From Aquificaceae bacterium (GTDB lineage Bacteria > Aquificota > Aquificia > Aquificales > Aquificaceae), in assembly GCA_025056375.1 (NCBI GenBank), contig JANWWH010000006.1, positions 1 to 44,132 of the forward strand: a stretch of 44,132 bases of DNA, read 5' to 3'. A program made the position numbers and the translations under genes. The stretch's first letter is position 1, and every line of letters starts with the position of its first letter. The notes under the pieces are model-generated. The model ran no database searches, was not told where the DNA came from, and worked only from the letters and a program-made list of their open reading frames with translations. This document shows positions 1 through 44,132 of this stretch, piece after piece.

Positions 1-1034
1 CTCACGTAAAGGGAGAAAAGATAGCTATTCTCAAGGAGCTTTCTTTTGTCAAAGGCTCTAAAGACCTCAAGAACTTCCTTCCAGCGTGATAGGGCTGTTA
101 GACCCTCTATCCATAGGTTAAAAGCATACTCGTTGCCCGTCTTTTCATACCCCTTTCTGGCGTAGTCTACTGCTTTTACATAATCTCTTTTGGTGGCGTA
201 GTATAGGTAAAGCCTTATGTATTCATCCTCTCCTGCCTTATTCATACCGTCCAGCAGTTCTGCTGCTAAGACAGAAACTTCAAAGTCCCTCATGCTCCAT
301 GCCAACGCGGATAACCTCATGTAGTAGGACACAAGTAGCTCTTCCTCTCCCTTCTCAACCCTGTCCAGATATCTCTTGAGAAGGGCGTAGTTTTCCTCCT
401 GCATTCCAAGGGCCTGAAGTATGTCCGAGTATAGCAGTACTTCTCTCAAGTTAAGAGGTCTTAATTCCTCAAGTTCCTTCATATAGCTAATTGCCTTTTT
501 TTTGTCTTTGTATTCGAAGTTGGCTAAAGCCATGTAATACAGGTATTCAGGCTTTTTCTCCTTTAAATACAGGTCTTCTGCGAGCCTTAGGTAGTCCTCT
601 ACCTTTCCAGCGTTTAAGTATATGAAAAAGAGCTCTTCCTGGCTTAAATCCTTCACTAAGTAAGGGTATTTGGATAGGAGGTCTACCGCAAAGTCATAGC
701 GTTCAACGGAGACTGCATATCTGAAAACCTCCCGAACCAGCTCTTCATTAGGCTTTAGCTCAAGTAGCTTCATCCTTGCCCTAAGGGCTTCCTCCTTATA
801 GCCAAGCCATCCTGATATCTTGCCATACCATTCCCACCAGAAGGGGTCTGAAGAATAGACCTGTATACCCTTTTTTGCAACTTCCAGAGCGTTTTTTAGG
901 TCAGACATTCCCAGAAAGGTGGAGAGTAGTATACGCATGAGTTCCCTGTCTATGTCTCTTCTCTCCTTAGAAAGGGCAGGTTCTGTGAAAAGAAGGAGTG
1001 AGAGCATACATAACCATATAAACAACTGCCTCAT
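1..1034 (-). CDS. PelB-like TPR protein, second part (partial, runs off left edge)
   Basis: The frame opens at an ATG that overlaps the stop of the preceding TPR gene (ATGA) and stays open for 344 codons to the window edge, so the C-terminus is missing. The first about 22 residues (MRQLFIWLCMLSLLLFTEPA) look like a Sec signal peptide. The rest is helical and repetitive (for example WWEWYGKISGWLGYKEEALR), as in TPR/Sel1 solenoids. Being last in a pel operon, it probably supplies the periplasmic TPR part, and perhaps an outer-membrane barrel beyond the window, of a PelB-type exporter. In Pseudomonas PelB the membrane anchor, TPRs and barrel are one chain; here they seem divided over two genes. 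The TPR assignment is from sequence pattern; the PelB role is inferred from context. Confidence 0.7.
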   Translation of the reverse strand, partial: MRQLFIWLCMLSLLLFTEPALSKERRDIDRELMRILLSTFLGMSDLKNALEVAKKGIQVYSSDPFWWEWYGKISGWLGYKEEALRARMKLLELKPNEELVREVFRYAVSVERYDFAVDLLSKYPYLVKDLSQEELFFIYLNAGKVEDYLRLAEDLYLKEKKPEYLYYMALANFEYKDKKKAISYMKELEELRPLNLREVLLYSDILQALGMQEENYALLKRYLDRVEKGEEELLVSYYMRLSALAWSMRDFEVSVLAAELLDGMNKAGEDEYIRLYLYYATKRDYVKAVDYARKGYEKTGNEYAFNLWIEGLTALSRWKEVLEVFRAFDKRKLLENSYLFSLYV

Positions 1035-2062
1035 TCTATGAACTCTTCCTTTACCTTCTGTGCAACTTCCAGGGCAAAATGGTTATCACCGGTGGCAATA
1101 GCGGACTTCAGGATGAAGAGAGCGGTTTCTTTATCCTTTATAAACTCACCGTAGTGTCCAGCTATGAAAGCCTTCGCACCTGTGTAATCTTCTCTCCAGA
1201 GATACATCTGGACTATGCTCTTAAACAGTCTTTTCCTTGCCTCATAGCCCTTGGAAGCCATGAAGAGCTTCAGATAGTCTTCCACTAACCTTTCCGCCTG
1301 TGTAGGCGTAAGCATCTTAGGTTCCATGCGGGTCAAAACCTCCATGTAGAGGCTTTTTCCCATTGCTTCTCTGTGCTTTTCAAGCAATAGCCTACCTTCT
1401 CCACTTCTTGCCAACATGTAGGACATTTCCCTCAGGTATTTTTCTCTCTCCTTTATATCTTTTTTGTAAAGCTCAATGGCGTAAGGGAGAGCTCTCTGAA
1501 CATCGCCCAGCCCCACCGCATAGCTGTAAGCTTTCCTGAGCCAAGATATATCACCTTCAAGCCTATACAGCCTCTCTGCGGAAGTCATAGCAACAGAGGG
1601 CAAGTTCATAAGAATAGCTTCTTTATGAACCTCAAGGATAAGCCCCTTATCCTTAGAAGCCTCCATCGTGCTCACGAGGTATTCCTGCATAAGGTCAGTG
1701 TTTAAACTTTCTCTCGAAAAATATCTGGATTTTTCTATTCTGTAAAGGGCAAAATAAGCCCTATCCTCATAAGGAGTCCCTATAAGCTTCTTGGCTTCCT
1801 CCTCCGCATCCCTCATCATACCCACTTGAATTAAGTTTTCAAGGAGATGAACTCTAAAAGCGGGAGCATCCCAGATTCTCAGCAGGTTTCTCGTGTATAT
1901 TATGGAGAGCTCCAGGTTTTTTCGTTCTGGAATTAATATATACCTATCTAACTTATCCTTTGGATAGAGAAGCAGGCAAGCAGCCAGAAAGATAAGGGAA
2001 TATATCACCAATTCTTTTGTGGTGAAAAACCTACTACTTACAGTTGATTTCCAGCCTTGCAT
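1031..2062 (-). CDS. Membrane-anchored TPR protein, PelB N-terminal-like
   Basis: A 343-residue protein with one membrane segment near residues 18-33 (LVIYSLIFLAACLLLY) followed by about 300 residues of helical TPR-like repeats (motifs such as MRDAEEEAKKLIG and REDYTGAKAFIAGHYG). It starts inside the pelA 3' end (29-base overlap) with GGGAG about nine bases upstream of the ATG, and ends in an ATGA overlap with the next TPR gene. Pseudomonas PelB has a membrane segment and a long TPR scaffold that recruits PelA before its outer-membrane barrel. This protein matches only the anchored N-terminal part. The function as scaffold of the Pel secretion complex is inferred from position and fold; sequence alone would support only TPR protein. 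Confidence 0.7.
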   Translation of the reverse strand: MQGWKSTVSSRFFTTKELVIYSLIFLAACLLLYPKDKLDRYILIPERKNLELSIIYTRNLLRIWDAPAFRVHLLENLIQVGMMRDAEEEAKKLIGTPYEDRAYFALYRIEKSRYFSRESLNTDLMQEYLVSTMEASKDKGLILEVHKEAILMNLPSVAMTSAERLYRLEGDISWLRKAYSYAVGLGDVQRALPYAIELYKKDIKEREKYLREMSYMLARSGEGRLLLEKHREAMGKSLYMEVLTRMEPKMLTPTQAERLVEDYLKLFMASKGYEARKRLFKSIVQMYLWREDYTGAKAFIAGHYGEFIKDKETALFILKSAIATGDNHFALEVAQKVKEEFIE

Positions 2063-4793
2063 CTCTTACACTCCCATATTTTATCCTTGTAATTTTACCA
2101 CTCACTTCACGCGTGTCTGGCTTTGGCTCAACTTTTAATGTGCATTCAGATACTTCCAGCTCTACTTCGAGGGGCACGTGCGCGCTCAGATGCAGTGCGT
2201 ATCCATTCCTGCCTTTACTGAAATTAACCACCTTTCCATTAGAGCTCACAACTCTAAAAGGGGATGGTGTCTCGGAGAATACTACCCTGTAATCACCAGA
2301 TGGGTCAAGGCTTATATAAGTGGACGTCTTGTGATGTCTATAACCCACCACGCCTTTGCTTTTTAAAAGGTCAACGTGCACCTTTTTGTCCACTCTTAGC
2401 GTTCTCAAACTTCCACCGCCACGCACCACCAGCTCTCCTGTTTCCACATGTTCCATTAGAGCCATGTTCCTATACTCGAGCACTTTCTGGGCATATTCAG
2501 AAAGAAAGAGGGGGATAGTTTCTTGAGATAGAGACCAGTTGTAGACCTTCCTTAAAGCTTCCAAAGATGCCAGCTTTTGCCCTGAATACATGTGATAGTA
2601 TATGTTTATGGGCTTTATGCGGTAAGGGTTCTCCGTCATTCCAAAGGTATCAATAACCCTTACAAAACCGTAAAAGTCCGTCCAAAGGTTCGTGTAGATG
2701 TTTTCGTTAAGCATTGGTGCATAAATCTGGAAAAACTCCCCTCTGTTGACACCCATAGGACCTATAAACATCCTATAGGGATGCTTTCTGTTAATCCACG
2801 TGTATCCGCCGTTCACATTGTAGACCCCCGCCTCGTAGGCAAGCTTTAAAGTTTGCTCCGAAGGGGAGGCATCGCCCGACCATAGAAAAACCCTTACCCC
2901 TTTACCTTCTGGCGCAAGCCTTCTGTTGATATACTCAATAGAACCTTGTATCTCTCTCCTTGGGTCAAACTTGTAATCCTTGAGCGGAAGGTTGTATGCA
3001 ATAGGTGAGCTTAGCTTAGCTTCTGCTTCATTGTTTGTGAAGGCTTCTATCTCCTTCCAATTAAAGGGATGCGAGAAGGTGTGAGAGGCAACTTCTACAT
3101 TTTTAAGGGCAAATATAGACTTTGCCACACTCTCAAGTCTTTCGGAACGCTCTGGATAAAGACCATGGGGTGCTACCTCACCTTCTACGATAGATACAGT
3201 GTGAAGCACAGGATACTTTTTTATTATTTCATCTCTTATCACCTCTCCTATGTTTCTAGAAGGGTCAAAATCCGCATCTCCGAAGAAGGCATCTCCATCA
3301 ATGTGAACAAGAAGCATCCTTCTTCCACTCTCAGTGGTCACATCAGGTATGAGCTCGTAAGGTTCAAAAACCATGCTGAACAGCTCAACGGGGTCAAGGG
3401 TAAACAGGGTAAGCTCCCCGCGTTGAACCAGCAAGGCTCCGGGCTGAGCGTATCCCCCCCACTCAGTTACAGCTAAAGGATAAAACAGGGTATTTCCAGC
3501 CCTTAGCTTTAGATATGCCTTTGCCCTATCAGGAACAAGCATAGGGACATTCATCAAGAGGGGTTTAGCTTCAAGCTCTTTGAAGGAGCTCTTCTCAAGG
3601 GTATAGCTCTGGCCTGCCCTCAGCTGACCGAGCATTTTTATACCTAAGGACTTTAGGTGCCTTTCGTCCCTACTGGAGCTAAAGGCGTTCAAGAAGAACA
3701 CTTTTAGACCTTCTTCCTTCTTTTCTATGAGCCAGCGGTAGAGCTTCTCCTGTTCCCTTATTCCCCCAAAATCCGCAACTATCCCCGCGTATATATCTCC
3801 CATAAAGTAGTTTAGCCTGTTATCAGACAAGGCTTTTTCCGCTTCCATGAGAACGGGCACATAACCCAGGTATTCAATCCAGGGTTGTATCAGCCTGTTA
3901 AGGATGCTAAAGGATGGGTCTTTATATAGCTCACCGCTGTAAAGCAAAAGCACCCTTCTGGGCTTTAGCTTACTGTGTGAGGCTCCAAGGGTGCGAAGGT
4001 ATCTGTCAGAAACGTAAGGAATAAAGCCTAGCTTGCGTATATTTCTGACTGCCTCCCTCTGAAGTGTCCTGTCCTTGGGGTCTACGTAGTCTATCACTAC
4101 GACCTTGTAGCCTAACTCCTTAGCCCTTTTGAGCCTCTCCAGCAACCAATTACTTTCCTCTTTCTTCATAAGCTTGTAGCTTTTCTTTTCATCGTAGGAT
4201 ATGCCATAGAAAAGGCTCTCTGCTACTATAGCATCCGCGTAGCCCCTTAGCGCTTCCATAACCTCAAACCCTCTGTTTAGGAGGATAATTTTTTCAGGAT
4301 ATCTCTGTTTTAGGGTTTTTACGAGCTTTATAAGGTTTTCTCTTACTTGCTTTAAATCCTTCTCTTCCTTAAGAAAAAGTTGGTGACTGTCTAAAGTATC
4401 TAAAAAGAAGCCATCAAAATCCTCAAGTCGTGGAAAAACCTCGTAGAGCAAGAAGTTTACATACCCCTCTGCTCTCAAATCTGTCACAAAGGAATTCCAT
4501 ACCTTATTCTTTCCTAATAGCCACTCGCTTTTAACTTTCCTAAAATAATCTCTGTATTCTCCTATCTCTCCCACGCTTATATAAGCTATAAGTTTAGCCT
4601 TTCTGTTGCTTAGATAGAAGCTTTTCATAACTCTTTTTGTATGAGGGCTCTCAGGCTCAAGGACGAGCCAGTCAAAGGCATAGAGAGCTTCTTCTGGTAT
4701 AGGCTCGCCGTATATCATAAAACCGACGGACAACTCTTCAGCCCTTATCACCGTTAAGCTAAATATGCATAAAAGTGTAGTAATGAATATCAT
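2034..4793 (-). CDS. pelA: PelA-like bifunctional glycoside hydrolase / polysaccharide deacetylase
   Basis: At 919 residues it is close to Pseudomonas PelA (about 950). Residues 1-18 form a signal peptide. Residues about 20-265 form a TIM-barrel hydrolase domain of the GH166/TM1410 type, with acidic motifs SVGEIGEY (about 73-80), DGFFLDTLDS (about 127-136) and VAESLF (about 190-195). Residues about 275-470 resemble a Rossmann-like middle domain. Residues about 490-740 form a CE4-like deacetylase with HIDGDAF (497-503), SHTFSHPF (570-577) and WSGDASP. The C-terminus is beta-rich. In Pel systems PelA partly deacetylates the GalNAc-rich polymer in the periplasm and also cleaves it. The ATG is preceded by AAGGAGGT. 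It overlaps pelG upstream by 35 bases and the TPR gene downstream by 29. Confidence 0.85.
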   Translation of the reverse strand: MIFITTLLCIFSLTVIRAEELSVGFMIYGEPIPEEALYAFDWLVLEPESPHTKRVMKSFYLSNRKAKLIAYISVGEIGEYRDYFRKVKSEWLLGKNKVWNSFVTDLRAEGYVNFLLYEVFPRLEDFDGFFLDTLDSHQLFLKEEKDLKQVRENLIKLVKTLKQRYPEKIILLNRGFEVMEALRGYADAIVAESLFYGISYDEKKSYKLMKKEESNWLLERLKRAKELGYKVVVIDYVDPKDRTLQREAVRNIRKLGFIPYVSDRYLRTLGASHSKLKPRRVLLLYSGELYKDPSFSILNRLIQPWIEYLGYVPVLMEAEKALSDNRLNYFMGDIYAGIVADFGGIREQEKLYRWLIEKKEEGLKVFFLNAFSSSRDERHLKSLGIKMLGQLRAGQSYTLEKSSFKELEAKPLLMNVPMLVPDRAKAYLKLRAGNTLFYPLAVTEWGGYAQPGALLVQRGELTLFTLDPVELFSMVFEPYELIPDVTTESGRRMLLVHIDGDAFFGDADFDPSRNIGEVIRDEIIKKYPVLHTVSIVEGEVAPHGLYPERSERLESVAKSIFALKNVEVASHTFSHPFNWKEIEAFTNNEAEAKLSSPIAYNLPLKDYKFDPRREIQGSIEYINRRLAPEGKGVRVFLWSGDASPSEQTLKLAYEAGVYNVNGGYTWINRKHPYRMFIGPMGVNRGEFFQIYAPMLNENIYTNLWTDFYGFVRVIDTFGMTENPYRIKPINIYYHMYSGQKLASLEALRKVYNWSLSQETIPLFLSEYAQKVLEYRNMALMEHVETGELVVRGGGSLRTLRVDKKVHVDLLKSKGVVGYRHHKTSTYISLDPSGDYRVVFSETPSPFRVVSSNGKVVNFSKGRNGYALHLSAHVPLEVELEVSECTLKVEPKPDTREVSGKITRIKYGSVRDARLEINCK

Positions 4794-6129
4794 GTAGGAA
4801 CCTCCTTAGAAGAACTATACCCAGAATAAGGCTGATAAATACAGAAAGAGCAAAGCCGTATCCGTAAAAATAGGGACCTATGTGTATGCTAAGAAAACTA
4901 AAGAAAAGGTTAGCTGTTGCGAAGAACATAGTAGTCAAAAAGGCATAATAGAGTTTATCAAAGTAGAATATAAGAGCTACGAGAGATAGAAAGACCACCT
5001 GTAAAGAAGTGCCCATCAAGAGAATATCAAAAAGAGGTATGTATACCAGAGGAATCCTAAGGAGGCTAAAGATTAATTCTTGCATTATTACTATGAATAT
5101 GCTGAAGATTAGTTGAACTCTGAAAGTGTCGAGAAGCACAGACCTTGCGGAGCTTATAAGCTCATCACCGTATAGGTATATCTTATCAAGGGTATCACCT
5201 TCTCTGACTGCGTCGTAATACCTGTCGTAGTGCTCTGCAAATTCCCATTCCACTTTCAAAAACATAGCGGACATGCCAGGGGCTATGGAAAGATAGGCAA
5301 GGAAAACTGGTATATCGTATACCACTGAATAGCTTATGGGTCCAATTGCCTTCGTGCTCGTGTAGGGATGATACCAAAAGACGAGCTTGTCCGCCCATAT
5401 GCCCAAGTTGTAGAAAAACCCTGTAAGTATGAGGCTCTTATACTTGCCTTCTCGCAAAAAGTCAAAGGAAAGCAAGTTTTCAAAGTAGTAGTTCTTTAGC
5501 ATATATCCTAAGAACATTGAAAAAATAAGGAAGTTGGCTATAAAGAACGCAAACATTAATCCAGGAAGTCCAAATGTTATGAGGAAAAAGGACAAAATCA
5601 AAAACAGAGTGTATCCTAAAAAATAGGCGAGTAGTATAAATGTGTAGCTTTTAAAACCCGTGAGGATTATGTTTAATGTCCATACACCCATCATAACAGT
5701 CACGCATTTAGTAAAAAGGAAGGCAAAGGGGTATCCTCCGTGCTCTGCCAGAAGATATATACTAAGTGGCAAGGAAAGAGCAAAGCCTATAAACATGTTA
5801 AGGAAAATGGCACCCATCATGTTGGGAACTATCAACTCTGTTTTCCCTACGAAGATTAAGTCCGAGAGATAGCGAATAAGAAACAGGTTGGAAAACCCGT
5901 TCATGATAAGGCTTATTGCCATAATGTGAGTTACCACCACCTGGAATTGCGTTAGCTGTCTTGCGTCTTCCACGAGACCTTGGCCGAGGAAGTTGACGAG
6001 TATAAGTGAGGTTATGGTTATAAAATAAGGACCGGAGCTGAGGGCAAAGGAATATCCAAAGGCGGTAAATATAGCGGATAGGTTTCTTTTGCCTAAAATC
6101 TTCCTTAGTTCAAAGGCTATGCCTGCCAT
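4759..6129 (-). CDS. pelG: PelG-like polysaccharide-exporting membrane protein
   Basis: A 456-residue polytopic protein with about 12 hydrophobic segments and the PelG opening MAGIAFELRKIL. PelG belongs to the MOP exporter superfamily (relatives Wzx/MurJ) and is thought to form, with PelD, PelE and PelF, the inner-membrane synthase/translocase of Pel polysaccharide. A charged loop (residues about 285-325, EWEFAEHYDRYYDAVREG) is typical of the family. The start overlaps the end of pelF by 13 bases, with AAGG eight bases before the ATG, so the two are translationally linked. The assignment rests on the overall hydropathy, N-terminal motif and position between pelF and pelA. Confidence 0.87.
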   Translation of the reverse strand: MAGIAFELRKILGKRNLSAIFTAFGYSFALSSGPYFITITSLILVNFLGQGLVEDARQLTQFQVVVTHIMAISLIMNGFSNLFLIRYLSDLIFVGKTELIVPNMMGAIFLNMFIGFALSLPLSIYLLAEHGGYPFAFLFTKCVTVMMGVWTLNIILTGFKSYTFILLAYFLGYTLFLILSFFLITFGLPGLMFAFFIANFLIFSMFLGYMLKNYYFENLLSFDFLREGKYKSLILTGFFYNLGIWADKLVFWYHPYTSTKAIGPISYSVVYDIPVFLAYLSIAPGMSAMFLKVEWEFAEHYDRYYDAVREGDTLDKIYLYGDELISSARSVLLDTFRVQLIFSIFIVIMQELIFSLLRIPLVYIPLFDILLMGTSLQVVFLSLVALIFYFDKLYYAFLTTMFFATANLFFSFLSIHIGPYFYGYGFALSVFISLILGIVLLRRFLHDIHYYTFMHI

Positions 6130-7634
6130 GTTAAATACCTTTTATAGAGCTTCCTGTAGTTCTCCAAAAAGGTCTCTTTAGAGTAAAACCGTCTTACCCT
6201 TTCAAGGGCAGCTTTCTGGTATTGTTTCCAAAGCGCTTCGTCCTTGAGCAGGTTGGCGTAACTTTCCGCAAGGGCCTGTGCGTTCCTTACTTGCACCACC
6301 TCTCCAGCCTTGCCTATGGCTGTGTCTTCTTCGTTTAAGCCTCCATATATGAGCTGTTTGCAAGAGCCCACATCCGTGGCTACGCAGGGAACACCCGCTG
6401 CAAAACCCTCCAGAACTATTAGAGGCATACCCTCACTTATTGAAGTAAGGGTAAGCACCCCTATCTTGGGAAAGATTTCAAAGGTTTTTTGAAACCCGAG
6501 AAACTTCACCTTATGCTCCAAGCCGAGCACTCTAACGAGGCTAAGACACTCCTGGTAATAATCTGGGTCTTCGTCCGTAGGACCAACCACCCAACCTTCA
6601 GCCTCAGGAAGCTTTTCTACAAGAAGCTTCATGGCCTTTATGAAGGTCTTCACATCTTTTATCTGGACCACTCTTCCGATTAGAGCTACTACTTTTGGAA
6701 CCTTCTCTGGGCGGTTTTTCAGAGAATTGGAGTAAAGTTCTATGTCAACCCCGTTGGGCACTACCTCACACTTTTGAGGGTCAGCTCCGTAACTTATTTG
6801 AATATTCCTTGCCCCATCAAAGAGGGATACTATGATGTTTGCACTTGAATAGGTTAGAGCACCGAGGTGCATGAAGAAGTTGACCCAGACCTTCCTCGTG
6901 GCGGATATTTCTCCAAGACCCTTGTGGACAAAAGTTCTCTTGTCAGTTAGCCAGTCTGCGTTCATGAGGTCTATCTTCCTCTCTCTCGTATATATGCCAT
7001 GCTCTGTAAGTATAAAGGGTCTTCCTGTGCTTCTCTTCAAAAGAGAAGCAAAAAAACCTGCATAGCCCGTAGAGGGGCTGTGTATAAGTTTAAAGTCTAC
7101 AGCCTTTACCTTACTGGCTACTTCCGCAACCACCCACAAAGGTGCATGTAAATTTCTTATGTTCCAGAAGTAGTCTACGAAGGGTTCTGTGCTTGCGTGT
7201 CTTGAATACATGCTTACTATGTGTTCCCATGCTCTTTTACTATAGAGAAAATCTTCGTATCTTAAGACTTTAGTTAAAAAATCGGGGGTCATCACCTCTT
7301 CCGGGACCTCTGTGATACCCTTCTTAAAACCTTCGTGCATTTTCCTTATAAGTTCAAAGGTTTTACTCTCACCCTCCTTATATTTAGGCTTTGGCCTTTC
7401 TCTCTCCTCAAAGAGGTAAGCGGTGGATAGATAAACCAGGTTTTCAGGAAACTTGTATTTTACCTCACCATAGTCTTCCCTCCTTCCGCCAAGAAACACC
7501 ACGCCAAAGGTGAATTCCTCAAGACCGCCTATAAGGTCGTGAATCCAGGTAGATACTCCACCCCTTATGTATGGATACGTCCCCTCCGCGGGTATTAAAA
7601 TCTGTGGAACTCCTCTATTTAGAAGAACCTGCAT
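6117..7634 (-). CDS. pelF: PelF-like GT4 glycosyltransferase
   Basis: A 505-residue cytosolic GT-B enzyme. The acceptor-side domain starts with YPYIRGGVSTWIHDLI (residues about 20-36), a PelF signature. The C-terminal donor-binding domain has VVPNGVD, IGRVVQIKDVKTFIKA and the GT4 E-x7-E element SEGMPLIVLEGFAAGVPCVAT (about residues 415-435). PelF uses UDP-activated sugar (UDP-GalNAc in Pseudomonas) to build Pel. Length matches the family (about 500). It overlaps pelE by 20 bases and pelG by 13. No good ribosome-binding site precedes the ATG, consistent with translational coupling to pelE. The donor sugar used here cannot be read from the sequence. Confidence 0.9.
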   Translation of the reverse strand: MQVLLNRGVPQILIPAEGTYPYIRGGVSTWIHDLIGGLEEFTFGVVFLGGRREDYGEVKYKFPENLVYLSTAYLFEERERPKPKYKEGESKTFELIRKMHEGFKKGITEVPEEVMTPDFLTKVLRYEDFLYSKRAWEHIVSMYSRHASTEPFVDYFWNIRNLHAPLWVVAEVASKVKAVDFKLIHSPSTGYAGFFASLLKRSTGRPFILTEHGIYTRERKIDLMNADWLTDKRTFVHKGLGEISATRKVWVNFFMHLGALTYSSANIIVSLFDGARNIQISYGADPQKCEVVPNGVDIELYSNSLKNRPEKVPKVVALIGRVVQIKDVKTFIKAMKLLVEKLPEAEGWVVGPTDEDPDYYQECLSLVRVLGLEHKVKFLGFQKTFEIFPKIGVLTLTSISEGMPLIVLEGFAAGVPCVATDVGSCKQLIYGGLNEEDTAIGKAGEVVQVRNAQALAESYANLLKDEALWKQYQKAALERVRRFYSKETFLENYRKLYKRYLTWQA

Positions 7635-8652
7635 CGTTCACAATCCAGAATTCATATATATAGGCTAAATAGGGGTTCATAGAATATTTTAAGTCCCTTG
7701 CATATTTTGACAAAAGCTCTACTACCTGCCCGTACTTACCTTTTCTAAAGTATATCTCGGCGAGGTATGGTGCATATCTTGTCGGATGTAACCTGTTCAG
7801 CTCCACTGCACTAATGAGAAACTTCTCTGCGGAGGTAAGGTCTTTTTTAGCCATCTGAACCTTACTCATGAGTATCAGAAATTCCGCATCTTGCTTGACC
7901 TTCATGGCTTGTAGAAGGTAGTCCTCCGCCTTTTGAAGGGTAAGCTTTTCAAGCTCCTCATCAACAAGTTTGTGATACACAAGGTCGTAGTTGTTCTGGG
8001 CTAACTTGAATAGAACATCCGCCTTTTCCTCATCCGGCAAATTCTCTTTTAGCCTCTCGCTTAAAAGACTTATCCTTTCTTGTATTGACTTTTCAAGCCT
8101 GGTAAGAGAAGAAAATACGGAGAGCCTCAATTCATCATACTGGCTGCTCAAAATACCCGCCGCATTGTTAAGAAGCCTTGGATTTTTTATCTCAAGGATA
8201 AGCGTAGCCAAAAGGTCCACCTCTTTCCCCCTTAATCCCCCTGACTTTTGCAAAAGATAGAGGGGTGCCTCACCCATAGCCCTGCCTTTCAGAGAGACAC
8301 TGCTCGCAAGGAATTCACTTAAGGAGAAGGATTCTATTCTCGCACTAACTCTCTTCTTACGTGAAACTAACAGGTAAAGAAAAACCGACAGAAGCAAAAG
8401 ATATCCTGGAAAGAACATTAAAAAGCATATTGAGATGAGCAGGAAGGTTATCCTCTTTGCGTATCTTTTGTATCTCTTGAGAAGTAGAGGAAAAATCAGG
8501 GGAACCATTAGGAGACAGGCTATGAGGTGTGATAGGAGGAGAAGTATCAGCTGATAAAAACTCTGCAGGTAAAATAAATTGGCAACAGCGGCAGCTTCTG
8601 CGATGAGAGAGTAGAATAGGTCCTTTCTAAAATAAGTCAACTCTTTTATCAT
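7615..8652 (-). CDS. pelE: PelE-like membrane/TPR protein
   Basis: A 345-residue protein: hydrophobic segments within residues about 10-95 (FLLISICFLMFFPGYLLLLS is one), then a cytosolic helical region with TPR-like repeats (about 200-330; EKFLISAVELNRLHPTRYAP). The central stretch ELRLSVFSSLTRLEKSIQER resembles the conserved core of PelE. PelE helps assemble the Pel synthase in the inner membrane, next to PelD. It is the first gene of the operon. A TATAAT lies 20 bases before the ATG (8673-8678), and there is no clear ribosome-binding site. No pelD gene precedes it, whereas in described pel operons pelD and pelE are normally adjacent. Confidence 0.78.
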   Translation of the reverse strand: MIKELTYFRKDLFYSLIAEAAAVANLFYLQSFYQLILLLLSHLIACLLMVPLIFPLLLKRYKRYAKRITFLLISICFLMFFPGYLLLLSVFLYLLVSRKKRVSARIESFSLSEFLASSVSLKGRAMGEAPLYLLQKSGGLRGKEVDLLATLILEIKNPRLLNNAAGILSSQYDELRLSVFSSLTRLEKSIQERISLLSERLKENLPDEEKADVLFKLAQNNYDLVYHKLVDEELEKLTLQKAEDYLLQAMKVKQDAEFLILMSKVQMAKKDLTSAEKFLISAVELNRLHPTRYAPYLAEIYFRKGKYGQVVELLSKYARDLKYSMNPYLAYIYEFWIVNDAGSSK

Positions 8653-8672
8653 GTATCATGTGTGCTAATATC

Positions 8673-8678
8673 ATTATA
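8673..8678 (-). promoter_or_regulatory. Probable -10 element of the pel operon
   Basis: On the minus strand this reads TATAAT, 20 bases upstream of the pelE ATG. No good -35 lies 16-18 bases further upstream, but two direct copies of TTGGACA (about 8689-8713, minus) sit in that place and may bind an activator. Weak prediction. Confidence 0.4.
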
Positions 8679-8712
8679 GTCTGATCGCTGTGTCCAACAA
8701 AAAGTTGTCCAA

Positions 8713-8871
8713 TAAGCTACTAAGCATCGGGCTACGAAGACTAAGATTTTAAGAGTCTTTGGCAGGCAGCGCTTTGAAGCTATAATTAGACAAAGCAAAA
8801 GGGACCCAGAATTGGTTAGGTTTCATGCGGGCAATCTGATTGCAAGAAAATTCATCCTTGCCTTCCTATCA
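8713..8871 (+). pseudogene. Possible remnant reading frame beside tRNA-Ala
   Basis: Between the pel promoter and tRNA-Ala one plus-strand frame stays open from a TAA at 8713 into the tRNA, with a protein-like composition (motifs KILRVFGRQRFEAIIRQSKR and ELVRFHAGNLIARKF) but no ATG and no ribosome-binding site. It may be a decayed gene tail, as often found where elements integrated beside tRNA genes, or chance. I do not recognise the family. Confidence 0.2.
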
Positions 8872-8946
8872 TGGTGGAGACGAGGGGAGTTGAACCCCCA
8901 ACCTCCTGCTTGCGATGCAGGCGCTCTCCCACTGAGCTACGTCCCC
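8872..8946 (-). tRNA. tRNA-Ala, anticodon CGC, with encoded CCA
   Basis: A full cloverleaf is visible: 7-bp acceptor GGGGACG/CGTCTCC containing the G3-U70 pair that defines alanine tRNA, D arm GCTC/GAGC, anticodon stem CCTGC/GCAGG around the loop ATCGCAA (anticodon CGC, reading GCG), T arm GGGGG/CCCCT, discriminator A and an encoded CCA. It lies 15 bases after priA. A TATAAT overlapping the priA stop codon could give it its own promoter. Confidence 0.95.
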
Positions 8947-8960
8947 AAGGAGGGGTCAAA

Positions 8961-8966
8961 ATTATA
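8961..8966 (-). promoter_or_regulatory. Probable -10 element for tRNA-Ala
   Basis: TATAAT on the minus strand, overlapping the TAA stop of priA and 14 bases before the tRNA 5' end. A -35 candidate is weak, so transcription from the priA operon is also possible. Confidence 0.35.
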
Positions 8967-10974
8967 ATACTTCAAGTTCAAAGGGTCTATGTTTTCTTAT
9001 TTCCAGCAAGAGCTCTCTAAGGTTTTTTCTGTCTACCTTTATAAGAAGTTCAAAATAGTCACCCAAGTTCTTCTTTCGGACCTCTCCGGGCAGGCTTTTT
9101 ATAACTGGCAGGGTCTTTAGCTTAGCTTTTACCAACCTCTTAAAGGGTGGGAGCTCTTCCTCTTCTCTTTTCCTGAGTTCCTCCTGACAGAAACCTTGCC
9201 AGTCCTTGTCTTTCACGTATTTCAGAAGGGGGTTGTTCTCAAGGGCGGTTTGAACCGTGAGGTTTTTCCTGCTTATGCAAAGGGCTTTCCAAAGGTAGGA
9301 AAAGTATCTCTCGGCGGCATCGAACCAAGGCACTGACAAGATATTATCTGCGTGGAGGACGACAACACGGTCATAGCTTTTGTGGAGCCTTGGCACCGTA
9401 TCAAAGTGAAAATTCTCCCTTATGCCGAACCTTTTGTAAACTTCTTCTGTTGCCTTTTCTATGCCGAAACCTAACTCTTGCAGAGCTCTTCCACACTCAG
9501 GGCACTTCGCCTCACCTTTGTAACCGCAATTGGTGCAGAAGACCCTTTCTCTGTCCATGCTCAGCGTAAGAAAGCTACCGCATCTGGGGCACTCCGCCAT
9601 CCATCCACAGAAGGTGCAAAAGGCGTAGGCGTAGCCCGTCTTGTTTACAAGAAAGAGACATTCCTCCTCCTTATTTATAATTCCTTCCAACTCCTTGGAT
9701 ATGACTTCGTTTCCCTTTCTCCTAAAAAGTAATACCTCTGATGCAGGTGGATAATACTCTTTTTGCCAGTCTTCCTTTAGGCATAGGCTAAGTGGTGGGT
9801 TGGCTGTGATAACCGAGAAGTTAGCGCCATAGTATTGAGAAAGTCTGTAGAGAAAATACCTAAGGTCGACGCCACCGGGAATCTTTTGGGGTTCGTCTCC
9901 AAAGGATAGGACCAGGTCAAGGCTTTTAAAAGGCGCCAGCAGAGCCACTCTGCTCCCGAGCACCACCACACCCTTAGCTGATTCCAAAGAAAACCAGTTT
10001 TGGATAAAGTCTCTTGGCTTCTCTCTGGAGCTAAGCCTCAGCAGCCTGTCGCCCAGCAAGGGATAAAGTCTTTCATGCAAGACTTCTATAAGTTGAAGAC
10101 TATCGCAGAAAAGAAAGGCGGATTTTCCCTCCCTTACAAGTGCGTCAAGTTCCAGACTTATCCTCAAAAAGACTTCCTCCCAGCTACCAAAGATGATGGA
10201 GTTTTTCCCAAGGGGCTTAAGGTAGCTTCTCCTCTCTTGCAAGAGGTTCTGCGGTGCCCTTACACCCCTTATACCTCCCTCCCTTTCCTCTATTACCCCC
10301 CTCCTGAGCAGAACCTTTATGTCCCCTTTCCTAAAACCCGCCTCCTCCAGCTCTTCCTGGCTTACAACTCTCCTCTCTTGGAGGTAATACAGTAGCTTTA
10401 GCTTTTCTTCTATGTCCTTAAAGCCCCTTAGCCTAAGTATGGCTTCTTCCAAGGGAATAGCAAGGCTGTAAAGTGTGAGCTTGAGCTCTGGCATCTTCCA
10501 GCCTCTTGCCCTCCGTAGAAAGCCGAGCTCTAAGAGTTTCTCTACCGCATCCTTTCCAAACCTTTTTTTAAGGTTTTCTTCTTTGACTTCTCTCCTCTTT
10601 TTCACATACTGGAGTATCTCCTTGCTTATCCTGTCCACGAATTTCCACTCCTTGTTCCCTAAGGTTATGTATTCCTCCTCCCGCCAGTTAAAGAGGGAAG
10701 GCACGAGGTCAAAGAGAAGATGCCAGGGCAAAACTGCGTAATGGTGTGCGGTCTCTAAGATTGCTCTTATGTGCTTATCCGTCGTCAGGGGCTTCTCGTC
10801 AGGAAATTCAAGGCTTACATCCTCACCCTCCTCCGCAAAGCCTACTACGATGGCCGTCCTTCCGCCCTCTTCTCCTCTTAAAAGAACTCTGTAGCCTAAG
10901 GGAGTGCCCTTATAGGGAAACTTAACCCTCACTCCCTTGGTCCTTCCGTTTGGAAGTGCCAGCTTAAGGTTCAT
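8962..10974 (-). CDS. priA: PriA-like primosomal protein N' with degenerate helicase motifs
   Basis: PriA binds stalled forks and D-loops and reloads the replicative helicase. This 670-residue homologue keeps the N-terminal DNA-binding part, the eight-cysteine zinc module (C453, C456, C462, C465, C480, C483, C491, C494; FCTFCGWMAECPRCG) and the C-terminal region (LPPFKRLVKAKLK). The ATPase looks dead. Where family members have GVTGSGKTEVY, this one reads NSIIFGSWEEVF (about 259-269). DEEH is replaced by LSFGDEPQK (about 356-364). The GTQMLAKG and QVAGRAGR helicase motifs are missing, with a shortened segment instead (about 520-570). Alignment anchors (VVVLGSRVALLAPFKSL, LHERLYPLLG) make the homology clear. 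It overlaps queD by four bases and probably shares its transcript. Actinobacterial PriA is a known precedent for loss of helicase motifs. Confidence 0.88.
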   Translation of the reverse strand: MNLKLALPNGRTKGVRVKFPYKGTPLGYRVLLRGEEGGRTAIVVGFAEEGEDVSLEFPDEKPLTTDKHIRAILETAHHYAVLPWHLLFDLVPSLFNWREEEYITLGNKEWKFVDRISKEILQYVKKRREVKEENLKKRFGKDAVEKLLELGFLRRARGWKMPELKLTLYSLAIPLEEAILRLRGFKDIEEKLKLLYYLQERRVVSQEELEEAGFRKGDIKVLLRRGVIEEREGGIRGVRAPQNLLQERRSYLKPLGKNSIIFGSWEEVFLRISLELDALVREGKSAFLFCDSLQLIEVLHERLYPLLGDRLLRLSSREKPRDFIQNWFSLESAKGVVVLGSRVALLAPFKSLDLVLSFGDEPQKIPGGVDLRYFLYRLSQYYGANFSVITANPPLSLCLKEDWQKEYYPPASEVLLFRRKGNEVISKELEGIINKEEECLFLVNKTGYAYAFCTFCGWMAECPRCGSFLTLSMDRERVFCTNCGYKGEAKCPECGRALQELGFGIEKATEEVYKRFGIRENFHFDTVPRLHKSYDRVVVLHADNILSVPWFDAAERYFSYLWKALCISRKNLTVQTALENNPLLKYVKDKDWQGFCQEELRKREEEELPPFKRLVKAKLKTLPVIKSLPGEVRKKNLGDYFELLIKVDRKNLRELLLEIRKHRPFELEVL

Positions 10975-11471
10975 CCACCCCCATACTCCGCCTTTGAGGT
11001 GGCGGTTTCCCAGAGAACCACCCTTACCACCTTCACATCTCCAAGGAGACCCACCTCCGAGAGCTTCTTCGCCAGATACTCGTAGAAAAACTTGCTGAGA
11101 GCTTCAGCGGTCGGGCAGAAGTCCACCGGAAATATCTTGAGAGCTCCGTATTTTTCCGCTACTTCTTTCAACTCTTCAAACATAGGGTCGCTTCTGTCTA
11201 TGATGAAGCTGTGGTCCATCTCCTCTATGAGGTCCTTCAGGGCGTTCTTTACGTGGTAAAAGTCCATCACCATATCCTGGTCAGAGAGTATATCGGAGCC
11301 AAGGGTTACCTCAAGAAGGTAGCTATGTCCGTGAAGGTTTATACACTTGTTTACGGGCACTTCCTTACCTCTGGTCAGCTCCGAACCCCTTCCACAGGTG
11401 AGGTTCTGTTTCCAAACCCTGTGTCCTGCCTCAAACCTGAAGGTTTTCGTTATCTGCCATCTCATTACCAA
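10971..11471 (-). CDS. queD: 6-carboxy-5,6,7,8-tetrahydropterin synthase (QueD / PTPS family)
   Basis: Converts 7,8-dihydroneopterin triphosphate to 6-carboxytetrahydropterin, the first queuosine-specific step after GTP cyclohydrolase I; cytosolic. At 166 residues it is slightly longer than many QueD proteins because of an insert (residues about 22-40). Zinc histidines are H17 (FEAGHRV) and H47/H49 in the C-x3-HGH motif, with catalytic C43 (KCINLHGHSY). Also present are the DFYHVKN substrate loop, the catalytic histidine in EEMDHSFI and the pterin-binding glutamate in VVLWETATSKAEYG. The start overlaps the dsrH-like stop by seven bases. Its place directly after the TusA-DsrE/F/H genes fits a shared theme of tRNA modification. 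Confidence 0.9.
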   Translation of the reverse strand: MVMRWQITKTFRFEAGHRVWKQNLTCGRGSELTRGKEVPVNKCINLHGHSYLLEVTLGSDILSDQDMVMDFYHVKNALKDLIEEMDHSFIIDRSDPMFEELKEVAEKYGALKIFPVDFCPTAEALSKFFYEYLAKKLSEVGLLGDVKVVRVVLWETATSKAEYGGG

Positions 11472-11704
11472 ACCACCACCCTATCACATTTTACTATGAG
11501 CTCCGCTATCTCCTCGTAGCTCTTGGTAAGGTTTTCCGGAAGCTTTATACCCCTTGCCTGAGCATCCTCCCTACAGGCATACCAACCCTTCCTCGTAGGA
11601 AAGCGGAGCACGCCATCTTGTATGAGAATTACCACATCGCCCTCTTCCAAAAGGTCTGAGCTAAAATCTCCCAGCTTTCTAACAAGCCAAAGGGTTTTTA
11701 CCAT
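11465..11704 (-). CDS. DsrH/TusB-family sulfur-relay protein
   Basis: A small 79-residue protein with the DsrH/TusB pattern LWLVRK, EGDVVILIQDGVL and a C-terminal CDRVVVW. The family forms a hetero-hexamer with DsrE/TusD and DsrF/TusC partners and passes persulfide sulfur. The N-terminal cysteine that DsrH of sulfur oxidisers uses is not visible at the equivalent place (LGDFSSDLLEEGD). It is thus more TusB-like, and sulfur probably travels on the partner DsrE cysteine. Overlaps the dsrF-like gene by seven bases and queD by seven. Confidence 0.82.
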   Translation of the reverse strand: MVKTLWLVRKLGDFSSDLLEEGDVVILIQDGVLRFPTRKGWYACREDAQARGIKLPENLTKSYEEIAELIVKCDRVVVW

Positions 11705-12039
11705 ACCAACACCGCCTCTGCGTCTTTTACCATGTCTCTTATCTCGTCGATGCTCCTAACGCCCACTTCACAGGTAAGCTCCTCTCCCCTTATACCCCTC
11801 TCCTCAAGAGAGGCGTCCTCCGCGTAGATTTTTACCTTTACATAGCTTATATTTTCTACTAATCTATCAAAACCTTCTATACCCAGCTCCTCCGGATGCC
11901 ACCTGCTGAGGGCATAAACGCCATCCTTTACGAGGATGAGGTTTACCTCACAGCTTATGCCCAGAGCCATGGCTACCCGCAGGGCTTCGTGACATTTCCA
12001 AGAAAAGGGGTCACCCTTTATTATCACCGCCACCTTCAT
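11698..12039 (-). CDS. DsrF/TusC-family sulfur-relay protein
   Basis: A 113-residue DsrE-fold protein with VAVIIKGDPFSWKCHEALRV at the start, LILVKDGVYALSRW in the middle (DGV is typical of DsrF/TusC) and EDASLEERGI, which lines up with the CAASLRERGL region of TusC. It ends DAEAVLVW. Likely the second subunit of a TusBCD/DsrEFH-like complex with its two neighbours. One base separates it from the dsrE-like gene, and it overlaps the dsrH-like gene by seven, so equal synthesis of the three subunits is likely. Confidence 0.8.
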   Translation of the reverse strand: MKVAVIIKGDPFSWKCHEALRVAMALGISCEVNLILVKDGVYALSRWHPEELGIEGFDRLVENISYVKVKIYAEDASLEERGIRGEELTCEVGVRSIDEIRDMVKDAEAVLVW

Positions 12040-12040
12040 C

Positions 12041-12343
12041 TTAGTTAAAGCTCAAAACCCTGTCGTAGTCCTGTATGAACCTTGACAGGTTGTAGGTGGA
12101 ACTGCTCTCAAAACAGTCCAAGGTCTTTTCTATGCCCCTCTGTTGTGCGGAGTGTGCACAGTAAAGAAGCCTAACACCGAGCTCCTTTAACCTCTGCACC
12201 TCTGGTTTTATGGTGTAGTAGGCACCATTACCGCTAAAAAACAAAGTAACTTCACCTCTTTTTGAGAGCTCTCTGACGAGGTTCACGAGGGTATTGTAGT
12301 CCTTGGAAAAGGGATTGCTGGTTACTATAAAAAGAAACTTCAT
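12041..12343 (-). CDS. DsrE/TusD-family sulfurtransferase subunit
   Basis: A 100-residue DsrE-fold protein. The N-terminus FLFIVTSNPFSKDYNTLVNL matches the family beta1/alpha1. The cysteine in LLYCAHSAQQRGI sits where DsrE/TusD have their persulfide-carrying cysteine (VCVAAALRRG in TusD). It therefore is the likely catalytic subunit, accepting sulfur from TusA, whose gene directly precedes and overlaps by four bases. Whether it serves tRNA thiolation or oxidative sulfur metabolism cannot be decided here; neither TusE/MnmA nor Hdr genes are in the window. Confidence 0.82.
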   Translation of the reverse strand: MKFLFIVTSNPFSKDYNTLVNLVRELSKRGEVTLFFSGNGAYYTIKPEVQRLKELGVRLLYCAHSAQQRGIEKTLDCFESSSTYNLSRFIQDYDRVLSFN

Positions 12344-12582
12344 CGCACCTTTTTTATGAGTATCTCCCAGGTGTTATTGGAAAGCTGGTTTACGCCCAGC
12401 ACTTCTTGTCCTTCCTCTCTCATGCTCTTAGGAACGCTCTCCGCAGAGGGCTTGTAGTCTACCAGCACCCTAAGCACCTGACCCAACTCCATTTGTTCAA
12501 GGGCGAGCTTGCTCTTTACAAAGGTAAAGGGGCAGATATCGCCTCTTATGTCCAGCTCTCTGTCGTGCTTGACCGCTTCCAT
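12340..12582 (-). CDS. tusA: TusA-family sulfur carrier
   Basis: An 80-residue TusA/SirA/YedF fold. The signature LDIRGDICPFTFVKSKLALE contains the sulfur-carrying cysteine C17 followed by proline; GQVLRVLVDYKPSAESVP is the second conserved block. TusA receives persulfide from a cysteine desulfurase and passes it to DsrE-type proteins. It leads a tight run tusA-dsrE-dsrF-dsrH-queD-priA. A promoter in the 3' end of pilB places the ATG only 10 bases after the -10 box, without a ribosome-binding site, so the mRNA may be nearly leaderless. Confidence 0.9.
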   Translation of the reverse strand: MEAVKHDRELDIRGDICPFTFVKSKLALEQMELGQVLRVLVDYKPSAESVPKSMREEGQEVLGVNQLSNNTWEILIKKVR

Positions 12583-12592
12583 AGAATATTTA

Positions 12593-12620
12593 ATTATAAA
12601 GCCTATACACTATTTTGCAA
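12593..12620 (-). promoter_or_regulatory. Promoter of tusA-dsrEFH-queD-priA
   Basis: Minus strand: TTGCAA (12615-12620), 16-base spacer, TATAAT (12593-12598). It lies across the pilB stop region, giving this run its own start inside a longer minus-strand gene series. Confidence 0.55.
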
Positions 12621-14307
12621 GAACCCTCTCCACCTCCGCTATAGAGGTTATGCCCTTCCTTACCTTTAAAATGCCTGCGTCGTAAAGGCTTCTCATACCC
12701 TTTTTGCGTGCGAGGTCTCTTATGTCCTCTGCAGTTGCGCCCTTTACTATGAGCTTTCTAAGTTCCTCGTCCACTTCCAGAATTTCATGAACCGCAGTCC
12801 TGCCCTTGTATCCTGAACCGTTGCAGTGGCTACAGCCCTCTGGGTTTGCCTTGTATATTAGTATGTTTTCCTCGGGGCTTTTTATGATGCCAAGCCTGTA
12901 GAGGGCTTCCCTTGGCGTATCGTCAATAAGCCTGCACTTCGGACAAAGCTTTCTGAGCAATCTCTGAGCCACTATGAGTATGACAGAAGAGCCTACCAAA
13001 AAGGGTTCTATACCCATATCCACAAGCCTGGTCACGGAGGAAGGTGCGTCGTTTGTGTGGAGAGTAGAGAAGACTAAGTGTCCTGTGAGAGCTGCCTTTA
13101 TGCCTATCTCCGCAGTCTCCGTATCCCTTATCTCACCTATGAGGATGATGTCTGGGTCCTGTCTGAGGAAGGCTCTCAGGACATTGGCGAAGGTTAAACC
13201 TATCCTTTCGTTTACCTGAACCTGATTAAGACCGGGTATGGAAACCTCTACTGGGTCCTCTGCGGTCATTATGTTCACATCCGGGCTGTTTCTCTCCATC
13301 AGAGAAGCGTAAAGGGTGGTGGTCTTACCAGAACCCGTAGGACCTGTCACCAGTATCATACCCCAGGGGGTCCATATGGCTCTTCTGAATTTTTCAAGGT
13401 CGTCGGGCTCAAAGCCAAGGTCGTCCAGCTTCACATTCAGATACTTCTCCGCTTCCTGTATCCTCATGACAGTCTTCTCCCCGTAAACTGTGGGCACAGT
13501 AGAAACGCGTAGGTCTATCTTTTTACCCTTTATCCTTGTTCTTATCCTTCCGTCCTGAGGTTTTCTCTTCTCCGCTATGTCAAGGTTAGACATTATCTTG
13601 AACCTTGCAGCCAGAGAGTCCTTTATCCTTGCAGGAAACTCGTGATAGACCTTGAGAACACCATCCACTCTGTAGCGAACTACGAGCTTTTTTTCCTGAG
13701 GCTCTATGTGTATGTCCGAGGCACCCAGGTTAACCGCCTCCGCTATGAGGAAGTTCGCCAACCTTACTATTGGACCCTCCCCCGCCTCAACTGCCAAAAC
13801 CTCAGGAGATATCTCCGTCTCCACCGTCTCTATCTCCACCTCTCCAACGTCAAAGCCCTCCACTATCCTTTCCACGGTGGGATAGAGCTTGTTCAGGAAA
13901 TCTTCTATAGACTTCCTTGTGGAAACATAGGAGATTATGGTGTTTATCTTTGTTTTAAACCTCAGTTCGTTTATGGCGTTCTGGTTAAATGGGTTTATGG
14001 TAAGCACGTAGAGTTTTCCCTCTTCGTATTTTATGGGTGCTATGGTATTTTGTCTTAAGAAGCTTTCTGGCAGTTTTGCTTTTATGTCCTCAGGCAAGCT
14101 CGGCTCAACTGTGTCCCCCTTCCAGAGCCTTTGGGGCATGTATTTCTGGTAGAAGTCTATGAGCTTCAGGTCGTCTATGAAGCCCAGCCTTAGTAGGGTG
14201 CTGATGACATCCTCTTCTTTCCCCTTCTCTTTCTGTGCCTGAAGGGCCTTATCTCTGCTTATGTATCCTAGCTTTACGAGCAGTTCTAAAAGCTTTACTT
14301 CATCCAT
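12610..14307 (-). CDS. pilB: PilB/GspE-family assembly ATPase
   Basis: Hexameric cytosolic ATPase that powers extension of type IV pili (or a type II secretion pseudopilus). At 565 residues it matches PilB. N-terminal MshEN/T2SSE_N domain (residues about 1-150, LLELLVKLGYISRDKALQ). The core ATPase has GASDIHIEPQ, Walker A GPTGSGKTTT (about residue 325), Asp box NIMTAEDPVE, Walker B DIILIGEIRDTETA and His box LVFSTLHTNDAP. A four-cysteine zinc site is made of CPKC and CSHC (about 465-500). No pilin, PilC or secretin genes are nearby, so pilus versus T2SS use is undecided; PilB is favoured by the N-terminal domain. It overlaps panB by eight bases. Confidence 0.9.
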   Translation of the reverse strand: MDEVKLLELLVKLGYISRDKALQAQKEKGKEEDVISTLLRLGFIDDLKLIDFYQKYMPQRLWKGDTVEPSLPEDIKAKLPESFLRQNTIAPIKYEEGKLYVLTINPFNQNAINELRFKTKINTIISYVSTRKSIEDFLNKLYPTVERIVEGFDVGEVEIETVETEISPEVLAVEAGEGPIVRLANFLIAEAVNLGASDIHIEPQEKKLVVRYRVDGVLKVYHEFPARIKDSLAARFKIMSNLDIAEKRKPQDGRIRTRIKGKKIDLRVSTVPTVYGEKTVMRIQEAEKYLNVKLDDLGFEPDDLEKFRRAIWTPWGMILVTGPTGSGKTTTLYASLMERNSPDVNIMTAEDPVEVSIPGLNQVQVNERIGLTFANVLRAFLRQDPDIILIGEIRDTETAEIGIKAALTGHLVFSTLHTNDAPSSVTRLVDMGIEPFLVGSSVILIVAQRLLRKLCPKCRLIDDTPREALYRLGIIKSPEENILIYKANPEGCSHCNGSGYKGRTAVHEILEVDEELRKLIVKGATAEDIRDLARKKGMRSLYDAGILKVRKGITSIAEVERVLAK

Positions 14308-15100
14308 AGCTTTCTTCTTCCGAAGGAAAGAGACCCTGTTCCACCTCTTCCCTAAACTTTTTCAAGGCGTTCCTGAAAAGCTCCGCACCCTTGAGGTATC
14401 TTCTAACAAACTTAGGTTTTATGTCCTCCACAAGACCCACCAGGTCATAAAAGACCAGCACTTGACCATCGCAGTGCGGACCCGCCCCTATACCTACGGT
14501 TATGGCTTTTGAGGTCTCAGTTATCTCCTTTGCCAAAGCTCGGGGCATACTTTCTAACACTACCATAAAGGCACCTGCCTCTTCAAGAGCTTTGAAGTCT
14601 CTTTTAACCTTCTCACCTTCCTCTTCCAACCTACCCACCACCCTGTATCCACCGAGAGCGTGCACGCTCTGGGGCGTAAAACCCACATGACCCACCACAG
14701 GAATACCTATGTTCACAAGGCGGTGAACGAGCTCCGCCACTTCCTCACCACCTTCAAGCTTTACTGCGTTCGCCCCCGTTTCTTTTATTACCCTTCCACA
14801 ATTTCTAAGGGCTTCCTCAAGGCTAACCTGATAGCTCATAAAGGGCATGTCCACTATGAGGAAAGTGTCACCCGCACCCCTTTTGACCACCTTTGTATGA
14901 TATATCATATCCTCAAGGGTCACATGTAGAGTGGTATCAAGCCCCTGAAACACCATGCCGAGAGAGTCGCCTACAAGTATGCAATCAATGCCCGCCTGTT
15001 GACAGAGTTTCGCGGATAGGTAGTCGTAGGTGGAGACCATGGTAATTTTTTTTCCTTCCTGCTTTTTCCTGAAAAGGCTTCTTAAGGTTATGCCTTCCAT
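14300..15100 (-). CDS. panB: Ketopantoate hydroxymethyltransferase
   Basis: Transfers a hydroxymethyl group from 5,10-methylene-THF to 2-ketoisovalerate, the first step of pantothenate/CoA synthesis. At 266 residues it has the normal length. Family motifs: KKITMVSTYDYLSAKL, DCILVGDSLGMVFQG (metal-binding aspartate), TLEDMIYHTKVVKRG, VKLEGGEE, VGHVGFTPQS and ITVGIGAGPHCDGQVLV. Decameric cytosolic enzyme in other bacteria. A short gap separates it from the upstream small gene and it overlaps pilB downstream, so it is part of the long minus-strand run. No other pan gene is in the window. Confidence 0.95.
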   Translation of the reverse strand: MEGITLRSLFRKKQEGKKITMVSTYDYLSAKLCQQAGIDCILVGDSLGMVFQGLDTTLHVTLEDMIYHTKVVKRGAGDTFLIVDMPFMSYQVSLEEALRNCGRVIKETGANAVKLEGGEEVAELVHRLVNIGIPVVGHVGFTPQSVHALGGYRVVGRLEEEGEKVKRDFKALEEAGAFMVVLESMPRALAKEITETSKAITVGIGAGPHCDGQVLVFYDLVGLVEDIKPKFVRRYLKGAELFRNALKKFREEVEQGLFPSEEESYG

Positions 15101-15105
15101 GTTTG

Positions 15106-15420
15106 TTAACTTTCCTTCTTTTCTACAGAAGCCGCTTCCACCTCCTTGAGAAGCTGGAGGAGCTTTTCCACGCTCTCTTTCATGGCTTCTATATCTGACA
15201 GGTCTCTCACCTCCTTCAGTAGTTTCAAAAGCACCTCTAAGAATTCTTCCCTTCGGGGACCGTCGCCTACCCTTATCTGGTATGTGGAGGCGGTGATAGG
15301 GTTTATTATAGAGTTCACTATCCTCCTTGCGGTCAGCCTGTCCTCTACATTCAAAAGTTTTTCAAGTTCCTGATTAACCTTTCTTAGCAAGTTTAGACCT
15401 ATTTCGTATTCCTTGGTCAT
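15106..15420 (-). CDS. Small helical protein of unknown function
   Basis: I do not recognise this family. The ATG at 15420 is chosen because GGAGG lies seven bases upstream; an upstream in-frame start at 15462 overlaps the Nudix gene but lacks such a site. The 104 residues are mostly amphipathic helix (EIGLNLLRKVNQELEKLL at the start; MKESVEKLLQLLKEVEAASV at the end) with a short loop GDGPRRE, suggesting a coiled-coil or helical bundle. No signal peptide or membrane segment. It lies between the Nudix gene and panB in one transcript, which gives no clear hint of function. Confidence 0.7.
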   Translation of the reverse strand: MTKEYEIGLNLLRKVNQELEKLLNVEDRLTARRIVNSIINPITASTYQIRVGDGPRREEFLEVLLKLLKEVRDLSDIEAMKESVEKLLQLLKEVEAASVEKKES

Positions 15421-15458
15421 AGGCTTCCTCCAGCCATGGGTAATGTGGAAAAATTCTA

Positions 15459-15869
15459 TCACAACTTAATATAGTCTAACAGTATCCTACGGTGGTCAAA
15501 AACCAAAAGGTCAAGGGGCAGCTCTTCTAAAGGGTAGACCCTCGCCCTCTTTGCGTCGCTTCCTGCTTCTGGCTCACCCTCCGCATCGCAAACAAAAACC
15601 ACGGAGGCTACATGAAAACGAGGGTCCCTACCTGGCTCCGAGTAAACACCCAGAAGTTTTCTTATCCTTGCCTCAAGCCCCGTTTCCTCCTTAACCTCTC
15701 TCAAAACAGCCTCCTCCACCCTCTCTCCCACTTCTACAAAACCACCGGGAAGGGCCAGACCGTAAGGTGGGTAGAGCCTCTCTATTAGAACTATACCCCT
15801 GAAGCCTTCTCCGTCCCAAAGCCTCAAGACCGCATCTACGGCAAGCAGTGGGGTTTTTGGTTCTTTCAC
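15459..15869 (-). CDS. Nudix hydrolase
   Basis: A 136-residue pyrophosphohydrolase of the Nudix superfamily. The Nudix box runs from GGFVEVGERVEEAV through LREVKEETGLEA (about residues 42-67) with all catalytic glutamates. LLAVDAVLRL and ERLYPPYGLALPGG match ADP-ribose pyrophosphatase/8-oxo-dGTPase-like members, but the substrate cannot be named. Start codon is GTG. A TATAAT box ends seven bases upstream and there is no ribosome-binding site, so the transcript may begin at the GTG itself. It heads the minus-strand run that includes panB and pilB. Confidence 0.88.
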   Translation of the reverse strand: MKEPKTPLLAVDAVLRLWDGEGFRGIVLIERLYPPYGLALPGGFVEVGERVEEAVLREVKEETGLEARIRKLLGVYSEPGRDPRFHVASVVFVCDAEGEPEAGSDAKRARVYPLEELPLDLLVFDHRRILLDYIKL

Positions 15870-15876
15870 GAGGAAG

Positions 15877-15906
15877 ATTATAAACTGAGCTAGGTCATGT
15901 TGACAA
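15877..15906 (-). promoter_or_regulatory. Promoter of the Nudix-panB-pilB run
   Basis: Minus strand: TTGTCA (15901-15906), 18-base spacer, TATAAT (15877-15882). The start codon follows the -10 box by seven bases, predicting a leaderless mRNA. Confidence 0.6.
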
Positions 15907-15922
15907 AGGGAGGGGGTTTTTA

Positions 15923-15951
15923 TTAAAATTGCAATTCAATATTAATATAAT
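15923..15951 (+). promoter_or_regulatory. Candidate promoter of the DUF2325 gene
   Basis: TTAAAA (15923-15928), 17-base spacer, TATAAT (15946-15951). The -35 is weak (4 of 6). A strong AAGGAGGT (15963-15970) follows before the ATG. It is divergent from the Nudix promoter. Confidence 0.45.
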
Positions 15952-15975
15952 ACTCCCTCTCCAAGGAGGTGCCTT

Positions 15976-16269
15976 ATGAGACTTTTGGTGCTTGGAGGTC
16001 ACGACAGGATGAAGTCAAGGGTAAAGGAGCTTTCAAGACGTTACGGGATAAACATCAAGTTCATCAATCAAGAGACGCAGCAGAACATTGACAACGCCCT
16101 TGCCTGCGCGGACTGGATCATAGTCTTTACCAGTCTTGTGGGCCACAACATGGTAAAGCTGGCAAAGAACTACGCAAAGGAAAGGTGCATCTTCTGCCAC
16201 TCTCACGGAGTGTGTTCTTTGGAAAAAGAAATAAGGAAGATTCTGGAACACGACAAAAACCATCTATGA
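15976..16269 (+). CDS. DUF2325-family protein
   Basis: A 97-residue protein matching DUF2325: start MRLLVLGGHDRMKSRV, then NIDNALACADWIIVFTSLVGHNM and KERCIFCHSHGVCSLEKEI. The function of the family is not established. The VLGGH start and the CxxCHxHGVC cysteine/histidine cluster suggest a Rossmann-like fold with a metal or redox site (inference). The ATG follows AAGGAGGT by five bases. It is a single-gene unit, divergent from the Nudix gene and convergent with glnE, with 17 bases between its stop and the glnE stop and no visible terminator there. Confidence 0.82.
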   Translation: MRLLVLGGHDRMKSRVKELSRRYGINIKFINQETQQNIDNALACADWIIVFTSLVGHNMVKLAKNYAKERCIFCHSHGVCSLEKEIRKILEHDKNHL

Positions 16270-16286
16270 GTTGTTATCGTAAGCGG

Positions 16287-19073
16287 TCAGTCAAAAACTT
16301 CAAGAAAGAGCTCCCTTAGTCTTCTCATGGAGTATAGCACTCGTTCTCGGAGCTCTTCCACCTGCATACCCAAAGAGCTCGCTACCTTGTTTATTTCCTG
16401 GGGTCCAAGCACCGAGACTGCGGACTCCTTGGATAGTCTTAACCTTGTCTCTACAAGCCTTAGAAAGGTGTAGCCTTCGTAGACCTCCCTCAGGAGCGCA
16501 TGTTTGGACATTAGATTATGGCACGCCCTGATTGTGGAAGGTTCACGCACTCTCTCCAAAAGAGTGTAGTGCTGAACGATAAACTCCGCGTCTATGAGAC
16601 CGCCTGCGGAGAACTTGAGGTCTATCAGCCCCTTCCCTCTTTTTGCGTTCCCCTCCAAAGCAAACCTCATATCCCTTATCTCTCTTCTCTCTTTCTCTCC
16701 AAAGGGTTTCTCAAAGAGAAAGTTCCTAAGCAGGGTTTCGAACTCTTCTCTGAGACTTTCCTCACCTACCACATACCTGCACCTTGTCCAGGCAAGCCTT
16801 TCCCAGGTCCTTGCGTGAGACTGAAAGTATTCTCTGTAGAAGCTGATGGAAGGTGCTATGTCGCCCGCTCCCCCCATGGGTCTTAGCCTGAAATCCACTT
16901 TATATAGGTAGCCCTCTGCTGTATGCTTCGTTAAGAAAGCTATGAACTCCTGCGCCCTTCTTACCTTCTCTTCACCAGCATCACCGCAGACAAAAACGAG
17001 GTCAAGGTCTGAGCCAAGGGTAAGTTCACCACTTCCATACTTTCCAAGGGCTATGAGGAGCATGTTGCTCATCTGAAGGTCTTCCCAAAGCCTTTGTAGG
17101 AGAAAGTCCGAAAGCTCGGAGAGCTTCTTAAAAAAATCAAAGAGCTTTTTGTATCTATCCTCCTTTTTCACGAGGTAAACGAGGGCTATTCTTATCTCCC
17201 AGACCCTCTTGAACCGGCGGTAAAGGTTTTCGGGGCTAAGGTTCAAAGTTTCTTTGTATTTCTCAAACTCCTCTTCAAAGCGTTCCCTACCGGGAAAATC
17301 TTGATACAGGGTAAGCACGTCTTCCACCAAGTCGGGATGTCTACTTATGAGGGTAGAAAGGTAAGAAGACAGAGAGAAAACTTTACAGAGACCTCTGTTT
17401 ATATCCTCTTTTGCAGGGCTGAGAACAACCTTCCTGCCTGTGGGATTTGAAAAGAACTTATCGAAGTTAGAAAGGGTCTCGTCTGGGTTCATGGACTGAG
17501 ACATGCTCTCCATAAGTCTCGGCAGTATCCTTAAAAAAGCCTGTTTCTCCTGATTAGAAAGCTTTATGCCTTCCCTTCCCGTAATGTAGCTGGAGAGTAC
17601 ATTGAAAGCCCTTATGGGGTCTCTAAACCCGTAACCCTTCAGGGTATCCTTTGCTTCTTCCAAGTCCCCTTTCAAAAGGGCTTGCTGAATAGGGTGGAGC
17701 TCTTCCTCTTCCTTTGAAGGCATTATGCTTGAGAAGATAACCTTCACTCCGCTGGTGAACCTTTTGAAGGCTTCTATCAACTCCTTTTCTTCCATCTCCA
17801 TAGTCTTTGCAAGTCTTGGTAGGTCATTCTCGGAGAAGCTCTGAGTTTGGACGCAGCTGTAAACCTGGACCTTATGTTCAAGCCTTCGCAGAAACTCGTA
17901 AGCCCTTTCCAGAAAGAGGGCTTCCTCATTAGAGAACACGCCTTTCTGGTTGAGTTTCCATATGGCTCTGAAAGTGTTGCTCTCTCTTAGAAAGGGAAAC
18001 TTACCTCCCAGTAAGAGCACCAGAGACTGAACTGTAAACTCCACCTCTCTTATACCCCCCTCGCCCGTCTTTAGGTTATGTTTGCTCAGGAGCTTTTTTC
18101 TGGCTTCACCCGCAATCTGTGCCTTCATCAGTCTTATCTCTTCCACTATTCTGTAATCCACCGACTTTCTGAAGACAAAGGGCTCTTTTACTTCTCTGTC
18201 AAAAGACCTGTAAAGTTCTTCATCTCCTGCACAGTGCCTTGCCCTCAGAAGGGCAAACCTTTCCCATATCCTTCCGTAGGATTCATAGTAGAGCTCTGCG
18301 CTTCTCAGAGACATACTTATGGGTCCAGACTTGCCAAAGGGTCTAAGGTCAAGGTCAACCTCGTAGGGTTTGCCCTCCGGCGTTACCTGCGTCATCATCT
18401 TAAAAACCTTTTGGAACACCCTCGAAAAGAACTCTCCGAGGCTCAGCTTTCCTGCCTGCCCCTTGTCCGAGGAGTGGATGAACATAAGGTCTATGTCTGA
18501 GTAGTAGTTAAGTTCGTAGCTTCCCAGCTTACCCAAACCCACGACCAGACCCCTTGCGGGTTTCCCCCCTTCCTCTATGGGCTCGCCATGCAAACTTCTC
18601 ATCTCCTCCATGGCTCTTTCGTAGCATAGCTGTAGCATGGCGTCCGGTAGCTGAGAGTATTCATAGAGAAGGTCTTCCAGCTTTGCGGTGCGAAGGATTT
18701 CCTTTGCCATTATCCTCATCAGTTCTTTGTGCCTGTAGTAGGCAAGCCTTCTGGAAAACTCTTCCTCGGATAGGCTCCCGGAGAGAAGGTCTCTGAGCTC
18801 TCTTATGTAGTCATCCCTCCCCTTGAAAACATACCACAGGCCCGGTATGGTCTTCTGGAAGTCTTCTGGATGGTTTATGAGGAACTTTCTTATACACTCG
18901 GACTGGTCAAGAAGCTCAAGGAGGAGGATAAACCGTCTCTCGTTAAGATAATCCATAAGGCTTTGAGGCTCTGAATGTCTCCTCATGAGCTCTTCCAGAG
19001 CCTCTTTTGCCTTTTGAAGGTTGTGAACCCTTTCCTCAGCCCTTTTCCACCACTCCGCAGGAAACATACCCAT
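16287..19073 (-). CDS. glnE: Bifunctional glutamine synthetase adenylyltransferase/deadenylase
   Basis: Switches glutamine synthetase off and on by adding or removing AMP on a tyrosine, in response to PII and glutamine. The 928 residues hold two nucleotidyltransferase domains. The N-terminal (deadenylylase) one has GLGKLGSYELNYYSDIDL (179-196, metal aspartates D193/D195). The C-terminal (adenylylase) one has ALGKYGSGELTLGSDLDLVF (near residue 680). Each is followed by a helical GlnD-type domain. Length agrees with E. coli GlnE (946). Weak AAGG precedes the ATG. It is a lone gene, transcribed away from the region holding the dif-like site; no glnA or glnB nearby. Confidence 0.95.
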   Translation of the reverse strand: MGMFPAEWWKRAEERVHNLQKAKEALEELMRRHSEPQSLMDYLNERRFILLLELLDQSECIRKFLINHPEDFQKTIPGLWYVFKGRDDYIRELRDLLSGSLSEEEFSRRLAYYRHKELMRIMAKEILRTAKLEDLLYEYSQLPDAMLQLCYERAMEEMRSLHGEPIEEGGKPARGLVVGLGKLGSYELNYYSDIDLMFIHSSDKGQAGKLSLGEFFSRVFQKVFKMMTQVTPEGKPYEVDLDLRPFGKSGPISMSLRSAELYYESYGRIWERFALLRARHCAGDEELYRSFDREVKEPFVFRKSVDYRIVEEIRLMKAQIAGEARKKLLSKHNLKTGEGGIREVEFTVQSLVLLLGGKFPFLRESNTFRAIWKLNQKGVFSNEEALFLERAYEFLRRLEHKVQVYSCVQTQSFSENDLPRLAKTMEMEEKELIEAFKRFTSGVKVIFSSIMPSKEEEELHPIQQALLKGDLEEAKDTLKGYGFRDPIRAFNVLSSYITGREGIKLSNQEKQAFLRILPRLMESMSQSMNPDETLSNFDKFFSNPTGRKVVLSPAKEDINRGLCKVFSLSSYLSTLISRHPDLVEDVLTLYQDFPGRERFEEEFEKYKETLNLSPENLYRRFKRVWEIRIALVYLVKKEDRYKKLFDFFKKLSELSDFLLQRLWEDLQMSNMLLIALGKYGSGELTLGSDLDLVFVCGDAGEEKVRRAQEFIAFLTKHTAEGYLYKVDFRLRPMGGAGDIAPSISFYREYFQSHARTWERLAWTRCRYVVGEESLREEFETLLRNFLFEKPFGEKERREIRDMRFALEGNAKRGKGLIDLKFSAGGLIDAEFIVQHYTLLERVREPSTIRACHNLMSKHALLREVYEGYTFLRLVETRLRLSKESAVSVLGPQEINKVASSLGMQVEELRERVLYSMRRLRELFLEVFD

Positions 19074-19170
19074 ATTCTACCTTTTCATATATTAACTATA
19101 TAAGCTCAGCCACTTGACCCACCATCCTCCGCCTTGGCTTTTGAAGGGTAGAGTGACAACACCATATAAA

Positions 19171-19182
19171 TGATTTAAATCA
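19171..19182. repeat. 12-bp perfect palindrome TGATTTAAATCA
   Basis: Perfect dyad in the 262-base region between glnE and the HTH gene. A possible operator for the HTH protein or a glnE regulator. No T-tract follows, so it is not a terminator. Confidence 0.5.
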
Positions 19183-19218
19183 AAAGTGGTTAAAGTCAAC
19201 TACGGACAATCTTAAAGT

Positions 19219-19246
19219 TGTTAGCATAATAGCAATTATATTAACA
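19219..19246. other. Candidate dif site (Xer recombination site)
   Basis: 28 bp with dif architecture: 11-bp arm TGTTAGCATAA, 6-bp centre TAGCAA, 11-bp arm TTATATTAACA. The arms are inverted repeats of each other at 9 of 11 positions. The layout matches E. coli dif, whose inner arm parts are also CATAA and TTAT. It lies about 710 bases before a Xer recombinase gene. In single-recombinase systems (XerS, XerH) the dif site can lie close to the recombinase gene. Alternative: an operator or promoter element of the HTH gene. Confidence 0.5.
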
Positions 19247-19278
19247 CCACTCCATAACCCTTCTTTTGTTGATATCAG

Positions 19279-19307
19279 TTGACATGTGACGTCATTTGAC
19301 TTATCAT
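19279..19307 (+). promoter_or_regulatory. Strong promoter of the HTH-xer-trmD-xfp-ackA run
   Basis: TTGACA (19279-19284, perfect), 17-base spacer, TATCAT (19302-19307). The spacer contains the palindrome TGACGTCA and a second TTGAC, so it could be a target for repression. A ribosome-binding GGAGG precedes the ATG at 19336. Confidence 0.7.
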
Positions 19308-19335
19308 AGTGTAAAGTTAGCTAATGGAGGTCGTC

Positions 19336-19956
19336 ATGAGCTATGTCAAGATGAAGGCATCCGAGTATGCCACCCTTACGGACCTTTCTCTGAACACGGT
19401 CAAGAACCGCATAAGGGCGGGTGTGTTAAAGGGGGGCAAGGAGGAGGATGGTATATGGTATGTGTATCTCACTCAAGAGGAGCTGGACTACATAAGGGGC
19501 GCAAGAGACTCCAAGGAGGAGAAGGAAAAAAACTTGCAGGCTAACCTCGAAAACCTCAAGTCCACTCTTGAGGGGAGCCTCATAGCTACCTACATGTCCG
19601 CCCTTATGCAAAAGGAACAGCAAAAAGAACAGCTCCTACACGAGCTCTCAAGTCTTTATACCCTTTTGGCAATAAGAGAAAAGGAGATGGAGTTCCTGCT
19701 CAGAGAATTGGAAAGGATAAAACAGCGATGCTCTGAGAAGGAGGAAGAAGAGAAAAGATTAAAGGAAAGCCTCTTGGAGAGCGAGGAGAAAATTAGAAAA
19801 CTTCAGGAGTCTCTCAGAGAAAAAGATTACCTTCTAAGCCAGAAGGAGCTCGAGCTCCAAAGGGTCGTCCTTGACAAGGATAAAGAACTCCTCAACAAGG
19901 AGATGGAAATCTCCGCTCTTCGTAGGGAACTGGAGAAAAGGAAGAGAGGAGAATAA
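19336..19956 (+). CDS. HTH plus coiled-coil DNA-binding protein (RacA/KfrA-like architecture)
   Basis: I chose the ATG at 19336 because GGAGG sits six bases before it; an ATG at 19324 lies upstream of that site. The 206 residues have an N-terminal winged-HTH-like domain of the MerR/excisionase type (about 1-55: MKASEYATLTDLSLNTVKNR, then a wing DGIWYVYLTQEEL) and an almost unbroken coiled coil (about 60-205: MEFLLRELERIKQRCSEKEE and similar heptads). This layout is seen in chromosome-anchoring RacA and plasmid KfrA-type proteins. It is joined to the recombinase gene (one base between stop and next ATG). A role in holding or condensing DNA near the dif-like site, or as regulator of the run, is inference. 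Confidence 0.72.
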   Translation: MSYVKMKASEYATLTDLSLNTVKNRIRAGVLKGGKEEDGIWYVYLTQEELDYIRGARDSKEEKEKNLQANLENLKSTLEGSLIATYMSALMQKEQQKEQLLHELSSLYTLLAIREKEMEFLLRELERIKQRCSEKEEEEKRLKESLLESEEKIRKLQESLREKDYLLSQKELELQRVVLDKDKELLNKEMEISALRRELEKRKRGE

Positions 19957-19957
19957 A

Positions 19958-20830
19958 ATGTTAACTATGGAAGAGCTCTTGGAACTCTGGGTAAAAAGCC
20001 TGAGTAAGACGAAGAGCCAGAGGACGGCTACTACCTACAGGATGTGCATCAGCAGTCTTCAGAGACATGCATCTGGAGAAAGTAGCCTTCTTGAGCTTGA
20101 ACCAAAAACATTATACTCGTATGTGGACGCCTCGAACCTGTCGGTTTCTTCACTGCTAACCCACCTCTCTGCCATAAAGCATTTTTACAAATTCGCCTTT
20201 AGGAGGGGTTGGCTGAGCAAAGAGCACTACTCCGAGCTGGAGGCAGTGATAGAGGAAATAAGAGAAGAGATTTCCACCACAAAGCCCCAAAGACCGCCGA
20301 AGGCACTCACTCTGGAAGAGCTTCGGAAGATTTTTGAGGCGGTGAGGAACACCAAGTATGAGCGCATATACAGTCTTTTTCTCTACAGCGGTATAAGGCT
20401 TTCTGAGTATACCCAGCTAAGGGGGGAATTCTTCTACAAAGACAAAAATGGCATATACTGGCTCAGGCTTCCTGCGGAGGTGACCAAAAGAAACAGAGAG
20501 AGGTTAGTGCCCATAATAGGTCCCTCAAGAGAAGAAACTTTAAACATAAACCAGAACCTCCAGCATTGGCTCGAGGACTACGAAAGGAACATACGGGTAA
20601 AGGCTGGCTCTCTTCAGGTTTTTACCAACAGGCTATCTCAGAGGATAAAGGTTCCCTTTTCTCTCCATAGCTTTAGGCACACTTACATAACCAATCTGGT
20701 CAACGCGGGCTTTCCTGCGGAGGTGGTCAAGGAGTTTGCAGGACACTCCAATGTGAAGACCACCATAGACATTTACTACCGCTTCAACCAAGAAAGGGCA
20801 AGAAGTTTGGTAGAGAGCTTTTTGGGATGA
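19958..20830 (+). CDS. xerA: Xer-type tyrosine recombinase
   Basis: 290 residues from the ATG at 19958 (AGGAG upstream). N-terminal core-binding domain (about 5-95) and C-terminal catalytic domain with the complete set: Arg in YSGIRLSE, Lys in the TKRNRERLVP hairpin, HSFRH (His-x-x-Arg), GHSN histidine and nucleophile Tyr in IDIYYRF. Length is that of XerC/XerD/XerA and no integrase-type extra domain is present, so chromosome-dimer resolution at dif is more likely than phage integration. Only one Xer is visible here. It overlaps trmD by four bases. The symbol follows single-Xer (XerA-like) usage and is tentative. Confidence 0.85.
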   Translation: MLTMEELLELWVKSLSKTKSQRTATTYRMCISSLQRHASGESSLLELEPKTLYSYVDASNLSVSSLLTHLSAIKHFYKFAFRRGWLSKEHYSELEAVIEEIREEISTTKPQRPPKALTLEELRKIFEAVRNTKYERIYSLFLYSGIRLSEYTQLRGEFFYKDKNGIYWLRLPAEVTKRNRERLVPIIGPSREETLNINQNLQHWLEDYERNIRVKAGSLQVFTNRLSQRIKVPFSLHSFRHTYITNLVNAGFPAEVVKEFAGHSNVKTTIDIYYRFNQERARSLVESFLG

Positions 20831-21681
20831 AGTTTTTTGTCCTTACCCTTTTCCCCCAGCTGATAGAGTGTTACGCCCAGTATGGTATAGTGAAACAGGC
20901 TATAAAGAAGGGCTTGCTTGAGCTTAGAGCTGTGGACATAAGGAGCTTTGCCCACAAGGGTCAGGTGGACGATACCGCCTACGGTGGACATCCGGGTATG
21001 GTCATAAAACCCGAGCCCGTCTTCCTTGCTTACGAATACCTTTTGAAAAACTTTGGAAAACCCCACACCCTCATACCCCAGCCCTGGGGCAGGAGGCTGA
21101 CACAAAAAGACCTGGACAGACTATCAGGGTTTGACCGCATAGCGGTCATATGTGGAAGGTATGAGGGTCTTGATGAAAGGGTGTCCACCCTTGCGGATGA
21201 GGAGCTCTCTCTGGGGGATTTCGTGCTGGCAGGTGGCGAGCTCTTCGCTATGGTTCTCTTAGAAGGGATTTCAAGGCTACTGCCAGGAGTGTTGAGCGAA
21301 CCGGAGAGCATAAAAAGAGACTCCTTCCGCAGATGGCTTGGCTCGCCCATCTACACCAGACCTGCGGAGTTTAGGGGCATGAGGGTGCCGGAGGTTCTGC
21401 TCTCAGGAAACCACCAGCTCATAAGTTTGTGGGAACTCTGGCACTCCATAGAGAGAACCCTTAAACTCAGACCGGATATCGTGCCCGAGGACCTTACCCC
21501 TTTAGAAAGCTCCATGCTCTCGGGTATAATAAAAGGAGAAAGCTTTGAAAAATGGTTGGAGGAGGTGGGTTATGGAGGAGCTGTTAAAAGCCTTCAGAGC
21601 ATGCAACTATTTAGCGGTGGGCATGATTTATCTGAGGGAAAACCCCCTGCTAAGAGAACCCCTCAGGAGGGAGCACCTTAA
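20827..21681 (+). CDS. trmD: tRNA (guanine-N1)-methyltransferase
   Basis: Methylates G37 of tRNAs reading CNN codons using SAM; a trefoil-knot dimer. Motifs: FFVLTLFPQLIECY start, DDTAYGGHPGMVIKPEP, ICGRYEGLDERV, SLGDFVLAGGE, and GNHQLISLWE near the C-terminal domain. At 284 residues it is longer than the usual about 240-255. The last about 36 residues (from about 249) overlap the phosphoketolase start in another frame by 110 bases, an unusually long overlap, so the tail (GGHDLSEGKPPAKRTPQEG) may be recent stop-codon readthrough or a sequence error. The ATG overlaps the recombinase stop. Confidence 0.93.
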   Translation: MKFFVLTLFPQLIECYAQYGIVKQAIKKGLLELRAVDIRSFAHKGQVDDTAYGGHPGMVIKPEPVFLAYEYLLKNFGKPHTLIPQPWGRRLTQKDLDRLSGFDRIAVICGRYEGLDERVSTLADEELSLGDFVLAGGELFAMVLLEGISRLLPGVLSEPESIKRDSFRRWLGSPIYTRPAEFRGMRVPEVLLSGNHQLISLWELWHSIERTLKLRPDIVPEDLTPLESSMLSGIIKGESFEKWLEEVGYGGAVKSLQSMQLFSGGHDLSEGKPPAKRTPQEGAP

Positions 21682-23953
21682 GAAGAGACTTCTGGGTCAC
21701 TGGGGTGCAAGCCCTAACATAAGCCTCGTCTACCTCTTCACCAGTTACCTGCTGAAAAAGTATCCTCTCAACGCAGTGCTCGTGGTAGGCCCCGGACACG
21801 GAGCTCCTGGATACATAGCTCCTCTCTACCTTGAGGGGACTCTCAGCAAGTTCTATCCGGAGTTTTCCAAAGACCAGGAGGGTATGAAAAGACTTTTTAA
21901 GGCTTTTTCCTTTCCTGGCGGTCTTGGTAGTCACTGCACGCCAGAGCTCCCCGGCTCTATTCAGGAGGGGGGTGAGCTGGGCTATTGCCTTTCTCATGCC
22001 TTCGGTGCGGTCTTTGACCATCCTGACTTGGTAGCCGTTACGATAATAGGAGACGGTGAGGCGGAGACGGGACCCCTTGCCACCGCATGGCACTCCAACA
22101 AGTTCCTCAATCCACAAAGGGACGGCTTTGTCCTGCCCGTGCTATCTCTCAACGGCTACAAGATAAACAACCCAACCCTACTGGCGAGGTTACCAAAGGA
22201 GGAGGTATTTAGCCTCCTCAAAGGTTACGGCTATGAACCTTTCTGGGTAGAGGGGGAAGAGGTATCTGAAGTCTTTGGAATAATGATGGAAAGCATGGAG
22301 AGAGCCTTTGAAAGGCTAATGGAGATAAAGGCAGGGCAGGGCAAAAGACCCATACTTCCTGCGATAGTGCTGAAGACACCAAAGGGATGGACCGCACCCA
22401 AGGAATTCAAGGGTAAGCACATAGAGGGCTACTGGAGGTCTCACCAAGTGCCTCTCACAGATGTGCACGAAAACCCAGAGAGCCTCAAGCTCCTTGAGGA
22501 GTGGCTCCTTAGCTACAAGCCACAGGAGCTCTTTGACCAAGAAGGGAGACCTCTCCTGAAGCTGGAAGAGGTGTTTCCAGAAGAGGGCAGGAGGCTTGGA
22601 GACACGCCCTACTCAAACGGGGGTATTCTTAGAAAGCCATTGGAACTGCCAGACCCCGAAAGGTTTCAATCTGAGAAGTTTAGCCTCCACAGCAACACCC
22701 TACCCTTGGGCTACTACCTCAGGGAGGTCATGAGGAAAAATCCCGACAGCTTCCGGCTCTTTGGTCCTGACGAGAGCGCTTCCAACAGGCTACATCCTAC
22801 CTTCGAGCATGGAAAGGTTTGGATGGCACAGACGTTGCCCATAGACGAGGACGAGGGATACCTAAGCCCTACGGGAAGGGTCATGGAGATGCTCTCGGAG
22901 CATACGGTGGAGGGATGGCTTGAGGGCTACCTGCTTACTGGCAGGCATGGGCTTCTGAGCACCTACGAAGGCTTCGCCCCCATAATAACCTCCATGGTGA
23001 ACCAGTTTGGTAAGTGGCTGGACATAAGTCAAGATGTCCCCTGGAGGGCACCCCTCAGTTCTCTAAACCTTCTTCTCACCTCCGTAGTGTGGCGTCAGGA
23101 CCACAACGGTTTTACCCATCAAGACCCCGGCTTCATAAACAGCATAGTGGATAAGTGGCCAAACGTGGTAAGGCTCTACTTCCCCTGCGACGCCAACACC
23201 TTGCTGGCAACCGTCCAGCTCTGCCTCCGTTCCACCAACAGGGTAAACATACTCGTGGTGGATAAGCAGGTTCATCCCCAGTATCTTACCTACGAAGAAG
23301 CCCTGAGCCATGTGATAAAGGGCGTGGGCATATTTGACTTTGCCAGCACCTATCCGGAGCGTGAGCCGGATGTGGTTCTGGCGAGCTGTGGAGACATACC
23401 CACAAAGGAAGCCCTTGGTGCCTTTTTCCTCCTGAGGGACTTTTTCCCTGAGCTTGCGGTGAGGTTTGTGAACGTGGTAAACCTCTTCAGGCTCACGCCC
23501 GACACGGAGCACCCCGATGGGCTACCCGACAGAGACTTTGACTCCTACTTTACCACCGACAAGCCCATCATCTTCAACTTCCACGGATACCCTTGGCTCA
23601 TACACCGCCTGACCTACAGAAGAAAGAACCACAAGAACCTTCATGTGCGAGGATACAGAGAAAACAGAAAAATAGGCATAGATGCCAGCCATCTACAGCC
23701 CTTCATGAAGGGCAGGGGAGGTATAACCACACCCCTACAGCTCGCCATCTTAAACCAGATAGACCGCTTCAGCATAGCCATAGATGTGGTGCAGAGGACG
23801 CCTTCTCTCCAGAGCAAAGGAGGCAAGTTGATAGACAGGTTAAAGGACATGCAGATAAGAGCTCTGAAGTATGCCTACGAGGAAGGTATAGACGACCCGG
23901 AGTTCTCCGATGAAAACTTTCTTATCCCTAAACTACGGCAGTTCCTCTCTTAA
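21572..23953 (+). CDS. xfp: Phosphoketolase (xylulose-5-P/fructose-6-P)
   Basis: A ThDP enzyme that splits xylulose-5-P (and often fructose-6-P) with phosphate to acetyl phosphate plus glyceraldehyde-3-P or erythrose-4-P. The ATG at 21572 is taken because of GGAGGAGG just before it; a TTG at 21545 is in frame but less likely. The 793 residues match the family: NYLAVGMIYLRENPLL, LLGHWGASPN, VVGPGHGAPG, the ThDP motif IIGDGEAETGPLATAWHSNK, and HQDPGF. Acetate kinase follows with a 44-base overlap, so acetyl phosphate is probably turned into acetate and ATP. No transaldolase or transketolase genes nearby. Confidence 0.95.
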   Translation: MEELLKAFRACNYLAVGMIYLRENPLLREPLRREHLKKRLLGHWGASPNISLVYLFTSYLLKKYPLNAVLVVGPGHGAPGYIAPLYLEGTLSKFYPEFSKDQEGMKRLFKAFSFPGGLGSHCTPELPGSIQEGGELGYCLSHAFGAVFDHPDLVAVTIIGDGEAETGPLATAWHSNKFLNPQRDGFVLPVLSLNGYKINNPTLLARLPKEEVFSLLKGYGYEPFWVEGEEVSEVFGIMMESMERAFERLMEIKAGQGKRPILPAIVLKTPKGWTAPKEFKGKHIEGYWRSHQVPLTDVHENPESLKLLEEWLLSYKPQELFDQEGRPLLKLEEVFPEEGRRLGDTPYSNGGILRKPLELPDPERFQSEKFSLHSNTLPLGYYLREVMRKNPDSFRLFGPDESASNRLHPTFEHGKVWMAQTLPIDEDEGYLSPTGRVMEMLSEHTVEGWLEGYLLTGRHGLLSTYEGFAPIITSMVNQFGKWLDISQDVPWRAPLSSLNLLLTSVVWRQDHNGFTHQDPGFINSIVDKWPNVVRLYFPCDANTLLATVQLCLRSTNRVNILVVDKQVHPQYLTYEEALSHVIKGVGIFDFASTYPEREPDVVLASCGDIPTKEALGAFFLLRDFFPELAVRFVNVVNLFRLTPDTEHPDGLPDRDFDSYFTTDKPIIFNFHGYPWLIHRLTYRRKNHKNLHVRGYRENRKIGIDASHLQPFMKGRGGITTPLQLAILNQIDRFSIAIDVVQRTPSLQSKGGKLIDRLKDMQIRALKYAYEEGIDDPEFSDENFLIPKLRQFLS

Positions 23954-24983
23954 GTACGCCCTTTTTGAGGAGGACAGACCCATCCTTCGTGCCTCCTACC
24001 CCTGTAGGGGCTTGGAGGAGCTTGAGGGAGCTCTTGAATCTCTGATAAAACAGCTACCCACAGAGCCAGAGGTAGTAGCCCACAGGGTGGTTCACGGTAT
24101 GGAACACAGGGGTCCTATGCTCATAGAGGGAGAAGGGCTTGAGCTTTTGGAGGAGCTCGCCCACATAAACCCACTCCACAACGCCTTAGCCCTTATAGGT
24201 GTAAAGAAGAGCTTGACCCTTTTCCCCCGTAGCAAACACTACGCCCTTTTTGACACAGACTTTCACAAAAGCATACCACCTCACGCAAGGGTTTACGGAC
24301 TGGACTATAGGCTCTACGAGGAGGGTATAAAAAGGTACGGCTTTCACGGAATATCTTACTCCTACCTCCTTAGGAAGGTAAAAGAAACCCTACACAAGGA
24401 TAGACCAAACCTTATCATGATGCATTTAGGACAGGGCTGTAGCATCTGTGCGGTCAAAGAGGGTTTTTCTGTGGAAACCTCCATGGGTTTTTCACCCCTT
24501 GAGGGTCTTATAATGGTCTCAAGACCGGGGGACTTAGACCCTGGTATCCTCCTTGAACTATTAAACAGAGGCTACTCTGCGGAAGAGCTTAAGAATACCC
24601 TCTACCATCGTGCGGGGCTTGGTGCCATTGCGGGGGTTCACAGCTTCAAGGAACTACTCCTCCTAAAGGATGAAGACAAAAGAGCGGAGCTTGCCTTTGA
24701 TGCTTTCATACACAGGCTCTTGAAGTATGTGGGTGCCTACTGGTTTTTACTGGAGGGAAAGGTGGATGCCCTGCTCTTCTCCGGTGGTATAGGAGAGAAC
24801 AGCCCCGAGGTGAGAGAAGCTCTCTGTAGCAGGCTCTCTTTTTTGGGCGTAGAGCTGGACATGGAGGCAAACAAAGAGAGCAGGCTGATTGTAAGCAAGA
24901 GGGAGAGCTCCACGAAGGTTATGGTCATGAAAACGGACGAGGAGCTTGAGATGGTTTTAAGGCTTATGGAAAGTGTATTCTAA
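23910..24983 (+). CDS. ackA: Acetate kinase
   Basis: Acetyl phosphate + ADP to acetate + ATP, reversible. 357 residues, shorter than the usual about 400. Key residues are visible: N and two Ser in LSLNYGSSSLKYALF, Arg in AHRVVHGMEHR, catalytic Asp in ALFDTDFHKS, His in YGFHGISY, HLGQGCSI, Arg in VSRPGDLDPG, SGGIGENSPEVRE, and the C-terminal glutamate in KTDEELEM. It starts inside xfp (44-base overlap), strong evidence for coupled synthesis with phosphoketolase. Its 3' end overlaps convergent ribD by 27 bases. No phosphotransacetylase gene is in the window. Confidence 0.94.
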   Translation: MKTFLSLNYGSSSLKYALFEEDRPILRASYPCRGLEELEGALESLIKQLPTEPEVVAHRVVHGMEHRGPMLIEGEGLELLEELAHINPLHNALALIGVKKSLTLFPRSKHYALFDTDFHKSIPPHARVYGLDYRLYEEGIKRYGFHGISYSYLLRKVKETLHKDRPNLIMMHLGQGCSICAVKEGFSVETSMGFSPLEGLIMVSRPGDLDPGILLELLNRGYSAEELKNTLYHRAGLGAIAGVHSFKELLLLKDEDKRAELAFDAFIHRLLKYVGAYWFLLEGKVDALLFSGGIGENSPEVREALCSRLSFLGVELDMEANKESRLIVSKRESSTKVMVMKTDEELEMVLRLMESVF

Positions 24984-26042
24984 AGCCAGGTCTTCTCCAA
25001 ACCTCTTGAGCTCTCTAAGCACGAACCTTTTTGCCCCCCCTAAGGAACTTACTTTAAGGTCTCCTATCCTTTTGCCCTCTCCTAAAAGCAGAGGAGCAAC
25101 AAAAACCCAAAGGCGGTCAAAGAGCCCAGCCCTTAAAAAAGAGGTCAGGGTTATGGCTCCCCCTTCCACGAGAAGGTGCATCACCTCCATGAAGTAGAGC
25201 TCCTTGAGCACTTCTCCAAGGTTTAGTTCTCCAGCTTCTGAGGGTGCAACTATCACCTTTATGCCCAGCTCCTGCAGCCTCTCTATCTTCTCTCTCTTTT
25301 CTACTGAAGTAACTACGAGGGTTTGAGCCTTGCGGTCCTTCACGAGCTTGAGCTCTTCTCTTATGCGTAGCTGGGGGTCGAGCACTATCCTGAGGGGCTG
25401 TCTTTCCCACTCGAAGGCTCTAACCGTAAGCTCCGGGTCGTCCCTCAGGGCGGTGTTTATCCCTACGAGCACTGCGGTTGCCTCAGCCCTGAGCCTGTGA
25501 GCAAAGGCTCGAGAACCCTCTGAGCTTATCCACTTACTCTCACCCGCAGTTGTTGCCATGGTGCCGTCTATACTCTGCGCCCACTTGAGGGTTATGTAAG
25601 GTCTTCCCAGGGTTATGTAGGTAAAAAAGTCCTCGTTTAACCTTTTTGCCTCTTCCTGAAGCACGCCCAAAGAAACCTCTATGCCCGCCCTCCTCAGCCT
25701 TTCCACACCCTTGCCAGAGACCAAAGGGTTAGGGTCGAGAGTAGCTACCACAACCCTCTTCACACCCGCCCTTATTATAGCGTCGGTGCAGGGTGGCGTC
25801 CTTCCGAAGTGGGTGCAGGGCTCAAGGTTCACATAGAGAGTTGAACCACGAGCTTTTTCACCAGCTCTCTGAAGGGCTACCGCTTCTGCGTGGGGCATAC
25901 CAGCCCTCTCGTGGTATCCCTCCGCCACCACTTTTCCTTCTTTGACTATCACGCAACCTACGGTGGGGTTAGGATGGGTGAGCCCCTTTCTCAGGAGGGC
26001 AAGCTCAAGAGCCCTCCTCATAAACCTGAGGTCTTCCATCAA
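24957..26042 (-). CDS. ribD: Bifunctional riboflavin biosynthesis protein RibD
   Basis: Deaminase plus reductase acting on the pyrimidine intermediates of riboflavin synthesis. The N-terminal deaminase (about 1-145) has the zinc motif HAEAVAL and PCTHFGRTPPC. The C-terminal reductase (about 147-361) has YITLKWAQSIDGT, SSEGSRAFAHRLRAEATAVLVGI and LLVEGGAITLTSFL. 361 residues is normal. It is last in a minus-strand run lptE-DUF302-zinc ribbon-ribD, overlapping the zinc-ribbon stop by four bases. No other rib gene is close. Confidence 0.95.
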   Translation of the reverse strand: MMEDLRFMRRALELALLRKGLTHPNPTVGCVIVKEGKVVAEGYHERAGMPHAEAVALQRAGEKARGSTLYVNLEPCTHFGRTPPCTDAIIRAGVKRVVVATLDPNPLVSGKGVERLRRAGIEVSLGVLQEEAKRLNEDFFTYITLGRPYITLKWAQSIDGTMATTAGESKWISSEGSRAFAHRLRAEATAVLVGINTALRDDPELTVRAFEWERQPLRIVLDPQLRIREELKLVKDRKAQTLVVTSVEKREKIERLQELGIKVIVAPSEAGELNLGEVLKELYFMEVMHLLVEGGAITLTSFLRAGLFDRLWVFVAPLLLGEGKRIGDLKVSSLGGAKRFVLRELKRFGEDLALEYTFHKP

Positions 26043-26311
26043 TCAAAGATGTCAAAGATTTCACCAAAGATGGATTTTTTCTTCTTTTTATACTTATACT
26101 CTTCGTATTTCCTGTATACCTCTGGGTTTTCTCTGGTTAGGGACCTCAATTCCTCATCGAGACTGCTCTCCGCCCTGCGTAGCGTTTCCAATATCTTTGA
26201 GAGCTCCCCCTTATCCAACCAAAGACCTCCACAAAAAGGGCATACGTCCACCATAACTCCATATTTGCTCATCTCAAGAAGCTCCACATTGCCGCACCTG
26301 GGACATATCAT
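26039..26311 (-). CDS. Zinc-ribbon (TFIIB-like) small protein
   Basis: 90 residues: MICPRCGNVELLEMSKYGVM then VDVCPFCGGLWLDKGELSKI, two CPxC pairs forming a zf-TFIIB-type ribbon (about 3-27), followed by a charged helix and a lysine-rich stretch near residue 75 (YEEYKYKKKKKS). The family is widespread in bacteria and of unknown function. It overlaps DUF302 and ribD by four bases on each side. Confidence 0.8.
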   Translation of the reverse strand: MICPRCGNVELLEMSKYGVMVDVCPFCGGLWLDKGELSKILETLRRAESSLDEELRSLTRENPEVYRKYEEYKYKKKKKSIFGEIFDIFD

Positions 26312-26688
26312 AAGCTCTCCTCCATAATCTCTCTTACGAGCCTTTCCACCTCCTCTGCCACTTCTCTCAGCTCAGGTCTGTTAAACATCTCGAGCATGGC
26401 GGTAGGTGCCATGGTGCTAAGTGCTGTCTTTCCTTCCTTCTCAAAGAGGGCTATTCTACAGGGCATAGCCGTAGATATGTAGGGCTCTGCGGAGAGCACC
26501 TGACTGGCATGACGGGGTGAACATACCTCCACTATCACGCAGTTGTAGTTTATGGGCACGCCCTTGCTCTGGAGTATCTGAGAGACCTCATGCACCGACA
26601 TGACCCCAAAGCCCTTCGCCTTTGCCCTCTCTTCAAGGTTCTTTCTTACTTCCTCAAGGCTTTTCTCCGTCTCGAGGTTTATGAGCAT
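26308..26688 (-). CDS. DUF302-family protein
   Basis: 126 residues matching DUF302: start SLEEVRKNLEERAKAKGFGV, VHEVSQILQSKGV, a conserved cysteine block VEVCSPRHASQVL, then STAMPCRIALFEKEGKTALS with PTAMLEMF. The family has an alpha/beta fold of unknown role, frequently near redox genes. No signal peptide is visible. It is co-transcribed between the LptE-like gene and the zinc ribbon. Confidence 0.85.
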   Translation of the reverse strand: MLINLETEKSLEEVRKNLEERAKAKGFGVMSVHEVSQILQSKGVPINYNCVIVEVCSPRHASQVLSAEPYISTAMPCRIALFEKEGKTALSTMAPTAMLEMFNRPELREVAEEVERLVREIMEESL

Positions 26689-26691
26689 GGC

Positions 26692-27117
26692 TTACCTCCT
26701 TCCTATGAAGTCAAGCATGTCTATATAAATTATACCCATGGCATCCTGCAAGGCGCTTCTCCTTGGGAGGTCACCCAGTCCACCCTCTGGCTGAGAGTAG
26801 GATACTATGGTGGAAAAGGTCCTCTTGTCTTTCCCTAAGGTCAGACTAACCTTCAGTTCAAGGTTATAAGCGCTTACCCTTTGTTGGGGTGTGTAAGCTA
26901 TGGGCGTTTCCCTAAGTAGCTCTACCGCAGGCTTTATATCCTCCGCGTCACCATCACACCTTAACCCATACCCCCTTTCCAGTATTGCCTTCTCTGTGTG
27001 CTTCCTCAAAAGGTAGTCAAGAAAGGGCTCTGGATAGGGGTTTTCTATACCGCTTATACAAAAATCCTTTGAAAAGCTCATAGAAAAGATAATCAAAAGT
27101 ATCACAGTTAGGAGCAT
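26692..27117 (-). CDS. lptE: LptE-like LPS-assembly protein
   Basis: From the ATG at 27117 the product has 141 residues beginning MLLTVILLIIFSMSFSKDFC, a signal peptide with a cysteine at 20 that could be a lipobox (SKDFC is not a canonical match). The mature part has the LptE-like pattern YTPQQRVSAYNLELKVSLTL and SYSQPEGGLGDLPRRSALQDA. LptE plugs LptD in the outer membrane and helps place LPS there. An upstream in-frame ATG at 27306 is rejected because it would bury the signal sequence. Homology to LptE is by pattern only; the family is poorly conserved. Confidence 0.68.
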   Translation of the reverse strand: MLLTVILLIIFSMSFSKDFCISGIENPYPEPFLDYLLRKHTEKAILERGYGLRCDGDAEDIKPAVELLRETPIAYTPQQRVSAYNLELKVSLTLGKDKRTFSTIVSYSQPEGGLGDLPRRSALQDAMGIIYIDMLDFIGRR

Positions 27118-27211
27118 CTGACATATATAGTATATTCCCTCATTGGGAGCTCGCCAGCAGGAAAAGGGTATTGTCTTGCACTTGAGAGAAAGTATTTTTT
27201 TTATACCTTCA

Positions 27212-28345
27212 ATGGAGTGGTTGAGAGAGGAAACCAACAAACTGAAGGAGCAGAACTTATACCGCAAGAGGCTTTTGAGAGAAGGTCTCAAGGACTTCTG
27301 TTCCAACGACTACCTCGCCCTGAGAGACCACCCTGAGGTTATTGAAGAAGCTATAAAGACCCTCAGAGAATACGGGTTAGGTTCTGGTGCCTCCGCCCTC
27401 GTATCCGGTTACACCAAGCATCACAAAGACCTCGAGGATATACTCGCAGATTTCAAGGGCTTACCCTGTTGTGTCCTCTTTGGTTCTGGCTATCTTGCAA
27501 ACCTGGGAGCTATTCATGCACTGGCTGGGGAGGGAGACGCCCTGTTTAGCGATGAACTTAACCATGCCAGCATCATAGACGCCTGCAGGTTATCGAGGGC
27601 AAAGCTTTTTATATACAAGCACAAAGACTATGAACATCTTGAGGAGCTCCTTAAGAAGGTTAGAAAAGACTACAAAGGGTGTTTTGTGGTGAGCGATACG
27701 GTCTTCAGTATGGACGGAGACATTGCACACATCCCTACCCTCAAAAGACTTTGCGAGGAATACGAGTGCCTGCTATATCTGGATGAGGCGCACGCTACTG
27801 GCGTTCTTGGGAAATCCGGGATGGGTGGACTTGAGGAGTTTGGCGAAGAATGGGAGGAATACCTTGTTCTGATGGGCACTCTTTCCAAGGCTTTGGGTGC
27901 TTACGGTGCTTTTGTTTGTGGCTCGGAGGCGTTGTGTGAGTATTTGGTAAACAGGGCGAGGAGCCTTATCTTCTCCACTTCTTTACCACCGGCGGTGTGT
28001 GCGGGTGCCCGCAGAGCCGTTGAAATACTCCGGAGAGAAGTCTGGAGGGTTGAAAAGCTTAGAGAGTTGAGCCTCAGGCTTTACGGAGAGCTGAAGGGTA
28101 TGGGTTTTGAAGTTTACTATAACAGGACACCCATACTTCCCCTTATGGTTTACGAAGAAAAAAAGGCTGTGGAGCTCAGAGATGCTTTGTTGGAAAAGGG
28201 TATACTCCTTCAGGCTATAAGGTATCCTACGGTTCAGAAGAACAGGGCAAGGCTCAGGCTAACCGTGAGCCTTAGGTATTCAGAAGAAGACCTTGAGCTA
28301 TTGAAGGATGCCATGAAAAGTATAGCTCCCCCTCCCAACCCTTGA
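27212..28345 (+). CDS. bioF: 8-amino-7-oxononanoate synthase
   Basis: PLP enzyme joining pimeloyl-ACP/CoA and alanine in biotin synthesis. Start ATG at 27212 (MEWLREETNKLKEQ) gives 377 residues, as in E. coli BioF (384); an in-frame upstream start would add a hydrophobic stretch untypical of the family. Motifs: DFCSNDYLALRDHP, GSGASALVSGYTKHH, FSDELNHASIID, YLDEAHATGVLG (Asp for PLP), and the Schiff-base lysine in LMGTLSKALGAYGA. No good ribosome-binding site. It is a lone gene, divergent from the LptE-like gene and convergent with flgE. The related 2-amino-3-ketobutyrate CoA ligase is a less likely alternative. Confidence 0.9.
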   Translation: MEWLREETNKLKEQNLYRKRLLREGLKDFCSNDYLALRDHPEVIEEAIKTLREYGLGSGASALVSGYTKHHKDLEDILADFKGLPCCVLFGSGYLANLGAIHALAGEGDALFSDELNHASIIDACRLSRAKLFIYKHKDYEHLEELLKKVRKDYKGCFVVSDTVFSMDGDIAHIPTLKRLCEEYECLLYLDEAHATGVLGKSGMGGLEEFGEEWEEYLVLMGTLSKALGAYGAFVCGSEALCEYLVNRARSLIFSTSLPPAVCAGARRAVEILRREVWRVEKLRELSLRLYGELKGMGFEVYYNRTPILPLMVYEEKKAVELRDALLEKGILLQAIRYPTVQKNRARLRLTVSLRYSEEDLELLKDAMKSIAPPPNP

Positions 28346-28370
28346 ACCCTCCCTAACCCATTCTTGTAAA

Positions 28371-29777
28371 CTACCTGACCAAGTTTATTGTATCCTCCAG
28401 TATGGCGTTGGAAGAAGTCACGACCCTTGCGTTAGCCTGATAGGCTCTCTGGGCGGATATGAGGTTTATAAACTCTATAGCTATATCTACGTTGGACATC
28501 TCTAACATGCCAGACCTCACCTTCTCCGAAGAACCTGGCATCATTATAGTAGGCGTGGATATAGAGGTGTAGAGGTTTGAACCTTTTTTGGTGAGTTCTT
28601 CTGGGTCCGAGAATACTGCTATAGCAACCCTGTATAGGGGTAGGGACTTGCCGTTGGAATAGACGCCCACCACCGCACCATCTTCGGAGAGCACATAAAC
28701 ATCCAGCAGGTCCCCCTTCGTGTAGCCGTTTTGTTCTACCGTAACCAGAAAATCCGAGGCATACTGGGTTATGTAGGAGTTTTCTATGGTCGTGCCCGTA
28801 GAACCAGCCACCGATTGAAGTTCCTCTCCTACGTATATCCTCCAATTGGAAGGGGAGGGGAATATGCCACCACTTGGTGCGGTGTTGGTACCCGTAGTTG
28901 GCGTGTAGGTGACCGTCAGTGTGGAGGAAGCAAGGTAGTAAAAGAACTGGCTTCCGTCAAGGGAAGGTTCTCTCTGCACTAAATTACCATCGTAAACAAG
29001 AAGGCCATCGGGGGAAAACTGAACGCCTGCCCAGTCCCCGCTAATTTCGTAGCCTGTGCCCGTAGTGTTGGCAGGGTCTATGTCCGCCCTTAGGTGTATA
29101 TCCCAGGTGTTGGTGCCTGTAGTGGACTTCCTGAAGAAGAAGTCCGCTTCATAGGGTGTTCCAAGACTGTCGTAGATGGTTATGGTATATTTGTAGTTGT
29201 AACTGGAAGGGTTATTGGGGTTAAAAGGTGCATTAGGGGGTGCAACCGTAGCGTTAAGGTTGGTAGGACCAAGAAACCTTATTACGCTCGTTTCCTTTGG
29301 TGAAATCTGAGGCAATACGTATATATCTTCTATACCCGTTCCTACGGTCTTTCCCCTTTCGTCCACCTTAAAACCTTGGAGCTTAATACCCCCCGAGTTT
29401 ACTATAAAACCCTCTCTGTTCAGCTTAAACTGTCCGTCTCTTGTGTAGTATCTGATGCCCGATACAGGGTCTTTAAGGATAAAGAGCCCTCTACCCTGTA
29501 TGGCGAGGTCCGTGTTAACACCCGTTTGTTTGAAGTTACCTATCGTCCATAGTTTCTGGGTGCTGTCTACGAGAGCACCCGCACCGTAAGTAGTGGACTT
29601 GAGGGTGTTGGTTACCGTATTCAGTCCTATCGTTACCGAGGACACAACATCCTGAAATATGGGTCTGCTACCCTTAAAGCCTATGGTGTTCACGTTCGCC
29701 ATGTTGTCCGAGGTTATGTCCATCCATGTCCTGTGAGTGTTAAGACCCGCTACCGCATTGAAAAAGCTCCTCATCAT
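28371..29777 (-). CDS. flgE: Flagellar hook protein
   Basis: Builds the flexible hook joining basal body and filament; exported by the flagellar type III system. 468 residues. N-terminal FlgE/rod signature FNAVAGLNTHRTWMDITSDN with MANVNTIGFKGSRP, domain motif DLAIQGRGLFIL, a Thr/Asn/Ser-rich variable middle (about 175-370) and the conserved C-terminal helix SNVDIAIEFINLISAQRAYQ with TIN-LVR end. AGGAGG precedes the ATG, which overlaps the flgD stop by four bases. Confidence 0.95.
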   Translation of the reverse strand: MMRSFFNAVAGLNTHRTWMDITSDNMANVNTIGFKGSRPIFQDVVSSVTIGLNTVTNTLKSTTYGAGALVDSTQKLWTIGNFKQTGVNTDLAIQGRGLFILKDPVSGIRYYTRDGQFKLNREGFIVNSGGIKLQGFKVDERGKTVGTGIEDIYVLPQISPKETSVIRFLGPTNLNATVAPPNAPFNPNNPSSYNYKYTITIYDSLGTPYEADFFFRKSTTGTNTWDIHLRADIDPANTTGTGYEISGDWAGVQFSPDGLLVYDGNLVQREPSLDGSQFFYYLASSTLTVTYTPTTGTNTAPSGGIFPSPSNWRIYVGEELQSVAGSTGTTIENSYITQYASDFLVTVEQNGYTKGDLLDVYVLSEDGAVVGVYSNGKSLPLYRVAIAVFSDPEELTKKGSNLYTSISTPTIMMPGSSEKVRSGMLEMSNVDIAIEFINLISAQRAYQANARVVTSSNAILEDTINLVR

Positions 29778-30418
29778 GACTGCACCCCTCCTGCATATAC
29801 TATTCTTGAGGGAGAAAGGAGCTCTCCACCTTCGAGCTCAAAGAGTAGTTCGCCACCCGAGACGCTCACTGACTTTACCTTACCTTGTAAACCAAGGCTC
29901 ACACCCTCCACTCGTAGACCGTTCCTTGTTAGTTCCACCTCAAACTGACCCCTCGGTAAACCCTCTATATTAAGAGGATTAAGACCCCTCTTTAAGTCAA
30001 TCTTTACCTCCTTTACCACATCCTTACCATCCATTACCCTCAGCCTTACCCCCTTCATCTCCTCTGAGGAGAGAAGGTAATACTGCCCACCTTTTAGTGT
30101 ATCCAGCTTATCCGTAGAAAATACAAACTCTTTACCTATCAAGCTGAGGCTTGAGAGTAGGGTTATCTGGTTGAACCAGCCTTTTAAACCCTCAACAAAA
30201 CTTTTCATGTCGTTCATATACCTTATTTGGTTCAGCCTCGTCATATCTTCCAGCATCTTTGAGAGGTCCTGGGGCTGTAAAGGGTCCTGATACCTGAGGG
30301 TTTCCATGTAAATCTTTAGAAAGTCTTCGGAGGAAAGGTTGTCCATGCCCTGCGCATGGTTTCTCGGCAAGACCTTAGGTTCCGGCGGTTTTATCTGGTA
30401 TGGGTCTGTCACTCTCAT
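29774..30418 (-). CDS. flgD: Flagellar hook-capping protein
   Basis: Scaffold on which FlgE subunits assemble. The start at 30418 is preferred (GGGAGGT upstream; product begins MRVTDPYQIKPPEP) over a longer frame from 30481. 214 residues. The N-terminal FlgD motif LSSEDFLKIYMETLRYQDPL with QPQDLSKMLEDMTRLNQI (about 28-65) is clear. A beta-rich tail (KEFVFSTDKLDTLKGGQY onward) matches the FlgD Tudor/Ig-like part. One base after the AbrB-type gene and overlapping flgE, so all three probably share a transcript. Confidence 0.93.
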   Translation of the reverse strand: MRVTDPYQIKPPEPKVLPRNHAQGMDNLSSEDFLKIYMETLRYQDPLQPQDLSKMLEDMTRLNQIRYMNDMKSFVEGLKGWFNQITLLSSLSLIGKEFVFSTDKLDTLKGGQYYLLSSEEMKGVRLRVMDGKDVVKEVKIDLKRGLNPLNIEGLPRGQFEVELTRNGLRVEGVSLGLQGKVKSVSVSGGELLFELEGGELLSPSRIVYAGGVQS

Positions 30419-30419
30419 T

Positions 30420-30662
30420 TTACCTACCTCCCTTCTGTTTTTCAAACTCCTCCGCCAGTATCTGAGCAAAGGTTTTAACACCCTGACCTTGTGGTGGTAA
30501 ACTGCCCTTCAGGTCGTAGACCCTTTGCTCCTTTCTTATGATGAGCTGGTCTTCTTTAACTTCAATCTTTACCAAGTCACCCTCTTTTAAGCCTAACCTC
30601 TTTCTCACATCGCTGGGTAGGGCTATCAACCCTCTTGCCATCACCTTTGCTACTTCATCCAT
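30420..30662 (-). CDS. AbrB/MazE-type (SpoVT-like) DNA-binding protein
   Basis: 80 residues. N-terminal swapped-hairpin AbrB domain: VARGLIALPSDVRKRLGLKEGD is close to the family pattern (RGLI-LP--VRK-LGL--GD; residues about 8-31), then DLVKIEVKEDQLIIRK. The charged C-terminal helix (FAQILAEEFEKQKGGR) resembles VapB-type antitoxins, but no toxin gene is adjacent. It precedes flgD-flgE by one base. A TTGACA/TATAAT promoter leads straight to its ATG, and a 12-bp palindrome lies just upstream, which suggests autoregulation. It could control hook gene expression; this is inference. Confidence 0.85.
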   Translation of the reverse strand: MDEVAKVMARGLIALPSDVRKRLGLKEGDLVKIEVKEDQLIIRKEQRVYDLKGSLPPQGQGVKTFAQILAEEFEKQKGGR

Positions 30663-30669
30663 GGGTATG

Positions 30670-30697
30670 ATTATATACCTCTTTTTGAAGTTGTCAA
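30670..30697 (-). promoter_or_regulatory. Promoter of abrB-like-flgD-flgE
   Basis: Minus strand: TTGACA (30692-30697), 16-base spacer, TATAAT (30670-30675); both boxes are perfect. The ATG is only seven bases after the -10, so the transcript is probably leaderless. It looks like a housekeeping sigma-70 type promoter rather than a flagellar sigma28 or sigma54 one. Confidence 0.72.
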
Positions 30698-30701
30698 CAG
30701 G

Positions 30702-30713
30702 TATGATATCATA
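30702..30713. repeat. 12-bp palindrome TATGATATCATA (possible operator)
   Basis: Perfect dyad four bases upstream of the -35 box of the AbrB-type gene. The site may bind that regulator. Nearby are two direct copies of TGTCAAAC (30718-30725 and 30736-30743), 18 bases apart. Confidence 0.45.
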
Positions 30714-30751
30714 TCTTTGTCAAACACATATATACTGTCAAACAAAGGAAA

Positions 30752-30780
30752 AGGACAAAACTCCTCAGATGTTGTATAAT
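30752..30780 (+). promoter_or_regulatory. Promoter of the MopB-like-pncC-lpxA-glmU run
   Basis: AGGACA (30752-30757), 17-base spacer, TATAAT (30775-30780). The ATG at 30791 follows by ten bases with no ribosome-binding site, so the leader would be about 3-4 bases. Confidence 0.55.
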
Positions 30781-30790
30781 TCTCACCTTA

Positions 30791-32374
30791 ATGAACCTGA
30801 AACCTACCAAAATACCCCTTACCCTTAAAGCTTTTAACGAGCAAAGGGTGGGCTTCTGTGCAGGTTGTGGTTGTGGGTGTGGATACATTCTCTATCTAAA
30901 AGACGGGAAGATAGTGGACCTTTACGGTCATCCCGCGGATAGAAGGGGGGTGGGTAGTTTTTGCACTAAGGGTATAACCTACATACAGGAGGTCTCCACC
31001 AATCCCTTAAGGCTTAGAGGTGTATTCCTCAGAAGGGGAGAAGAGTTTCTCTCTTTGGAATACCCAGAGGCTCTAAGCTTTTTAAGGGAAAAGCTCCTAA
31101 AGGGGAAAACCGCCTTTCTTCTCGGCAGACATGCGGGTCTTGAGGAGTATAGTATGGCAAAAAGTCTGACCGATGAGGTCTTCGTGGACGCACCCATCGT
31201 GGATTTTCTGCCCTCCACCCTTGAACCAACTGAATGGAAAAGGGCAAAGTTCATACTATCGGTGGACGCAGAGCCCGTATTTTCGGAGGTTATGGCTACC
31301 AGGTGGTTGGTGGATGCGGTGGAAGGAGGTGCCTATCTCTTCTGTCTTTCCAGCAGGTACGAAACCCTGTGCGGTAAGGCAAAGGAAAGGCTGCTCTTAA
31401 AGCCCGACCTCATGGTGAAGTTTTTGGCTTCTCTCTTAGAGCCAGAGAAGGGTGGGGAAAGGGTAGAGTTTTTGAAAAAGAGCCTTTTTCTCCTGCGCGG
31501 TTCCCTCCTCCTTCTGGGTGCTCACCTTTTTAGCTCCCCTTTTAGAGATGCGATGGTATACCTGCTCGTAAACTTGAGGAGGAAGTACGGGGTTAACTAC
31601 AGCCTCGTGGGGGATGTGATGCCCTTTCCGGCGAAGGGTCTTGAAGAGCTTTTTGAAAGCCTTGAGGACTTTGAAAATCTCCTGGTGGTCGGAAACCTCT
31701 TCAGGTATTTTAAAGAAGAACACCTCAGGGCTCTCAAGGATAAGTTTGTGGTCAGCTTTCAGGTCTTTCCTAACATAACCGCCCATCACTCAGACCTCCT
31801 TTTTGCCAGCACCCTTTTCTATGAAAGGGACTTTATAAACTACAGGCACGGCTTTAGCTGTCTGTTGTATTCACCACAGACCCTTCAGCCGGAGGCAGGT
31901 CTCTACGACCCATACAGGGTGCTGGAGGAAGTTTACGGAGAGACCGGGGATATACGGGGCTTTTTGGAGGGTTATGGCATAGACTATGAAAGGCTCAAGG
32001 AGGAAGGACAGGCTTTTCTCTGTATGGAAGACGTAAGCTTAAAGAAACCAGAGGGCTACAGCTTGCCAGAAGGAGAGCTTTTCCTTCACACGGAGAGCAC
32101 GCTGGTGGAGGACCTGGGTCACTGGAACCCCTGGACCCATGAAATGGAAAAATACCAGAGGGCTTACCTTAACCCGCACACCGCAAGGAGGCTGGGGCTT
32201 AGAGACAAGGTGAGGGTAAGAGGTGTAAACTTTGAACTCCAGCTAACGGAGAACCTGGCGGAGGGTGTCCTATTTATTCCCTCCGAATACGAGGAGTTTC
32301 AACCCTTTGACCCTGGTCATCGCGTAGGTTCCTTTCTCAAAAAGCCCTTCCACAGATACGAGGTATTTTCATGA
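30791..32374 (+). CDS. Molybdopterin-oxidoreductase-fold protein with one FeS cluster, reduced form
   Basis: 527 residues, much shorter than catalytic formate dehydrogenase or nitrate reductase subunits (700-1000). The N-terminal 4Fe-4S motif is clear: C23-x2-C26-x3-C30 ... C58, with an additional C28, followed by YLKDGKIVDLYGHPADRRGV and CTKG as in FdhF/NuoG/FwdB. The C-terminal dinucleotide-binding part is also present (NPHTARRLGLRDKVRVRG, GVLFIPSEYEEFQP). The Cys/Sec/Ser metal-ligand position seems absent: the corresponding region reads VFVDAPIVDFLPSTLEPTEW. It may be a non-catalytic NuoG-like electron-transfer or scaffold protein. The partner is unknown; the neighbours (pncC, lpxA) do not indicate one. 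Confidence 0.7.
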   Translation: MNLKPTKIPLTLKAFNEQRVGFCAGCGCGCGYILYLKDGKIVDLYGHPADRRGVGSFCTKGITYIQEVSTNPLRLRGVFLRRGEEFLSLEYPEALSFLREKLLKGKTAFLLGRHAGLEEYSMAKSLTDEVFVDAPIVDFLPSTLEPTEWKRAKFILSVDAEPVFSEVMATRWLVDAVEGGAYLFCLSSRYETLCGKAKERLLLKPDLMVKFLASLLEPEKGGERVEFLKKSLFLLRGSLLLLGAHLFSSPFRDAMVYLLVNLRRKYGVNYSLVGDVMPFPAKGLEELFESLEDFENLLVVGNLFRYFKEEHLRALKDKFVVSFQVFPNITAHHSDLLFASTLFYERDFINYRHGFSCLLYSPQTLQPEAGLYDPYRVLEEVYGETGDIRGFLEGYGIDYERLKEEGQAFLCMEDVSLKKPEGYSLPEGELFLHTESTLVEDLGHWNPWTHEMEKYQRAYLNPHTARRLGLRDKVRVRGVNFELQLTENLAEGVLFIPSEYEEFQPFDPGHRVGSFLKKPFHRYEVFS

Positions 32375-33036
32375 GGGTTGGTCTGTGTGAGGAAAGGGCT
32401 CATGAAGAGGGTTACATCGTCAGAACCTTAGGGTTAGAGAGTCTTGAAGGCTACAGGTCTATAAAATGGGTGGGTGGGGTGGATGTGTTGCTCAGTGGGG
32501 AGGAAGAGCTCAGAGATTTTATGTCTAAATATGGGGACTTTGTCTACACAGTAGGAAGGGAAGAGCTCGAGGAAGTGGTGGGTAAGCTTTTGAAGGAGAG
32601 GGGTCTAAAGCTGGCTACCGCAGAAAGTTGCACCGGTGGTCTTCTCTCTGCGAGGATAGTCAACGTGCCGGGCTCCTCCGCTTACTTTGTAGGTGGTTTT
32701 GTAGTATACGCCAACGAGCTAAAGACGAAGCTTCTGAGCGTTGACGAGGAAATTCTGAAAAAATACGGTGCGGTGTCGGAGGAGGTATGCAGGCAGATGG
32801 CTATAGGTGCTCTTGAGGAGACGGATGCGGACATAGCCCTTGCCATAACAGGTATATCTGGTCCTGGGGGTGGAAGTCCAGAGAAACCCCTTGGACTCAC
32901 CTACATAGCCCTATCCACGGATAGAGAGGTGTTTGTTAAAAGGGTGGTTTTTAGGGGTAGTAGGAACGAAAACCGCTTTATGGCTACCCAGTGGGCTCTT
33001 GAAGTGCTGAGGCGATACCTTCTGAGGGAGGCATGA
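32371..33036 (+). CDS. pncC: PncC/CinA C-terminal-family nicotinamide-nucleotide amidase
   Basis: Deamidates nicotinamide mononucleotide to nicotinate mononucleotide in the pyridine-nucleotide cycle. Residues about 65-221 match the family: LATAESCTGGLLSARIVNVP (catalytic Ser), YANELKTKLLSV, YGAVSEEVCRQMAIGAL, ITGISGPGGGSPEKPLGLTY. The first about 60 residues (RVGLCEERAHEEGYIVRTLG, VGGVDVLLSGEEELRDFMSKY) are an extension not present in stand-alone PncC and too short to be the CinA N-terminal domain; origin unknown. The start overlaps the MopB-like stop by four bases. Confidence 0.88.
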   Translation: MRVGLCEERAHEEGYIVRTLGLESLEGYRSIKWVGGVDVLLSGEEELRDFMSKYGDFVYTVGREELEEVVGKLLKERGLKLATAESCTGGLLSARIVNVPGSSAYFVGGFVVYANELKTKLLSVDEEILKKYGAVSEEVCRQMAIGALEETDADIALAITGISGPGGGSPEKPLGLTYIALSTDREVFVKRVVFRGSRNENRFMATQWALEVLRRYLLREA

Positions 33037-33037
33037 G

Positions 33038-33829
33038 ATGTCAAAGGTGCACCCTACTGCGTTCATAAAGGGAGAAGTGGAGCTGGGGGAAGAGGTGGAG
33101 ATAGGACCCTACACTCTCATAGAGGGTTGTGTGAAAATAGGCAGTGGGACGAGGATAGGGGCAAGGGTAAGTATAAAGGGCAGGGTTAACATAGGTGAAG
33201 CCTGCAGGATACACGAGGGGGCAGTCATAGGAGAAGAACCCCAACACCTAAAATACGCCGGTGAGGAGAGCGAGGTTTATGTAGGCAACAGGGTAATCAT
33301 AAGAGAATACGCCACCATACACCGAGGAACCGCCCTCGGCATGATGAAGACGGTGATAGAGGACGAGGTCATGCTCATGGCTTATGCTCACGTGGCTCAC
33401 GATTGCAAGGTAGGAAGGGGGGTGATAATGGCAAACTGTGCCACCCTGGGCGGTCACGTGGAGGTAGGTGAGTATGCCTTCATAGGTGGTCTTTCTGCGG
33501 TGCATCAGTGGGCAAGGGTAGGAGCTTACGCCATGGTAGGAGGTCTTTCAGGCGTGTCCTTAGACATACCACCTTTTGTGAAAGCCTCCGGTCAACACGC
33601 ACACCTTTATGGCATAAACACGGTTGGTCTTGAAAGAAGAGGTTTTTCAAAGGAATTGGTCACGGTCTTAAAAAGAGCTTACAGAATTCTCTTCAGAAGT
33701 TCCATGCTCAAATCCGAAGCCATTGGGGTCCTTCTTAAAGAATACGGTCAATACCCTGAGATAAAAGAGCTGGTGGAGTTTATCCAGACTTCCAAAAGGG
33801 GCGTGGCAAGGGACGCGGGCAAGGCATAA
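33038..33829 (+). CDS. lpxA: UDP-N-acetylglucosamine acyltransferase
   Basis: First step of lipid A synthesis; transfers a 3-hydroxyacyl chain from ACP to UDP-GlcNAc. 263 residues of left-handed beta-helix hexapeptides (VELGEEVEIGPYTLIEG and others) with the catalytic histidine in AYAHVAHDCKVG, the marker GGLSAVHQWARVGAYAMVGG, and the C-terminal helical region from GINTVGLERRGF. One base after pncC. With the LptE-like and MlaD genes it shows an LPS outer membrane. The acyl-chain length cannot be read. Confidence 0.95.
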   Translation: MSKVHPTAFIKGEVELGEEVEIGPYTLIEGCVKIGSGTRIGARVSIKGRVNIGEACRIHEGAVIGEEPQHLKYAGEESEVYVGNRVIIREYATIHRGTALGMMKTVIEDEVMLMAYAHVAHDCKVGRGVIMANCATLGGHVEVGEYAFIGGLSAVHQWARVGAYAMVGGLSGVSLDIPPFVKASGQHAHLYGINTVGLERRGFSKELVTVLKRAYRILFRSSMLKSEAIGVLLKEYGQYPEIKELVEFIQTSKRGVARDAGKA

Positions 33830-33846
33830 GATGTTAAAATATTTTT

Positions 33847-35232
33847 ATGCGAGCTCTGGTGCTCTCCGCAGGTCTCGGCACGCGCTTTAGGAGCGAAAAG
33901 CCCAAGGTTATGCATAACATCCTCGGAAAACCCATGCTTTGGCATACCCTCAAGACCCTTAAAGAACTGGGCCCCTTGGATGTAGCTCTGGTGGTAGGCT
34001 ACGGTGCGGAGGAGGTCAAGTCCTACTTTGGGGAAGCCTACCTATACTTTCATCAGTCGAACCCGAAGGGTGGGACGGGGGACGCAGTGCTGTCCGCAAT
34101 AGACTTCTGGAGAGACTACGAAGATTACCTGCTGGTCCTAAACGGTGACGCCCCTCTCGTAAAGGCTCAGACGGTGAAGAACATGCTAAGATACCTCTCT
34201 CTCGTTGAAGAGTATGAGAACACAAAGCTCAGTGCCCTACTTCTGTCCACCCAGCTTCAAGACCCTACGGGCTACGGAAGGGTCATTAAGGACCAAGAAG
34301 GAAACGTATTAAAGGTGGTGGAAGAGAAGGAAGCGAGCCCTGAGGAAAAGCTCGTAAGGGAAATAAACGGTGGGCTTTACCTTTTCTACTGCCCTCACCT
34401 GCTCGAGACACTTTTCATGGTAACGCCAAGCTCAAGAACGGGAGAGGTTTACCTGACGGAGGTCTTTAAACTGATGCATCAGCAGGGATACAAGGTAAGA
34501 AGCTTTATGGCGGAGGACCCTACGGAAATCCTTGGGGTAAACACCCGCTGGGAGCTGGCAATGGCGGAGAACCTCATAAGGCTCAGAATACTTCAGGGGT
34601 GGGCGGAGAAGGGAAACACCATACACCAGCCAGAAAGCGTATGGATTGAGCCCGATGTGGTGCTTGAGGGAGATGTGGAGATATACCCTCAGGTGATGCT
34701 CCGGGGTAGCACTAAGCTTGGTAGGGGCGTGGTGGTAGGTAAGGGTAGCCTTCTGGAGAACACCATAGTGGAGGAGGGTGCGGTGATAGAACCCTACTCG
34801 GTGGTCAGAAACTCGCACATAAAGAAGGAAGCGGTCGTAGGACCCTTTGCCCACATCAGAGAGGGTAGTCTTGTAGGCAAAAGAAGCCACGTAGGTAACT
34901 TCGTAGAAGTGAAAAAGTCCTTCCTCGGGGAAGAGGTGAGGGCAAAGCACCTGAGCTACATAGGGGATGCGGTCATAGAGGATGAGGTGAACGTGGGTGC
35001 AGGGGTCGTTTTTGCCAACTTTGACGGCAAGAGAAAGCACCAGAGCTATGTGGGTAAGGGAGCCTTTATAGGGAGCAATGCCTTAATAGTCGCCCCGATA
35101 AAGCTCGGAAGCTATTCCTTCGTGGCAGGCGGTTCGGTTATAACAAAGGACATCTCAGAGGGAGACCTTGCCATAACAAGACCAAAGCTAAGAATACTTA
35201 AAGGTAAGGGTAGAGAGAAGCTTCTTGACTGA
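33847..35232 (+). CDS. glmU: Bifunctional UDP-GlcNAc pyrophosphorylase / GlcN-1-P acetyltransferase
   Basis: Makes UDP-GlcNAc for peptidoglycan and for LpxA, whose gene directly precedes it. 461 residues. N-terminal nucleotidyltransferase: LSAGLGTRFRSEKPKVMHNI, NGDAPLVKAQT, LSTQLQDPTGYGRVI, EINGGLYLF. C-terminal left-handed beta-helix (about 245-455) with VGPFAHIREGS, HVGNFVEVKKS, LSYIGDAVIEDEVNVGAGVVFANFDGKRKH and FIGSNALIVAPI. No ribosome-binding site; TAAAAT lies six bases before the ATG, so an extra leaderless start is possible besides read-through from lpxA (17-base gap). Confidence 0.96.
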   Translation: MRALVLSAGLGTRFRSEKPKVMHNILGKPMLWHTLKTLKELGPLDVALVVGYGAEEVKSYFGEAYLYFHQSNPKGGTGDAVLSAIDFWRDYEDYLLVLNGDAPLVKAQTVKNMLRYLSLVEEYENTKLSALLLSTQLQDPTGYGRVIKDQEGNVLKVVEEKEASPEEKLVREINGGLYLFYCPHLLETLFMVTPSSRTGEVYLTEVFKLMHQQGYKVRSFMAEDPTEILGVNTRWELAMAENLIRLRILQGWAEKGNTIHQPESVWIEPDVVLEGDVEIYPQVMLRGSTKLGRGVVVGKGSLLENTIVEEGAVIEPYSVVRNSHIKKEAVVGPFAHIREGSLVGKRSHVGNFVEVKKSFLGEEVRAKHLSYIGDAVIEDEVNVGAGVVFANFDGKRKHQSYVGKGAFIGSNALIVAPIKLGSYSFVAGGSVITKDISEGDLAITRPKLRILKGKGREKLLD

Positions 35233-35253
35233 AAAGGGTTTTGTTGCTATAAT
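35225..35253 (+). promoter_or_regulatory. Promoter of tRNA-Lys
   Basis: TTGACT (35225-35230, across the glmU stop), 17-base spacer, TATAAT (35248-35253), 12 bases before the tRNA. Confidence 0.7.
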
Positions 35254-35265
35254 TCTTAACTTTCA

Positions 35266-35338
35266 GAGCCGGTAGCTCAGTCGGCAGAGCAACGGACTTT
35301 TAATCCGTGGGTCGCGGGTTCGACTCCCGCCCGGCTCA
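35266..35338 (+). tRNA. tRNA-Lys, anticodon TTT
   Basis: Acceptor GAGCCGG/CCGGCTC, D arm GCTC/GAGC, anticodon stem ACGGA/TCCGT around CTTTTAA (anticodon TTT), T arm GCGGG/CCCGC, discriminator A. No CCA is encoded, in contrast to tRNA-Ala in this window. Its last three bases overlap the stop codon of the convergent Crp/Fnr gene. Confidence 0.96.
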
Positions 35339-36055
35339 TACTGCGAGTTTCTCGAGCTCTCTCCTCTTGAGTATTTCGATGTAGCCCCTTTCTGCGTTTA
35401 TGATACCTTGTTTTTTCCACTTGCTCATCACCCTTATGGTGGTCTCTACGGTGGTCCCCGTCATCTCCGCTATGTCAAGCCTTGTTAGAGGAGCATCTAT
35501 GACGATAACATCCTCATATTTCTTGCCTATGCGGTCCGCAATCTCGAGGAGCACCTTCGCTATCCTTTCCTCCACCTTACCGCCCGCTATGCTTTTCAGA
35601 GTTTCATAGCTGTGGAGCAGGGTAGAGGTTGCCTCACAGGTCATCTTTATGGCTACCGCAGGGTGCTTGATAGATAGGTTTATAAAGTCCTTGTTGGATA
35701 TGTATAGGGTTTTGCTCTCTAACATGGCCTTTGCGGTGTAGGTGTTTCTTGGTGCCTTTCTACCCCACTCTATCCAGCCGAATATGTCTCCGGGGTATAC
35801 GAGCCTTACGATGACGATGCGCGCATCATGGGTCTCTTTCAGTAGCTTTATAAGCCCTTCCACCAGTATGTAAACACCGGGCTCCCCTTCCTCCTCAAAG
35901 AAAAGGTATTCGTTTTTTCTGAAGTCTCTTACTTGCATGTATCTTAAGGCGTCTTTTAGCTCCTCCTCTGAGAGGTCCTCAAAGAGGTGGACCTTCCTTA
36001 ACAACTCTAACTTTAGGTTCTGAGCCTGCCCTTCTCTAAAAGCCTCTTTTGCCAT
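35336..36055 (-). CDS. Crp/Fnr-family transcription regulator
   Basis: 239 residues. Cyclic-nucleotide-binding-like beta-barrel (about 25-145; YLFFEEEGEPGVYILVEGLI, VRLVYPGDIFGWIEW), dimer helix (about 145-170) and C-terminal HTH (about 175-235; PLTRLDIAEMTGTTVETTIR with VMSKWKKQGI), the FNR-type recognition helix. There is no N-terminal cysteine cluster, so it is not an FeS oxygen sensor of the FNR kind; the cAMP-phosphate-binding Arg-Ser pair is not evident either, so the ligand is unknown. GGAGGT precedes the ATG, which lies inside the 3' end of the aminopeptidase gene (43-base overlap). Confidence 0.9.
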   Translation of the reverse strand: MAKEAFREGQAQNLKLELLRKVHLFEDLSEEELKDALRYMQVRDFRKNEYLFFEEEGEPGVYILVEGLIKLLKETHDARIVIVRLVYPGDIFGWIEWGRKAPRNTYTAKAMLESKTLYISNKDFINLSIKHPAVAIKMTCEATSTLLHSYETLKSIAGGKVEERIAKVLLEIADRIGKKYEDVIVIDAPLTRLDIAEMTGTTVETTIRVMSKWKKQGIINAERGYIEILKRRELEKLAV

Positions 36056-37089
36056 CCCTTACCTCCTATGGTTACTTGTGGTTCGAAGACTACATAATCT
36101 GTATGAAAGGGCACTTTGTTTATACCACCGAAGGAGTGGTTATCCCCTATGGCTATGTGCACCGTGCCCAATATCTTCTCCGCCTCCAACACGTTATCTG
36201 GTCTTCTTGCCTTTGGATTTGTTCCTACGCCAAACTCTGCTATGGTGCGCGCTCCTTCGTGTTTCTTGAATACTTCTTCAAGGTATTGCCTGTAGGGCTC
36301 AAAACCTTCCATTTCTTCTACAGCGCCCTTCCTGAACTTCAGTGTCAGGGGTCTGCTAAGCTTTCTGTTTGGACCGTAAGTTAGAGTAAGTTTACCAAAG
36401 GCTGAAGTTTCAAGAGGGGCTATGAAAGCCTCGCCTGCGGGCAGGTTGCCATACTGACCCCTCTGATGGAGTAGACCCGTATCTGCCACGCCACTCCTTC
36501 CCTCCAGGGAGAACTCTAACTCTGTGCCTTCCGCCCTTACATGAGCCCACTGGGCTTCTGATAGCATGTCCGCCACATCAGTGCTAAGGCTTGCCACATA
36601 GTTCCAGTCCACATCCATAGGACCGAGAAACATCTCCGGTTCAAAGAGGGGCATGCTTGCGTATCTACAGCCAAAACCCTCCGTAAGAGCCTTCCTGAAA
36701 AAGGTGTGGGTGGTTGAATAGTAACTAAAGGCTACCACCACATGGGGGACACCCTCTCCTTCCTCTTTTAAAATCTGAAGAACTTCACCCTCCGAGTAGT
36801 CCTCTTTGTGGATGACCCTTTCTAAAAGCCCCATATCCTTCAGTTTTTGAACCGCCCTGTCTCCAAAGGCAAGCCTCCAGGCTTCCTCTGGTGGTTCTTT
36901 GCCGTGAGAGCCAAGAGAAGGATACAGAAGCCACTTAACTTCTCTTATAAAGCCCTGTGCTACAGCCAGAAACTCTTCCATGAGCTCCAAGAGGTATTCC
37001 TTTTCTCCGTCCGAGAGAAGAAGAAGCCTTTCACCTTCCCTTAGGTTCATGTTCACCCTATAAAGTTTGTAAATGTGCTCCTCATACAT
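36013..37089 (-). CDS. M29-family (thermophilic aminopeptidase-like) metallopeptidase
   Basis: I chose the ATG at 37089 (AAGGA ten bases upstream; MYEEHIYKLYRVNMNLREGE), giving 358 residues; a TTG at 37125 overlapping the mlaD-like stop is the alternative. Motifs fit peptidase M29/aminopeptidase T: NLPAGEAFIAPLE (metal glutamate), IAEFGVGTNPKARRP (glutamate) and HIAIGDNHSFGGINKVPFHTDYV (metal histidines and aspartate). It likely trims N-terminal residues of peptides in the cytosol using two metal ions. It lies between the MCE gene and the Crp/Fnr gene; the 43-base overlap with the latter suggests coupling. Confidence 0.82.
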   Translation of the reverse strand: MYEEHIYKLYRVNMNLREGERLLLLSDGEKEYLLELMEEFLAVAQGFIREVKWLLYPSLGSHGKEPPEEAWRLAFGDRAVQKLKDMGLLERVIHKEDYSEGEVLQILKEEGEGVPHVVVAFSYYSTTHTFFRKALTEGFGCRYASMPLFEPEMFLGPMDVDWNYVASLSTDVADMLSEAQWAHVRAEGTELEFSLEGRSGVADTGLLHQRGQYGNLPAGEAFIAPLETSAFGKLTLTYGPNRKLSRPLTLKFRKGAVEEMEGFEPYRQYLEEVFKKHEGARTIAEFGVGTNPKARRPDNVLEAEKILGTVHIAIGDNHSFGGINKVPFHTDYVVFEPQVTIGGKGWQKRLLEKGRLRT

Positions 37090-37121
37090 GGTGCTAATCC
37101 TTAAATTTATCTCAACTTGGC

Positions 37122-38693
37122 TCAAGGCAAGGAGAACCTAAACCCACCTAAAAGGTATTTCAGGTCGTTATCGGTAAACATGAGCCCCACACCACCAAAA
37201 ACACCCATCAGCCTTGAGTTGAGGAGGTCGTCACCGCCAAACTTGGCGTAGATAGGTCCTCTCAGTCTGTAGTTCACGCTTACCTGAAGGTTTGGTTTGA
37301 GGTCCCTATCCTGTGGTCTGTCCCTTCTTCCAAAATCCCAGAAGTCAGAGGTCATGGTAAGCCTTTCGGAGAGTATGAGGTCTGCACCCACGCCGCCCGT
37401 GGATTCCTTCAAGCCACCTCTAAGCACCAGCTCGGTGCCCGAGAAAAAGGGAAACACCCTGGCATACTGCAGTGTAAGCTCAGGCTTGAATTCTCTCCTT
37501 ACCAACCACTGGTTAGGTAAAACCTCTTCTTTGTAAACCCTTCCCCTTGAATCCCCAACAACTTCAAGAAAATAATACTTTTCCCCATCGGGTTGAAGTC
37601 TTACTGTCAGCACACCCTTTGAGTCGCCACCTCTGTAAAGCTCGCCCCTGAAGCCTACATGAAGGCTCGTCTTCTCCGCTACTTCCCCAGCCCTTACGAG
37701 AACCCTGGTTCCCGAGGATATGTTCTTGTAGAGCTCTTCGTCCTTTATGAGCTTGCCGAGAGTGCCTTCCCCCCTTTCTATGTGTGCCATTATACGGTTT
37801 AGCCTTTCTGTGCCTTCCTTTAGATGTTTTGTAAGCTCGGAGAGGTTGCCAGTGGTGCTCCTTATATCCTGCCGGTTTTCCACCAGAAGGATGTTAAGGT
37901 TCTGAGATAGTTCCTTAAGGTTTTTGGAAAGCTCGGGAAGGGTGGTCTTGAGTTCCTGGCTGAGCTCTCTGAGGTTTGTTACCGTTTCCCTTATATCCTG
38001 TCTGTTTTCCACCGCCAGACGGTCCAGGTTTTTGGCAAGCCTATCCATGCTTTCCACAGTTTGTGGAAGAACCTTGTTGAGGGTGTAAGCCAGCAGGTTT
38101 ATGTTATTTAGGGTATTCCTTAAGGTCTCTCTGTTTTCTAAGGCGATGAGGTTGAGGTTGTGGCTCAAAGCTTCAAGGTTCTGCACCACTTTTCTTATGT
38201 CTTCTCTATTCTCCGAGAGTATGAGCTGAAAGGACTCCACCATAAGCTTCATACTTTCAGAGGCGTTGGTCATTTCCTTCACGAGCCTGTCCGTATCCGC
38301 ATAGCCAAGGGACTTCTGAACTGTGCCCCCTTCCTCCAAAAGCCCAGACTGAGGACTTCCGGGATACAAGTTCAGATACTTGTCGCCCATAAGACCCAGA
38401 GTCCCTATCTCCGCTTGAGCGTCTCTGTAGAGGGCTACATCCCTATCAAGCTCAAAGAGAACCTCCACCCTACCTTCCTTCAGCGAGAGGGACCTGACCC
38501 TACCGCTCTTTATGCCTGCCACCCTTACTTCAGCACCCACACCCAGACCAGCCACGTTGTCAAAGTAAACCTTGTAGGTTTTTACAGGAGGTCTGAAGAG
38601 GGGCACCTCTCCAAAGGTGAGTATGAGAAAGGCAAAACCCATAGAAAAAAGTAAGACGAGGATACCCACTTTAATTTCGTTGGAAAGCCCCAT
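37122..38693 (-). CDS. MCE/MlaD-family lipid-transport protein with extended C-terminus
   Basis: 523 residues: membrane anchor (about 8-28, GILVLLFSMGFAFLILTF), MCE domain (about 35-120; YFDNVAGLGVGAEVRVAGI, IGTLGLMGDKYLNLYPG), then a long helical region (about 135-300) with four repeats of ENR-x-D/T-I/L-R (residues 161, 186, 229, 272), and the family element GEGTLGKLIKDEELYKNI. The last about 190 residues are beta-rich with alternating patterns (FYFLEV, SVNYRLRGPIYAKFGG, YLLGGFRFSLP) like an outer-membrane-barrel or periplasmic sheet. Probably carries phospholipid between membranes with an MlaEF-type ABC transporter coded elsewhere. TATAAT ends six bases before the ATG. Confidence 0.85.
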   Translation of the reverse strand: MGLSNEIKVGILVLLFSMGFAFLILTFGEVPLFRPPVKTYKVYFDNVAGLGVGAEVRVAGIKSGRVRSLSLKEGRVEVLFELDRDVALYRDAQAEIGTLGLMGDKYLNLYPGSPQSGLLEEGGTVQKSLGYADTDRLVKEMTNASESMKLMVESFQLILSENREDIRKVVQNLEALSHNLNLIALENRETLRNTLNNINLLAYTLNKVLPQTVESMDRLAKNLDRLAVENRQDIRETVTNLRELSQELKTTLPELSKNLKELSQNLNILLVENRQDIRSTTGNLSELTKHLKEGTERLNRIMAHIERGEGTLGKLIKDEELYKNISSGTRVLVRAGEVAEKTSLHVGFRGELYRGGDSKGVLTVRLQPDGEKYYFLEVVGDSRGRVYKEEVLPNQWLVRREFKPELTLQYARVFPFFSGTELVLRGGLKESTGGVGADLILSERLTMTSDFWDFGRRDRPQDRDLKPNLQVSVNYRLRGPIYAKFGGDDLLNSRLMGVFGGVGLMFTDNDLKYLLGGFRFSLP

Positions 38694-38699
38694 GTCTAA

Positions 38700-38705
38700 A
38701 TTATA
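38700..38705 (-). promoter_or_regulatory. Probable -10 element of the MCE gene
   Basis: Minus-strand TATAAT six bases before the ATG of the MCE gene; no clear -35 box. Predicts a leaderless message separate from purQ. Confidence 0.45.
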
Positions 38706-38708
38706 GCC

Positions 38709-39389
38709 TTAAGCTATGAGAGAGTGCCAGAGGATTATACCGTCCCTGTAGCCCAAAAGGTCTTCGCAGGCTCTCTCCGGGTGGGGCATGAGACCGAAGA
38801 CATTCCCCCCTCTGTTGCAAACACCCGCCACGTTACCCACCGAGCCGTTGGGATTAGAAGCTGGGTTCACATTGCCTTCTCGGTCGCAGTATTTCAGAAC
38901 TACCTGACCACCCTCTTCCATTCTCTTGAGCTCCTCTTCCCCTATGTAATACCTGCCCTCTCCGTGAGCTATGGGCAACCTTATAACCTCACCTTTCTCA
39001 AAGCTTCGCGTGAAGGGTAGGCTGTTGTTTTCTACCCTCAGATAGACATTCCTGCAAAGGAAGTCCCTACCCTCGTTCCTGAGGAGAGCACCAGGAAGCA
39101 GGTGCAGTTCGGTAAGAACTTGAAAACCGTTGCATATGCCAAGAACAAGCCCGCCCTTTCCTGCAAAGTCCACGATAGCATGACCCAGAGGCGTCTTGCT
39201 GGCAAGAACACCAGCCCTCAGATAGTCACCAAAAGAGAAACCACCGGGTATAACCACACAGTCAAAGCCCTCAAGATTACGCGTGTTATGGTCCACGAAC
39301 CTCACCTCCTGACCCAGCAAATCCCTTATGACGTAATAGGTATCGTAGTCGCAGTTGGAACCGGGAAATACGCAGACCGCAAACTTCAT
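38709..39389 (-). CDS. purQ: Phosphoribosylformylglycinamidine synthase, glutaminase subunit
   Basis: Supplies ammonia to PurL for FGAM formation. 226 residues, class-I glutamine amidotransferase: KFAVCVFPGSNCDYDTYYVI start, VIPGGFSFGDYLRAG, nucleophile elbow LGICNGFQVL (Cys), and the GLMPHPERA end with His and Glu of the triad. Works in a complex with PurS, whose gene overlaps by four bases just upstream, and PurL, not in the window. Confidence 0.96.
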   Translation of the reverse strand: MKFAVCVFPGSNCDYDTYYVIRDLLGQEVRFVDHNTRNLEGFDCVVIPGGFSFGDYLRAGVLASKTPLGHAIVDFAGKGGLVLGICNGFQVLTELHLLPGALLRNEGRDFLCRNVYLRVENNSLPFTRSFEKGEVIRLPIAHGEGRYYIGEEELKRMEEGGQVVLKYCDREGNVNPASNPNGSVGNVAGVCNRGGNVFGLMPHPERACEDLLGYRDGIILWHSLIA

Positions 39390-39598
39390 TCTATAACATA
39401 CTCCTCCACGAGGGGGTTAACGAGATACTTCTCCGCTATTGCCCTCACATCCGTGCCTTCCTCCACTTCCAGCTCCACCACCTTACCCACCCTCACCTCC
39501 CTTACGGAGAAGCCCTCATCCCTAAGCATCTCTCTCACCGCTCGACCCTCGGGTTCAAGCAGACCCTTTTTTGGCAGTATAAGGACTTTTACCTTCAT
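39386..39598 (-). CDS. purS: Phosphoribosylformylglycinamidine synthase subunit PurS
   Basis: Small bridging subunit between PurQ and PurL. Start at 39598 (MKVKVLILPKKGLLEPEGRA) gives 70 residues; an upstream in-frame start at 39619 lies above the -10 box and is rejected. Motifs VREVRVGKVVELEVE and YLVNPLVEEYVI match PurS. TATAAT (39608-39613) ends nine bases before the ATG and there is no ribosome-binding site. Divergent from gcvPB, with about 70 bases between starts. Confidence 0.93.
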   Translation of the reverse strand: MKVKVLILPKKGLLEPEGRAVREMLRDEGFSVREVRVGKVVELEVEEGTDVRAIAEKYLVNPLVEEYVIE

Positions 39599-39607
39599 GC
39601 TTCGGTT

Positions 39608-39613
39608 ATTATA
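39608..39613 (-). promoter_or_regulatory. Probable -10 element of purS-purQ
   Basis: Minus-strand TATAAT, nine bases before the purS ATG; the -35 region is weak. Partly back to back with the gcvPB promoter. Confidence 0.45.
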
Positions 39614-39631
39614 AACCATGTTTTCTAAAAC

Positions 39632-39660
39632 TTGCCATTACTTAGGGTTAGGACTATAAT
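39632..39660 (+). promoter_or_regulatory. Promoter of gcvPB
   Basis: TTGCCA (39632-39637), 17-base spacer, TATAAT (39655-39660). The GTG start codon is six bases downstream, where transcription is expected to begin. Confidence 0.68.
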
Positions 39661-39666
39661 TTCTCC

Positions 39667-41100
39667 GTGCTTATCTTTGAACTCTCTTCAAAGGGCAGAA
39701 GAGGTTACAGGCTTCCAGAGCTTGATGTGGAAAGGGTTGACCCGAGGGCGTACTTAGGAGATTACTTCAGAGAAGAACTCAAATTTCCTGAGGTCTCTGA
39801 GCTTGACGTTGTCAGGCACTACACGAGGCTCTCCCAGCTTAACTACGCCATAGACACCACCATGGTGCCCCTTGGCTCTTGCACCATGAAATACAACCCC
39901 CGTATAAACGAGGAGCTTGCAGGTCTTGAGGAATTTAAAGACCTACATCCGATGGTGGAGGAACAAGCTCAGGGAACCCTCAGACTTATGCACGAGCTGG
40001 GTGAGCTCCTTAAGGAGATAGGCGGCTTTGAGGGCATTTCTCTTCAGCCTGCCGCAGGTGCTCAGGGTGAGCTCCTCGGTCTTCTTATGACCCTTGCCTA
40101 CCACAGAGACAGGGGCAACACCAACAAAAGAAAGGTGTTGGTGCCCGATACCTCACACGGCACTAACCCAGCTACCGCAAGCCTTTGTGGTTTTGAGGTG
40201 GTAACGGTAAAGAGCAATCGTGAAGGAGAGCTGGATTGGGAAGACTTCCAAAAAAAGCTAACCGATGAAGTAGCCTGTCTCATGATAACAAATCCCAACA
40301 CTTTGGGCATCTTTGAGAAGAAAATAAGGGTTGTGGCGGATGCTCTGCATGAAAAGGACGCGATTCTTTACATGGATGGTGCTAACATGAACGCCCTCGT
40401 GGGTCTTGCAAAGCCCGGTCAGTGGGGGGTGGATGTGATGCATTTTAACCTCCATAAGACCTTCTCCACGCCCCACGGAGGTGGAGGTCCTGGTGGTGGA
40501 GCGGTGGGCGTATCCAAGAGGCTCGAACCTTACCTTCCCGTCCCCCTTGTGGTTAAGGAAGGAGAGAGCTACAGACTTGAATGGGACAGACCAAAGAGCG
40601 TGGGCAAGCTCCTTACCTTTTACGGACACACGGGTATTATGTTAAGAGCTCTTGCCTACATCCTTCACTACGGCTCTGAACTGAAAAAGGTTGCCCAGTA
40701 TGCGGTGCTAAACGCTAACTATCTTAAACACCTTTTGAAGGGTCTTTTCTTAGACCCCTATGAGCCTTCACCCAGGATGCATGAATTTGTGCTCTCCGTC
40801 CAGAACCTTTTAGAGCAAGGTGTAAACGCCATGGATGTGGCAAAGGCTCTTCTTGATAGAGGCTTTTACGCACCCACCGTATACTTCCCCCTTACGGTCA
40901 AAGAAGCCCTTATGATAGAGCCTACCGAGACGGAGAGCCCCCAAAACCTCCAAAGGTTCGCTCAGGCTCTCCGAGAAATCCTTCAACTGGTCAAGGAAAA
41001 ACCTGAGGAAGTAAAGGCATCTCCTAAAAAAACGCCAGTAAGGAGGATAAGGGAAGCGGAAGCAAACAGAAAGCCCGTTCTTAGAGCCTCATGGGCATGA
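39667..41100 (+). CDS. gcvPB: Glycine dehydrogenase (decarboxylating) subunit 2
   Basis: PLP subunit of P-protein in the glycine cleavage system (or running in reverse, glycine synthesis). 477 residues. Motifs: LSQLNYAIDTTMVPLGSCTM with KYNPRINEE, ASLCGFEVVTVKSN, the Schiff-base lysine in DVMHFNLHKTFSTPHGGGGP, and SVGKLLTFYGHTGIMLRAL. Subunit 1 (gcvPA) and gcvT/H are not nearby. The last about 35 residues are a basic tail (KASPKKTPVRRIREAEANRK) of unknown role. Start is GTG directly after the promoter, likely leaderless. It overlaps convergent dnaN by 20 bases. Confidence 0.95.
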   Translation: MLIFELSSKGRRGYRLPELDVERVDPRAYLGDYFREELKFPEVSELDVVRHYTRLSQLNYAIDTTMVPLGSCTMKYNPRINEELAGLEEFKDLHPMVEEQAQGTLRLMHELGELLKEIGGFEGISLQPAAGAQGELLGLLMTLAYHRDRGNTNKRKVLVPDTSHGTNPATASLCGFEVVTVKSNREGELDWEDFQKKLTDEVACLMITNPNTLGIFEKKIRVVADALHEKDAILYMDGANMNALVGLAKPGQWGVDVMHFNLHKTFSTPHGGGGPGGGAVGVSKRLEPYLPVPLVVKEGESYRLEWDRPKSVGKLLTFYGHTGIMLRALAYILHYGSELKKVAQYAVLNANYLKHLLKGLFLDPYEPSPRMHEFVLSVQNLLEQGVNAMDVAKALLDRGFYAPTVYFPLTVKEALMIEPTETESPQNLQRFAQALREILQLVKEKPEEVKASPKKTPVRRIREAEANRKPVLRASWA

Positions 41101-42166
41101 CTACGCAGGTATAAGGGTCTTTTTCCTTGTCATCGGACTCTATAAGGACCGCACTGTCTGGGTCCACCACCTTTATCCAGACCTTCTCCGCATCAAAGCT
41201 ATCCAGAGCCTCTATGAGATACTTCCCGTTAAAACCTATCTCAAGCACCTCGCCCTCATAATCCACATCAAGCTCGTCCCTACCCTCACCGTACTCAGGG
41301 TCAGATATCTCAAGGATAAGGGTGTAGTTTGAGAGGGTTAGCTTAACGGGGAAGGCGGAGGACTCCGCGATGGTGGAAAGCCTCTTTAGACCCTCAAGAA
41401 GTGCATCTATTCGCACCAGCACCTCGTAGTTGAAACTTGTAGGTATGACAGAAAGGTAGTCAGGATACTCACCCTCTAAAAGCCTGACAGAAAGTTGCCA
41501 GTCTTCACCAGAGAAGTATGCAAAGGACCCGTCCTTACCGCACCGCACAGCTCCCAGGTAATCTTTGAGGAGACCCTCTATCACCCTAAGGCTTTTTCTG
41601 GGTATAAGGAGCTCAATCGGAAAGGTAGCGTTCTTCTGGAAGAGGGCGAGCCTGTGACCGTCAGAGCCCACAAAGTGGGTTTTACCATCCACCTCGTGCA
41701 CATAAAGCCCCTGAAGGGCGTAGCGGGCATCGTCCTTCGATATGGCATACTCCACCTTCTCTATAGCCTTGAGCAGGTCAAGGGCAGGAAACTCGGCGGA
41801 GGTTGTGGGCTCTGGGAATTCTGGGAAATCCTCAGGGTCAAGGGTTGTGAGCTTGAAGATGCTCCTGCCAGCACTTACCGTGAGCTTGTCTTCCTTAAGT
41901 TCAAGGTTTACGGTGGCGGAGGAGAGGCTTTTTATCACCCCCGTGAGCTTGTCTGCGTTGACCGCGGTTCTACCCTCTTCCTTTACATCCGCCCTCACCG
42001 TAAGAGAGAGAAAGTTCTCAAGGTCCGTCGCCTTGAGGTTTAGCTTTCCCCCCTTTGCGAAGAGAAGAAAGTTGTTGAGTATGGGAAGGGCGGACTTTTT
42101 CTCAGTGGCGTTCTTTGCCTTCTGAAGAGCGGAGAGGAATTCCTCCCTATCTATGTTGAGCTTCAT
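41081..42166 (-). CDS. dnaN: DNA polymerase III beta subunit (sliding clamp)
   Basis: Ring clamp that holds polymerase III on DNA. 361 residues with three clamp domains; start MKLNIDREEFLSALQKAKNA, KSALPILNNFLL, FVGSDGHRLALF and the C-terminal end YTCVVMPMRL, matching the typical MPMRL that lines the peptide-binding pocket. It is not beside dnaA here, so this is not a classical dnaA-dnaN origin arrangement. TATAAT (42174-42179) ends seven bases before the ATG. Confidence 0.96.
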   Translation of the reverse strand: MKLNIDREEFLSALQKAKNATEKKSALPILNNFLLFAKGGKLNLKATDLENFLSLTVRADVKEEGRTAVNADKLTGVIKSLSSATVNLELKEDKLTVSAGRSIFKLTTLDPEDFPEFPEPTTSAEFPALDLLKAIEKVEYAISKDDARYALQGLYVHEVDGKTHFVGSDGHRLALFQKNATFPIELLIPRKSLRVIEGLLKDYLGAVRCGKDGSFAYFSGEDWQLSVRLLEGEYPDYLSVIPTSFNYEVLVRIDALLEGLKRLSTIAESSAFPVKLTLSNYTLILEISDPEYGEGRDELDVDYEGEVLEIGFNGKYLIEALDSFDAEKVWIKVVDPDSAVLIESDDKEKDPYTCVVMPMRL

Positions 42167-42173
42167 GGTTAAT

Positions 42174-42179
42174 ATTATA
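42174..42179 (-). promoter_or_regulatory. Probable -10 element of dnaN
   Basis: Minus-strand TATAAT seven bases before the ATG; -35 not convincing. Predicts a leaderless dnaN message. Confidence 0.45.
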
Positions 42180-42188
42180 ACCCGTCTT

Positions 42189-42216
42189 TGGAAGTTCGGC
42201 GGACGCGTAACTTCCA
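42189..42216. repeat. 8-bp inverted repeat in the dnaN/phoD intergenic region
   Basis: TGGAAGTT (42189-42196) and AACTTCCA (42209-42216) flank a 12-base GC-rich loop. It covers the region upstream of the dnaN -10 box. A possible operator; no T-tract. Confidence 0.45.
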
Positions 42217-42247
42217 GCCACTTCCTAATCTTTGAGCTTAAGGGTTG

Positions 42248-42276
42248 TTGTTAATAGACCTTTGGCGGGCTATACA
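42248..42276 (+). promoter_or_regulatory. Candidate promoter of the phoD-like gene
   Basis: TTGTTA (42248-42253), 17-base spacer, TATACA (42271-42276). Leader of about 28 bases with AGGAGG (42301-42306) before the ATG. Confidence 0.5.
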
Positions 42277-42311
42277 TCTCTGTGTTATATTCACTAAGTC
42301 AGGAGGCTAAC

Positions 42312-43925
42312 ATGCTTACCCGGAGAGAGCTTCTTCGGATGGGGGGTGCTACCCTTTTGCTGTTGCACCTTAACCACCTTGCCCTTGGGCAAGATAGTGA
42401 GGAGGTTTTTCCCCAGGGTGTAGCCAGCGGAGACCCTACCCAGCGTGGTGTGGTGCTTTGGACCAGGGTCAACCCCGTGGTGCACACAAGGAAGAGAAAG
42501 GACCTCCTGCTCCAACTCTCAGAAGACCCCCAGTTTAGAGAAGCTTCTACGGTAAGGATACCAGCCCACGCAATCACTCCAGAGAAGGACTTCACAATTA
42601 GAATAGACCTTGAGGGCAGGCTAAAGCCTGGCAGGACTTACTACTACAGGTTTGTGTATGAAGATGTGCGGTCAATGGTTGGCAGGTTTCATACACTGCC
42701 CGAAAGAGCAAGAGAACTAACTCTGGGCTTCGTGGTATGCCAGAACTACCCCGATGGCTACTACACAGCCTATAGACATTTAGCTCAGGAGGAGCTCCAG
42801 TTTGTAGTCCATCTGGGAGACTTTATCTACGAGAAGATATACGGACCACCACGAGTGCCCGGCAGGGGTATACAGCTCCCTTCTAATGAGAAGGTGTGCG
42901 TAAACTTAGAGGACTACCGGCACCTTTATAGGACTTACCTTTCTGACCAAGACCTTAAGCTCGCCAGAGCTATGCACCCCTTCGTAAACACATGGGACGA
43001 CCACGAGTTTTTAAACGACTACTACTACGACTATCAAAGGGGTGTGTGGGGCTACTTTGTGGAGGGTCATCCTGTAGGTGAAGACAGGCTAAGAATACTT
43101 CGTCTAAGGCAAGATGCCATAAGAGCTTGGTTTGAATACGTGCCTGCCCGCGTTACCCTTGACCTGAATAACCCCAACCCCCTCAAGTGGATTACTCTCT
43201 ACAGAGATTTTGACCTGGGCGGGCTTGCTCATCTTATCGTGCTCGATGAGCGCTCCTATAGAGAGAGACCACCTTGCACAGGTAGGTTTGGCGTGGAAGG
43301 TTGCCCTGAGCAGAAAAAGACAAGTATGTTGGGCAAGGAACAGCTCTCGTGGTTCAGTAGAAAGCTCTTAGAAGGTGAGTATGGTTGGAAGTTAGTGGCG
43401 AACAGTGTGCAGTTTTCTCGTTCTCTGGTAGATGGTAAGTTCGGCTCTTTGGATGCCTGGGAAGGCTACGCAGGAGAAAGACAGGCTCTTCTTGACCTGC
43501 TAAGGCATCACAGAAAAAGAAACCTGCTCCTGCTCAGTGGCGACAGGCACGCGGCGATGGTAGCAGAAGTGCCAGACAGCTACGATAAGCCCTCTGAGGT
43601 GCTTGGTGCGGAGTTTGTAACCCCAGCCCTATCCTCTATAAACGCCCTTGAAGGGGGGTGGTGGAGAAAAAACTGGCCCCAATACGCCACTTTGGAGGAC
43701 TACGAGCGGGCGGAGGTCTCTCAGAACCCGTGGATAAAATACCTCAACATGAGAACATGGGGCTACAGTCTCATAAAGCTCACCCCTCATAGAGCAGAGG
43801 CTACGCTGGTATCCGTAAACAAATACAGCAAAGACGCTCGGAGAGAAGTAATGGCAAGGTTTGAATATGCAGAGGGTAAGCTTGAAAGAGCATCCATCAG
43901 TATGGATGTTTATTCCACGCTTTAG
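42312..43925 (+). CDS. phoD: PhoD-like phosphatase/phosphodiesterase, Tat-exported
   Basis: The ATG at 42312 follows AGGAGG by five bases; the product has 537 residues. The N-terminus MLTRRELLRMGGATLLLLHL is a twin-arginine signal. The body is alkaline phosphatase D: N-terminal Ig-like part with PQGVASGDPTQRGVVLWTRV, metallophosphatase core with LGDFIYEKIYG, NTWDDHEFLNDYYYD, LLSGDRHAAM and TPALSSIN. PhoD enzymes act in the periplasm on phosphate esters or diesters and often use Ca/Fe. An RxxxxG-type phosphate-stress operator is not recognised. It is a single gene at the right end. Confidence 0.92.
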   Translation: MLTRRELLRMGGATLLLLHLNHLALGQDSEEVFPQGVASGDPTQRGVVLWTRVNPVVHTRKRKDLLLQLSEDPQFREASTVRIPAHAITPEKDFTIRIDLEGRLKPGRTYYYRFVYEDVRSMVGRFHTLPERARELTLGFVVCQNYPDGYYTAYRHLAQEELQFVVHLGDFIYEKIYGPPRVPGRGIQLPSNEKVCVNLEDYRHLYRTYLSDQDLKLARAMHPFVNTWDDHEFLNDYYYDYQRGVWGYFVEGHPVGEDRLRILRLRQDAIRAWFEYVPARVTLDLNNPNPLKWITLYRDFDLGGLAHLIVLDERSYRERPPCTGRFGVEGCPEQKKTSMLGKEQLSWFSRKLLEGEYGWKLVANSVQFSRSLVDGKFGSLDAWEGYAGERQALLDLLRHHRKRNLLLLSGDRHAAMVAEVPDSYDKPSEVLGAEFVTPALSSINALEGGWWRKNWPQYATLEDYERAEVSQNPWIKYLNMRTWGYSLIKLTPHRAEATLVSVNKYSKDARREVMARFEYAEGKLERASISMDVYSTL

Positions 43926-44132
43926 GTTTGGAGCCGTGGCAAGCACTGTGAAATTACAAAAATTGTGTATGGATAATTGATATTTAATATCAAAAGTATA
44001 AAAATTGTCAGACGGCAAAAGTCAGGGTTGAGAGGCATTGCAAATTTTTTAAGTAATTACAATCAAGGAAAACATGGGCAAGACTATGTCAGTGCATGAA
44101 TCCACTTGGTGGGGTTGAGACTTTTTGAGGGA
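43926..44132. other. Right-end intergenic region, no gene seen
   Basis: AT-rich. Contains the dyad TTGATATT-T-AATATCAA (43977-43993) and two copies of GGTTGAGA (44026-44033 and 44113-44120). I see no open frame of note, RNA or terminator. The continuation lies outside the window. Confidence 0.4.

Follow-up and report, generated by a model that had tools for sequence, protein, structure and literature searches.

The locus lies in a contig of an Aquificaceae bacterium, analyzed as one stretch of 44,132 nucleotides (the window). From left to right, it comprises glnE, which reads away from the site, a 28-mer (TGTTAGCATAATAGCAATTATATTAACA), a promoter-like region, a gene for a coiled-coil protein, a tyrosine recombinase gene, and a trmD-type gene from 20827 (Table 1). 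The first-pass annotation had proposed the 28-mer as a candidate dif site, and its 11-6-11 geometry, its length of 28 bp and the inversion of the arms at 9 of 11 positions are all borne out by the letters of the window. Judged from the window alone, this symmetry is at chance level: 11 positions have arms inverted at 9 or more of 11 positions around a 6-bp spacer (mean of 7.4 and range of 3–10 in 20 shuffled versions). The arms match those of E. coli dif at 16 of 22 positions, but another place, 19404, does equally well. The strong promoter said to follow the site corresponds to −35 and −10 boxes read by eye only. At the right end, the start of the trmD-type ORF overlaps the xer stop by 4 nt (20827–20830), so the coiled-coil gene, xer and trmD may share one transcript here.

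Table 1. Coordinates and basis of the features assigned at the putative dif locus (window positions).
Feature	Position	Strand	Details	Basis
Putative dif core	19219..19246	+	11-6-11 imperfect palindrome, TGTTAGCATAA-TAGCAA-TTATATTAACA	sequence, single copy, family comparison
Putative operator array	19270..19336		TGAYA/TRTCA-type half-sites (TGACG/CGTCA variants included)	motif offsets and composite pattern
Probable promoter	19279..19307	+	TTGACA 19279-19284, 17-bp spacer, TATCAT 19302-19307	read by eye
Predicted winged-helix (MerR/RacA/Xis-like) DNA-binding protein	19336..19956	+	one helix of ~160 residues (coiled coil)	ORF, homologues, predicted structure
Xer-type tyrosine recombinase	19958..20830	+	290 aa	domain matches, catalytic residues, homologues

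In the draft genome to which the window belongs (94.5% complete), a genome-wide search returned a single copy of the 28-mer and no other within 3 mismatches. Relatives with the same gene pair have kept it: upstream of the helix-turn-helix (HTH)/coiled-coil gene, the site is present at 0–2 mismatches to the consensus in 27/27 loci for which upstream DNA exists (in the remaining locus, L020, the sequence stops at the gene). Mean identity over the 28 columns is 0.92, whereas the 40 bp on either side average 0.40 and 0.45 (26 loci, leaving out L020 and the near copy L029). The conserved block is thus exactly 28 bp, the length that two recombinase arms plus a spacer would occupy. A pattern search across 136 genomes of the class matched 64 at up to 3 mismatches. 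Within the family Aquificaceae, 43 of 64 genomes have the site at up to 2 mismatches and 51 at up to 3, while the pattern search found none at this threshold in the remaining 13; the pattern read backwards matched 1/64. A single copy at up to 2 mismatches was found in 41 of the 43 (G031 and G042 have a second one, at 2). Outside the family, all site matches among those listed had 3 mismatches. Eight genomes of the family have only 3-mismatch matches; those in G008 and G011 are supported by an adjoining ribbon-helix-helix (RHH) gene, described below, and those in G007, G015, G021, G032, G060, and G061 may be due to chance or to plasmids. G026 and G051 (99% complete) have Xer, but neither a site at up to 3 mismatches nor the HTH gene was found in them. 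The 28-mer is thus a family trait, precise to 28 bp. It persists beside an HTH partner, an RHH partner, or neither (in two g2 genomes, L031 and L032, no partner was seen), which argues that it is neither an operator of either partner nor one of xer.

The first gene after the site encodes 206 aa from the ATG at 19336 or 210 aa from that at 19324, the former being the more likely start because GGAGG lies at 19326–19330. Homologues of the protein were found in 28 of the 136 genomes, all in the same family and spread over 7 genera. AlphaFold2 predicted a strand-HTH-wing fold at residues 7–50 followed by one helix at residues 51–209 (mean pLDDT 91, pTM 0.40), and the ORF and predicted structure together confirm the layout of an HTH with a long coiled coil. 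Its description as RacA/KfrA-like can be kept for RacA, with a MerR-type winged HTH leading into a coiled coil in the predicted structure and RacA bound to DNA (5i44) as the top Foldseek match (probability 0.99, weak E-value of 0.039); KfrA was discarded as an identity, as none of the three Pfam families reported for the window protein at E-values up to 5 is KfrA. The other Foldseek matches were CadR, BldC, other MerR-type proteins, and the Pukovnik phage Xis, all with E > 0.03. In one locus (L024, from G054), the gene contains a single in-frame TAG, reflecting either error or decay.

The distance between site and gene varies little, the gene match starting 76–112 bp after the site (coordinate difference) in 27/27 HTH loci. 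The recombinase gene is a less regular neighbor. It adjoins the HTH gene in 18/28 loci, was not seen in 9 within the flank retrieved (1.5 kb for eight, 280 bp for L023), and could not be placed in L008, where the contig ends; in the complete genomes G030, G033, G052, and G057 it lies far from the site. On the other side, the left flank of dif is unalignable and the neighboring genes differ among the loci whose ORFs were inspected. The first-pass annotation had envisaged a self-contained module of dif, coiled-coil protein and Xer; the linkage of the coiled-coil gene stands, but Xer as a fixed member does not. Xer is dispensable to the linkage, and the constant neighbor is the coiled-coil gene with its operator array, a feature that the first-pass annotation had not noted.

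Homologues of the recombinase suggest a start at 19967, and the protein is the only Phage_integrase match in its genome. Profile matches occur in 60 of the 64 family genomes (58 with E < 1e-40), several of which have weaker second integrase matches besides Xer. The NCBIfam cut-offs were not reached for XerD (78.7 of 329.6 bits), XerC (78.5 of 335.15), archaeal XerA (73.2 of 220), or XerS (38.8 of 267). One PDB sequence matched at 1e-10, namely 4a8e, named XerC-like, which we take to be the XerA of Pyrococcus. The protein has a SAM-like N-terminal domain and a catalytic domain, with R147, K177, H237, R240, H263, and Y273/Y274 invariant in 10 aligned members, corresponding to the Xer pattern R-K-H-R-[H/W]-Y (PMC5357621). 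The complete tyrosine recombinase reported initially was therefore confirmed by both domains and catalytic residues.

Between the site and the first codons of the HTH gene, short half-sites are strongly enriched. Across 27 arrays there are 156 TGAYA/TRTCA half-sites, a count that includes near copies and palindromes, compared to a mean of 32.5 and a maximum of 45 in shuffled sequence. The commonest same-strand spacing in these arrays is 10 bp. The first half-site begins 11–24 bp after the site (17–24 in 25/27), and offsets within the genus of the window, e.g., 23, 33, 43, 63, 74, 85, and 97, follow steps of 10–11 bp or multiples thereof. In the window itself, half-sites start at 19270, 19273, 19280, 19287, 19290, 19302, and 19332 (offsets of 23, 26, 33, 40, 43, 55, and 85 after the site), one of them coinciding with the −35 box, and a composite pattern spans 19270–19294. 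No direct repeats of 7 bp or more were found in the window array, its half-sites being short and degenerate. Single half-sites are too short for judging dispersed sites, and a wider spread of them beyond dif may exist. The composite array, sought in 14 whole genomes of the genus, was found beside dif in 9 (in 6 of them exactly), elsewhere in 1, and nowhere in 4; its matches lie nearly all beside dif, which marks the composite array as a local feature of dif. This pattern fails to detect the arrays of G039, G040, G042, and G045, and when read backwards as a control it matches G042 once. In sampled DNA of four genomes, the densest 100-bp cluster of half-sites was the array in three (8 vs. 5 in G036, 6 vs. 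3 in G052, 8 vs. 5 in G033) and was not the array in G029. With the stricter TTGAYA/TRTCAA, the array came top only in G052, tied in G029 and G033, and was not top in G036. As a distant target of the array protein, xer was rejected: 0–2 half-sites occur in the 230 bp around the xer start in 11 loci where xer lies apart, of which only L190, L192, and L193 (1, 0, and 1 half-sites) come from genomes with the HTH protein.

In the genus g3, no HTH gene was found, and the site adjoins a gene for an RHH protein of ~100 aa with a C-terminal coiled coil (RHH_1 E 1.4e-7). The closest NCBIfam model is the cell-cycle regulator aCcr1, at 36.1 of 60 bits. MatP likewise combines an RHH domain with a coiled coil. 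Among the 15 best loci of this gene (at least 58 bits), the site is present on the fetched DNA in 14, 12 from g3 and 2 from g11, and absent in L208. The g3 loci have an operator-like motif of their own, GTAWTAC, at +9 and again at +74/75 after dif in 12/12; the 2 g11 loci have an exact copy only at the second position, +73. The g3 operator at +9 lies about 95–120 bp before the RHH ATG. The RHH and winged-helix partners are unrelated proteins in the same position at dif. In the genus g4, an RHH-type gene whose 3′ end adjoins the site looks broken by eye in G025 and G027 (L048 1492–1857 and L049 1539–1779), and G027 also has a weak RHH match (E 9.7e-4); the HTH partner is present in two further genomes of g4, G028 and G029. 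A tree built from 30 Xer proteins, out of the 60 genomes with a match, places RHH genomes among HTH genomes; given good support for only 8/27 inner branches and the midpoint rooting, no direction of partner change is claimed.

Skew was analyzed to place the site on the chromosome, using five complete genomes (G029, G033, G036, G052, and G057), each sampled in 20 stretches of 20 kb, and 11 more stretches in G033, with third-position skew averaged over gene strands, GC and TA combined, and 1000 permutations. A two-arc pattern was obtained for G033 (1/1000 permutations), with the plus-to-minus switch at +78 to +156 kb from the site, and for G057 (4/1000), with the switch at +68 to +137 kb. TA alone places the switch of G033 at −78 to 0 kb, and GC alone that of G057 at −68 to 0 kb (152/1000, not significant); in finer steps, the GC switch of G033 falls at ~450–470 kb, compared to 361 kb for the site. 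Broad agreement came from nine stretches of G030, which is related to G033 and hence not independent of it. No skew signal was detected in G029, G036, or G052 (678, 582, and 437 of 1000), one of which is the only genome sampled from the genus of the window. As polarity markers, dnaA, which lies elsewhere, and rRNA were uninformative, with only one of two rRNA copies in G033 fitting. Leading strands are usually G- and T-rich. If this applies here, the site is terminus-proximal, within 5–10% of the genome. Compared with the initial expectation of a dif at the skew switch, the site lies only near a switch, in two genera and with polarity assumed, and the one genome sampled from its own genus gave no usable skew. 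In archaea, too, dif often lies away from the antipode (PMC2958812). Taken with the family conservation, the single copy and the single Xer of its own genome, this rough terminus position supports the candidate well, and the 28-mer very probably serves a divergent Xer as its dif site.

The FtsK γ domain was found in none of the 136 genomes by domain search, which detected it in 8 of 14 control genomes. An XerCD/dif/FtsK system was rejected on this ground and on the presence of one integrase gene in the genome of the window, as opposed to two Xers. The FtsK_SpoIIIE motor domain (PF01580) matched in 48 of the 64 family genomes, 38 of them over the Pfam cut-off. Of four weak matches that were opened, one was a type II/IV secretion ATPase (G033) and three were fusions of a PLD nuclease with a HerA ATPase (G000, G029, and G057), with lengths of 617–641 aa (L262 404–2326, L263 660–2558, L265 325–2175). 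This PLD-HerA fusion is a candidate DNA translocase in a lineage without FtsK γ; HerA has been suggested as a functional analogue of FtsK in archaea (PMC2958812). One strong match was opened (G023:C67:3023–3499) and proved to be an FtsK/SpoIIIE-like ATPase ORF of 382 aa, open at the end of a 3.6-kb contig.

The explanation that we favor, and consider fairly probable, is that the 28-mer is the chromosomal dif of Aquificaceae, used by Xer without FtsK γ and forming part of a compound site, in which operators and a partner complex control Xer or position the terminus. Site conservation, linkage, half-site enrichment, the predicted fold, and the lack of an FtsK γ match were computed; from these we infer binding, autoregulation, and a role in recombination or positioning. 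In the compound site, the dif core would be followed by the operator array and this in turn by the gene whose product reads the operators. This winged-helix/coiled-coil protein would most likely bind the helically spaced half-sites cooperatively, as BldC, Xis, and RdfS do, would repress its own promoter, and would hold a nucleoprotein complex hard against dif. This complex could control Xer synapsis and direction, in the manner of PepA/ArgR at cer or of recombination directionality factors at att sites; alternatively, the coiled coil could link dif with the site of division or with the sister dif, as ter is tethered by MatP and ZapT. A bolder version, which we put forward tentatively and as less than probable, holds that the phylum does without FtsK γ and likens the arrangement in this family to a "dif kinetochore," in which a self-encoded DNA-binding coiled-coil protein on an array abutting dif would pair or anchor sister difs and license the single Xer, the protein itself being interchangeable. 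Under this version, the occurrence of two unrelated coiled-coil proteins in the same seat, each with its own operators, would mean that evolution keeps the architecture rather than the protein.

Autoregulation alone is the main rival of a dif complex. An ordinary dif would then lie beside an unrelated autoregulated DNA-binding gene, the array would be only the operator of that gene, and the linkage would persist because dif sits in the promoter region. The overlap of the window array with the promoter, the RBS, and the first codons of the HTH gene is readily explained in this way, as is the proximity of the operators to the promoter; RdfS, a winged-HTH protein, binds its own promoter (PMC11963761), and the dif-to-ATG length in g3 is itself nearly constant (103–107 bp in 10/11 loci measured). 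However, the coiled-coil gene stays with dif although the left flank is unalignable, the neighbors differ, and xer is elsewhere in at least four complete genomes, and the second, unrelated coiled-coil protein sits at the same location and has an operator 9 bp from dif, well upstream of its own ATG. We regard autoregulation by itself as somewhat unlikely. That the 28-mer is instead an operator or an att site, for example one at which an element bearing the gene integrates, is improbable: an exact copy on a viral contig (L267) indicates that elements may use the 28-mer, and the skew position of the site is only approximate, but about one copy exists per family genome whatever the flanking genes, even where xer is far away, and the genome of the window has no second copy within 3 mismatches. 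The least probable reading is a MatP/matS-like organizer with many sites through the terminus, for which a coiled-coil DNA-binding protein does adjoin dif, a MerR-type ter-binding protein, ZapT, is known in Caulobacter (PMC7188993), and by half-site count the sampled 20-kb stretch with the site ranks first of 20 in G036 and third of 31 in G033, but in G029 and G052, with 20 stretches each, it ranks 7th and 16th and the composite array lies away from dif in only 1 of the 14 whole genomes.

Among the known systems closest to the favored compound-site reading is XerA/dif of archaea, which likewise has a single Xer, a 28-bp dif with 11-6-11 geometry, and no FtsK homologue (Cortez, 2010; PMC2958812). 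In Thermococcales, dif lies apart from xerA, and conserved sequences flanking archaeal dif were considered to be perhaps bound by a protein partner (PMC2958812). No such partner was named there, whereas here the flanks are operator arrays with the likely partner gene adjoining; the Xer described here is also far under the archaeal XerA cut-off given above. XerS/difSL and XerH/difH are likewise systems of one recombinase. The XerS gene adjoins its own site, compared to 18/28 loci here, and XerS depends on FtsK (PMC2958812), unlike the present system, in which no FtsK γ was found; difSL is an atypical site of 31 bp (PMC5357621), as opposed to 28 bp, and the XerS model, too, scores the present Xer far below its cut-off. 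For XerCD at cer and psi, the accessory proteins PepA, ArgR, and ArcA act on core-flanking sequences to set the direction of recombination (PMC5357621), as is proposed here; those systems differ in having plasmid sites, two recombinases, and accessory proteins unrelated to the present partners.

The winged-helix domain of the partner is shared with RacA, BldC, Xis, and RdfS. RacA sites are origin-proximal and serve polar anchoring, whereas the array described here is at dif, and to our knowledge none of the four proteins has been tied to dif. BldC binds direct repeats head to tail, BldC and RdfS multimerize with about one subunit per 9–10 bp, and RdfS and Xis assist tyrosine recombinases (PMC5859096; PMC11963761). 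BldC has no coiled coil, unlike the partner here, and the site bound by RacA is GC-rich and is occupied by a symmetric dimer. The SNJ2 cofactors Orf2 and Orf3 (PMC8371274) differ in being viral, in being two separate proteins, and in not acting at dif. MatP/matS and ZapT, the latter annotated as MerR-type, offer a proposed likeness as DNA-binding proteins of the ter region that couple the terminus to the divisome, but their sites are dispersed (matS over 800 kb, 10 ZapT peaks; PMC7188993), in contrast to the one array at dif here.

No paper on dif in Aquificota was present among the matches listed from the open-licence part of PMC, although the site list of Kono 2011 may include Aquifex. The novelty lies in how closely dif is coupled to an operator array and a gene for a DNA-binding coiled-coil protein, in a lineage in which no FtsK γ was found, and in a second kind of such protein at the same spot. 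This bears on how dimers are resolved and recombination is kept one-way without FtsK, in archaea and apparently in Aquificota, and the flanking operators and candidate proteins named here are a concrete candidate for the partner foreseen by Cortez 2010 (PMC2958812). Two unrelated proteins in the same position would, if true, represent clear convergence on a dif-anchored complex. The family has cultured members (Thermocrinis, Hydrogenobaculum), so the idea is directly testable.

A viral contig and a possible plasmid carry versions of the site. The viral contig L267 (IMG/VR, 11.7 kb, 25% GC) is a fragment of phage DNA encoding a terminase, a portal protein, and a prohead protease, and its copy, at 8092–8119, is exact and fully palindromic; integration of this virus at dif in an Xer-dependent, IMEX-like manner is possible. 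The 4518-bp contig G007:C20 has a 28-mer-like sequence with 3 mismatches at 1–28 and again at 4368–4395, 4367 bp on, and an RHH gene at 3540–3794; it may represent a small circular plasmid whose resolution site is dif-like, the overlap of its ends having been compared over the 28-mer only.
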